Assembly (NCBI GenBank): GCA_018268135.1
Contig: JAFDXD010000145.1
Span: 1 to 45,524, forward strand
Direction of reading: 5' to 3'
DNA length: 45,524 bases
Source of the DNA: Bacteroidota bacterium
GTDB taxonomy: Bacteria > Bacteroidota > Bacteroidia > Chitinophagales > Chitinophagaceae
Below the pieces are notes generated by a model. It was given only the letters and a program-made list of their open reading frames with translations, searched no databases and was not told where the DNA came from. Positions within the stretch are counted from its first letter, which is position 1. Each line of letters opens with the position of its first letter. A program made the translations under genes and the position numbers. Of this stretch, positions 1 through 45,524 are shown in pieces.

Positions 1-498
1 GGTTATTCAATGCATGTGTATTTTTCATCAAACGATAGTGTAACAGTTGTATCTTTTGAAGCAGACCCCAATATTTATTTATACCATCGCAATACTGCTC
101 AAACAACTGTTATTGGAGGGAGGTCGTCTTTTCAAAAAGAAAACATTACTCCTCTGAATGTAAAATTGGCATCATCCAGAGAAGAAAAAATGAAACACTG
201 GACACAAATACCGGAGTACAATGAGACACTGATTGACAAAAGCAGTGGATATATTTACCGTTTTTTTTACGAAGGACAGCCTCTAAAGCAGCCATCAGGC
301 CTATACAACAGGTACCGGAATAAAGAGCAGGTATTAATGATATTTAATGATAAAATGCAAGTTGTTAGTGAAATTGAACTTGGTAAAAATGTTATTGATA
401 ATTACAGGGCTTTTACCGGAAAAAACAAGTTGTATATGCCCCTTACAAAAAGAGGAAATGGGAGTATTATTTTTAAAACGGTAAGCATAGTTTTATGA
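1..498 (+). CDS. DUF4221-like / beta-propeller-type protein, C-terminal part
   Basis: The frame is open from the first base of the window, so the true start lies upstream and only about 165 C-terminal residues are seen. The segment has alternating short hydrophobic strands and a stretch with GQPLKQPSGLYNRYRNKEQ followed by VLMIFNDKMQVVSEIELG. This resembles the end of DUF4221-type Bacteroidota proteins, which are thought to fold as beta-propellers and are often lipoproteins. No catalytic motif is visible. It ends in TGA, overlapping the ATG of the next gene by 4 bases (ATGA), so the two are probably co-translated. The family call is by overall pattern only, and a 6-bladed propeller protein of another family is possible. 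Confidence 0.5.
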   Translation, partial: GYSMHVYFSSNDSVTVVSFEADPNIYLYHRNTAQTTVIGGRSSFQKENITPLNVKLASSREEKMKHWTQIPEYNETLIDKSSGYIYRFFYEGQPLKQPSGLYNRYRNKEQVLMIFNDKMQVVSEIELGKNVIDNYRAFTGKNKLYMPLTKRGNGSIIFKTVSIVL

Positions 499-938
499 AA
501 AAAATATTCTTTATACCAGTAATCAGTTTTTTTATTTTTAGCTGCAGCAGCACAAAATCATTCGACAGGGAGCATGAGCTTAATGTTTTTTTAAAAGAGA
601 ACGATATTGACACTGCTAAAACTGAAAAGAAATATGTTGTCATCATACAAAGCAACCCTTGTAACTCCTGCTTTTTACAGTTGTTTGACAATGTAAAAAA
701 ATATTTAGAAAAAGAATATGTGGAGAAAGACATCATATTCTCTACCAACAACCAGGAAATTATACAAGATGCAAAATTGCTGAATAATGCTACTGTAATG
801 TACGATAGCCTGCACCGGCTAGCTCCTTTGGGCTTAGCATTTTCTAACCTGGTTATTAAATACAACAAAGGCAAAATCATCAATTGGGCAGAAATATCTT
901 ACGACAATTTAAAATACATCCGAAAAATGATTCGATAA
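495..938 (+). CDS. Small lipoprotein with CxxC motif
   Basis: A 147-residue protein with a lipoprotein signal: MKK, a hydrophobic core, then FIFSC with the lipidated Cys at position 17. A predicted strand (YVVIIQS) is followed directly by CNSC at residues 56-59, the arrangement of a thioredoxin-like active site, although the rest is too short and divergent to assign to a thioredoxin family. The start codon overlaps the stop of the preceding gene, so the two probably form an operon and may work together at the cell envelope. Function is not recognised. A redox or metal role for the CxxC is inference. Confidence 0.6.
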   Translation: MKKIFFIPVISFFIFSCSSTKSFDREHELNVFLKENDIDTAKTEKKYVVIIQSNPCNSCFLQLFDNVKKYLEKEYVEKDIIFSTNNQEIIQDAKLLNNATVMYDSLHRLAPLGLAFSNLVIKYNKGKIINWAEISYDNLKYIRKMIR

Positions 939-1006
939 CTTAAGGATTGCCTCATCTTCAATTTAAACATAAGCGCCTGCCCTATCCTAAATTAGGCATC
1001 ATTAAG

Positions 1007-1014
1007 TATCTTTG
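1007..1014 (+). promoter_or_regulatory. Bacteroidota -7 box (TATCTTTG) of rlmN
   Basis: TATCTTTG matches the Bacteroidota TAnnTTTG element and sits 4 bases before the chosen ATG at 1019, implying a very short leader. No clear TTTG -33 element is visible. The position also argues against the longer start at 947. Confidence 0.5.
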
Positions 1015-1018
1015 CAGC

Positions 1019-2071
1019 ATGTCAGCAAAGAAAAATATACGAGCATTTAGCCTTACCGAATTAAAAGAATATTTTGAATCAATAGGTGATAAAAAATTTC
1101 GTGCCATGCAAACTTATGAATGGCTTTGGAAAAAAAATGCACGCAGCTTTACAGAGATGAGCAACCTTTCGATGGAATTGCGAAGAAAACTATCTGAAGA
1201 ATTTGAACTCAACAGCCTAACAGTAGATGCCACCCAGCACAGCAGTGATGGCACTTTAAAATCACGTTTCAAAACCTACGATGGCCATTTAATAGAAGGA
1301 GTATTAATCCCCACAGAAAAACGATTTACCGCCTGCGTATCATCACAAATAGGCTGCAGCCTAAGCTGTAAATTTTGTGCTACGGGCCTTATGGATCGTA
1401 AGCGTAATCTTAATTTTGATGAAATATACGACCAGGTAGCCCTGCTAAATGAGCAATGCGAAAAAACTTATGGGCAAAAATTATCAAACATTGTTTACAT
1501 GGGTATGGGCGAGCCGTTGCTCAACTACAAAAATGTTTTAAAAAGTATTGATAAAATTACAGCCAGCGATAGCATGGGCATGAGCCCCAAGAGAATTACA
1601 GTATCTACAGCAGGTGTAGCAAAAATGATAAAACAATTAGGGGATGATAAAGTGCGATTTAACCTGGCGCTTTCTTTACATGCGGCTACAGATAAAAAGA
1701 GGAATGAAATAATGCCCATCAATGAAACCAATAGTATTGAATATTTGATAGAGGCGCTGAATTATTTTTATCAGCACACAAAAAATGATATTACACTTGA
1801 GTATGTATTGCTGCAGGGGCAAAATGACAGCCTTGTAGATGCAGAAGAACTCATCACCGTGTACAGGCAAATACCGGTGCACCTTATCAATGTAATTGAA
1901 TATAACCCCGTAGCCGGCATACCATTTATAAAATCGGGGGAAGATACTACGCAGATTTTTACAGATTACCTTGCAAAAAACAGAGTGAATGTACGTGTGC
2001 GCCGCAGCCGTGGCAAAGATATAGATGCTGCATGTGGCCAGCTGGCCAATAAGGATAAAATATTGGCTTAG
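1019..2071 (+). CDS. rlmN: Dual-specificity 23S rRNA (A2503-C2)/tRNA methyltransferase
   Basis: Radical-SAM methyltransferase that methylates C2 of A2503 in 23S rRNA, and of A37 in some tRNAs. The 350-residue product carries the iron-sulfur motif CSLSCKFC (Cys113, 117, 120). It also has the two catalytic cysteines of the family: Cys106, 7 residues before the cluster as in E. coli RlmN, and Cys339 in AACGQLA near the C terminus. YMGMGEPLLN is also family-typical. The start at 1019 is preferred over an in-frame ATG at 947 because family proteins begin close to this point and the -7 box lies at 1007. The gene is followed after 5 bases by the DUF488 gene. Confidence 0.93.
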   Translation: MSAKKNIRAFSLTELKEYFESIGDKKFRAMQTYEWLWKKNARSFTEMSNLSMELRRKLSEEFELNSLTVDATQHSSDGTLKSRFKTYDGHLIEGVLIPTEKRFTACVSSQIGCSLSCKFCATGLMDRKRNLNFDEIYDQVALLNEQCEKTYGQKLSNIVYMGMGEPLLNYKNVLKSIDKITASDSMGMSPKRITVSTAGVAKMIKQLGDDKVRFNLALSLHAATDKKRNEIMPINETNSIEYLIEALNYFYQHTKNDITLEYVLLQGQNDSLVDAEELITVYRQIPVHLINVIEYNPVAGIPFIKSGEDTTQIFTDYLAKNRVNVRVRRSRGKDIDAACGQLANKDKILA

Positions 2072-2076
2072 ATAAA

Positions 2077-2616
2077 ATGAAAGACTCCTCTAAAACGATA
2101 TGGACCATTGGTCATTCAACGCATCCGTTTGAGGAATTTATTAGCATGCTGCAGTCCTTTCAAATAGAAGTGGTTGCAGATGTTAGAAGTTTTCCGGGTT
2201 CCGGAAAATTTCCACAATACAATAAAGAAATTTTACAACCAGCCCTACTCCAATACAATATTGCCTATAGTCATATTTTAAAATTAGGCGGCAGAAGAAA
2301 AGCAAATCCTTTATCAAAAAATATTGCCTGGAGGCATGCCGCTTTTAGAAGCTATGCCGATTACATGGAAACAAATGACTTTGCTACCGGAATAAAAGAG
2401 CTTGAAGAAATGGCCTTACAAAAACGGGTTGCCTTTATGTGCTCAGAAGCAGTTTGGTGGCGCTGCCATCGCTCTATAATAGCAGACTATTTAAAAATAA
2501 ACGGATGGAAAGTAATGCATATAATGGCGGTGAATAAAGCAGTAGAGCATCCCTATACATCGGCAGCACATATTACCAACGGGCAATTAGATTATACAAT
2601 GGCAGCAAATAAATGA
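2077..2616 (+). CDS. DUF488 family protein
   Basis: A 179-residue protein with the DUF488 signature: IWTIGHSTHPFEEF at the N terminus, VADVRSFPGSGKFPQYN, and CSEAVWWRCHRSIIADYL near residue 125. The conserved Cys and Arg/His residues suggest a nucleic-acid or nucleotide-related enzyme, but the biochemical function of the family is unsettled. It is 5 bases behind rlmN and overlaps the uracil-DNA glycosylase ATG by 4 bases (ATGA), so the three probably form one operon. That context is compatible with nucleic-acid repair or modification. Confidence 0.85.
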   Translation: MKDSSKTIWTIGHSTHPFEEFISMLQSFQIEVVADVRSFPGSGKFPQYNKEILQPALLQYNIAYSHILKLGGRRKANPLSKNIAWRHAAFRSYADYMETNDFATGIKELEEMALQKRVAFMCSEAVWWRCHRSIIADYLKINGWKVMHIMAVNKAVEHPYTSAAHITNGQLDYTMAANK

Positions 2617-3191
2617 ATACACTTTTAAAACAAATAGCCAGATGCAATATTTGTAAAAATTATTTGCCACTTGGCCCAAGGCCGGTAGTGCAATTGAGTA
2701 CACATTCAAAAATTATCATTATTGGCCAGGCACCCGGTAAAAAAGTGCATCTATCAGGCATTCCCTGGGATGATGCCAGCGGCATAAAATTAAGAAGCTG
2801 GATGGGAATAAATGAAGATGATTTTTACAATGCAGAAAAAATTTCTATCATGCCCATGGGATTTTGTTACCCCGGCAAAGGTATTTCAGGCGACCTGTCT
2901 CCCAGGCCCGAATGTGCACCCAAATGGCATGAAAAAATATTAAACAAAATAAATACTGAGCCTCTAATATTATTGGTAGGGCAATATGCTCAAAAATATT
3001 ATTTAAAAAAACAGTTTCGCTCAGGCCTTACTGATACCGTAAAGAATTACCAGCAATTTCTTCCCTCTTTTTTCCCTCTCCCTCACCCCTCTCCCCGAAA
3101 CCAAAACTGGCTAAAAATAAATCCCTGGTTTGAAGAAGAAGTGTTACCAAAATTAAAAATGGTAATTGCAGAAAAGCTGCAAAGCCTTTAA
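2613..3191 (+). CDS. Uracil-DNA glycosylase family protein
   Basis: A 192-residue member of the uracil-DNA glycosylase superfamily, which removes uracil or related bases from DNA. Visible motifs are GQAPG (38-42), the water-activating region in family 4/5-like enzymes, and HPSPRN near residue 158, matching the conserved HPSP[RN] motif. An N-terminal CNIC (11-14) resembles the first half of a family-4 Fe-S ligand set, but no second Cys pair is evident, so an Fe-S cluster is doubtful. It overlaps the DUF488 stop by 4 bases. Exact substrate is not predictable from sequence. Confidence 0.8.
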   Translation: MNTLLKQIARCNICKNYLPLGPRPVVQLSTHSKIIIIGQAPGKKVHLSGIPWDDASGIKLRSWMGINEDDFYNAEKISIMPMGFCYPGKGISGDLSPRPECAPKWHEKILNKINTEPLILLVGQYAQKYYLKKQFRSGLTDTVKNYQQFLPSFFPLPHPSPRNQNWLKINPWFEEEVLPKLKMVIAEKLQSL

Positions 3192-3260
3192 CAACTTATT
3201 TATTAAACTTTAGTTACAGGCAATAGTCTATTACTGCATACAACAAATAATAAAAAAATT

Positions 3261-3905
3261 ATGAAAAAGATAGCAGTATTATCGTTTGCATTTGCAGCCA
3301 TTAGCTTCTGTGCATCGGCACAGCAGGTAAAAGAAAGTGGATCTATGGCACAGCATAAACATCATCACCATAGCCATCATTTACAAAAAATGAAAATGCT
3401 TAAAAGCCTTAATTTTTCGGATGCCCAAAAAGCTCAGCTAAAAGCAAACAGGCAAGAGTATAAACAAAAAATGCATACCCTTAACCAGGAAGAAAATATT
3501 ACAGTAAAAGAGCAACGAGACCGCAAAGCAGCGCTTAGACAGGAACAAAAAAATAAATTTCAGGCACTGCTAACTTCTGACCAAAAAACAAAACTGGCAG
3601 AAGAAAAAACTCAGTTGCAAGCACAACGAAAAGCAAGGTCTGCAAAAAAATTAGAAGCGCTAAAAACTAAGATATCTCTCACAGACGAGCAGGTATCTAA
3701 AATACAGGCACAGCAGGAGGCTACTCATTTGCAAATTCAGGCGCTTAAACAAAATCAATCGCTAAGCCGTGAAGAAAAAATGGCCAAATTAAAATCAATA
3801 TTAAAGGACTCTAAAGCTGAGCGTAAAAGCATTTATACTCCCGACCAGTTAAAAAAATTAGAAGACCTTAAAAAAGAAAGAGGGGAAATGCAAAAAACTA
3901 AATAG
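3261..3905 (+). CDS. Secreted His-rich Spy/CpxP-like protein
   Basis: A 214-residue protein with a signal peptide (MKKIAVLSFAFAAISFCASAQ), a histidine cluster HKHHHHSHH at about residues 33-41, and then a long Lys/Glu/Gln-rich helical region. Repeated LTxxQ-like elements (SDAQKAQLK, TSDQKTKLAE, TDEQVSKIQ, TPDQLKKLE) are the hallmark of Spy/CpxP-type periplasmic proteins and similar Bacteroidota paralogues. A periplasmic chaperone-like or metal-responsive role is inference; the His cluster could bind metal. It stands alone, with its own hairpin terminator downstream. Confidence 0.7.
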   Translation: MKKIAVLSFAFAAISFCASAQQVKESGSMAQHKHHHHSHHLQKMKMLKSLNFSDAQKAQLKANRQEYKQKMHTLNQEENITVKEQRDRKAALRQEQKNKFQALLTSDQKTKLAEEKTQLQAQRKARSAKKLEALKTKISLTDEQVSKIQAQQEATHLQIQALKQNQSLSREEKMAKLKSILKDSKAERKSIYTPDQLKKLEDLKKERGEMQKTK

Positions 3906-3942
3906 TATTTTTCAATAACATAAATCCCTATTACATATAAAG

Positions 3943-3967
3943 AGGTGCAGAAAATGCACCTTTTTTT
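3943..3967 (+). terminator. Rho-independent terminator
   Basis: Stem AGGTGCA / TGCACCT with a 5-base loop, followed directly by a T run. It lies 38 bases after the Spy-like gene. Confidence 0.85.
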
Positions 3968-3995
3968 ATTCCTAATTTTAATCTAAGTAAAGTAT

Positions 3996-4003
3996 TACCT
4001 TTG
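3996..4003 (+). promoter_or_regulatory. -7 box (TACCTTTG) of the RluB-type gene
   Basis: Exact match to TAnnTTTG, 42 bases before the ATG at 4045 and 15 bases before an alternative TTG at 4018. Transcription from here would include either start. Confidence 0.5.
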
Positions 4004-4044
4004 CCCTTCACCTACTGTTGAAAAACAGCAAAAATCTTACACAA

Positions 4045-5244
4045 ATGAGCCAAACTCCCTTTCAAAAGTTTATTTCTGCAAAAAAAAATAGTGTGGTTAA
4101 AGAGGCATTTCGCCAGGAGAAGAAACAGGCCCGAAAAGAAAAAAACGCCTATTTTGATAAACTAAAAGAAGAAAAATACCAGGCCAGAATGGCTAAAAAA
4201 AATCAGTCTGCTGCAACTAATACTAAGGCAAAAAATTTACCCTCCGGAAAAACAAATGCGCCAAAAACCGGTAATACCACAGTGCAAAAATCTGCAAACC
4301 CTGTAATGCCACTTAATAAATATATAGCTCACTGTGGGGTATGCAGCCGCAGAGAAGCCATTGAATTAATAACCAAAGGGCTTGTAAAAGTAAATGGCAA
4401 AGCCATTACAGAGCCGGGCTATAAAGTACAACCTGCAGATGAGGTAAATTATAACAACAAGAAACTTTTTGTGACTAAAAATTTGGTGTACATTTTATTA
4501 AACAAACCCAAAGATTATATTACCACCACAGATGACCCGCAAGGCCGCAAGACGGTGTTGCAACTGATACAACAAGCCACTACCGAAAGAGTGTACCCCA
4601 TTGGCAGGCTCGATAGAAATACCTCAGGAGTATTATTATTAACGAACGATGGCGACCTTACTCAAAAATTATCGCACCCAAGCTATCAGATAAAAAAAAT
4701 TTATGAAGTAAGGCTTGATAAAAATTTAATACAGGCAGATTTTGATAAAATATTGAACAGCCTAATATTAGAAGATGGCCCTGTACTGGTAGATAGCCTG
4801 GCGTATGCTGACAGCAGGGATAAATCTATCATTGGCATAGAAATTCACAGTGGGCGAAACCGAATAGTGCGCCGCATATTTGAATCGCTTGGTTATGATG
4901 TAAAAGGCCTCGACAGGGTAATGTACGCCGGCCTTACAAAGAAAAATGTAGAGCGAAGCAAATGGAGATATTTAAGTGAAAAAGAAATCCGTATTTTAAA
5001 ATACTTAAACGAGTCAAAAAAGAAAAGCAGCCATAACCCCGAAGCTGTGAGTGCAGAAAAAGAAATTAAAAAAACATTTTCAGGCAGCAAAAAAAGCGAT
5101 GCTCTTAAACTAAGCAATAAAGAAATATATGAAGCCATAGGCGAGCAAGAGCCTGCAAAAAAACAAAAAGAGCCCAAAACCATCAAGCCACGTAAATATA
5201 AAACTCACTCCGAAAAAAAGAATAACAGCATTGGCAAAAAATAA
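4045..5244 (+). CDS. rluB: RsuA/RluB-family rRNA pseudouridine synthase
   Basis: Converts a specific uridine in rRNA to pseudouridine. The 399-residue protein has a Lys-rich N-terminal extension (1-87), an S4 RNA-binding domain (about 88-135, MPLNKYIAHCGVCSRREAIE) and the catalytic domain with GRLDRNTSGVLLLTND, where Asp190 is the nucleophile. A second Lys-rich tail follows from about residue 315. Such basic extensions are common in Bacteroidota members of this family. ATG at 4045 is preferred; an in-frame TTG at 4018 would add 9 residues. It overlaps the next pseudouridine synthase by 14 bases. Assignment to RluB rather than RluE/RluF is by similarity and context only. Confidence 0.85.
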   Translation: MSQTPFQKFISAKKNSVVKEAFRQEKKQARKEKNAYFDKLKEEKYQARMAKKNQSAATNTKAKNLPSGKTNAPKTGNTTVQKSANPVMPLNKYIAHCGVCSRREAIELITKGLVKVNGKAITEPGYKVQPADEVNYNNKKLFVTKNLVYILLNKPKDYITTTDDPQGRKTVLQLIQQATTERVYPIGRLDRNTSGVLLLTNDGDLTQKLSHPSYQIKKIYEVRLDKNLIQADFDKILNSLILEDGPVLVDSLAYADSRDKSIIGIEIHSGRNRIVRRIFESLGYDVKGLDRVMYAGLTKKNVERSKWRYLSEKEIRILKYLNESKKKSSHNPEAVSAEKEIKKTFSGSKKSDALKLSNKEIYEAIGEQEPAKKQKEPKTIKPRKYKTHSEKKNNSIGKK

Positions 5245-5950
5245 TTTAAACATCATTTTTGAAAACGAGGATTTTGTTGCAATCGATAAGCCATCGGGGC
5301 TGCTTACCATTCCCGACAGGGCGCAAACTGAAAAAAGCCTCAAAGAAATGCTTGCCGAAAAATATGGAAACATCTATACCGTACACCGGTTAGATAAAGA
5401 TACCAGTGGCTTGGTTTTGTTTGCAAAAAATGTAACCACTCATCAGTTTTTATCTCAACTTTTTGAAGAGCGAAAGATTGAAAAATATTACCTGGGCATT
5501 GTAATAGGAATGCCCACTGATGCCAGCGGCAAAATAGACGCCCCTATTGCTGAACACCCCATTAATAAAGGAATGATGACCATTCACCGAAATGGCAAAC
5601 CCTCCCTTACATCGTATGAAGTATTGGATAGCAACAAACATTTTTCGATGCTAAGTTTTCAATTGCACACCGGGCGTACACACCAAATAAGGGTGCATTG
5701 CAAAAACATGGGGCATCCTCTTGCCTGCGATGATTTGTATGGCGATGGTAAACCAATTTTACTATCTTCTATAAAAAAGAAATTTAAGCTAAGTAAAAAT
5801 GATGAGGAAGAGCGGCCAATGATTAGCAGGCTTGCACTACATTCTTACAAACTTATTTTTAAAAATAATAAGGGAGAGAGAATAGAAATTACAGCCGAAG
5901 CTCCAAAACAATTCAGGGCCTTAATGGCGCAGTTGAAAAAAATAAATTAA
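5231..5950 (+). CDS. RluA-family pseudouridine synthase
   Basis: A 239-residue RluA-type enzyme without an S4 domain. The catalytic motif HRLDKDTSG has Asp55, and LHTGRTHQIRVH is the family's RNA-contact motif. The only start that includes the conserved N terminus (IIFENEDFVAIDKPSG) is TTG at 5231, inside the end of the upstream gene, so translation is probably coupled. RluA members act on 23S rRNA or tRNA; which uridine is modified cannot be told here. A bidirectional terminator follows. Confidence 0.85.
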   Translation: MAKNNLNIIFENEDFVAIDKPSGLLTIPDRAQTEKSLKEMLAEKYGNIYTVHRLDKDTSGLVLFAKNVTTHQFLSQLFEERKIEKYYLGIVIGMPTDASGKIDAPIAEHPINKGMMTIHRNGKPSLTSYEVLDSNKHFSMLSFQLHTGRTHQIRVHCKNMGHPLACDDLYGDGKPILLSSIKKKFKLSKNDEEERPMISRLALHSYKLIFKNNKGERIEITAEAPKQFRALMAQLKKIN

Positions 5951-5977
5951 AAACCCCGGTTATTTCCCGGGGTTTTT
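5949..5977. terminator. Bidirectional terminator between convergent genes
   Basis: Stem CCCCGG / CCGGGG with A run on the left and T run on the right. It can end transcription of the rluA-type gene (+) and the peroxiredoxin gene (-). Confidence 0.85.
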
Positions 5978-5992
5978 ATTACTATGTAAATA

Positions 5993-6631
5993 TTAGTTAG
6001 ATCCTGGTTGAGATACATAACGAAGATAAGGTTTTACCTCTCTTAATTTCTGGCCAAATTTTACTTCAGCATCAGCCGTAGCAATGGCAGGAGATACAAT
6101 TACATCTTCGCCTTGTTGCCAGTCAGCAGGAGTAGATACACTATGGTTTGAAGTTAATTGCAAAGAATCAACCACACGAAGTACTTCATTAAAATTTCTT
6201 CCGGTACTGGCAGGGTATGTTAATGATAATTTTAATTTTTTATCGGGGCCAATAATAAATAAAGACCTTACTGTAGCAGTAGCAGATGCATTGGGATGAA
6301 TCATATCATACAAGTCAGCCACTTTTCTATCATCATCGGCAATTATTGGGAAAGATACATTACAGTTTTGGGTTTCATTAATATCGTTTCTCCAGCCTAA
6401 ATGTTTATCAAGCGGATCTACACTTACTGCTAAAACTTTAACGTTACGCTTTGCAAATTCTTCCTGTAATAAAGCTGTTTTGCCTAATTCGGTTGTACAT
6501 ACGGGTGTATAATCAGCAGGGTGAGAAAATAAAATTCCCCAGCCATCGCCTAAAAAGTCATAAAAATTAATTTCGCCCTCTGTAGTTGCTGCCGTAAAAT
6601 TGGGTACGGTGTCCCCTAATCGTAAACTCAT
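5993..6631 (-). CDS. 1-Cys peroxiredoxin (Prx6 type)
   Basis: Reduces hydrogen peroxide and organic peroxides in the cytoplasm. The 212-residue protein has the Prx active site HPADYTPVCTTE with peroxidatic Cys45. Its length and C-terminal extension (DWQQGEDVIVSP, then KPYLRYV) match Prx6-type enzymes. Other features are SVDPLDKHLGWRNDI and the conserved Arg in TVRSLF. There is no obvious resolving Cys in the canonical 2-Cys position. It is transcribed alone, with a -7 box at 6652-6659. Confidence 0.92.
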   Translation of the reverse strand: MSLRLGDTVPNFTAATTEGEINFYDFLGDGWGILFSHPADYTPVCTTELGKTALLQEEFAKRNVKVLAVSVDPLDKHLGWRNDINETQNCNVSFPIIADDDRKVADLYDMIHPNASATATVRSLFIIGPDKKLKLSLTYPASTGRNFNEVLRVVDSLQLTSNHSVSTPADWQQGEDVIVSPAIATADAEVKFGQKLREVKPYLRYVSQPGSN

Positions 6632-6651
6632 AATATAAAAATTTTAGGTTA

Positions 6652-6659
6652 CAAATATA
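6652..6659 (-). promoter_or_regulatory. -7 box (TATATTTG) of the peroxiredoxin gene
   Basis: Reads TATATTTG on the minus strand, an exact TAnnTTTG match, 20 bases upstream of the start codon. No clear -33 box at the usual distance. Confidence 0.45.
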
Positions 6660-6728
6660 CTACTCTATCAAACAAGTAGGGTAAATAAAATTTAAAAAAG
6701 GCAAAATTTTAGATTTTGTTTAAAAAAA

Positions 6729-7892
6729 TCAGCAATTATCGAGGGCTTGTAAAATATCTGCCAAAATATCGTCAACATGCTCAAGGCCAACCGAAAGCCT
6801 TATTAATCCTGGAGTAATATTTACGGCAATACGCTCTTCTTCTGTAAGCTTTGCATGGGTAGTGCTTGCAGGGTGCGATGCAATGCTTCGGGTATCTCCT
6901 AAATTGGCAGTGAGTGAAAGCATTTTAAGGCTGTCTAAAAATTTTCTACCGGCATCAATGCCTCCTTTAAGTTCAAAACATACCACACCTCCACCACTTT
7001 GCATCTGCTTTATAGCAATAGAGTATTGAGGATGGCTTGGTAAAAAAGGATATCTCAATGAAGAAATTTTTGGATGAGTTTGTAAAGTTGTTGCAATCTG
7101 CATGGCATTTTTAGAATGTCTTTCCATACGCACATCAAGCGTCTCAAGGCTCTTGCTCAAAACCCATGCATTAAATGGAGACAAAGCAGGGCCGGTGCTT
7201 CTGCAGAATAAATAAATTTCTTTTACCAATTCTTTTTTGCCAACAACAATACCGCCAAGTACACGCCCCTGGCCATCAAGCCATTTAGTAGCCGAGTGTA
7301 TGACAAGATCAGCGCCAAAGTCAATTGGGCGCTGCCCCAAAGGAGTTGCAAAGCAATTATCTACATTAAAAATAATATTATGTTTTTTTGCAAGCTTGCC
7401 CAATATTTCCAAATCAATAATATCAAGGCCGGGGTTGGTAGGCGTTTCTAAAAAAATCATTTTAGTATTTGGCCTGATAGCCGCTTCCCAATCCTGTGGC
7501 CTGTCTGCTGCTACATAGCTATACTCAATACCAAAGTTTGGCAGGTATTTTTTTATAGCAGAGTGGGTGCTTCCAAATATAGAGCTGCAGGATAAAAGAT
7601 GATCTCCTTTTTTAAGCAATGCCAAAAAGGAGCCAAATACTGCACTCATCCCAGAGGCAGTGGCATAGCCACTTTCAGCGCCCTCTAATGCTACCATTTT
7701 ATCTGTAAACTCCTGCACACCGGGGTTGCTGAACCGGCTATAAATATATGCCTCTCTTTCGTCTGCAAAGGTGGCACGCATTTCTTCCGCATCATTGTAA
7801 CAAAAGCTGCTTGTTAAAAACAAGGGAGTAGAATGTTCCATTTCCCCGGTTTGTTCTGTTTGTATCCTGATAGCTTTTGTAATTGGTTTCAT
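6729..7892 (-). CDS. metZ: O-acyl-homoserine sulfhydrylase (MetZ/MetY type)
   Basis: PLP enzyme of the Cys/Met metabolism family that makes homocysteine from an acylated homoserine and sulfide. The 387-residue protein has the PLP lysine in SATKWLDGQGRVLGG (Lys203), ETPTNPGLDI, and YSRFSNPGVQ. The DGQGR stretch is typical of the MetZ (O-succinylhomoserine sulfhydrylase) group. The nearby metX gene for homoserine O-acetyltransferase suggests that O-acetylhomoserine is the real acyl substrate here. It uses sulfide from the sulfate-assimilation genes downstream in the window. Cystathionine gamma-synthase or gamma-lyase activity cannot be excluded. Confidence 0.85.
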   Translation of the reverse strand: MKPITKAIRIQTEQTGEMEHSTPLFLTSSFCYNDAEEMRATFADEREAYIYSRFSNPGVQEFTDKMVALEGAESGYATASGMSAVFGSFLALLKKGDHLLSCSSIFGSTHSAIKKYLPNFGIEYSYVAADRPQDWEAAIRPNTKMIFLETPTNPGLDIIDLEILGKLAKKHNIIFNVDNCFATPLGQRPIDFGADLVIHSATKWLDGQGRVLGGIVVGKKELVKEIYLFCRSTGPALSPFNAWVLSKSLETLDVRMERHSKNAMQIATTLQTHPKISSLRYPFLPSHPQYSIAIKQMQSGGGVVCFELKGGIDAGRKFLDSLKMLSLTANLGDTRSIASHPASTTHAKLTEEERIAVNITPGLIRLSVGLEHVDDILADILQALDNC

Positions 7893-7949
7893 TGTCTTAT
7901 GATTTATTAATAATTGTAAAAGATAATATTGTTTATTGAAAATAAATGG

Positions 7950-8378
7950 TTAACTGTTTTTTTTGATGATGCAGGTCCATTTAATTTCTGTGCCTCCAAG
8001 CCTAAGTGTTTCAGCTACAGAGCAATGTTTGTCCATTGATAAAGCGCAGGCTCGTTGTGCTTTATTTTCATCAATATCGCCTGATAATTCAAAAATAATA
8101 TTTACAGATTTCCATAAAGAGGGGATTTTATCCTTTTCTCTTTCACCTTCAATTTTAATATTTACTCCTGTAACTACCTGTCGTTGTTTTTTTAAAATAG
8201 CAACAATATCAATACCGCTGCAGCCGCCTAACCCCATCAAAATAAGCTGCATAGGCCTGCTGCCATACCCTTGGCCGCCAATACTTTCAGCGCCATCTAT
8301 TGTTACGATATTACCGTTCTCATCTGTTGCATCAAAGCCAAAATCTCCGGCCACCCTGTGCAATTCAATTTTATTCAT
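7950..8378 (-). CDS. OsmC family protein
   Basis: A 142-residue OsmC/Ohr-fold protein with the two family cysteines, in GGCSGIDIV (about residue 53) and KHCSVAETL (about residue 118). OsmC proteins are thiol peroxidases acting on organic hydroperoxides; members of this subgroup are often named OsmC-like without a defined substrate. It lies between metZ (57 bases downstream, same strand) and metX (divergent, 66 bases), so co-expression with metZ is likely. A link to sulfur metabolism is suggested by context only. Confidence 0.85.
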   Translation of the reverse strand: MNKIELHRVAGDFGFDATDENGNIVTIDGAESIGGQGYGSRPMQLILMGLGGCSGIDIVAILKKQRQVVTGVNIKIEGEREKDKIPSLWKSVNIIFELSGDIDENKAQRACALSMDKHCSVAETLRLGGTEIKWTCIIKKNS

Positions 8379-8444
8379 TTTAAATTTTTTTACAAATGTA
8401 ATTGATGCTTACCGTTACTTTGCATTTTCGGAAACTGAATTTGT

Positions 8445-9452
8445 ATGCAGGTATATCATTATAACGATAATTTTTTGTTAGAAAACGGCGGCTCATTACC
8501 CGCTATCACTATTGCATATACTACTCTGGGAAAGTTAAATGAAGATGCTTCAAATGTAGTATGGATTTGTCATGCACTTACTGCAAATGCAGAAGTAGAA
8601 AAATGGTGGCCCGGCATTGTTGGTGAAGGATGCATACTCGATCCCTCAAAATATTTTATAGTATGTGCCAATATTTTAGGCTCCTGCTATGGAAGTAGCG
8701 GCCCTTTAAGTGTCAACCCTGTACAAGGCAAGCCTTATTTTAGCGATTTTCCAATGATAACCATTAGAGATATGGTAAAAGCGCATATCCTTCTACGTGA
8801 GTATTTGCAAATAAAAAAAATTGAATTGCTGGCCGGTGGAAGCATGGGTGGTTACCAGGCATTGGAATGGAGTGTAATGGAGCCGGAGCGTATAAATAAA
8901 TTATTTTTATTAGCCACATCTGCTACCGAAAGCGCCTGGGGCATTGCCATTCATACTGCTCAAAGGCTTGCTATTGAGGCCGACCCTACCTGGAAAGATT
9001 TAACCATACATGCAGGCAGTAAAGGCTTAAAAGCCGCAAGAGCAATGGGAATGCTTACTTACAGAAGTTATAATGTAATGATGAAAACCCAGGTAGATAC
9101 AGATGCGGAAAAACTGGATAATTACAAAGCTACATCCTACATACAATACCAGGGAGATAAATTGGTGAATAGATTTAATGCGTATAGTTACTGGCTGTTG
9201 ACCAAAGCAATGGATAGTCATCATTTAGCAAGAGGGCGTAGCAATACATTGATTGATATTTTAAAAAAAATTACTCAGCCTACTTTAATCATTGGTATTA
9301 GCAGCGATATACTTTGCCCGGTAATAGAGCAAAAGCATATTGCCGAAGCAATGCCAAACGCCACTTTGGTAGAAATAGATTCTGAATATGGACATGATGG
9401 GTTTTTAATAGAAGCGGAAAAAATTTCTAAAATTTTAGAAAACTGGTTGTAA
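8445..9452 (+). CDS. metX: Homoserine O-acetyltransferase
   Basis: Alpha/beta-hydrolase-fold enzyme that acetylates homoserine from acetyl-CoA, the first committed step to methionine. The 335-residue protein has the nucleophile elbow GGSMGG (Ser133), the substrate-binding region NILGSCYGSSGP, the Asp of the triad in GISSDILCPV and the His in YGHDGF. It is divergent from the OsmC gene and ends at a bidirectional terminator. MetX-fold enzymes can use acetyl- or succinyl-CoA, so the acyl specificity is not certain. No SAM riboswitch was recognised in the 66-base upstream gap. Confidence 0.9.
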   Translation: MQVYHYNDNFLLENGGSLPAITIAYTTLGKLNEDASNVVWICHALTANAEVEKWWPGIVGEGCILDPSKYFIVCANILGSCYGSSGPLSVNPVQGKPYFSDFPMITIRDMVKAHILLREYLQIKKIELLAGGSMGGYQALEWSVMEPERINKLFLLATSATESAWGIAIHTAQRLAIEADPTWKDLTIHAGSKGLKAARAMGMLTYRSYNVMMKTQVDTDAEKLDNYKATSYIQYQGDKLVNRFNAYSYWLLTKAMDSHHLARGRSNTLIDILKKITQPTLIIGISSDILCPVIEQKHIAEAMPNATLVEIDSEYGHDGFLIEAEKISKILENWL

Positions 9453-9464
9453 ATTTTATTTACA

Positions 9465-9500
9465 AAAAAGCTGCCTGAAAATATCCAGGCTGCTTTTTTA
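9465..9500. terminator. Bidirectional terminator between metX and the TonB receptor gene
   Basis: Stem AAAAAAGC-GCCTG / CAGGC-GCTTTTTT with one mismatch and A/T runs on both sides. It serves the convergent metX (+) and receptor (-) genes. Confidence 0.85.
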
Positions 9501-9505
9501 ATTCA

Positions 9506-12427
9506 TTATTTTAATAAGCCATCAATTGTAATTGCCACATAATACAATGCCCCAATGGTCGGGCCACCTGCATATTCTAAATGCCTGTTATTTAAAACAT
9601 TTGTACCTCCTAATTTAATTGTTGACTTCAACCTGGGCAATCGGTAAGTTACTTGTGCATCAATATTGTTTAAAGCATTAATAGTACCCGTTACCAACGG
9701 GCTTTCCCATAAAAAACTATTTTGCCATTTCCATACCACATTAAAACCTATATTTTTGGTAATGGCCCTGTTACCAAATGATACATTTGTTGTCCAGTCG
9801 GGTGTATTAAAGCCAGTAACAAAAAGATCGGGGGTGCGATTGCCTTTAATGCTATTGAAGTTTATATTGCCAGATATTGTAAATGTTTTATAGAAATGAT
9901 AAGTCAATCCTAAAGACGAGCCATAAGTTGTGTATTTATTCTTTGCATTGGTATATACCCTGTAGCGATCCTGTCCTTTACTAGCAGCGTTACCTCCGCT
10001 TGCTACAGTAGGATTGCGGTTTCTGTCAATCATTGCTATCACTGCTGCATCTGAGCCAACAGTCTCTCCCGTGGGCACAAACACCTGCACCTGCCCAAGA
10101 AATCCGGTGTAAACATTTGAATAAGCGTCTGCATCTAATATCAGTTTATTTTCAAATAAAATAGCTCTGTAGCCAACTTCCAATGAATTAATTTTTTCGG
10201 GTTGCCCATTTGGAAGTTTGGCTACCTGCAACAAATCTCTGTAAGCCAATGCAGCAGAATCTGTATTGCCAGCAGCTTTTACAGCTTTATTAAAAATAGA
10301 AACTGAAGCTTGCGTATAACTATTTTCACGAAAACCCAGGCCTTCATCAATGATTGGCAATATACCCACACGCTTTACCATGCCATTATTTACATAAGAC
10401 AAGGCTTCAAATATTGCAGGAAAACGATATCCCTGCTGAAAGGTAAATCTAAAATGGTGTTTTTCTTTGAGGGTATAAACTGCTGCAAGGCGTGGTGTAA
10501 ATTTTGCCCGAAATTCCGGATTGTAATCTCCCCGTATTGATCCCGTTAATTTTAATTTATCTCCTATTAAAGTTTTTGTACCCTGAATAAAGAAACCAAT
10601 TTTTTTATAATAAATATTTTTACCAAAGCTTCCGTCAGACAGTGCTGTATTTCTATCTGAAATAGGTCTTGAAAAATCCACAAAATTATTACCGTCAGGA
10701 ATTATTTGATAAATTCTTGCATCGGCACCTGTCAACAATTTAACATATTTTACCTGTTTAGAAAGATCTAGCTGCCCTTCTACATGGTATAGATTACTTT
10801 TTTGCCATAAGGCTGCACCACCTGTAACAGGGGCTCCCGGTATAGAGGCCGATTTTATATCCCAATTATTAATGCTAATGATTGAATCTTTTACTATTCC
10901 GAATCTTTCTGTACCAGGTAATGCCCTCCCTAAATCTGCCTGTTGGCGTGCATATTGCGTAGCAGCAGCAAGATTTGCAGAAGTCAAAGATCCGCCATTG
11001 GTAGTAGCAAAATTATTCAATGCCGCTTTGTATTTTGCCCCCCATACATTAGCGCTGCCTCCGGTATATAAATCAAGGTTATCTGCCAGCGGTTTTACAT
11101 TGTATGAATCTCCAGTATTTTCTCTGGAAGTATAGGCTTTAATATTAAAATATTTTCCTTTTAGCTCTAATTGAAAATTTTGTACCAGCACATTTTTCAA
11201 TTTCACTTTATTACCTCTTTGAAAAACACCATCCATTTTTCCCACACGGTAGCTGGCATCAAGGGTGGTATTTGCATTGAGTTTATAAAACAAGCCAGCA
11301 TCAAATTTCAAGTTATTTACATTGGGGTTTACCAAATCTTTTTCCCAATAACCTGTACGGGCTACGGTAAGTGTTCTGTTGGCCACTCCATCAATATTTA
11401 ATCCGGTTATTGAAACAGTATTGCTTCCGGCAAGTGCATCATCCCCATATTTATTCCATCCGTCAAAAACAATATTGTTGGCCCCATTCAAAGCCTTAAA
11501 ATCAGGGTTTGCCGTATTTTTATTATTGGAGTTTTGGTCTGTTTGGGTGTTCGAAATCCAGTCTGTGCCTTGTAGATAGCCAATATTAAGCTTAACTGCC
11601 CATTTATTTTTAATGGCTTTAGCAAAGCGTATAGCTGTTTCCGTTAGTATGCCAGGTGCATGATCTATCCCATCTACATGATTTACTCCAATACGCTGAA
11701 AAACGCTTAGCCCTTGTGTAGTAAAGGGATCTTTTGTCAAAAGATTTGCCATACCATTTATCGCATTCATACCATACAGTGCAGATGCAGCGCCAGGCGT
11801 AATTTCAATACTTTGAATATCTAATTCTGTAGGGCCAATGGCATTTCCTAGGGGCACGCCAAGAGTGGCTGCCTGCATATCTATCCCATCTACCATTTGC
11901 ATAAATCGGAAATTGTTTGGGATATTAAATCCCCTTGTATTAGGTACTTTAAAAGTAAGGGAAGAAGTAGTAAGCTGTACTCCTTTTACATTTCCTAAGG
12001 CATCATAAAAGGAGGCTGCAGGCGTTTCTTTTAAAGCTTTAATATCTAATTTTTCTATGCTTACAGGAGATTTTAATATTTTCTCAGCAGTACGACTGGC
12101 TGTAACGACTACTTCATTTGACAATAATGATTGTGTATATAATTGCACTGATAGTTTAGATGAAGCTCCCTTAATCTCTATTTCCTGTGTAGCAAAGCCT
12201 ACTGATGTAATGATAAGTTTTAATGGAAATTTTTGATTTAGCACTAAAGAAAACATACCATTTGAGTCAGTAGCGGTTCCTTGTGAGCTGCCCTTTACCT
12301 GTATGTTGATGCCGGGTAGTGCTTCGTTGTTTGCTCCTACTATTTTTCCACTTAAAATAAAAGAGCCATTAAGTTGTGCTAAAGCCATTGCAGGGAGTAC
12401 AGTTAGTAAGGTTAAAAGTTTCTTCAT
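9506..12427 (-). CDS. TonB-dependent outer-membrane receptor with carboxypeptidase-like N-domain
   Basis: A 973-residue outer-membrane importer. It has a signal peptide (MKKLLTLLTVLPAMALAQ) and a CarboxypepD_reg-like beta-sandwich (about 25-105: GKIVGANNEALPGINIQVKG). The plug domain (about 107-235) includes EVVVTASRTAEKI and SIEITPGAASALYGMNAING. A beta-barrel follows to the C terminus, which ends in aromatic and hydrophobic strands. No SusD partner gene is adjacent, unlike classic Sus pairs. The gene sits at the end of the sulfur-assimilation block and carries the same 21-base inverted repeat in its upstream region (12520-12540) as the cys operons. Import of a sulfur compound or a cofactor is therefore likely but unproven. 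Confidence 0.88.
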   Translation of the reverse strand: MKKLLTLLTVLPAMALAQLNGSFILSGKIVGANNEALPGINIQVKGSSQGTATDSNGMFSLVLNQKFPLKLIITSVGFATQEIEIKGASSKLSVQLYTQSLLSNEVVVTASRTAEKILKSPVSIEKLDIKALKETPAASFYDALGNVKGVQLTTSSLTFKVPNTRGFNIPNNFRFMQMVDGIDMQAATLGVPLGNAIGPTELDIQSIEITPGAASALYGMNAINGMANLLTKDPFTTQGLSVFQRIGVNHVDGIDHAPGILTETAIRFAKAIKNKWAVKLNIGYLQGTDWISNTQTDQNSNNKNTANPDFKALNGANNIVFDGWNKYGDDALAGSNTVSITGLNIDGVANRTLTVARTGYWEKDLVNPNVNNLKFDAGLFYKLNANTTLDASYRVGKMDGVFQRGNKVKLKNVLVQNFQLELKGKYFNIKAYTSRENTGDSYNVKPLADNLDLYTGGSANVWGAKYKAALNNFATTNGGSLTSANLAAATQYARQQADLGRALPGTERFGIVKDSIISINNWDIKSASIPGAPVTGGAALWQKSNLYHVEGQLDLSKQVKYVKLLTGADARIYQIIPDGNNFVDFSRPISDRNTALSDGSFGKNIYYKKIGFFIQGTKTLIGDKLKLTGSIRGDYNPEFRAKFTPRLAAVYTLKEKHHFRFTFQQGYRFPAIFEALSYVNNGMVKRVGILPIIDEGLGFRENSYTQASVSIFNKAVKAAGNTDSAALAYRDLLQVAKLPNGQPEKINSLEVGYRAILFENKLILDADAYSNVYTGFLGQVQVFVPTGETVGSDAAVIAMIDRNRNPTVASGGNAASKGQDRYRVYTNAKNKYTTYGSSLGLTYHFYKTFTISGNINFNSIKGNRTPDLFVTGFNTPDWTTNVSFGNRAITKNIGFNVVWKWQNSFLWESPLVTGTINALNNIDAQVTYRLPRLKSTIKLGGTNVLNNRHLEYAGGPTIGALYYVAITIDGLLK

Positions 12428-12519
12428 TAATTAATGTTTAATTGTTGATTTTTATGTTGGTAATTTTTTATATTAAATTTCTGTGATGCATTATTTTTTT
12501 AATAAAAATAAAATCTTTA

Positions 12520-12540
12520 GTCTACTATTTTAATAGACTA
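12520..12540. promoter_or_regulatory. Putative Rrf2 operator, site A (receptor gene)
   Basis: GTCTACTATTTTAATAGACTA, preceded by TA, contains a perfect TAGTCTA/TAGACTA inverted repeat. It aligns position by position with sites B (18438), C (23474) and D (23301). It lies 93 bases upstream of the receptor start. The regulator assignment is inference. Confidence 0.6.
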
Positions 12541-12555
12541 TTATTTCAAAATTTT

Positions 12556-14109
12556 TTACATAAAGAAAGCAATCGTTTTATAAAGAGTGAAGGCGCTGGT
12601 AATAATTACAAGACTTCCTACCAATACAAACATAGTTTTAAGCGGAAGCTTACCTACCAGCCTGGCTGCAATTGGCGCAGCAACAATCCCACCAATAATT
12701 AATCCGGCAATATCAAATATGGGAATACTTTTTAGCAAAATAAAAAATGTGATAGAGCTGGTAAGAACTACAAAAAATTCTGCCAGGCATACTGAACCAA
12801 TTACATACCTTGGGCTTCTGCGTTTAGCCATTAAAGTACTGGTAACTAAAGTACCCCAGCCCCCGCCTGCAAATGCATCCATAAAACCACCTGCCGATGC
12901 CAGCCAGCCTGCTTTTTTTACTTTATCTTTTTTATTCTTCTTTTTAAATGCTTTTTTAATAATGAAATACCCAAGATAAATGGTGTACATAGACAATGGT
13001 ATTCTAATATAAGAAGCATACCCATGTGCAAAATATGCAGTACCGGCGCCTATTATAGCCCCTACTATACCGGGCAGTGCAATGGCCTTAAATAATTTTT
13101 TATTGATATTGCCAAATCGGTGATGGCTGTAGCCCGATACACCGCTTGAAAATACCCTGGCAGAATGTACCTGGCTGCTTACAAATGCAGGTGGCACACC
13201 ATAGGCCAATAAAAATGTAGTAGAAATAGTGCCATAGCCCATACCCAGTGAGCCATCAGCCATTTGAGCTAAAAACCCAATGATCAACATGATAAAAAAT
13301 GACCTGCTATCAAAGTAATTTGGCAGGGCAGAAATACTTTCGGCAATTTTACTAAACGAAATATTGGATAAAACAGCATGCCCCAAAATCATGAATAAAA
13401 ATGCAAGCAGGCAAAATAAAACTATTTTCGGCCATCTCTTTTGGTCGGGTTTATTTATTTCCTCAAGAGTAGCCTGCTTTGATACCAGCGTTTTTGTGAG
13501 GTCGTTAAGATGTTTTACTTTTTCATCAAAATCGCCATTTATATTATTTCTAATCAGGTGCATATTTTCCAACATTTCATCTATCTCTTCGGGAATCATT
13601 TCGCCAAATACTTCTTTTAACCGCTTAGCTACTGTAGGCGATTTTCCATTGGTTGAAATGCCTATTTTAAGGTTGCCTTTTTTTACAATTGAGCCCAAAT
13701 AAAAATCGCATAAATCGGGAGTGTCTGCTACATTTACCAAAATGTTTTTTTGCTTTGCACTTAATTGTATTTGTGCACTTGCCTCTTTATCATTTACTGC
13801 AATTATCAAAATTTCAATTCCCTCTAAATCCCCATCTTCAAAATCTTTATGCTGCAAAGTAACGTGAGGATAATCAGATGCAAGCGCATACATATCATCG
13901 CAGATGCTGCCTGCTACAACCTTTACATGCGTAAGGGGCGAATTTTTTAATACGGTAGAAAGTTTCTCTACCCCTACCTTTCCCGCGCCCACAATCAGCA
14001 TTTTTAAATTTTCAAGTTTTAGAAAAACAGGAAATAAATTATTGGATGCAGTAGTATTTCCTGCATCAATATGAATGGCTGATAAATTATTGTCCTGCTG
14101 AGTATGCAT
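12556..14109 (-). CDS. Fusion: precorrin-2 dehydrogenase (siroheme synthase N-domain) + TauE/SafE-type permease
   Basis: A 517-residue two-part protein. Residues about 25-215 match the CysG N-terminal / Met8-type domain that oxidises precorrin-2 and inserts iron to make siroheme: LFPVFLKLENLKMLIVGAGKVG (NAD-binding Gly41-46), VNVADTPDLCDFYLGSIVKKG and ISTNGKSPTVAKRLKE. Residues about 228-517 are a multi-pass membrane region of the sulfite exporter TauE/SafE (TSUP) family, with MADGSLGMGYG and FAGGGWGTLV repeats. It is 16 bases downstream of cysI in the cobA-cysJ-cysI operon, which needs siroheme and handles sulfite. The permease half may move sulfite, sulfate or another anion; direction is unknown. 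Both halves are in one uninterrupted frame. Confidence 0.85.
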   Translation of the reverse strand: MHTQQDNNLSAIHIDAGNTTASNNLFPVFLKLENLKMLIVGAGKVGVEKLSTVLKNSPLTHVKVVAGSICDDMYALASDYPHVTLQHKDFEDGDLEGIEILIIAVNDKEASAQIQLSAKQKNILVNVADTPDLCDFYLGSIVKKGNLKIGISTNGKSPTVAKRLKEVFGEMIPEEIDEMLENMHLIRNNINGDFDEKVKHLNDLTKTLVSKQATLEEINKPDQKRWPKIVLFCLLAFLFMILGHAVLSNISFSKIAESISALPNYFDSRSFFIMLIIGFLAQMADGSLGMGYGTISTTFLLAYGVPPAFVSSQVHSARVFSSGVSGYSHHRFGNINKKLFKAIALPGIVGAIIGAGTAYFAHGYASYIRIPLSMYTIYLGYFIIKKAFKKKNKKDKVKKAGWLASAGGFMDAFAGGGWGTLVTSTLMAKRRSPRYVIGSVCLAEFFVVLTSSITFFILLKSIPIFDIAGLIIGGIVAAPIAARLVGKLPLKTMFVLVGSLVIITSAFTLYKTIAFFM

Positions 14110-14125
14110 TGCCCCTATTTGTTTG

Positions 14126-15799
14126 CTAAATATTGTTATCTAAAATTTTTCTCTTTGTAAAATCTCCAAAAGTTTCTTTCTCCAATCGCTCTGTGGCATA
14201 TTTACCAAATAATAAATCTACCTCTTCTAAAATTGCTTTTTCATCAAGTTGCTCTTTATACTTTTGGTTAATTCTGGTGCCTTCCCTATCGCCTCCAATG
14301 TGCAAATTGTATCGCCCGGGTGAAGTGCCAATTAAACCAATTTCGGCTGCATAAGGCCTTGCGCAACCATTTGGGCAGCCCGTCATCCGTGTTAAAATTT
14401 CTTCTTGCATTAAATCATGTTTACTTAACAGCACTTCCATTTTTGTAATTAAATCGGGCATGTAACGCTGTGCTTCTGCAAAAGCCAATGGGCAGGTGGG
14501 CAATGCTACACAAGCAATGGCATTTTTTCGCAAGCCCGAAGCTGATGCCGTATGATTTACTAAATGATATTTATTCAAAAGCGATTCTACCAATTCTTTA
14601 TCTTCATCTTTAATATCACTCACTATCAAATTTTGATTACTCGTAAACCTAAAATTTGCTTTACCTGTTTCTGCAATTTCAAGAAGCGCAGTTTTTAAGG
14701 CAAGATTTTCATCGTCAAGTACTCTTCCATTTTCAATAAATAAAGTAAAATGCCAGTTGCCATCATGGTCTTGCAGCCAGCCATACATATCTTTTCGGCT
14801 ATTGAATTTATAAGGCCTTTCTTTTTCTAATTTAAATCCACATCTTTTTTCTAATTCAGTTTTAAATGCCTCAATCCCCATCCTGTCTAAAGTGTATTTT
14901 ATTCGGGCAAGTTTTCTATCGCTCCTGTTGCCAAAGTCTCTTTGAATAGATGCTACTTCGTAAATGGCTTTAAACAAATTATCTTTACCTGCCACAAAAC
15001 CCAGTACTGTAGCCAGTCTTGGATAAGTATCAGGATTACCATGAGTAGAAGATAAGGCACCGCCAACAGCAATATTAAATCCACTTAATGCTCCATTTTC
15101 AATGATTGCTATCAAGCCCAAATCGTTGGCCAATACATCTACATCGTTATTTGGCGGGATACCAATACCTATTTTAAATTTTCTAGGTAAATACCTGTCC
15201 TGGTACAATGGGTCTGGCTCAGTATCTTCACTTATTTTTTCTTCATCCAACCAAATTTCATAGTATGCCCTTGTTTTAGGCATCATCATTTTACTTATTT
15301 CGGCAGCAAGTGAATGTATTTGCCGGTGCAAAGGGTTAATATTTGGATTGCTGCTGCAAATTACATTGCGGTTAACATCGCCACATGCTGAGATAGAATC
15401 GAGTTGTACTTTATTAAAACTTTGCAAGGTGGGCTTAATGCTACTCTTTAATATACCATGTAATTGTATTGTTTGCCTTGTAGTAATTTTAATTGTGCCG
15501 GTACTATATTTACCTGCAATGTGATGTATTGCTACCCATTGATCAGGCCTTAGAAGTCCGCCGGGTATTCGCATCCTTACCATAAATGAAATCAGTCTGT
15601 CTAATTTTTTTGCAGCTCTTTCTTCACGCAGGTCTCTATTATCCTGCTCATACATGCCATGAAATTTAATTAACGACTTGTCATCTTCTCTTACGGAACC
15701 TGTAATTTCATCAGATAAACTTTCTTTTAGAGTACCACGCAAGCCATGACTTGCCATCTTAATAATTTCAGTGCCTGATAATTTTTTTTCTTCGCTCAT
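14126..15799 (-). CDS. cysI: Assimilatory sulfite reductase hemoprotein (beta) subunit
   Basis: Carries siroheme and a [4Fe-4S] cluster and reduces sulfite to sulfide with electrons from CysJ. The 557-residue protein has both cluster-binding Cys pairs of the family, CVALPTC (Cys430, Cys436) and GCPNGC (Cys475, Cys479). It also has the siroheme-contact regions TTRQTIQLHGI and ACGDVNRNVICSSNP. Nitrite reductases share this fold, but the adjacent cysJ, cobA and siroheme-synthase genes and the nearby cysDNH genes favour sulfite. A 100-base AT-rich gap separates it from cysJ. Confidence 0.93.
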   Translation of the reverse strand: MSEEKKLSGTEIIKMASHGLRGTLKESLSDEITGSVREDDKSLIKFHGMYEQDNRDLREERAAKKLDRLISFMVRMRIPGGLLRPDQWVAIHHIAGKYSTGTIKITTRQTIQLHGILKSSIKPTLQSFNKVQLDSISACGDVNRNVICSSNPNINPLHRQIHSLAAEISKMMMPKTRAYYEIWLDEEKISEDTEPDPLYQDRYLPRKFKIGIGIPPNNDVDVLANDLGLIAIIENGALSGFNIAVGGALSSTHGNPDTYPRLATVLGFVAGKDNLFKAIYEVASIQRDFGNRSDRKLARIKYTLDRMGIEAFKTELEKRCGFKLEKERPYKFNSRKDMYGWLQDHDGNWHFTLFIENGRVLDDENLALKTALLEIAETGKANFRFTSNQNLIVSDIKDEDKELVESLLNKYHLVNHTASASGLRKNAIACVALPTCPLAFAEAQRYMPDLITKMEVLLSKHDLMQEEILTRMTGCPNGCARPYAAEIGLIGTSPGRYNLHIGGDREGTRINQKYKEQLDEKAILEEVDLLFGKYATERLEKETFGDFTKRKILDNNI

Positions 15800-15899
15800 A
15801 CAATTTTATTACTCATGGTTCAAATAATGATTGATACCCTTTTACTTTTTTTAAAAAAAACTTTTACTTTTTACAACCGGTAATTTAATTTTATTATCA

Positions 15900-17594
15900 T
15901 CAGTAAACGTCTTTCATATATTTACCATTAGATTTTAATGCTTCAAAATACTGAAGCGCTGCTTCATTAGACAATTTTCCCTCCTGCTCAAAAATTTTAA
16001 TCAAGGTGCTTTCTACTGCTTTGCTCATGGTATCTTTATCACCGCATAGATAGATAGAAGCCCCATTATTAATCCATTCAAATAATTCAGAAGCTTTTTG
16101 CATGAGCTTATCCTGCACATAAATACCTTGCTCGCTAAAAGCCAGGTTTATATTGGTAAGTACGCTGCTGCTAAACCAGTTTTGCCATTCTGTTTGATAA
16201 TAAAAATCAGTAGTAAATTTTTCTTCGCCAAAAAACAACCAGTTTTTTCCGGTGGCTCCTGTAGCATCTCTCTCTGCTACAAATGAGCGAAAAGGAGCAA
16301 TACCGGTGCCGGGCCCAATCATGATAATATTTTGATCACTATCAGGAAGGCGGAAACGCTTATTTACCTGCACAAAGAATTGAATAGTATCTCCTTCTTT
16401 CTTGTTGCTAATAAAATCAGTACATAATCCGTTTTTCTGCTGCCCGTTCACAATAAAATCATTATGCAAGGCAATTATGTGTACTTCATTACCATGTGCA
16501 TTTATTGAAGAGGCGATATTGTAAATTCTTGGAGCAATTGGATGAAGTAAAAGTAAAAACTTTTCAAAAGCTTCTGAATTCTTCAGTGGATATTTTCTAA
16601 GCAACTGAATTAAATCTACTCTGGTAGTTGGGATTTCTGCCTGTACTAAATCGGCATACTGTTTAATAAATTTTTCGAGTAAAAAACTAATATTAATTTT
16701 TTGCAGCAAATGCTCTCTAAGGCTTGCCTCTTCATTTTTAAAACTTACCGTTTTATTGCCATCAATGCCAGAGAGCATTATGATTTCATCCACTACCAGT
16801 TCATCATTTTCAGGCACAATGCCAATTGAATCTCCGGGCAGGTACTCAACATCATCTGCAGCAATTTCCAAATGATAGGTGGTTTTATCAGAGCCCGTTG
16901 CATTCAGGTTTATATGGGCAAGTATGGTACCTGTATAAAATTTTTTGCCTGCTTTTTTTTCTGTAATCGCCGGTGCTGCTGCTGTAATTTTTATTTCGGG
17001 GGAGCTAATATTATTTATGGAATCCAATAACTGATCAAACCATTGCTCAGCCGGCTTTTCATAATCAAGGTCGCATTTTATCATTGGAGCAATTCTTTTT
17101 GCACCAATATTTTCTAACTGTATATCTACATCTTCGCCGGTTTTGCAAAACATTGGATAAGATGTATCGCCCAATGCTAGTACGGCATATTTCATTTCAG
17201 GAATTTTAAAACCATTGTTATGAATATGATTATAAAATTTTTGTGCAGCCACAGGTGGCTCCCCTTCGCCCTGAGTGCTTATTACAGTGATAAAATATTC
17301 TTCTTTATGCAAATCAGGTAAGCGGTACTGATCAAGGCTTACCAGGCGGGCCTGTATTCCTTTTTGCTTTGCTTTTGCTGCAAGACCCGTAGCAAGTTTT
17401 TTAGAATTACCGGTTTCTGTACCGTATGCCAATGTAATTTTTTTAGCAGGCAAATTCTTATCAGCAACTGATGGTATCGGCGCTATGCTTTCATTGATCA
17501 AACCCGAAATAAATCCATTCACCCATATTAATTCTTCTTTGGTGTAGGACCGGATATGCTCATGCAATAATTTTAATTTAGGCTCTGCTAACAT
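15900..17594 (-). CDS. cysJ: NADPH-sulfite reductase flavoprotein (alpha) subunit
   Basis: Transfers electrons from NADPH through FAD and FMN to CysI. The 564-residue protein has an FMN-binding flavodoxin domain (about 52-195: LAYGTETGNSKKLA, STQGEGEPP, LALGDTSYPMFCKTG). It is followed by a ferredoxin-reductase-like FAD/NADPH module with RIYNIASS (FAD), GTGIAPFRSFVAERD and LCGDKDTMSKAV (nucleotide), and ends in an aromatic residue as usual. The start overlaps cobA by 17 bases, so the two are translationally linked in the sulfite-reduction operon. Confidence 0.93.
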   Translation of the reverse strand: MLAEPKLKLLHEHIRSYTKEELIWVNGFISGLINESIAPIPSVADKNLPAKKITLAYGTETGNSKKLATGLAAKAKQKGIQARLVSLDQYRLPDLHKEEYFITVISTQGEGEPPVAAQKFYNHIHNNGFKIPEMKYAVLALGDTSYPMFCKTGEDVDIQLENIGAKRIAPMIKCDLDYEKPAEQWFDQLLDSINNISSPEIKITAAAPAITEKKAGKKFYTGTILAHINLNATGSDKTTYHLEIAADDVEYLPGDSIGIVPENDELVVDEIIMLSGIDGNKTVSFKNEEASLREHLLQKINISFLLEKFIKQYADLVQAEIPTTRVDLIQLLRKYPLKNSEAFEKFLLLLHPIAPRIYNIASSINAHGNEVHIIALHNDFIVNGQQKNGLCTDFISNKKEGDTIQFFVQVNKRFRLPDSDQNIIMIGPGTGIAPFRSFVAERDATGATGKNWLFFGEEKFTTDFYYQTEWQNWFSSSVLTNINLAFSEQGIYVQDKLMQKASELFEWINNGASIYLCGDKDTMSKAVESTLIKIFEQEGKLSNEAALQYFEALKSNGKYMKDVY

Positions 17595-18432
17595 GTTTTT
17601 TTGCTTTATTATTTTCTGAAATATCGCTAACCTTTGCAGTTAGTGGTTTAAAATAATACTCTTTACTAAGTCCGTTTTTCAGCCAGGAAAACTGTTGATG
17701 AAGCGCCACCACTTTTCCAATAATAATTAATGTGGGCGATAACAAAACAGTATCTTTTAATGTAGCATCATACTCATACAGGCTACAGGTATGCACTTGC
17801 TGCATTGGGGTGGTGGCCTGCTCCACTATTGCTAATAATTTAGAAGAATCTATTTGATGTTTTGTAAATTTTTCTACCAGCAAAGGCAAAGTTTCGCTAC
17901 TCATGTAAAACACAAGGGTGTCATCAGTAGCAGCCAGTTCTTTCCAGTAATTTTCTGAAATGACATCTGTTTTATAATACGTTAAAAATCTTACTCCTGT
18001 TGCATACCCCCGTGCTGTTAAAGGGATACCGGCATACCCAGCAGCGCCGAGTGCAGCCGTTACTCCCGGCACTATCTCATAAGGAATATTGTTTTGTACA
18101 AGAGATTCCAATTCATCCAAAATGTTGGAAAAGATAGAAACATCTCCACCTTTCAATCTCACTACCAGTTTGCCTTTTGCTGCATGGGCAATCATTAATT
18201 CATTTATGGTTTGTTGGGGAGTAGAAATACCTCTTCTGCATTGCTTGCCTACATAAATAATCTCTGCATGTTGACTGGCATAAGTATTAAGCATTTGCTC
18301 GCTTACCAGCCTGTCTGCAAGTACAATATCTGCCAGTTGCAAATACTTTGCAGTTTTTACCGTAACAAGCTCCGGGTCGCCGGGGCCTGCAGCAGCCAAT
18401 ATTACTTTACCGGTATTAATTTGAGGTTTCAT
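17578..18432 (-). CDS. cobA: Uroporphyrinogen-III C-methyltransferase
   Basis: SAM-dependent enzyme that methylates uroporphyrinogen III to precorrin-2, the precursor of siroheme. The 284-residue protein shows the tetrapyrrole methylase signature AAGPGDPELVTVKTAKYL, RLKGGDVSIF and EIVPGVTAALGAAGYAGIPL. It is the first gene of the unit cobA-cysJ-cysI-siroheme synthase/permease, which supplies both sulfite reductase and its cofactor. An inverted-repeat operator candidate (site B) lies only 5 bases before the ATG. Confidence 0.93.
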   Translation of the reverse strand: MKPQINTGKVILAAAGPGDPELVTVKTAKYLQLADIVLADRLVSEQMLNTYASQHAEIIYVGKQCRRGISTPQQTINELMIAHAAKGKLVVRLKGGDVSIFSNILDELESLVQNNIPYEIVPGVTAALGAAGYAGIPLTARGYATGVRFLTYYKTDVISENYWKELAATDDTLVFYMSSETLPLLVEKFTKHQIDSSKLLAIVEQATTPMQQVHTCSLYEYDATLKDTVLLSPTLIIIGKVVALHQQFSWLKNGLSKEYYFKPLTAKVSDISENNKAKKHVSRA

Positions 18433-18437
18433 TTTTT

Positions 18438-18458
18438 GTCTACTATTTTAGTAGGTTA
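18438..18458. promoter_or_regulatory. Putative Rrf2 operator, site B (cobA operon)
   Basis: GTCTACTATTTTAGTAGGTTA contains the perfect inverted repeat CTACTA-TTT-TAGTAG. It lies immediately before the cobA start, so a bound protein would block transcription or the beginning of the mRNA. It matches site A at 18 of 21 positions. Confidence 0.6.
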
Positions 18459-18508
18459 ATGTTTCATGAATTTATTAATAGGTTATTTCTATTCCCAAAA
18501 AAATTTAT

Positions 18509-19420
18509 TTAGTATAAACCATCTACAGATAAATAGCGCTCACCAGTATCAAAATTAAAAGTGAGAATTTTTGCTCCTTCTGGAATTTCTTTGATTTTTT
18601 TAGCCACGGCTGCCAATGCAGCGCCGGTAGATATCCCTACAAAAATGCCTTCTTCTTTTGCAGCTCTCTGAGCAAAAGAATAGGCTTCATCTTTACCAAC
18701 AGTAATGATGCCGTCCAATATTTCTGTATTCAAAATAGATGGTACAAAATTAGCTCCAAGCCCTTGCAAAGGATGTGGGCCAGGCGCTCCACCACTTAAA
18801 ACAGGAGACAATTCCGGCTCAACTGCAATGACTTTTAAGTTTGGAAATTTTTGTTTTAAAATTTCGGCAACGGCTGTAATATGCCCACCTGTACCTACGC
18901 CGGTAATGATGTAATCCAGACCATCTGCAAAGTCGTTTAGAATTTCTTGTGCAGTTGTATTACGATGAGCGGCTAAATTGGCAGGGTTATCAAACTGCTG
19001 CGGCACCCATGAGTCAGGAGTATTTTTCGCAAGCTCATTTGCGGTATCTACAGCACCTTTCATACCCTTCTCTTTTGGAGTTAATACAAACTCTGCACCA
19101 TAGGCCGCCATTATTTTCCTTCTTTCTACACTCATACTCTCGGGCATTACTAAAATTAATTTATATCCTTTTACTGCAGAAACCAATGCAAGTCCAATAC
19201 CTGTATTTCCGCTTGTTGGTTCAATAATGGTGCTCCCTTTTTTTAATAATCCCTTCTTTTCTGCATCTTCTATCATTGCAAGAGCAATTCTATCTTTTAT
19301 GCTTGCACCGGGGTTGCTTCTTTCTAATTTTATCCATACTTCATTATTGTTACTAAATAATTTATTTAGTCTTACATGCGGTGTGTTGCCAATGGTTTCT
19401 AAAATACTATTTGCTTTCAT
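18509..19420 (-). CDS. cysK: Cysteine synthase A (O-acetylserine sulfhydrylase)
   Basis: PLP enzyme that combines O-acetylserine with sulfide to give cysteine. The 303-residue protein has the PLP lysine in [11 protein letters not shown], the substrate loop [10 protein letters not shown] and the phosphate-binding GVGTGGH. It is the last gene of the cysH-cysD-cysN-cysE-cysK set. A 106-base gap separates it from cysE, in which no hairpin terminator was seen. Confidence 0.95.
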
Positions 19421-19526
19421 TTTAAAATATTTAATTAGTTATTCAATTAGGGTTACAAAATTTATAGTTACATTTTTTTCTTTTCTTACTTGTCCAATTT
19501 TGATACAAGCCATAACGACTTTACTT

Positions 19527-20360
19527 TTAAATTACAAAATTGAATTCTTCAGGTAATGGATTTTTATCTCTGATCTTTATTACACTTTTATGATACACTA
19601 TTGAATGGGAAGGCACGCTGTTGGTAAGCCACACATTTCCGCCAATAATGCTGGAGTGCCCAATAACAGTATCACCACCCAATATTGTTGCGCCTGAATA
19701 TATTACCACATTATCTTCAATAACAGGGTGTCTTCTTTTACAGGCTTGCACTTTTGAAACATTTAATGCGCCTAAGGTTACCCCCTGGTAAATTTTCACG
19801 TTATTGCCAATCACTGATGTTTCTCCAATCACTATCCCTGTGCCATGGTCAATAAAAAAAGATTGCCCAACCTCTGCACCGGGGTGTATGTCTATTCCTG
19901 TTTTACTATGTGCATACTCACTAAGCAAACGAGGTAAAATTTTTATATTCTGCTTATATAATTGATGAGAAATACGATAAACTGCAGTAGCATAAAACCC
20001 GGGGTAAGCTACCAGTACCTCTTCAATAGATTGAGCTGCAGGATCAAATTTGAGTACAGCTTCTGCATCTAATAATAGTAATTCATAAATAGCCGGCAGT
20101 TTTGAAAAAAACATTTCAGTATTTTCTCTTACCTCTTTTTCATCTCTCTTAAGTTCAAATAATAATGCAGAAAAAGTATTTTTCAGTTCATTGTATTGAT
20201 TTGCTAATTTTTTAACATCAGTATATTTTCCTTCATGAGAAGTAAACAGCAGAGAAAAAAGATCTTCCATAAAACATTCTGCTGTTTCCTTATCCGGAAA
20301 AAGAACAAAGCTGTTAGCATTTCTTCTAAAAATCTGTTGTATAAAATCTTGCTCTGTCAT
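19527..20360 (-). CDS. cysE: Serine O-acetyltransferase
   Basis: Acetylates serine from acetyl-CoA to make O-acetylserine for CysK. The 277-residue protein has a helical N-terminal domain and a left-handed beta-helix of hexapeptide repeats (about 160-265) with IDIHPGAEVGQSFFIDHGTG and VIGETSVIGNNVKIYQGVTLG, the serine acetyltransferase signature. The long N-terminal helical region resembles the EpsC/SATase group. It lies between cysN and cysK and probably forms cysteine synthase complex with CysK. The tail ends in FNFVI; an Ile C terminus is the feature by which SATs dock into CysK. Confidence 0.92.
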   Translation of the reverse strand: MTEQDFIQQIFRRNANSFVLFPDKETAECFMEDLFSLLFTSHEGKYTDVKKLANQYNELKNTFSALLFELKRDEKEVRENTEMFFSKLPAIYELLLLDAEAVLKFDPAAQSIEEVLVAYPGFYATAVYRISHQLYKQNIKILPRLLSEYAHSKTGIDIHPGAEVGQSFFIDHGTGIVIGETSVIGNNVKIYQGVTLGALNVSKVQACKRRHPVIEDNVVIYSGATILGGDTVIGHSSIIGGNVWLTNSVPSHSIVYHKSVIKIRDKNPLPEEFNFVI

Positions 20361-20401
20361 ATTATTTTCTTATGAATACTTTATTAATTCTGTTATAAGT
20401 A

Positions 20402-21643
20402 TTACTGTATCATACAAGCTCCTACCGTTACATTACTTGTTTCATCAATGAGTATGGCGCTGCCCGATGTTTTTAAATTCTTGTAACTGTCAAAAGCCAC
20501 TGGTGAAGCGGTTTTTAAGGTAACTTTTACAATATCATTTAATTCGATAGATTCGGGAGCAGCCTGTTTCTCAAATGAATTTACATCCAGGCGGTATGCT
20601 ATATCTTTAATAACGCTTTTTACACGTTTGCTATTTAATTGCAGTAAATATTTATTACCGGGCACCAGTTTTTTCTTATCCATCCAACATAAAATTACCT
20701 CCAATTCATTTTCTACTTTTGGTTTATTATTAGAATGTACTATTACATCTCCCCTGCTTATATCTACATCATCTGCAAGGTGCAATATCACCGGTTGCGG
20801 GGCAAAGGCTTCTTCTACTTTTATGCCATTCACTTCTATTGCAGTAATGGCCGATTCAACACCTGACGGTAAAATGCTAACACTATCCCCAACTTTATAT
20901 ATTCCACTTTGCAACTTGCCAGCATAGCCCCTATAATCATGTAAAGTTTCTGTTTGAGGCCTTATTACATACTGTACGGGAAGCCTTGCATCTGTTAAGT
21001 TAATATCACTTTGTACTTCTACGGATTCTAAAATTTCTAAAAGAGGCTTGCCATCGTACCAGGGAAAGTTGTTACTCTTTTGCACAATATTATCGCCATT
21101 AATGGCGCTGATAGGTATATAAATTACATCTTTCAACCCCAGTGATTTAGCCACTTCTGCATAATCAATTAAAATATTATTGTAAACATCCTGCGAATTA
21201 TTTACCAAATCCATTTTGTTTACAGCTACAACTACATGCGGAATATTTAATAATGATGCAATGATAGAGTGCCGCCTTGTTTGCTCTACCACACCATTTC
21301 TGGCATCTATTAATACAATGGCAAGGTCGGAGTTAGAGGCTCCGGTAACCATGTTTCGGGTATATTGAATATGCCCGGGTGCATCAGCTATGATAAATTT
21401 TCTTTTGGGAGTAGAAAAATATTTGTAGGCTACGTCTATGGTAATTCCCTGCTCTCTCTCTGCCCTTAGCCCATCGGTAAGCAGGGCAAGGTCTATTTCG
21501 CCATCTTCTTTATGCTTACTTTGCTTTTCTATTGCTTCCAGGTGGTCTATCATGATAGATTTACTATCATACAGCAAACGCCCTATCAGCGTACTTTTTC
21601 CGTCATCTACACTACCGGCGGTTATAAATCTTAAAATATCCAT
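20402..21643 (-). CDS. cysN: Sulfate adenylyltransferase subunit 1 (GTPase)
   Basis: GTP-hydrolysing subunit of ATP sulfurylase, which activates sulfate to APS together with CysD. The 413-residue protein has the GTPase motifs GSVDDGKST (P-loop), DAPGHIQYTRNM (G3) and NKMDL (G4), followed by two beta-barrel domains as in elongation factors. There is no fused APS kinase domain (CysC), consistent with direct reduction of APS by CysH. It is 61 bases behind cysD. Confidence 0.95.
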   Translation of the reverse strand: MDILRFITAGSVDDGKSTLIGRLLYDSKSIMIDHLEAIEKQSKHKEDGEIDLALLTDGLRAEREQGITIDVAYKYFSTPKRKFIIADAPGHIQYTRNMVTGASNSDLAIVLIDARNGVVEQTRRHSIIASLLNIPHVVVAVNKMDLVNNSQDVYNNILIDYAEVAKSLGLKDVIYIPISAINGDNIVQKSNNFPWYDGKPLLEILESVEVQSDINLTDARLPVQYVIRPQTETLHDYRGYAGKLQSGIYKVGDSVSILPSGVESAITAIEVNGIKVEEAFAPQPVILHLADDVDISRGDVIVHSNNKPKVENELEVILCWMDKKKLVPGNKYLLQLNSKRVKSVIKDIAYRLDVNSFEKQAAPESIELNDIVKVTLKTASPVAFDSYKNLKTSGSAILIDETSNVTVGACMIQ

Positions 21644-21704
21644 ATTATTAATTCTTAATTTTTAATTCTAAAAATTCAATTTGTTTCCTACTCAAAAATT
21701 ATGT

Positions 21705-22613
21705 TTAAAAATATCCGTTTTTCTTTCTGTCTTCCATTGCAGCTTCGCTTACTTTATCATCAATTCTTGTTTCGCCACGTTCGCTTGTTTTGGTAGCGGT
21801 TATTTCCGAAATAATATCATCAATGGTTGTTGCATTCGACTCTACTGCAGCAGTACAGGTCATATCGCCCACGGTTCTGTAGCGCACTTTTTTTACCGAT
21901 ACTTTATCTGTGGCATCTAATTTTATAAAAGAGGAGGTAGCCACCAATTGCCCTTCATGCTCCAATACTTCTCTATTATGTGCAAAATAAATTGAGGGCA
22001 AATCAATATTTTCTTTTTTAATATAGTTCCAAATATCAAGTTCGGTCCAGTTGCTAATGGGGAATACTCTTACATTCTCACCTTTATGAATTTTTCCATT
22101 ATAAATATTCCATAGTTCGGGGCGTTGCAATTTGGGATCCCATTGACCAAATTCATCTCTTACCGAAAATATTCTTTCTTTTGCCCTGGCCTTTTCCTCA
22201 TCTCTGCGTGCCCCGCCAATACAGGCATCCAATTTAAATTCGTCAATAGCATCAAGCAATGTGTAGGTTTGTAATGCATTGCGGCTGGCAAACTTACCTT
22301 TTGGCTCCGTTAAATGTTTGGCCTTAATGGTATCCTCTACTTTTCTTACGATTAATTTTTCATCAATAGTTTGTGCCAGTTTATCTCTAAAGGCAAGAGC
22401 CTCCGGAAAATTATGACCGGTATCAATATGCATTAGTGGAAAAGGAAATTTTCCCGGCCTGAATGCTTTCAAGGCAAGATGCACCAATACAATGGAGTCT
22501 TTTCCTCCACTAAAAAGTAAAGCAGGCCTTTCAAATTGCCCTGCAACTTCTCTAAATATATGTATAGACTCCGACTCAAGTTGTTCTAAATAATCTAATC
22601 TGTATTTGCTCAT
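21705..22613 (-). CDS. cysD: Sulfate adenylyltransferase subunit 2
   Basis: Catalytic subunit of ATP sulfurylase forming APS from sulfate and ATP. The 302-residue protein is of the PP-loop ATPase fold with LLFSGGKDSIVLVHLA near the N terminus, and has HIDTGHNFPEAL and GGARRDEEKARAKERIFS. It ends in the family-typical AAMEDRKKNGYF. It lies 28 bases downstream of cysH and upstream of cysN in the same unit. Confidence 0.95.
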   Translation of the reverse strand: MSKYRLDYLEQLESESIHIFREVAGQFERPALLFSGGKDSIVLVHLALKAFRPGKFPFPLMHIDTGHNFPEALAFRDKLAQTIDEKLIVRKVEDTIKAKHLTEPKGKFASRNALQTYTLLDAIDEFKLDACIGGARRDEEKARAKERIFSVRDEFGQWDPKLQRPELWNIYNGKIHKGENVRVFPISNWTELDIWNYIKKENIDLPSIYFAHNREVLEHEGQLVATSSFIKLDATDKVSVKKVRYRTVGDMTCTAAVESNATTIDDIISEITATKTSERGETRIDDKVSEAAMEDRKKNGYF

Positions 22614-22641
22614 TTACTTTAATATTTTAATATTATTATGA

Positions 22642-23355
22642 TTAAGAAGCATGAAGCCCACATTCTTTTTTATCAGCACTTTCCCACCACCATCTTCCGG
22701 CTCTAAAGTCTTCTCCTGGTTTAATAGCACGGGTACAGGGGGCGCAGCCGATGCTTACAAAGCCTTTGTCGTGCAAAGAATTGTATGGAATATTATTGCT
22801 ACGAATATATTGTTCTACCTGTTCTGTAGTCCAATGCAGCAGCGGATGATATTTTATTATCTGGTTAACCTCATCCCACTCTATCTGTTGTAAATGCTGC
22901 CGGCTAGCAGAATGTTCGGCTCGTAAACCAGTAATCCAAACTTCATTTCCCGCCAGGGCTCTTTTTAAAGGTTCTACTTTTCTTATATTACAACATTCTT
23001 TGCGGTTGTCTATCGATTCATAAAAAGAGTTGGGGCCTTTAGCTGCAATAAAATTCTGCAAATTGGTTGCATTAGGGTAGTATGCTTTAATATGTGTATT
23101 ATACCGCTCGTTTGTACTGCTCCACACCGAGTAAGTTTCAGAAAACATCCTGCCGGTATCTAATGTAAAAATTGATATGGCTAATTTATTTTGCAAAATA
23201 TCGTGAGTGATTACCTGGTCTTCATAACTAAAGCTGCTGGAAAAGGTAACCTTGCCGGGAAACTCATTGGCAATAAACTCCAAAGCTTTAGCAGGTATTA
23301 GTCCACTTATTTGGTAGATTAAAGATGTAATACTATTTTTATGATGGTTACTCAT
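22642..23355 (-). CDS. cysH: Adenylyl-sulfate (APS) reductase
   Basis: Reduces activated sulfate to sulfite with thioredoxin-type electrons. The 237-residue PP-loop protein has Cys121-Cys122 in KECCNIRKVEPL and Cys204/Cys207 in GCAPC, the four [4Fe-4S] ligands found in APS reductases but not in enterobacterial PAPS reductases. The catalytic Cys232 is in KECGLH. The lack of a cysC gene nearby agrees with APS as substrate. It is the first gene of the cysH-D-N-E-K unit. A candidate operator (site C) lies in its promoter and another (site D) within codons 12-18. Confidence 0.93.
   Translation of the reverse strand: MSNHHKNSITSLIYQISGLIPAKALEFIANEFPGKVTFSSSFSYEDQVITHDILQNKLAISIFTLDTGRMFSETYSVWSSTNERYNTHIKAYYPNATNLQNFIAAKGPNSFYESIDNRKECCNIRKVEPLKRALAGNEVWITGLRAEHSASRQHLQQIEWDEVNQIIKYHPLLHWTTEQVEQYIRSNNIPYNSLHDKGFVSIGCAPCTRAIKPGEDFRAGRWWWESADKKECGLHAS
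23301..23321. promoter_or_regulatory. Putative Rrf2 operator, site D (inside cysH)
   Basis: GTCCACTTATTTGGTAGATTA matches site C over its first 14 bases without a difference and the other sites over the conserved core, although it codes for residues 12-18 of CysH. Together with site C it could allow a second contact. It may also be chance constrained by coding, so confidence is lower. Confidence 0.4.
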
Positions 23356-23462
23356 TTAAAAAAAAATTAAACTACGATTGAAACAAAAAATGATGTTTGG
23401 GATATTTACAAGTACATACAGTTGCTATAAATGCTTTACCCAGGTTGCAAAATTTTTGAATA

Positions 23463-23495
23463 CAAATTATAAAGTCCACTTATTTGATAGACAAA
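23463..23495 (-). promoter_or_regulatory. Candidate cysH promoter spanning operator site C
   Basis: On the minus strand a TTTG (-33 type, 23492-23495) is followed after 20 bases by TATAATTTG (23463-23471), one base longer than the strict TAnnTTTG. Operator-like site C, GTCCACTTATTTGATAGACAA (23474-23494), fills the spacer exactly, the place where a repressor would exclude RNA polymerase. Confidence 0.5.
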
Positions 23496-23617
23496 ACTAT
23501 GGTACAAAAGTTAAAAAATGAAATTAAAGTTTATAAGTTGCCACCCAAGGCCAACTTACCTATATTTAAATGGCTGAAATATATGGGTTTATACAATTCA
23601 AATAATTTCAACAAACG

Positions 23618-23651
23618 TTTGCATAAAAATTAGAGATAATCTATAAATTTG
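23618..23651 (+). promoter_or_regulatory. Bacteroidota promoter of the Rrf2 gene
   Basis: TTTG at 23618-23621, 22 bases, then TAAATTTG at 23644-23651: both elements of the Bacteroidota consensus at usual spacing. The ATG follows 5 bases later, so the mRNA is almost leaderless. The rest of the 301-base cysH/Rrf2 divergent gap holds site C and no gene. Confidence 0.6.
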
Positions 23652-23656
23652 AAGCG

Positions 23657-24067
23657 ATGATTTCAAAAAAAACACAATATGGCTTAAAGGCGCTGGGTTA
23701 CCTAGCGGGGCAATACGGCAAAGGGCCGGTATTAATTGCTGATATTGCTAAAAACAAAAAAATACCTATTAAGTTTTTAGAAACTATTTTACTTCAACTG
23801 AAGCAAAATAAAATTCTTGAAAGCAAAAAAGGCAAAGGAGGAGGATATTACCTTGCAGAGTCGCCAAAAAAAATTCCGTTAGCTACGGTTTACCGGATAA
23901 TAGAAGGCCCAATAGCGATGCTGCCATGCGTTAGCTTAAACTTTTATGCAAAATGCAAAGATTGTAATGAAAAAAACTGCGGGCTCAACCGTATGATGAT
24001 ACTTACAAGAGATGCAACCCTAAAAGTATTGTATAAAAAAACACTTTACGATCTTATTGACACCTAA
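23657..24067 (+). CDS. Rrf2 family transcriptional regulator
   Basis: A 136-residue winged-helix DNA-binding protein beginning MISKKTQYGLKALGYLA, with the Rrf2 wing KGKGGGYYLAESP. Four cysteines follow (91, 100, 103, 108: PCVSLNFYAKCKDC then NC), which could bind an Fe-S cluster or sense thiols, as in IscR- or CymR-like relatives. It is divergent from the cysH operon and is the obvious candidate to bind the repeated 21-base motif at sites A-D. Control of sulfur assimilation is inferred from position; CymR of Firmicutes is a known precedent for Rrf2 control of cysteine metabolism. Its stop overlaps dinB's stop convergently by 3-4 bases. Confidence 0.88.
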   Translation: MISKKTQYGLKALGYLAGQYGKGPVLIADIAKNKKIPIKFLETILLQLKQNKILESKKGKGGGYYLAESPKKIPLATVYRIIEGPIAMLPCVSLNFYAKCKDCNEKNCGLNRMMILTRDATLKVLYKKTLYDLIDT

Positions 24068-25209
24068 TTGGATGAAGCCCTCTTGACTACTTTTTTTCCA
24101 AATCGGTTTTTTACTGCATCAATGGCTTTATACAAATCTTTTTTTCTTTCTACATCATGAAACAAATTCGTTTGTACAGCATCGTTAGTTAACTCACTTA
24201 GCCGCACACCCAACAGCCTCACCGGTATCCCTTTTTTATATAATTTATTAAACAGGTCTTTTACTACCGGAATAATTTCATCATCTCCTGATGTGTAAGG
24301 AATAGTAGTTTGCCGGCTATTGGTTTCAAAATCGTGGTAGCGAATTTTTACAGCCACACAGCCTGCTACTTTTGCATCGTCTCTTAACTCATAGCAAATT
24401 TTTTCTGTAAGCCTTACCAGTTCTGACTTTAAAAAATCTATATCCCTTGTATTTTCACTAAAGGTATTTTCAGATGAAATAGATTTAGCCTCGTGGTAAG
24501 GGCATACTTCACCGGTGTGTATCCCCCGGCTTTTTTGCCAAAGTTCAATACCCCATTTGCCTAACCTCTCTTCCAGTATTTCTACCGGCGTAGCTGCAAT
24601 ATCCTTTATTGTATAAATATTCATTGATTTTAAAACTACTTCTGTTTGCTCGCCTACTCCCGGTATTTCGCCTGCTGCAAGAGGCGCTAAAAATTCTTTT
24701 TCTTTGCCAAATGGTATTTGCAAATATCCATTGGGCTTTGCCTGGTTAGTAGCAATTTTTGCCATCATTTTATTGGAAGCAAGGCCAAAAGAAATGGGCA
24801 AACCTGTTGTTTCCATTATTTCTTTTCGCAAATCGATTGTCCATTGCAGGGGGTTAAAAAATTTTCCCATGCCAGTGAGGTCTAAGTAAAATTCATCTAC
24901 AGATGCTTTTTCAAACAAGGGTGCTTTATCGGCAATAATCTGTGTAACCCAGCGTGAATACCGGCTATACTCAGCATAATTACCTTTAATAAAAACAGCC
25001 TGTGGGCAAAGCTGCCTGGCTTTTACAGATGGCATTGCTGAGTGCACCCCAAATTTTCTTGCTACATAATTACAAGCGGCAACCACCCCCCTGTCGCTTC
25101 CTCCAACTATTACAGGCTTTTCTTTTAATGCAGGGTTGTTTAACATCTCTACCGATGCAAAAAAAGAATCGAGGTCAAAATGAGCTATGATTCGCTGGGC
25201 TGCACTCAC
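24064..25209 (-). CDS. dinB: DNA polymerase IV (Y-family)
   Basis: Translesion DNA polymerase. The 381-residue protein has the Y-family motifs IAHFDLDSFFASVEM with the metal-binding Asp, YVARKFGVHSAMP, and SVDEFYLDLTG carrying the catalytic Asp-Glu pair. A helix-hairpin-helix region (GEIPGVGEQTEVVL) and a little-finger domain with KIRYHDFET follow. There is no evident beta-clamp-binding motif at the very end, though NLFHD at about residue 345 could act as one. The product is near the normal DinB length. It converges with the Rrf2 gene. Confidence 0.93.
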   Translation of the reverse strand: MSAAQRIIAHFDLDSFFASVEMLNNPALKEKPVIVGGSDRGVVAACNYVARKFGVHSAMPSVKARQLCPQAVFIKGNYAEYSRYSRWVTQIIADKAPLFEKASVDEFYLDLTGMGKFFNPLQWTIDLRKEIMETTGLPISFGLASNKMMAKIATNQAKPNGYLQIPFGKEKEFLAPLAAGEIPGVGEQTEVVLKSMNIYTIKDIAATPVEILEERLGKWGIELWQKSRGIHTGEVCPYHEAKSISSENTFSENTRDIDFLKSELVRLTEKICYELRDDAKVAGCVAVKIRYHDFETNSRQTTIPYTSGDDEIIPVVKDLFNKLYKKGIPVRLLGVRLSELTNDAVQTNLFHDVERKKDLYKAIDAVKNRFGKKVVKRASSN

Positions 25210-25280
25210 AATTATAAAAATTAATTTTTTCTTGTTGAAACAATAATGGACAAGTTACCGAATGTAGTTTCTCTTACCAT

Positions 25281-25796
25281 CTATCCGTAAATATCAAGCA
25301 GGCCATCCGGAATATCAACAAATATTTTTTTGCTTTTTTTATCTACCTCCAAAAGATTTTCATCATGCACAGGAATCATGGCTTCGTTGCCTTTATACAG
25401 TATGGTGCACAATACCTGGTGAGGCTGTTCTATCACTTCAATTATTTCTCCTAAGTCTGTATCATCACTCACTAAATGAAAGCCCAATAATGCAATAGGA
25501 GATGATTTAGCAGAAAATTTATTGAAGTCTTCTGCATTAAGCCATACTGTTTTTGGAGTAAGTTTTCGGGCAACTTCTACTACATCTATCCCTTCTAATT
25601 TTATGATGGTTTCACTGTCATTTTTAATTTTTGCAGATTCAATAAAATAGGGCAACAGGCTATCTTTTTTTTCTTCAATAAAAATAGTTTCAAGCCCCTT
25701 AAGAGATGTTTTTTTACCAAGGCTGTGTTGCAATACCAGGTGGCCTTTGAGGCCGGAGCTTGCTGCCAACTTTCCTATTTTAAAATATTGCTGCAT
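25281..25796 (-). CDS. rimM: Ribosome maturation factor RimM
   Basis: Assists assembly of the 30S head through binding S19. The 171-residue protein has the N-terminal RimM barrel (YFKIGKLAASSGLKGHLVL) and the C-terminal PRC-like barrel ending in MIPVHDENLLEVD and FVDIPDGLLDIY, all family-typical. It lies downstream of rpsP as in many bacteria but is separated from it by 126 bases containing a hairpin terminator, so read-through would be partial. trmD, often next, is not here. Confidence 0.93.
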   Translation of the reverse strand: MQQYFKIGKLAASSGLKGHLVLQHSLGKKTSLKGLETIFIEEKKDSLLPYFIESAKIKNDSETIIKLEGIDVVEVARKLTPKTVWLNAEDFNKFSAKSSPIALLGFHLVSDDTDLGEIIEVIEQPHQVLCTILYKGNEAMIPVHDENLLEVDKKSKKIFVDIPDGLLDIYG

Positions 25797-25864
25797 GATA
25801 TAAGTGTAAGTTACTTTATTTATAAAAGGTAAAAAAATGTAGGACGGGAGGATGGAATTAAATG

Positions 25865-25898
25865 AAAAAGTCTTGCAACAAATAGCTGCAAGACTTTA
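25865..25898 (-). terminator. Terminator or attenuator between rpsP and rimM
   Basis: Perfect stem AAAGTCTTGCA / TGCAAGACTTT on the minus strand followed by more T's. It lies after rpsP and before rimM and so could lower rimM expression relative to rpsP. Confidence 0.75.
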
Positions 25899-25922
25899 AT
25901 GAATTGACGTGGCAGAGGTAGT

Positions 25923-26417
25923 TTATTCGTCTGTCTTTGTTTCTTCAGATGCTTCCGGCGCTTCTGTTGCAGGAGCTGCTGGTGCTTCGTTTGCTGTTTT
26001 TTCTACAACTTTTTTTACAACTGGAGCATTGCGTTTGTCGGCATGTGCTTTTTTATGAGCACCCTGGCGGCGTGATACAGTAGCATCATGCTCAGTGCTC
26101 CACTTGGTAAATTTTTCCATTGCTACGGCCGTATCAAACAAGCCGAGGCTTACGCCACGCAATAAATGTTTAAGGTACAATACTCCTTTAAAAGAAAGGA
26201 TGCGGCGTACAGTATCGGTGGGTTGAGCACCTTTTTGTAACCAGTCCAATGCTTTTTGACGATCGATCTGGATAGTGGCCGGAACGGTCAAAGGATTGTA
26301 AGAACCTAATTTTTGAATAAATTTACCATCACGTGGGCTACGGGCATCCGCAATTACAATGAAGTAAAATGGCCTCTTTTTAGAGCCATGGCGTTGTAAT
26401 CTCATCTTTACAGCCAT
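25923..26417 (-). CDS. rpsP: 30S ribosomal protein S16
   Basis: Ribosomal protein S16. The chosen ATG at 26417 gives 164 residues starting MAVKMRLQRHGSKKRPFYFIV, the conserved S16 N terminus; a longer in-frame start at 26480 would add 21 non-conserved residues and is rejected. The conserved core ends near residue 85, followed by a Lys-rich and then Ala/Glu-rich tail (about residues 115-164) typical of Bacteroidota S16 proteins. A hairpin terminator follows before rimM. Confidence 0.93.
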   Translation of the reverse strand: MAVKMRLQRHGSKKRPFYFIVIADARSPRDGKFIQKLGSYNPLTVPATIQIDRQKALDWLQKGAQPTDTVRRILSFKGVLYLKHLLRGVSLGLFDTAVAMEKFTKWSTEHDATVSRRQGAHKKAHADKRNAPVVKKVVEKTANEAPAAPATEAPEASEETKTDE

Positions 26418-26553
26418 AAAAATAGAAATTTTCTTGGTTGTTAATAAATAGGGTTTAATTTCCTTAAAAAAGGAGGGCAAATATAATAATATGGCAGGTA
26501 TAATCCAAACAAATAATTCAATTTTGATTAATTATTAATTTATTCATACCAGT

Positions 26554-27426
26554 TTATCGCTTGCCCGGGTGAAAAATACGACTCAGATTAAAACCAAATC
26601 GAATATCTCCATGTAAAAATTTACCATAGGTTTCGTATAAAAAGGCACGCTCATTCATACCATTTGCATTTGAAAAATGAAGCTGAAATACATGGCCGCC
26701 GGTTCCAATATCTATCCCTACAGATAGTGGATTATGGCTAATATTACTTAAGCCACTTAGCACATCATGATAGTCAAGCGTAAGTGCCATACGCTTACTT
26801 ATTTTATACCTTACCCCCAGGCCCGGGGCAAAAATATTTTTGGATTCGCCATTAAAAACCGAATTACTGTGTACAAAAACAGGGCTCAGTTGTGCCGAAA
26901 ATTTGTCATTAAACTTTCGCCCGGCCAATAATTGCACGTAATAAGAAACACGGTCAGCAAAGGAAGGAGCAGGGGTTACAAAACTTTTTTCTGTCCATAC
27001 AGTAGATCCGGCTACTATCACAAGCGAAATCAACTTTGGTTTTTCTCCGGTAGATTGTTGCATTAATCGCCACTTTACAAATCCATCTAATTCTTTTCGG
27101 AAAGTGCTTCTGCCAATACCTACAGTAAAATTATCTGATACACCATAATCAAAGCCCAGCCGCATGGATGCTTCATCTAAACCAAACAATTGTTTCAGCC
27201 CCTCATTTACATAACCAAAGCGGTGCATAATTCTTAAATCGAGGCTGCCTTTGTGCAGCATCTCTACTGATTGAGCATTAATTACCCTGGTAGATTTAAA
27301 AATACCATACACTTTACCTGCATCTGTCTCCTGATGCATTGGAAGTAATTTATTATAGGCACTATCTTGTGCAAACAAAAAACAACCTTGCAGTAAACCC
27401 AATACCATCAATGATACTTTCTTCAT
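26554..27426 (-). CDS. DUF5777 family beta-barrel protein
   Basis: A 290-residue protein with a signal peptide ending in LFAQ and then alternating strands typical of an outer-membrane beta-barrel (MRLGFDYGVSDNFTVGIGRS, GLGVRYKISKRMALTLDYHD). It matches the Bacteroidota DUF5777 pattern, including FKSTRVINAQSVEMLHKGSL near the start and VFQLHFSNANGMNE near the end. Function is unknown. It follows the SprB-repeat/haem lipoprotein gene by 9 bases, so the two are co-transcribed and may form an envelope redox or surface module. Confidence 0.75.
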   Translation of the reverse strand: MKKVSLMVLGLLQGCFLFAQDSAYNKLLPMHQETDAGKVYGIFKSTRVINAQSVEMLHKGSLDLRIMHRFGYVNEGLKQLFGLDEASMRLGFDYGVSDNFTVGIGRSTFRKELDGFVKWRLMQQSTGEKPKLISLVIVAGSTVWTEKSFVTPAPSFADRVSYYVQLLAGRKFNDKFSAQLSPVFVHSNSVFNGESKNIFAPGLGVRYKISKRMALTLDYHDVLSGLSNISHNPLSVGIDIGTGGHVFQLHFSNANGMNERAFLYETYGKFLHGDIRFGFNLSRIFHPGKR

Positions 27427-27435
27427 AAAAAATTT

Positions 27436-28266
27436 CTAGTTTGTAAGTTTTCCTCCTGCTGTTATCCAATCGGTTATAATAGCTTTTTCGGTAGTAGATA
27501 ATGGTGGTCCTCCAAATGGCATATCACCAATTACTACCGCCCTTGTATTAATTAATGTACTATTGGCTACCACATTACAGTTTACTGTCCAGTCTCTGCC
27601 GGCTTCCGGTGTAGGGCCGCTATGGCAGCGGGTGCATTTTGCATTTAACAGTGCTCTTACTGCAGAAAATTTAGGACCTAAAGCTCCGGCGCTCACTGTA
27701 ATAGCCTGAGAGTTTTCGCAACCCGTAGCATCTTTTACAAATACAGTGTAAACTCCCTCGCCAAGATTGTTAAATACATTGGCTGCACCATATACACCTG
27801 CTGCATTTAATTTATATTGAAAGCCGGTGCTGCCATTAGCCGTTACGGTGATAGAACCACTGGTACTGCCGCATCCATCAGTAGTAGTAGCTGTTGTATT
27901 AATAGTAAAACTGCCACCGGTAGAAGTTACAGTAACTGCCTGCGATCTTTCGCATCCATCTGCATCTTTTACAAATACGGTGTATGTGCCTGCTGCAAGG
28001 CCATTAAATATTCCGGAAGCCTGGTAATTACCAGCATTGTTTATTTTGTACTGAAATCCTGTACTACCGGTAGCGGTTACACTAACTGAGCCCGATGGTG
28101 TACCGCATCCTGCAGAGGGCGTAGCATTGGCGTTGATAATAATTGTTTTACCGGAGCAGGGGTCTGCAGGCTGACCATAACCACCACTTTTACTACAAGA
28201 TACTAACTGACTGCCGCTTACTACAGCAGCAAAAAGCAAGAGGCCAAATAATTTTTTATTATTCAT
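27436..28266 (-). CDS. Lipoprotein with two SprB-like repeats and a c-type haem site
   Basis: A 276-residue lipoprotein (lipobox LVSC, Cys24). Two similar ~75-residue repeats (about 42-117 and 119-194) share GSxxVTATGSTGFQYKIN- and GTYTVFVKDADGCERSQAVTV-type sequences, the SprB-repeat style found in Bacteroidota surface adhesins. The C-terminal part has a single CTRCH haem-binding motif (Cys211, Cys214, His215) and a later GDMPFGGP, whose Met could be the second axial ligand. Such cytochrome-like tails occur in predicted surface proteins of this phylum, but the redox partner is unknown. It sits between the beta-barrel-tailed membrane protein of the sigma-factor pair (28317) and the DUF5777 gene. 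Confidence 0.75.
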   Translation of the reverse strand: MNNKKLFGLLLFAAVVSGSQLVSCSKSGGYGQPADPCSGKTIIINANATPSAGCGTPSGSVSVTATGSTGFQYKINNAGNYQASGIFNGLAAGTYTVFVKDADGCERSQAVTVTSTGGSFTINTTATTTDGCGSTSGSITVTANGSTGFQYKLNAAGVYGAANVFNNLGEGVYTVFVKDATGCENSQAITVSAGALGPKFSAVRALLNAKCTRCHSGPTPEAGRDWTVNCNVVANSTLINTRAVVIGDMPFGGPPLSTTEKAIITDWITAGGKLTN

Positions 28267-28316
28267 ACAAGAATAGTTTACAAACTATACGCATGAAAAA
28301 AATTATAGGTTGCTTT

Positions 28317-29612
28317 TTATTTTTTTGAAGGGCGATATTTTATGGTAAATAATAATTCGGATGAAAACAATTTTACACTTCCTTCACCCACACCTGCTAA
28401 TGGAATGGCTAACCCCGGTTGTATCCCTAATGAAAAATTGTTTGTCATTTTCTTTTCAAATCCTCCATACAATCTCAATATAGAAAACCAATTTCTATTA
28501 CCGGTATAAGATGCCTTGCCCTGGTAAGGAGTATTGTTGTAAGTATAATTATAATTATATTTTTCACTTGATAATATAAATGACGACAGCCCAATGCCTG
28601 CAAAACCTGTGATATTTTTTTTCTCATTAAAATCCATCCTTACAGATACAGGTATCTCTAAAACCTTGCAATTTGCATCTACCTTGGTGATATCTACGGT
28701 GCTCCAATAACTTCCCGGCTTGGCTTTGTAATCATTTTTTTTGGCTATGTATTTTTTGGAACCTTCATAAATACCTGCCTGTACACTCATCTTTTTAGTA
28801 AAATAATATCCGGCAGCAAATCCAGTTCTCATATTAAATTTATTGGTTCCCGGAAAATTTGCAGCATTCCCTTCTACACCTGCCCCTACAGTAAAATAAA
28901 ATTTAGATAACCTCTCTTTTGCTTTTAGTGTTTTACTTTTTTGAGTACTGTCGCCTGATACATTCTTAGTAGGCTCCTCCATTTTTGCCATTTTTTCTTT
29001 AGGCGTAGCTAAACTGTCAATCTTGAAAATATTATTTTTATTACTACCTGAAGCCTTGTCATTATTTTGTGGCTCTTCCTGCAAATTATTATCCATGGCT
29101 ACTTCTTCCTTGCCTTTGTTTTTTTCTGTTGCTTTTGGTGCTGTAATTAATAATACTTCGGTAAGATGATTATAATTTTTAAATAAAGGATTTTTGCTTT
29201 GAACATTACTTCTATGCTGCCCTTTAGAAATATTATTTTTATTAACTGTTATTTTTTTTATCGAATCAATACTTAGTAAAGTAGATGGAGGGTTTGCAAA
29301 TGTTTTATTGACTGTTAGAGGCAATTTGGTTGCACTATTTTTTTGTTTTTCTAAATTATTGGTTTGAGTAGTAGTGTGTAAAGCAATATTTTTTTGAGCA
29401 TCATTTTTATGAAAACCAAAGTAGCATACGGTTGCAATGCCCATCATCAGGAGCGCTCCCAGTAACCACCATGCAAAAGGGCGCCTGCGGTCATCATCTT
29501 TTTCAAGCATTTGCTCCATACGAAGCCATGCCTGTTCATCAAATGCAGGCTCCCATTCCCGGGCAGCCGCTTTTATTTGCTCTTCTACCTGTTTATACGG
29601 CTTTTTGTTCAT
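28317..29612 (-). CDS. Membrane protein with C-terminal beta-barrel, paired with ECF sigma factor
   Basis: A 431-residue protein starting with a cytoplasmic stretch (AREWEPAFDEQAWLRMEQML, as seen before the membrane anchor in Bacteroidota anti-sigma-like proteins). One transmembrane segment follows at about 45-66 (WWLLGALLMMGIATVCYFGF), then a low-complexity Asn/Lys/Ser region to about 225. The C-terminal domain (about 230-431) is strand-rich, with outer-membrane-protein style FYFTVGAGVEGN and FAGIGLSSFIL. It overlaps the sigma gene by 20 bases, so regulation of that sigma factor by the N-terminal part is plausible. A one-chain link from cytoplasm to a barrel-like domain is unusual, but common next to such sigma factors. 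Confidence 0.65.
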   Translation of the reverse strand: MNKKPYKQVEEQIKAAAREWEPAFDEQAWLRMEQMLEKDDDRRRPFAWWLLGALLMMGIATVCYFGFHKNDAQKNIALHTTTQTNNLEKQKNSATKLPLTVNKTFANPPSTLLSIDSIKKITVNKNNISKGQHRSNVQSKNPLFKNYNHLTEVLLITAPKATEKNKGKEEVAMDNNLQEEPQNNDKASGSNKNNIFKIDSLATPKEKMAKMEEPTKNVSGDSTQKSKTLKAKERLSKFYFTVGAGVEGNAANFPGTNKFNMRTGFAAGYYFTKKMSVQAGIYEGSKKYIAKKNDYKAKPGSYWSTVDITKVDANCKVLEIPVSVRMDFNEKKNITGFAGIGLSSFILSSEKYNYNYTYNNTPYQGKASYTGNRNWFSILRLYGGFEKKMTNNFSLGIQPGLAIPLAGVGEGSVKLFSSELLFTIKYRPSKK

Positions 29613-30177
29613 AATAATTTATATCAGTTTCCTTCAGCATCTTCTGAATATTAATTCTTGCTTTAGCAAGATTTGATTTAGAAGCGCCTACTGTAATTTT
29701 TAATTGCTTCGCTATTTCTTCGTGTTTAAATCCATCCATCACATAAAGGTTAAATACGGTTCTATAGGCAGGTGTTAGTTTTTGAATGATGGCTAAAATT
29801 TCTTTGTACCCCATCCGGTCAATAGAAGTAGTGCTTTCATCAGCTATATTTTCCTGGTGATCGCCTATTTCAGCCTTCAAAAAATGACGGTTATTCTTTC
29901 GGAGATGGTCTATCGCAGTGTTAATCATGATGCGCTTAATCCAACCTTTTAAAGATGCTTCTACATTAGCATACTGAGGAGTAAAAAGGTGAAGAGATTT
30001 ATAAACTTTTAAGAAACCATCATTAACCACCTGATTGATATCATCATCATTACTACAATAGCGCATGCAAAGTGCCGCAGCATAGCCATAGAAAAATTGA
30101 TAAAATTCCTTCTGGCTACCCCGGTTATTGTTGATACAACCCTGGATAATATCATTTAGCCTGTTATGTTCTTGCAA
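29593..30177 (-). CDS. ECF-type RNA polymerase sigma factor
   Basis: A 194-residue sigma-70 family protein of the extracytoplasmic-function group. Region 2 is seen at about 25-95 (FYGYAAALCMRYCSNDDDINQVVNDGFLKVYK, then GWIKRIMINTAIDHLRK), and region 4 at about 125-180 (LTPAYRTVFNLYVMDGFKHEEIA, then ASKSNLAKARINIQKML). It begins an operon with the membrane protein at 28317 and, 50 bases further, the haem/SprB lipoprotein and DUF5777 genes. It could control them or a wider envelope regulon; the target promoters are not evident. Confidence 0.9.
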   Translation of the reverse strand: MQEHNRLNDIIQGCINNNRGSQKEFYQFFYGYAAALCMRYCSNDDDINQVVNDGFLKVYKSLHLFTPQYANVEASLKGWIKRIMINTAIDHLRKNNRHFLKAEIGDHQENIADESTTSIDRMGYKEILAIIQKLTPAYRTVFNLYVMDGFKHEEIAKQLKITVGASKSNLAKARINIQKMLKETDINYYEQKAV

Positions 30178-30264
30178 AATCTGATGGTTTTGCTATTTCA
30201 GTTTCAAATTGTTTGTTAAAATACGTGCCAATAAAATATAAGGTTGCCTGGGTCTGCAATTTAT

Positions 30265-30300
30265 TTAAAAAAAATAACCCCCGGATTTATAATCCGGGGG
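30265..30300 (-). terminator. Terminator of ffh
   Basis: Perfect nine-base stem CCCCCGGAT / ATCCGGGGG; on the minus strand it is followed by a long T run. It lies 24 bases after the ffh stop. Confidence 0.85.
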
Positions 30301-30323
30301 CGCAATATCCTTTAATAAAAAAA

Positions 30324-31652
30324 TTATCCTCTCCTGCCCATACCCGGCATGCGGCCGCCCATGGGCATTTTATTCATCATTTTCATCATTCCCTTCATTT
30401 GCTCAAATTGTTTTAAAAATTGGTTTAGTTCTGCTAAATCTTTTCCACTTCCTTTGGCAATTCGTTGTTTTCGGCTGGGGCTCATTATATCTGGGTTTCT
30501 ACGTTCTTCCATCGTCATTGAGTTTATCATGGCCTCAATTCCCTTAAATGAGTCGTCATTAATATCCACATCTTTTATTTGCTTTCCTACACCCGGTATC
30601 ATGCCCATTAAATCTTTAAGGTTGCCCATTTTTTTTATCTGGCCAATTTGTGTTTTAAAATCTTCAAAATCAAATTGATTTTTCCTGATTTTTTTTTCAA
30701 GTTTTTTGGCTTCTGCTTCATCAAACTGTTCCTGTGCTTTTTCTACCAGGCTTACAATATCACCCATACCAAGTATGCGTTGTGCCATACGCTCGGGATA
30801 AAATACATCCAGCGTATCCATTTTTTCGCCACTACTGCTAAATTTGATGGGTTTATTTACCGTATATTTTATAGATAATGCAGCCCCGCCCCTTGTATCG
30901 CCATCTAATTTTGTAAGAACTACTCCATCAAAATCAAGCCTTGCATTAAAAGCCGCAGCCGTATTTACAGCATCCTGACCGGTCATACTATCTACTACAA
31001 ATAATATTTCCTGTGGTTTTATGGCATTTTTAATATTGGCCACTTCTGTCATCATTACTTCATCCACAGCCAGGCGGCCGGCAGTATCTACAATTATTAC
31101 ATTTTTATTTTTTGACTTTGCTTCTTTAATCGCATTTTGTACAATAGATACCGCATCTTTATTTTCTCTTTCTGCAAATACATCTACTCCTATTTGGCCT
31201 CCTAATACCTCTAACTGATCTATTGCCGCAGGGCGGTAAATATCTGCAGCTACCAATAAGGGTGATTTTCCTTTTTTTGTTTTAAGGTAATTGGCAAGCT
31301 TACCGCTAAATGTGGTTTTACCACTACCCTGTAAGCCGGCTATTAAAATGATGGCAGGATTGCCATTTATTTGAAACTCACTCTCTTTTCCTCCCATCAA
31401 TTCGGTCAATTCATCCTGCACAATTTTTATCATCTGCTGCCCCGGATTTACTGCCAGCAATACTTTAGAGCCAAGCGCTTTCTCTTTTACTTTGTCAGTA
31501 AATTCTTTCGCTATTTTATAATTCACATCTGCATCCACTAATGCCCGCCTAATATCTTTAACCGTATTGGCAATATTGAGCTCACTTATTCTGGCCTCAC
31601 CTTTTATGTTTTTAAAAGCAGATTCTAATTTTTCGCTAAGAGAGTTAAACAT
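30324..31652 (-). CDS. ffh: Signal recognition particle protein
   Basis: GTPase that binds 4.5S RNA and signal peptides to target membrane proteins to FtsY. The 442-residue protein has an N domain, the G domain with GLQGSGKTTFSGKLA (P-loop), DTAGRLAVD and TKLDGDTRGGAAL. The Met-rich M domain holds QIGQIKKMGNLKDLMGMIPG, and the C-terminal tail MMKMMNKMPMGGRMPGMGRRG is enriched in Met/Gly as usual. It is followed by its own terminator. The SRP RNA gene is not in the window. Confidence 0.95.
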   Translation of the reverse strand: MFNSLSEKLESAFKNIKGEARISELNIANTVKDIRRALVDADVNYKIAKEFTDKVKEKALGSKVLLAVNPGQQMIKIVQDELTELMGGKESEFQINGNPAIILIAGLQGSGKTTFSGKLANYLKTKKGKSPLLVAADIYRPAAIDQLEVLGGQIGVDVFAERENKDAVSIVQNAIKEAKSKNKNVIIVDTAGRLAVDEVMMTEVANIKNAIKPQEILFVVDSMTGQDAVNTAAAFNARLDFDGVVLTKLDGDTRGGAALSIKYTVNKPIKFSSSGEKMDTLDVFYPERMAQRILGMGDIVSLVEKAQEQFDEAEAKKLEKKIRKNQFDFEDFKTQIGQIKKMGNLKDLMGMIPGVGKQIKDVDINDDSFKGIEAMINSMTMEERRNPDIMSPSRKQRIAKGSGKDLAELNQFLKQFEQMKGMMKMMNKMPMGGRMPGMGRRG

Positions 31653-31737
31653 TTTTTTATGATTTTATATAAGTCAAAAAATCAAATTGCAAGTACCTTA
31701 CAAATTGACTATTGCGATATTTTAAAATGATTTTTGA

Positions 31738-34485
31738 TTAAATACTAAAAGCTTTTTCAATAATTTCGGCTTGCTCTTTTGCATGTACTTTTGCATAACC
31801 GGTAGCCGTAGACGCACTTGGTTGCCTGCTGATAATATGAAAATTAATAGAAAGCAGGTTCATTCTTAAAAAGGAAGCTGCACCCATATTTAAAGGCTCT
31901 TCCTGTACCCAATACCAAATAGCGCTGTTGTATTTTTGATACAATTTTTCTAACTGTAGTAAAGGCAACGGATATATTTGTTCTAACCGAATGATGGCAA
32001 CATCAGCCCGGTTATCTTTTTTTCTGCGATCATCAAGATCAAAATAAATTTTACCGCTGCACAGCAATACTTTACTAATGCCGGCAGGATTTGTGATATT
32101 GGAATCATCAAACACTTCTTTAAATGTTCCGCTTGTAAATTCTTCTATCTTGCTATAAGTGCCGGGGTGGCGCAGATTAGCCTTTGGCGAAAAATTAACC
32201 AGCGGTTTTCTGAAAGGCCAGGAAAGTTGCCTCCTCAATACATGAAATAAATTAGCCGCAGTGGTAATATTTGTAATGATGATATTGTGTTCGGCACACT
32301 GTTGCAAAAAACGCTCCATACGGGCGCTGCTATGCTCAGGCCCCTGCCCTTCGTAGCCATGCGGCAGTAATAAAACAAGCCCATTCATGCGATGCCATTT
32401 TGTTTCTGCAGCTACTATAAACTGATCTATGATGGTCTGAGCACCATTTACAAAGTCTCCAAATTGTGCCTCCCATACTACCAATGCATTAGGGTTGGCC
32501 ATGGCATAGCCATATTCAAAGCCTAATACCCCATATTCGCTCAATAATGAGTTATATATTCTAAATGGAGCTTGTGTTTCTGTAAAATTATTTAAGCGAT
32601 TGTATTCTTTATTAGATACCTCATCATATATTACAGCATGACGATGGCTAAAAGTGCCCCGCTTTACATCCTGCCCACTCATTCTTACGTCTTTACCCTC
32701 TACCAACAAGCTACTATACGATAATAATTCGGCGGTAGCCCAATCAATCTTTTGCTCATCATTGTATAATTTTATTTTATCCTGCAATAATTTTTCTACT
32801 TTTTTTAGCGGTTTAAAATCAGCAGGCCATTTCATAAGGCCATCAAATAATTGTTTTAACTCCTGATCGCCAATAGCTGTAACGGGTGAAGCATCAAAAT
32901 CAGCAGGGGTAGCCTTACGAAGGCTTTGCCAAACCAACTCCGGTTTTTGATAAGTGTAAGGAAGAGGATGTTGCTTTACTTCGTCTAATCGTTCCTGTAA
33001 GTCTCCTAAAAATTTTTGTTCCATTTCTTTTGCAAGTGCTTTCACATCCGGCTCGCCATTTTCACTCAGGTATTGCGTATATACTTCACGTGGGTTTAAG
33101 TGTTTATCTATTAATGCATATAAATGAGGCTGGGTAAATTTTGGCTCATCTCCTTCATTATGCCCATGCCTGCGGTAGCATACCATGTCAATAAAAATAT
33201 CGCTGTTAAACTCCTGGCGGTAATGTGTAGCAATTTCTGCAATTTTTACAACCGCTTCGGGGTCATCACCATTTACATGAAACACCGGAGCCTTTACCAT
33301 AGAAGCAATAGATGTGCAATAATCAGCGCTTCGGGCATCATCAAAATCAGTTGTAAAGCCAATTTGGTTATTGATAACAAAATGTATGGTGCCGCCGGTT
33401 AAATATCCTTTTAGACTACTCATCTGCAACACTTCGTACACAATACCCTGCCCGGCTACAGAAGAATCGCCATGGATAAGTATCGGAAGAATTTTATCAA
33501 AATCACTATGATACAACACATCAGCCTTACTTCTGGTAAAGCCAATTACTACCGGATCTACCGCCTCAAGATGCGATGGGTTGGGGCAAAGTTTTAAATG
33601 TATTTTTTTATTGCCCGAAGTTTCTACCTCACTACTAAAGCCAAGATGGTATTTTACATCACCGGTGCCCATGGTAGTATCCGGCACGGCATTGCCTTCA
33701 AACTCCGTAAATATTTGCTCGTAAGTTTTACCCATTATATTGGCCAGAATATTCAATCTGCCCCTATGCGCCATCCCTATCACCACTTCTTCTACATTAT
33801 TATTTGCAGATGTATTAATGATAGCATCTAATGCGGCAATAGTTGTTTCCCCACCCTCAAGGCTAAATCTTTTTTGCCCAATATATTTTGTGTGTAAAAA
33901 TTTTTCAAACATCACCCCCTCATTCAGTTTTTGCAAAATGCGTTTTTTCTGATCTAATAATACAGGACGATGCAGGGTAGTTTCCATTGCATTGGTCAAC
34001 CATTCTATTTTTGCAGCATCATTTAGTGAGCTGTACTCAATACCTACATGTTCGGTATAAGTTTTTTTAAGATGCTCTACTATTTTTCTTAAAGTTACTT
34101 TTCCCAGTTTTATAAAAGTACCAGCTACAAACTCAGTATTTAAATCACTATCCGAAAGGTTAAAGTTTTCCAATTCAAGATTGGCATGCCTGTTTTTTCT
34201 TTCCCTGATGGGGTTAGTATGGGCAATTAGATGCCCTTTTTTTCTATACGCTTCAATTAATTGAAATACAGCAAATTCTTTATCAATATTAGTAGTGGAA
34301 GAGATTACCTGCCCATTTTGTTTGGCAACTGTAGCTGTAGGAAGTCCGGCTGTAACGGCGAAATCAAAACCTTCAAAAAATTTACGCAATTCTACATCTA
34401 CACTGTCGGGGTTTTTGATAAAATCATTATATAAATTTTCAATATAGGCAGGGTGTTGGTTGGTTATGTACTGAAAATCTTTCAT
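31738..34485 (-). CDS. sucA: 2-oxoglutarate dehydrogenase E1 component
   Basis: Thiamine-diphosphate enzyme that decarboxylates 2-oxoglutarate in the TCA cycle. The 915-residue protein has the N-terminal segment YIENLYNDFIKNPDSVD for E2 binding, the transketolase core with VVIGMAHRGRLNILANI and GDSSVAGQGIVYE, the ThDP motif region FVINNQIGFTTDF, and CYRRHGHNEGDEPKFTQP. The pyrimidine-binding domain has GTFSHRHAVIYDE and LLLPHGYEGQGPEHSSARMERFLQ. Length and motifs match SucA. The E2 gene (sucB) is not in the window. Confidence 0.95.
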   Translation of the reverse strand: MKDFQYITNQHPAYIENLYNDFIKNPDSVDVELRKFFEGFDFAVTAGLPTATVAKQNGQVISSTTNIDKEFAVFQLIEAYRKKGHLIAHTNPIRERKNRHANLELENFNLSDSDLNTEFVAGTFIKLGKVTLRKIVEHLKKTYTEHVGIEYSSLNDAAKIEWLTNAMETTLHRPVLLDQKKRILQKLNEGVMFEKFLHTKYIGQKRFSLEGGETTIAALDAIINTSANNNVEEVVIGMAHRGRLNILANIMGKTYEQIFTEFEGNAVPDTTMGTGDVKYHLGFSSEVETSGNKKIHLKLCPNPSHLEAVDPVVIGFTRSKADVLYHSDFDKILPILIHGDSSVAGQGIVYEVLQMSSLKGYLTGGTIHFVINNQIGFTTDFDDARSADYCTSIASMVKAPVFHVNGDDPEAVVKIAEIATHYRQEFNSDIFIDMVCYRRHGHNEGDEPKFTQPHLYALIDKHLNPREVYTQYLSENGEPDVKALAKEMEQKFLGDLQERLDEVKQHPLPYTYQKPELVWQSLRKATPADFDASPVTAIGDQELKQLFDGLMKWPADFKPLKKVEKLLQDKIKLYNDEQKIDWATAELLSYSSLLVEGKDVRMSGQDVKRGTFSHRHAVIYDEVSNKEYNRLNNFTETQAPFRIYNSLLSEYGVLGFEYGYAMANPNALVVWEAQFGDFVNGAQTIIDQFIVAAETKWHRMNGLVLLLPHGYEGQGPEHSSARMERFLQQCAEHNIIITNITTAANLFHVLRRQLSWPFRKPLVNFSPKANLRHPGTYSKIEEFTSGTFKEVFDDSNITNPAGISKVLLCSGKIYFDLDDRRKKDNRADVAIIRLEQIYPLPLLQLEKLYQKYNSAIWYWVQEEPLNMGAASFLRMNLLSINFHIISRQPSASTATGYAKVHAKEQAEIIEKAFSI

Positions 34486-34663
34486 AAAGATGCTGATATT
34501 AATGTATTTGCCAATAAATGTGGCTGCAAATATCGGCTATTCTTTTATAGAAAATTGCGTCATTTTTCATCAAAAAAGCAAAACTTTAATAATAGTTATC
34601 CAAAATCTGGCTTAAAGAATAAAAAAATATTAAAAACATGGCTTAAATGTAGATAGATACCCT

Positions 34664-34671
34664 TATCTTTG
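34664..34671 (+). promoter_or_regulatory. -7 box (TATCTTTG) of rpsT
   Basis: Exact TAnnTTTG match, 20 bases before the rpsT ATG. No clear -33 element at the usual distance. Confidence 0.5.
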
Positions 34672-34691
34672 CAGCCCAAAAATAAATTTAA

Positions 34692-34949
34692 ATGGCAAAC
34701 CATTCAGCAACTAAGAAAGATGTGCGTCAGAGTTCAAAGCGTAATGAACGTAACCGTTATTATGGTAAAACAACCCGTAATGCAATTCGTGATATAAAAG
34801 CAATAGATAATAATAAATCAGCTTCTGAAAAATTACCCGTTGTAGCTTCAATGATAGATAAACTGGCAAAGCGTGGTACTATTCACAAAAACAAAGCTGC
34901 CAATTTAAAAAGCAAACTGGCCAAAAGAGTTAATGCATTAGCTAAATAA
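34692..34949 (+). CDS. rpsT: 30S ribosomal protein S20
   Basis: An 85-residue basic protein with S20 features: MANHSATKKDVRQSSKRNERN at the start and IDKLAKRGTIHKNKAANLKSKLAKRVN near the end. S20 binds 16S rRNA at the base of the 30S body. It is monocistronic, with a -7 box 20 bases upstream and a hairpin terminator downstream. Confidence 0.95.
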   Translation: MANHSATKKDVRQSSKRNERNRYYGKTTRNAIRDIKAIDNNKSASEKLPVVASMIDKLAKRGTIHKNKAANLKSKLAKRVNALAK

Positions 34950-34993
34950 TGTATTTGATTTTTATTTAATTACTTTTTTTTAAAAAATATTCC

Positions 34994-35022
34994 AAGCCCG
35001 TCATTAATATGATGGGCTTTCT
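34994..35022 (+). terminator. Terminator of rpsT
   Basis: Stem AAGCCC-TCAT / ATGA-GGGCTT with a short loop followed by TTTCTT, 44 bases after rpsT. Confidence 0.75.
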
Positions 35023-35077
35023 TATTGAAAAATTATTAGCTTTAATAAATTATTTGATTACTTAAAACTTACACTGC

Positions 35078-37684
35078 ATGTTAAAAAACTACCTTCTTAT
35101 TTTGTTATTTTTCTGTACTGCTTTTGCAACTAACGCACAGGGTACAGAAAGCTTTACCAATTTACCAACTACGCCTACACCGTCATCTTACATCGCCAGA
35201 ACATGGACGGGAGATAACGGGCTTACATGGACTGCTTCAGATGCAAGGGTAGATGGCCCAACAGATGCATCCATTACCGGCATATCCGGAAAATTTATCG
35301 TTATCAGGCAAAACACCGGAAAAGTTACTTGTAATGGAATCCCTAATGGATGCGGTACTGTTACATTTAATTATGCAAGAGCCTACTCAGGCTCTGCAAC
35401 CATTGGCTTGTTTATAAATGGCACACAGGTTGGTGCTACCATTTCTGTAACAAGTAATAGTGCATTACAAGCATCATTTGTAGTAAATACTACCGGTAGT
35501 TTTGATTTTGAAATTCGCCAGCTTACTTCCGGAACTTCTACCAGGGTAGCCATTGACGATGTTAACTGGAGCTCATTCAATGCAACTCCATGCACTGAGC
35601 CTACTGCACAACCCACTAATCTTATATTATCACCTACCCCTACCACTATCTCTGGTACATTTACCCAAATACCAGACCCAACCACCGTACAAAATTATTT
35701 AGTAGTAAGAAGTACTAGCCCTACTCTTTCCCAACTTCCGCAAGATGGAGTAACCTATCCTATTGGCCAGCCAATTGAAGGGGGAAATGGTACAAATGTG
35801 GGCATATCAAGTGATGGAACTTTTACAGATAATGTGTCGCCATCAACTCAATATTACTATTTCATTTTTGCCATGAATGATCAAAGCTGTGGAGGCGGAC
35901 CAAATTACAATCAGGTAAATCCCCTAACAGGTGATATCACTACCCCCGCTTTACCTGCTTGTACCACTCCGGTATCTGCTCCTACTAATCTTACATTAAC
36001 TCCGGTAAACACTTCTATTAGCGGTACTTTTACTGGAGTAGTTGATGCTAATGAATACCTTGTAGTAATTAGTACAAGCAATTCACTTTCTGCTTCACCT
36101 GTAAATGGTACCACTTACACTTCAGGCCAATCTTTTGGCGGAGGCACCATTGTCAGCTTTGAATCTGCTACAAATTTTACTGCAATAGGTTTAACTCCGG
36201 CTACACAATATTACCTGTATGTATTTGCAGCAAATTCTAATTGCTCTGGACAGCCTTTTTATAACACTACCGCTCTCAGTGGCAATACCAGTACTACTAA
36301 TAATACCACCGGTATCCCTACTGGCTATTATGATGCTGCAAATGGGCTTACCTGCCAACCGCTAAAAACCAAATTAAGAGACATCGTTTCTACAGGATAT
36401 GTACAATTAACTTATACTCCAGGTGTATGGAATGCATATCAATTTACAGACATTAAACGCAATGATGCCAATACAGCCAATGTAATTTGGGATATTTACA
36501 GCGATAACCCTACTGGGCCCGACCCATACAATTTTACTTATGGCCCTTCTACTTCGGGCGGTAATCAATGTGGCACTTATGGTAAAGAAGGCGATTGCTA
36601 TAACAGAGAGCACTCTACCCCAAAATCGTGGTTTGCCGATGCCTATCCTATGTACACAGATATCAATCATTTATACCCTACCGATGGTTATGTAAATAAT
36701 ATTAGGAACAATTACCCTTATGGTGAAGTAACAACTGCTACTTCCACCTCTCTAAATGGAAGCAAGCTTGGTACGGGAACTAACTTTGGATATGTAGGCA
36801 CCGTATTTGAGCCCATTAATGAATACAAAGGCGACCTTGCCCGAACCAGTCTTTATATGGCAACCCGGTACGAGAATGAAATTATTGCAAATAACTGGTC
36901 GGCTAATGGCAGTGCAGATGCGCTTTTTTTAAGCCCGACAGATGAACCAGATCCTACTAAAAGAAAACTTCAGATTTATGATGCATGGTATCTTAAAACT
37001 CTCTTTAAATGGATGGCAAACGACCCTGTAAGCCAAAAAGAAATTGATAGAAACAATGCCATTTATTATCAATCAGGGCAAAACAACAGGAATCCTTATA
37101 TTGATCATCCTGAATATGCAGCTCTTGTTTTTCAATGTACAGGTTTACTACCGGTAACCATTACAAATTTTACTGCTGCAAAAAATAATGAAGAAGTATT
37201 ACTAAAATGGTATGCAACCTACGAAACTGATTTTAAGCAATATGAAGTAGAAAGAAGTATCAATGGCATTAATTTTAATAAAATAGGTCAAATTGCCGGC
37301 AGAAACCTGGCAAATTATTCATACAACGATCAGAACTTACCCAATAGTTCAGTTGTATATTATCGCCTTAAAATGATAGATATAGATGGAAAATATAGTT
37401 ACAGTAAAACTCTTGCTGTAAAGCTAAATAACAATTTATCCAATGCTATAGTATATCCTAACCCGGCCAATGCCAGCTTAAATATTAAATTATTACAAGT
37501 ATTAGCCGCCAATAGTAGCTTACAGGTAACGGATATTGCCGGCCGAATTGTAATGCAAAAAATGGTTTCAAATGGTACTATTAATTTTCCATTAGATGTA
37601 AAATCTTTGCCCTCCGGCAGGTATTTTATCAAAATACAAAACACACATCAATTAATAACACAATCATTTGTAGTAATAAAATAA
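35078..37684 (+). CDS. Secreted endonuclease I family protein with T9SS sorting domain
   Basis: An 868-residue secreted protein: signal peptide (MLKNYLLILLFFCTAFATNAQ), then an N-terminal beta-sandwich-like domain of about 150 residues. Two similar segments with fibronectin-like style follow (CTEPTAQPTNLILSPTPTTI and CTTPVSAPTNLTLTPVNTSI). The endonuclease I domain (about 420-690) carries CYNREHSTPKSWF and DINHLYPTDGYVNNIRNNYPYG, the metal- and phosphate-binding motifs of the family. The C-terminal ~80 residues (IVYPNPANASLNIKLLQ through GRYFIKIQN) form a type A T9SS sorting domain. It probably degrades extracellular DNA or RNA. Its own terminator follows. It shows that the host has the T9SS pathway. 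Confidence 0.88.
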   Translation: MLKNYLLILLFFCTAFATNAQGTESFTNLPTTPTPSSYIARTWTGDNGLTWTASDARVDGPTDASITGISGKFIVIRQNTGKVTCNGIPNGCGTVTFNYARAYSGSATIGLFINGTQVGATISVTSNSALQASFVVNTTGSFDFEIRQLTSGTSTRVAIDDVNWSSFNATPCTEPTAQPTNLILSPTPTTISGTFTQIPDPTTVQNYLVVRSTSPTLSQLPQDGVTYPIGQPIEGGNGTNVGISSDGTFTDNVSPSTQYYYFIFAMNDQSCGGGPNYNQVNPLTGDITTPALPACTTPVSAPTNLTLTPVNTSISGTFTGVVDANEYLVVISTSNSLSASPVNGTTYTSGQSFGGGTIVSFESATNFTAIGLTPATQYYLYVFAANSNCSGQPFYNTTALSGNTSTTNNTTGIPTGYYDAANGLTCQPLKTKLRDIVSTGYVQLTYTPGVWNAYQFTDIKRNDANTANVIWDIYSDNPTGPDPYNFTYGPSTSGGNQCGTYGKEGDCYNREHSTPKSWFADAYPMYTDINHLYPTDGYVNNIRNNYPYGEVTTATSTSLNGSKLGTGTNFGYVGTVFEPINEYKGDLARTSLYMATRYENEIIANNWSANGSADALFLSPTDEPDPTKRKLQIYDAWYLKTLFKWMANDPVSQKEIDRNNAIYYQSGQNNRNPYIDHPEYAALVFQCTGLLPVTITNFTAAKNNEEVLLKWYATYETDFKQYEVERSINGINFNKIGQIAGRNLANYSYNDQNLPNSSVVYYRLKMIDIDGKYSYSKTLAVKLNNNLSNAIVYPNPANASLNIKLLQVLAANSSLQVTDIAGRIVMQKMVSNGTINFPLDVKSLPSGRYFIKIQNTHQLITQSFVVIK

Positions 37685-37705
37685 TCTTCTTCAATAGTTA
37701 ATTTT

Positions 37706-37746
37706 ACAAAAGCTGTATCACAAATTTGATGCAGCTTTTGTATTTT
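37706..37746 (+). terminator. Terminator of the endonuclease I gene
   Basis: Stem ACAAAAGCTG / CAGCTTTTGT with an inner ATC/GAT pair, followed by ATTTT. The rest of the 332-base gap to rpsF holds the rpsF promoter and leader hairpin and no gene that I can see. Confidence 0.75.
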
Positions 37747-37949
37747 AATGCATCAGGATTAAATCCCAATATCTACAGGCCAATAGGCCTGTTAAAAAAA
37801 TACAAGTAAAAAGCCAATCATTTTTTTCTTTGAAATGAAAAAATATCAAATCAATTAATTGATAATGAGCCAATTACACAAACACCTCAAATAGGTATGA
37901 ATCTCCAAAATAAGAGGCTATCATTTCATTTATTTAGCAAATAAATACC

Positions 37950-37983
37950 TACCTTTGCAACCCCGTTAAAAAAAACATAACGG
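37950..37983 (+). promoter_or_regulatory. rpsF promoter -7 box and leader hairpin
   Basis: TACCTTTG (37950-37957) matches TAnnTTTG. Right behind it lies CCGTTA (37963-37968) paired with TAACGG (37978-37983) around an A-rich loop, at the predicted 5' end of the mRNA. In other bacteria an rpsF-leader hairpin with a CCG element binds the S6:S18 complex for autoregulation. Equivalence here is a guess based on position. Confidence 0.45.
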
Positions 37984-38016
37984 ATTAATTATTTTTTAAA
38001 ACAAAAAACAGGTAAA

Positions 38017-38370
38017 ATGAGCAACTACGAATTGATGGTGATTTTTACCCCGGTGCTATCTGAAGAGGAATATAAAGCCGCTCAGAGTAAATACCAGGCC
38101 CTCGTTAAAGAAAACGGCGGTGAGGTAGTGCACTCAAAACCATGGGGACTAAAATCACTGGCCTATCCCGTTGCCAAAAAGACAACCGGTCTTTATTGGG
38201 TAATGGAGTATTCAGCGCCAACCAGCTTCAATGAAAAGTTGAAAATTCAACTTTTACGTGACGAATCAGTAATGCGTCACATGTTCACTGTACTCGATAA
38301 ATACGCCGTCGAGTATAATGCTAAAAAGAGAAGTGGTGTACATTCAGCAAACGAAAAAGTGGAGGCATAA
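38017..38370 (+). CDS. rpsF: 30S ribosomal protein S6
   Basis: A 117-residue S6 protein beginning MSNYELMVIFTPVLSEEEY, with KPWGLKSLAYPVAKKTTGLYW in the middle and LLRDESVMRHMF near the end, all conserved S6 regions. S6 pairs with S18 on the 30S platform; its partner gene rpsR starts 3 bases downstream. First gene of the rpsF-rpsR-rplI operon, preceded by a -7 box and a small leader hairpin. Confidence 0.95.
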   Translation: MSNYELMVIFTPVLSEEEYKAAQSKYQALVKENGGEVVHSKPWGLKSLAYPVAKKTTGLYWVMEYSAPTSFNEKLKIQLLRDESVMRHMFTVLDKYAVEYNAKKRSGVHSANEKVEA

Positions 38371-38373
38371 ATC

Positions 38374-38640
38374 ATGGCAAAAGCAAATGAGATTAAATAT
38401 CTTACCGCAATAAAGGCAGACAAACGCCCTAAGAAATATTGCCGTTTTAAGAAAATGGGTATTCGCTACATTGACTATAAAGACGGAGATTTCTTAAAAA
38501 AGTTTCTGAATGAACAAGGTAAATTATTGCCACGCCGCATTACCGGAAACTCTCTAAAGTTTCAGCGTAAAGTAAGCGAAGCAGTAAAAAAAGCCCGTCA
38601 AATGGCCATTTTACCTTACGTTACAGATTTAATGAAATAA
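38374..38640 (+). CDS. rpsR: 30S ribosomal protein S18
   Basis: An 88-residue S18 protein with [23 protein letters not shown] and [31 protein letters not shown], the conserved S18 core. It lies 3 bases after rpsF and 72 bases before rplI. Single Cys in YCRFKK; no zinc-ribbon set is present. Confidence 0.95.
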
Positions 38641-38674
38641 AAATTTTTCACCACCCTAACCTTTAAATAGAGAA

Positions 38675-38693
38675 AGCCCCTACACAAGGGGTT
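38675..38693 (+). promoter_or_regulatory. Hairpin before rplI
   Basis: AGCCCCT / AGGGGTT stem with a 5-base loop, 19 bases before the rplI ATG. An upstream ACCCTAACC (38653-38661) could pair instead with the GGTTGGGT at 38690-38697, so two mutually exclusive folds are possible. It has no T run, so a translational or processing role is more likely than termination; inference only. Confidence 0.35.
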
Positions 38694-38712
38694 GGGTAAA
38701 AATGCAAACACA

Positions 38713-39159
38713 ATGCAGGTAATATTAATACAAGATGTAAACAACCTTGGTGGCGCCAATGAATTGGTAACTGTAAAAAACGGGTATGGACGTAATTTTC
38801 TTATCCCAAGTAAACTAGCAGTAGAAGCCAACCCAAGCAACTTAAAGCAATTACAGGAAAAATTGAAACAACAGGCTAAAAAAGAAGCTAAGTTGTTAGC
38901 AGAATTAAACAGTGTAATTAGCGTATTACAAAATGGTATTTTAAAAATTGGCGCCAAAACAGGTACCAGTGGCAAAATATTTGGCAGCGTAACCTCCGTT
39001 CAAATAGCCCGTGCTATAAAAGAGCAAAAAGGGTATGAAATAGACCGCCGCCGTATCCATATATTGGATGATGTGAAAGAATTGGGTAATTATAAAGCAA
39101 AAATTGATTTTGGCAACGGAAATGAAACCGAAATTGAATTTGAAGTAATTGCAGAGTAA
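38713..39159 (+). CDS. rplI: 50S ribosomal protein L9
   Basis: A 148-residue L9 protein from ATG 38713, starting MQVILIQDVNNLGGANELV with GYGRNFLIPSKLA, the rRNA-binding N-domain. A long connecting helix (about 42-75) and the C-terminal domain (GKIFGSVTSVQIARAIKEQKG) follow. An in-frame ATG at 38692 would add seven residues before the universally conserved start and is rejected. Last gene of the rpsF-rpsR-rplI operon, followed by a strong terminator. Confidence 0.95.
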   Translation: MQVILIQDVNNLGGANELVTVKNGYGRNFLIPSKLAVEANPSNLKQLQEKLKQQAKKEAKLLAELNSVISVLQNGILKIGAKTGTSGKIFGSVTSVQIARAIKEQKGYEIDRRRIHILDDVKELGNYKAKIDFGNGNETEIEFEVIAE

Positions 39160-39177
39160 TAAACTCCTGGTATTTAC

Positions 39178-39213
39178 AATAGCCGCTTTTGTATAAAAAG
39201 CGGCTATTTTTTT
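39178..39213 (+). terminator. Terminator of the rpsF-rpsR-rplI operon
   Basis: Long stem AATAGCCGCTTTT / AAAAGCGGCTATT with a short loop followed by a T run. Confidence 0.9.
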
Positions 39214-39283
39214 GCCCCAAATCAGCCTGCAAGCCAAAGCAGTTAATACTTATATAAAAAAATTGTTTTTTAAAATAAAGCAT

Positions 39284-39291
39284 TACATTTG
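39284..39291 (+). promoter_or_regulatory. -7 box (TACATTTG) of the RRM-protein gene
   Basis: Exact TAnnTTTG match. It implies a 5' UTR of about 120 bases, unusually long for this window, rich in T and A. Long leaders are typical of cold-regulated RNA-binding-protein genes, but no conserved element was identified. Confidence 0.5.
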
Positions 39292-39418
39292 TGGAGCTTT
39301 AATGATTTTAGTTTTTAACTGTTGGCTGATATTTGCTTTTTTACAAGTCGTTTTCAGTTCATTGTAGCAACTAAGGCATTATTGTTTTTATTAATTTTTT
39401 TTAAACAATTTTTTTACA

Positions 39419-39811
39419 ATGAACATCTATGTAGGAAATCTAAGTTGGTCAATGACTGATGATGATTTAAGTAATTTATTTACACAGTACGGCGCAGTAA
39501 CAAGTGCTAAAATTCTGAAAGACAAAATGAACGGCCGGAGCAAAGGTTTTGGTTTCGTAGAAATGGAAGACGATGAAGCAGCAAAAACTGCCATTGCTAA
39601 CCTTCACGAAACAGAAGTTCAAGGTCGCAAATTAATCGTTAACGAATCACAACCACGTCAGGAAGGCGAATACAAAAAGCGTCCGGGTGGTGGCTTCGGC
39701 GGCGGTAACCGCGGTGGCGGTGGCCGTGGCGGCTACGGCGGCGGTGGAAATCGTGGCGGTGGCTACGGCGGCGGCGGAAGAAGCGGCGGCGGTTATAACA
39801 GAGATTTTTAA
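39419..39811 (+). CDS. RRM-domain RNA-binding protein with glycine-rich tail
   Basis: A 130-residue protein with one RNA recognition motif (1-80): RNP2 is IYVGNL and RNP1 is KGFGFVEM. It is followed by a Gly/Arg-rich tail (about 90-127) made of GGG, GGR and GGY units. This is the bacterial glycine-rich RRM type, thought to be an RNA chaperone with a possible cold-response role. The tail resembles RGG boxes of eukaryotic GRPs, with Tyr spaced regularly. It has a long leader and its own terminator, so it is monocistronic. Confidence 0.9.
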   Translation: MNIYVGNLSWSMTDDDLSNLFTQYGAVTSAKILKDKMNGRSKGFGFVEMEDDEAAKTAIANLHETEVQGRKLIVNESQPRQEGEYKKRPGGGFGGGNRGGGGRGGYGGGGNRGGGYGGGGRSGGGYNRDF

Positions 39812-39832
39812 TTGCTACAATATTTTATCTAC

Positions 39833-39862
39833 AAGGTCTTCGCATCAGCGAAGGCCTTTTTT
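39833..39862 (+). terminator. Terminator of the RRM-protein gene
   Basis: AAGGTCTTCGC / GCGAAGGCCTT stem (one G-U pair) with a T run, 22 bases after the gene. Confidence 0.85.
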
Positions 39863-39873
39863 GTTGCAGCCTT

Positions 39874-40000
39874 CTTACTAGTTGCTGTCCTCAACATACG
39901 GAAGTTTCTATAACCTGACTTATCGGTTGCTGTCATCACCAACCGAAATTCTTCTGCACCTTTTCTTACCTGTTGCTGCTTTCAGCAACCGGAACTTTTT
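39874..40000. repeat. Three tandem ~45-base hairpin units
   Basis: Units begin at about 39874, 39919 and 39965, each with CTTA-C-GTTGCTG followed by a partly complementary half such as CAGCAACCGGAA. The third is the start of the long repeat copy 1. The copy at 45180 has a perfect CCGGTTGCTG / CAGCAACCGG stem. They look like REP-type palindromes. The first two are degenerate. Confidence 0.65.
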
Positions 40001-40308
40001 AAATTCTAATTCTCCAAAAAAGAATACAGTTAAAATAATAGGATTAGGTAGAATGTACTCAAAAAAAAATTGCAAAGCTTGAGGCTCCGGCCTCATAAAA
40101 AAAGCGTTAAGAAAATTTGAATGGCAGCCGTTAAAAAATAAAATTAATGCTGAAAAAGCTGAATGTTGCAGGGGGCTGGCAAGTCGCACTATAGCCGGGA
40201 TATGATCTATCGTCCGAGCTAATTTTATTTTAGGCGGACATGCAAATTTTTAGCTTTTTTTATGCAGCCTTGATTTTTTTGTTACTTTTTGTATCAAGAC
40301 AAAAAGTA
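39961..40308 (+). repeat. Long direct repeat, copy 1
   Basis: About 348 bases that recur as copy 2 at 45176-45524 in the same orientation with about 22 differences by hand alignment (around 94% identity); the last ~110 bases are identical. It starts with a GTTGCTG/CAGCAAC hairpin and ends in the palindrome TTACTTTTTGT-ATCAAG-ACAAAAAGTAA. I see no convincing ORF in it, so it is a non-coding multicopy element. Confidence 0.9.
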
Positions 40309-40309
40309 A
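40282..40309. repeat. Perfect 11-bp palindrome at the end of repeat copy 1
   Basis: TTACTTTTTGT (40282-40292) and ACAAAAAGTAA (40299-40309) form a perfect stem around ATCAAG. Copy 2 reaches the same palindrome but is cut by the window end one base short. Confidence 0.85.
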
Positions 40310-40661
40310 TTAAAGAAAAACCAACGGGGATAAAGGTTTGATATCAAAAAAACTATTCCTATAAAATTTAATTGTTCCAAAGGCACAGATACGCATTGCA
40401 CAAAAGCCATGCTGCATATCTGCGCCAGTAGAGATATCATAAGAGAATATCAACAGGTAAAAAGCAAGAATATGCTATTTTCTCTGCTATAGAGGGAATG
40501 TAGCAGCATTTGGGTACTCATATACATTTATACCTTATACATGAGATATCTATTTGGACTTAGCCTGGAAGATGATAAAGAAGCTACATAAACTGCTCAA
40601 GTGAAGACTACAGTTAAACAAAGACAGTCTTTTTTAGTGTCTATTAAAATCATATGAGATA
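40309..40661. other. Gene-free gap between repeat copy 1 and the recoded gene
   Basis: No gene is supportable. The first ~70 bases read like Bacteroidota intergenic DNA continuing from the repeat. The remainder (from about 40380) has a different texture and includes short inverted repeats around 40515-40550. A weak hairpin AGACA/TGTCT at 40622-40643 on the minus strand could end transcription of the recoded gene. If the contig is chimeric, a junction lies somewhere here. Confidence 0.5.
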
Positions 40662-43600
40662 TTAGTTTACGATGATCTTTTCTACCTTCTTATATCCACT
40701 TCTATCATCTTCCATTACAATCATATATAGCCCAGATGCCATAAATGGTATTTGAAGTTGTACTGTTCTATTTACAGCTTGAGATTCCATTGAAACTATA
40801 TGAGATCCCTTAGCATCATATATTCTAATGCTCAATTTAGTAGTATATGTTGGCAAGCTATCAATTGTAAGCTTTTGTCCATTTTGTACTGGATTTGGAT
40901 ATAGTCTTACATTACCTCCTGAAATATTTGGTACTGTTGTAATAACAGCATTAATAGTATTTGATGCAACTGGTCCACATCCGTTATTTGTAATAGTTGT
41001 TCTATATTCACCATTTACAGTAACTGTATATGAAGTACCTGGCGTACCCACATTTTCCCAATTACCTGTAGTAGTATTTTTCTTTTGCCATTGATATGTA
41101 GCTCCAGTAATTGGACTTTGTACTGTAAGAACATTACCTGCTTGTGCAATATTTGGTGAAGATGGTAAAGGCGATGTAGTAAGTACTACAACAGATGCGG
41201 CTGATTGACATCCAGCAGGATTTTTTACTTTGATTTGATATGTACCAGCAGGTAAGTTTGCTAAAACAGGGTTTGAAACATATGTAACTCAATTATCGAA
41301 ACTATACGTATATCCAGTTGTGGGAGCAATTGAGATTTGTCCATTTGATACACTACATGTTGGTTGAGTAAGTGTTGTAACTGGTGCAGCTGGTGCAGTT
41401 GGTACTGCGTCAATAACAGCAGTAATAGTCGCTGATTCACATCCAGCAGCATTTTTTGTCTTTAGTTGATATATTCCAGGTGCTAATCCTGCTAAAACAG
41501 GATTTGAAACATATGTAACTCAGTTATCGAAACTATATGTATATCCAGTTGTGGGAGTAATTGAGATTTGTCCTGTTGGCACAGCACATGTTGGTTGGGT
41601 CATTGTGGCACTTGGTGCAGTTGGTAATGCATTTACATTAACAGTAGCTGTATCACCATTTGCATTAGTATAACAAGCGCCCACTGGCAATTCGATAACT
41701 GTCCATATTTTCACTTGTGGGATTTGACCTGTAGTATTATAAGAGATAGGGGTTCCAGTATATGTAAATGTTTGGAACAATATTGGAGTTCCAGCACCTA
41801 CCTGTTTATATACCTTGAATACAGTATTGTTTGGTGTTCCAGCTTTTGGAGTAATGATACCATTGATTGTAGCATTATCACATACTTGAGATTGTGCAGT
41901 AATAGCTGCATCTGCAGTAAATTGTGCATTAACAGTGATAATTGCTGTATCTGAATATACAGTAAATGGAGCACATGTATTAGTTCCTTGTGTAGATTTA
42001 ACATATGACTTCCATACTCCAGGTCCTAGAATTGGTGTTGTAATAGAACCAGGAACTACGATTCCATTTACATTATCAACACCAGATGGATTAATGATAT
42101 GTTGTTCATGTGTATATCCTATTCCATTATTATTTGAGAATGCAAATGTAAGATTTGCAGCTGTATTTTCACATTGTGCTACTGCATTTGGCCCTACATC
42201 ACCTATTGGTGAAGCTGATTGAGATACGGTCAGATTCACTGGATTTGATGTCACTGGAGCTGCATTTGTATAACATCCTCCAGCAGTTGGAGTCACTTCA
42301 TATTTAACAGTATATGTGCCAGCAGTAGTGAATACCGGTGGAGTGAACGTACTTGCTGTTCAAGCTTGAAGCACATTATTTATATACCATTTGTATGTTG
42401 GATTAGCTCCTACGTTTGTAGCATTTGCCGTAAATGTAGCTGATTGTCCTGTACAAATATTAGCGTTATTAACCGTCGCAAGTCATGCTGTTGGAGCAAT
42501 AGCCGCATTTACATTATATAATGTATCCTTTTGAGAACTTCCAGCAGTATTTGTATATTTAGCCCTGATTGTATGAGCTCATGCTGCTCATACTGGATAT
42601 TGGAATGTACTATCTGATGGGTTATATGTCAAAGGATTACCATCTTGAGTCACTGCAATAGTTGCAGGTGCTACCGGTGGGTTTTGTAATTTACCTGTTT
42701 GAGTACCATTACTAGCACATTCAATTGGATCAACATTACGGATGTCTGGGATTGGAGGTAGTGTTGGCGTTGATACATTAGAAAGAGTGAATGTTTTGTA
42801 GATAGAAGTGATACATCCATCTGGAGTATTAAATTCATATCTGATTGTATTAGTTCAATTTACAAATCATGAAGTGGTAACGAAATTCAACAAGAATTCT
42901 GCTTGGTTCTGCCCATTTATTGTTGTTGGAGAAATACCAGTCGCTGAACCATTGATATATATCTTCTCATTTGTTGTTAACAATCCGTTATAATATTTCG
43001 GTATGAAATTATATGATGGCGTTACAGAAGCATCAAATGAATTTGGAACTTGTTTAACTGCTTGAACTTTGAGTGCACGATCCAATTCTACCCATCCTTT
43101 ACCATAAGTATTATCTGGTCATGTAGCTCATAAATCTCTTCCTCAGTCATCAAGAACAGCTCTAACTTGAGCATTATTTCTAGAAGTATCTTGAGAAACA
43201 ATAACTGCAACCTCTCCACTTCAAATCGGAGTTGCAGCTGAGGTACCATTTACAGCAGCAAATGTACCATTAGCTTGCATTGCCCATACATTTTGTCCAT
43301 CACTAACATATCCGTGATCTATCATCTCTGGTCATGTATTTGATCAAGATCGTATAGGTTTAGCGTATGATGTTGCAGTAGCTCATCGTGCTGTACATTC
43401 TGGCCATCTAGCTGGCCAATCTAATGATGTAGCTCCAGCATTTCATGTCGCTGCTTGATTGAAGTTCTGCTTACCGCCATTCATATTATAGAGTTGTTGT
43501 ATTCTAGAAAGAATCAATGGATCATTTCCTGCACTAAGAGAGAAATTATTGATCTGACGTTGATTTGGGTATTGTAGACAATGTTGAATCAATGAATCAA

Positions 43601-44495
43601 GTGCTACGTATAGATTAGTTACTGGGAATGAAACTCAGTCAGCAGATACTTGGTACAATCTGATTGGCCCATCATACATCCCAACTCATCAATATCAGTT
43701 ATTAGCTGTAGCTGACGACAAAGAAGCCACAGTAGAACCATGATTTGTAGCAGTTGTATTAATTGAATTATTTGTATGATTCCATCTTCGGATTACTCTA
43801 TTTTGGAATTCTGCATTATTCACATCAAATCCTCCATCAAAGATATTAACTACTATATTCGGTGTAGTTGTAGTAGATTGAACATGCATTACTTTCTTAC
43901 TATATACTGAATCTAGATCTGTTGTAATTGGGTTTGAGAATCAGTTAGCAACCCATCCAGCATCAGATATGTGAAGTTGTTGATTCATTGCTGGATATGT
44001 TTGTGGATCATTGAACGTAGGACAAGCTGAAGTATAAGCTGTGTATTTATATACAATTTGAGCATTTGATAGTTGGCTTGCCAGTTGTTCTTTCTTATAT
44101 TCTAAGTTTCACGAAACATTTATCTCATAGACATCATTCGCTATCTTCTTTGGGGAAAATCATAATTGTTCCAATTTTTTATATATATCTTTTTCTCATC
44201 AAATCACTAATTTCCCTGGTTCAGCAAAAAAAATATTATTTCTGGCTGCAATAGCCAAGGTTTCTCTATCGGTAGGCAATTCTTCAAATATATATGAAAC
44301 TTCCGTTTTTTCATCTACTATGGCTTTTTGTTTGAGTGAACTAAGGATGTTAGCTTGACGCTGTTGAGCCTTTAATACAGTAGACAGTGAATCTTTGTAG
44401 TGTTGGTTCTTTTGTTGAGCTTTGAGATTTGATCAACCAATCAAAAGTCATCAAGTAAGGACAAGTGTTTTAAGTGTATTTTTTATAATTGACAT
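40662..44495 (-). CDS. Subtilisin-like (S8) protease with SprB-like repeats and T9SS-type tail, UGA read as Gly
   Basis: With TGA as Gly this is a complete 1,277-residue protein from ATG (44495) to TAA; 28 in-frame TGA, no in-frame TAA or TAG and no frameshift. The signal peptide reads IKNTLKTLVLTGGLLIGG then SNLKAQ. The subtilase triad is Asp220 (NIFDGGFDV), His252 (NHGSTVASL) and Ser419 (NGTSAATP), with oxyanion Asn324 (SLSAGND). Immunoglobulin-like segments follow, then two close SprB-like repeats (about 965-1115: GYTYSFDN-G-VTYVSNPVL twice), and a sorting domain (about 1196-1277: VRLYPNPVQNGQKLTI, SGLYMIVMEDD). Gly is supported at RDLGATGPDNTYGKG, where subtilases have DLG-PGPDN; Trp is always TGG. 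UGA=Gly is code 25 (Gracilibacteria, Absconditabacteria). Under the standard code it would be dead. Origin and junctions are uncertain. Confidence 0.88.
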
Positions 44496-44528
44496 AATAG
44501 AATGTATCAAAAAGATAAATTTGTCGAT

Positions 44529-44556
44529 ATTATATCATAAATCATATATTTTACAA
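44529..44556 (-). promoter_or_regulatory. Sigma-70-like promoter of the recoded protease gene
   Basis: On the minus strand TTGTAA (44551-44556), 16 bases, then TATAAT (44529-44534), about 34 bases before the ATG. This is the general bacterial -35/-10 type, unlike the TAnnTTTG boxes of the neighbouring genes, and agrees with a foreign origin. No Shine-Dalgarno sequence is evident before the ATG. Confidence 0.6.
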
Positions 44557-45175
44557 GTACATTTTACACATTTGCTCTACCAATACGTTTCCGTTTTTGC
44601 ATAGCTACATTAAGCTCATTATAGTATAATGCTCTTATTTATATTATACACTCTCTCAATGAAAAAATTGCATCATATACAGCGCAGGGTGCTGGTATGT
44701 AAAAGTATCGTTGCTGATTTAAGATTAATATTCTTCTATAATTATTATCTTTCTTGTTTTAATGTCCATTTAAAATTGTTTATCTGCCATTAGCAAAAAA
44801 GAGCAACCCCTTTGCCGTACCGGTTTTACTGGGGTGCTAACAGAGATGTCGCCTGCAAATGGTTTTACGCAATATCCCTATTACGCTCAGCCATATACAT
44901 ACTGCACACCTGCACCTGCCGGAGGGCGTTACTGTTTTGTAGTTTGGGTCGCTTTCTAAACTCAGCCTGCTGCATGAAGGCGTTAGTACCCTATGGCGGC
45001 ATAGTTTTGCATCTGTAAATAACCTTGTAAATGAACTGTTTTAAATATCTGCAATTTACTGTTATGCTTAATTGCAATTTTTATCCCTGCACGAAACCTT
45101 CTTTTTAAAGCATGAAACGGCGATTGATTCCCTAACCGGCTTCTAATTATCGCAGATATGCAGCAAAGGATATTT
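44557..45175. other. Gap between the recoded gene and repeat copy 2
   Basis: No gene can be supported. Up to about 44700 the DNA is very AT-rich, with further TATAAT-like boxes on both strands and a 43-codon plus-strand frame from ATG 44659. From about 44800 the base composition rises and matches Bacteroidota DNA. A plus-strand frame at roughly 44780-44960 (reading TEMSPANGFTQYPYYAQPYT before a stop) could be a fragment of a decayed or multicopy sequence. The composition change suggests a junction between about 44500 and 44800. Confidence 0.4.
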
Positions 45176-45524
45176 TTTTCTTACCGGTTGCTGTCCGCAG
45201 CAACCGGAACTTTTTAAATTCTAATTCTCCAAAAAAGAATACAGTTAAAATAATAGGATTAGATAGAATGAGCCCAAAAAAAAAATTACAAGGCTTGAGC
45301 CTCCGGCCTCATAAAAAAAACGTTAAGAAAGTTTGAATGGCAGCCGTTAAAAAATAAAATTAATGCTGAAAAAGCTGAATATTGCAGTGGGCTGGTAAGT
45401 CGCACTTTAGCTGGGATATGATCTATCGTCTGAACTAATTTTATTTTAGGCGGACATGCAAATTTTTAGCTTTTTTTATGCAGCCTTGATTTTTTTGTTA
45501 CTTTTTGTATCAAGACAAAAAGTA
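45176..45524 (+). repeat. Long direct repeat, copy 2 (cut by window end)
   Basis: Same element and orientation as 39961-40308, about 94% identical, with the better-kept CCGGTTGCTG/CAGCAACCGG hairpin at its start. The window ends inside the terminal palindrome, one base before its last position, which is what an assembly break at a multicopy palindrome would produce. Confidence 0.9.

Follow-up and report, generated by a model that had tools for sequence, protein, structure and literature searches.

A subtilase gene rich in in-frame UGA, probably read as glycine, in a contig with Bacteroidota gene content

UGA is known to encode glycine in the Gracilibacteria (BD1-5) and the Absconditabacteria (SR1), as described in the accessible portions of four reports (PMC4032931, PMC6851277, PMC8080830, PMC10746230), and for BD1-5, represented by a bin of 33.2% G+C, this reading is backed by proteomics in the accessible text of PMC4032931. 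With regard to possible partners, the accessible part of PMC8406219 gives moderate support for an association of Absconditabacteria with Bacteroidetes in mats and describes evidence for lateral transfer as lacking for the experimentally profiled pairs of CPR bacteria and hosts. According to the accessible sections of PMC10746230, five of nine Gracilibacteria phages that are also matched by spacers of other bacteria are matched by Bacteroidetes spacers, and TGA is dense in two of the five Absconditabacteria phages that other bacteria target as well. The genetic code and the protein families dealt with below are, in other words, already known, and the setting is the new part: in a literature seen partly in excerpt and containing few subscription papers, we found no description of a code-25 gene in a standard-code chromosome. 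Searches with most subscription papers outside their scope likewise returned nothing that paired Gracilibacteria with type IX secretion and nothing on the genetic code as a transfer barrier with in-frame UGA. Here, we analyze a stretch of 45,524 nucleotides (the window) from a bin assigned to the Bacteroidota, with a long TGA-rich gene close to its right end (Table 1).

Reading frame and UGA codons

The first-pass annotation of the window had proposed a single minus-strand frame with 28 TGA codons, free of TAA, TAG, and frameshifts up to a terminal TAA, and translation with table 25 confirmed each of these elements. From its ATG to the terminator at positions 40662-40664, the frame encodes 1277 residues, and its codons include 28 TGA, 11 TGG (about ten had been claimed), 75 GGN, no in-frame TAG, and one TAA, the terminator itself; the peptides quoted in that annotation, namely, RDLGATGPDNTYGKG, FQYPVGAAGAHTIRAKY, and two copies of YSFDNGVTYVSNP, are all present. 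In 1277 random codons of the gene's base composition, approximately 68 TAA or TAG codons would be expected (probability of none, 6e-31), and the remaining five frames of the same interval contain 11 to 102 of them each. As had been anticipated, standard annotation would miss the gene, and would hide other inserts like it, since under the standard code the 1277 codons break up into fragments of which two, of 258 and 129 aa, are at least 100 amino acids long.

The TGA codons are distributed unevenly, with 26 of the 28 located within codons 1 to 712, where they account for 26 of 57 glycine codons, versus 2 of 46 in the remainder of the gene (Fisher p 1.3e-6). This drop near codon 712, combined with otherwise similar codon usage, suggests that the two halves differ in age within a code-25 lineage. 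A promoter-like element precedes the start codon (Table 1); the promoter scan as a whole produced matches at chance level (26 versus 25.8 expected), and the stretch following the gene folded no better than shuffled versions of it (153 of 200 shuffles were at least as good).

Table 1. Features of the TGA-rich gene and of the DNA around it
Feature	Position	Strand	Remarks
Host dispersed repeat	39961..40433		ends at left edge of foreign block
Block of foreign k-mer composition	40434..44700		~4.3 kb; right edge approximate
TGA-rich gene	40662..44495	minus	1277 codons; predicted secreted subtilase with surface repeats and type IX secretion tail
Por_Secre_tail, type IX sorting signal	40671..40904	minus	residues 1198-1275; PF18962, 41.7 bits (cut-off 27)
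Surface-repeat copy	41200..41394	minus	TGA at Gly1069
Surface-repeat copy	41431..41625	minus	TGA at Gly992
Peptidase_S8 domain	43095..43859	minus	residues 213-467; PF00082, 53.7 bits (cut-off 21.8)
Probable signal peptide	44418..44495	minus	residues 1-26; TGA at 15, 16, 21; by eye
Promoter-like TTGTAA-16-TATAAT	44529..44556	minus	34 bases before the ATG of the TGA-rich gene
Unique DNA of host-like composition	44701..45150		right of foreign block
Second host repeat copy	45151..45524		cut by contig end

The residue encoded by TGA was evaluated at 14 of the 28 positions, 12 in the S8 domain and two in the surface repeats, and TGA was masked as X before alignment, so that glycine was not favored. 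For the S8 domain, 36 of 37 homologue loci were used (the one left out has its matches elsewhere), 18 of which gave a homologue at E 1e-4, and columns filled in fewer than 60% of the sequences were excluded, which removed no TGA column. Among these 18 homologues, glycine makes up 45% of the residues at the 12 TGA columns, 64% at 15 GGN columns, and 5% at the 231 others, while the tryptophan share at the TGA columns is 1%; of 10000 random column sets, one reached the 45% glycine of the TGA columns. Taken singly, six TGA columns (269, 351, 371, 388, 456, and 459) hold glycine in 12 to 17 of 17 or 18 sequences, column 267 holds it in 4 of 17 and column 451 in 1 of 18, and columns 270, 287, 384, and 425 have no glycine among the residues listed. 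Half of the 12 tested S8 columns are therefore not mainly glycine in the homologues, column 384 being mostly aromatic, and these six columns count against a perfect fit of TGA to glycine. The alignment that had been proposed as a check on the TGA columns of the S8 domain thus speaks for glycine when the columns are pooled and fails to do so at six of them. In the repeats, glycine occupies the two TGA columns in 22 of 27 and 21 of 28 covering loci (30 loci given). The Pfam S8 score depends on the residue substituted for TGA, in the order glycine (53.7 bits), serine (47.3), alanine (47.1), cysteine (45.2), arginine (43.9), and tryptophan (36.1); the score of the sorting tail, where no TGA occurs, varies little under the same six substitutions (40.3 to 44.4 bits).

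These alignments and scores support the claim that TGA in this gene reads as glycine, with glycine far commoner than tryptophan or cysteine at the TGA columns, contrary to what had been named beforehand as a refutation, and they also uphold the accompanying claim that tryptophan fits worse. For the alternative, in which UGA would stand for tryptophan or some other residue or in which the TGA codons would be errors in, or decay of, a normal gene, one can point to the six ill-fitting S8 columns and in particular to the aromatic column 384. We nevertheless regard it as most improbable, given that tryptophan reaches 1% where glycine reaches 45% and that glycine scores best of the six residues, and given, as far as errors or decay are concerned, 1277 codons without TAA, TAG, or a frameshift.

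The bin and the DNA around the gene

In agreement with the first-pass annotation, the gene content of the contig looks like that of a Bacteroidota, with an endonuclease carrying a type IX tail and a TonB-dependent receptor with a CarbopepD_reg domain among its genes, and we assign the phylum on that basis. UGA is a stop codon in this bin. The 29 other genes listed for the window are full length under the standard code, with three of them ending in TGA, and neighboring frames do end in TGA at 498 and 2616, as had been stated. The gene for release factor 2 (prfB) is present in the bin (470 bits). Of the 60 tRNA matches in the bin, ARAGORN typed those outside one contig (C67) and assigned a UCA anticodon to none of them, the anticodons seen being UCC and GCC for glycine and CCA for tryptophan; on C67, ARAGORN types 23 tRNAs, including the sole UCA tRNA found in the bin, and leaves two listed matches untyped. 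Where a code-25 genome should possess a tRNA-Gly(UCA) and lack release factor 2, this bin has prfB and a UCA tRNA that is mitochondrial. C67 (positions 1-38415; L054 and L055) is a mitochondrial contig placed in the Bacteroidota bin, and four of its ORFs, read with TGA as tryptophan, match Pfam families: NADH dehydrogenase 5, a second proton-antiporter subunit, a COX1 exon with LAGLIDADG, and cytochrome b. Its UCA tRNA was considered as a glycine suppressor and rejected, since the contig is mitochondrial by Pfam and has TGA where tryptophan is expected.

The same observations bear on whether the Bacteroidota might itself read the UGA codons of the gene as glycine, through a suppressor tRNA or strong read-through, and make the protein. 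The S8 motif residues are kept, the tail would suit a type IX secretor, and genes in the window include cargo of this kind, all of which would be in line with such a reading; the mitochondrial location of the only UCA anticodon, the presence of prfB, the 29 standard-code genes of the window with their three TGA stops, and a codon usage that is not the host's (see below) make it very improbable.

Frames of at least 250 codons with at least four TGA codons number 28 among 71 bin sources, window included. Two are in the window (the gene and a plus-strand frame across it), 18 are on C67, and eight are elsewhere; of these eight, two (L174 and L163) are ordinary genes with attached out-of-gene sequence, three (L061, L143, and L135) lie over long standard-code frames, and three (L123, L146, and L129) have a noncoding look by eye. 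Across 63 further stretches of the bin, with 603,253 readable bases, no second code-25 gene was found; another five contigs in the sample (C30, C47, C54, C56, and C58) consist entirely of N and were uninformative in this respect. A low-G+C contig end (C59:1-1500; L168) has no frames of 80 codons and k-mers closer to those of the insert than to those of the host, and it holds no code-25 gene.

Comparisons of codon usage and tetranucleotides, which had been suggested as further checks, both set the gene apart from the rest of the contig. The synonymous codon distances between the two gene halves and the other genes of the window are 0.25 and 0.29, compared with 0.09 to 0.13 from the rest for the six window genes of more than 450 codons; the halves are only 0.12 apart from each other, so that one codon regime extends over the whole gene. 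The tetranucleotide correlation with the rest of the contig is 0.57 to 0.80 up to position 37000 and 0.27 to 0.33 in windows from 39001 on. In k-mer composition, 87 host windows score -23.8 (sd 8.4) and 25 insert windows 16.7 (sd 7.2; minimum, -4.1), with a score of -31.6 for the unique DNA on the right flank; positions 44151-44375, inside the gene, score host-like, and the k-mer measure is thus imperfect.

Two copies of a host repeat of ~470 bases flank the foreign block in direct orientation, the right copy being 95% identical to the left. A 341-base piece of this repeat has 69 BLAST matches in the bin, and several copies share the same right end. At its left junction, the block starts where an exact 55-base match to the host stops; at 14 positions sampled from 44600 to 45120, the longest exact matches are 10 to 14 bases, with about a fifth of the bin compared. 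No direct word of at least 8 bases was found to be shared between the edges of the block, no integrase was seen beside it on reading the ORF lists, and no match to its DNA was found among plasmids and phages. Past the gene, ~1 kb of the contig remains. As expected of a horizontally acquired gene, the locus is foreign in composition and is bordered by host-like DNA to the left and right.

The encoded protein and its relatives

Read with TGA as glycine, the start of the protein does resemble a signal peptide by eye, as had been suggested. In the S8 domain, D220, H252, N352, and S419 stand in the expected motifs, and we take them to be the Asp, His, and Ser residues (D220, H252, and S419) and the oxyanion Asn (N352) of S8 peptidases. 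The two surface-repeat copies are 83% identical at the DNA level and are spaced 77 residues apart. SprB-like is a putative label for them; Pfam matched no SprB-type repeat family at E values of up to 0.001 or up to 1, and in the PDB the repeat stretch matches the grappling hook protein GhpA (7.2e-6). The sole NCBIfam match, to a cyanobactin protease model (26 bits versus a cut-off of 421), was not adopted. Elsewhere in the window, at 35078-37684, an Endonuclease I of 868 aa with a type IX secretion tail represents an ordinary Bacteroidota secreted nuclease.

Among 247 genomes of the bin's phylum, eight, including the bin's own, match the S8 part at 1e-10, and the nearest shows ~30% identity, while the repeat stretch is matched at the same threshold by 35 (own genome included), with a best identity of 48% among the top matches. 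The sequence of the repeat stretch is thus similar to that of proteins from the bin's phylum. An origin of the C-terminal half in the host's own genus is unsupported, since the best repeat matches in other families of the class are equal (48%, versus 48% in the same genus), and recent host DNA was rejected as the source of this half, whose codon usage is that of the N-terminal half and not that of the host.

A donor was sought in several collections. Pattern searches gave four matches in viral contigs and, with a second query, 22 in genome contigs, with no relative in either, and a 16S probe pattern retrieved three Magasanikbacteria records and one Dependentiae record, none of which matches the first of these queries. 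Magasanikbacteria are members of the Patescibacteria group, and 29 of 379 genomes of that group do match, at 25 to 37% identity and none with TGA; 28 of these matches fall within residues 104-516 and one at 676-756. In the same 379 genomes, a tRNA-Gly(UCA) pattern had one match, which by eye is no tRNA, and a GTPase motif with TGA at its glycine occurred in four, all of them chance by translation. Since these two pattern probes, of uncertain sensitivity, found no code-25 genome among the 379, that sample is no test of the donor. A stricter tRNA pattern had no match in viral contigs and is itself insensitive, as its UCC form missed the tRNA-Gly(UCC) among 79 loci. For the S8 part, 15 phage records and 26 plasmid records were returned, all below 60% identity.

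Origin of the gene and comparison with known systems

In our view, the most probable explanation, to which we give a probability of roughly 55%, is that a gene of a code-25 lineage was recently captured and integrated in a Bacteroidota chromosome, where it would be intact and unreadable. With TGA so dense at glycine positions, the gene must have evolved in an organism that uses UGA for glycine, probably a member of the Gracilibacteria or Absconditabacteria or an unsampled relative. Since the repeats and the sorting tail look derived from Bacteroidota, an ancestor of this organism probably obtained from a Bacteroidota either the gene or its C-terminal part. A ~4.3-kb piece with the gene as its one long frame would then have entered a standard-code Bacteroidota chromosome beside the dispersed repeat, and, UGA being a stop in this bin, the gene would be an intact passenger there, with ribosomes halting at codon 15. 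No TAA or TAG has been gained, so that either the arrival was recent or the join is an artifact; fewer than ~97 neutral substitutions (2.5%) have accumulated since the gene stopped being read, at 95%. We tentatively extend the capture to a reading, possible though less likely than not, in which the gene crossed the code border perhaps twice, with a Bacteroidota protease, or its C-terminal part, passing into a UGA=Gly organism, being partly rewritten with TGA, and returning intact to a Bacteroidota that cannot read it.

That the contig is a chimera in some form has a considerable probability, if one below even odds. Most of this falls to an assembly artifact, which we consider a real possibility without favoring it, in which a code-25 fragment from the same sample was joined to a Bacteroidota contig and the gene functions in its real owner. 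An assembler could have made the wrong join at the left junction, given that the exact 55-base host match ends there, in a repeat matched 69 times in the bin; the end of the contig 1 kb past the gene, the mitochondrial contig already included in the bin, and the lack of decay in the gene point the same way. Against this, the right side has host-like unique DNA followed by a second host repeat, and, with the right junction unique wherever it was sampled, an assembler would have had to join falsely twice within 4.3 kb. A single false join, at the 55-base match, would suffice if all of 40434-45524 came from a code-25 genome that had acquired Bacteroidota DNA and the repeat, which would also explain the intactness of the gene; we deem this improbable, since it requires a 450-base host-like stretch and a 95%-identical host repeat in another phylum.

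One would expect a difference in genetic code to impede gene exchange. If the capture proposed here is correct, finding a TGA=Gly gene intact in a standard-code chromosome would mean that DNA crosses even where the message is unreadable, and such a gene would connect a Bacteroidota partner with a code-25 lineage and provide a natural test of read-through and decay. A double crossing, if true, would moreover leave a trace by which an exchange of DNA between a host and its code-25 episymbiont or predator could be dated.

Among the systems to which this locus can be compared, the S8 proteins of Bacteroidota with a type IX tail share the combination of an S8 domain and a Por_Secre_tail, and the repeats, too, are common to other genomes of the phylum; the gene described here differs from them in its 28 in-frame TGA codons and in an S8 part whose nearest counterpart in 247 genomes shows ~30% identity. 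A crossing of DNA between codes is also seen in the phages of code-25 bacteria, some of which, according to the accessible sections of PMC10746230, are common to standard-code bacteria; the dual-code-compatible phages described there avoid in-frame TGA, whereas the present case concerns one protease gene in a chromosomal contig. Finally, the gene resembles the code-25 genes of Gracilibacteria (BD1-5) and Absconditabacteria (SR1) in its apparent use of in-frame TGA as a glycine codon but is found in a Bacteroidota contig, flanked left and right by host-like DNA, and has a sorting tail of the Bacteroidota type.
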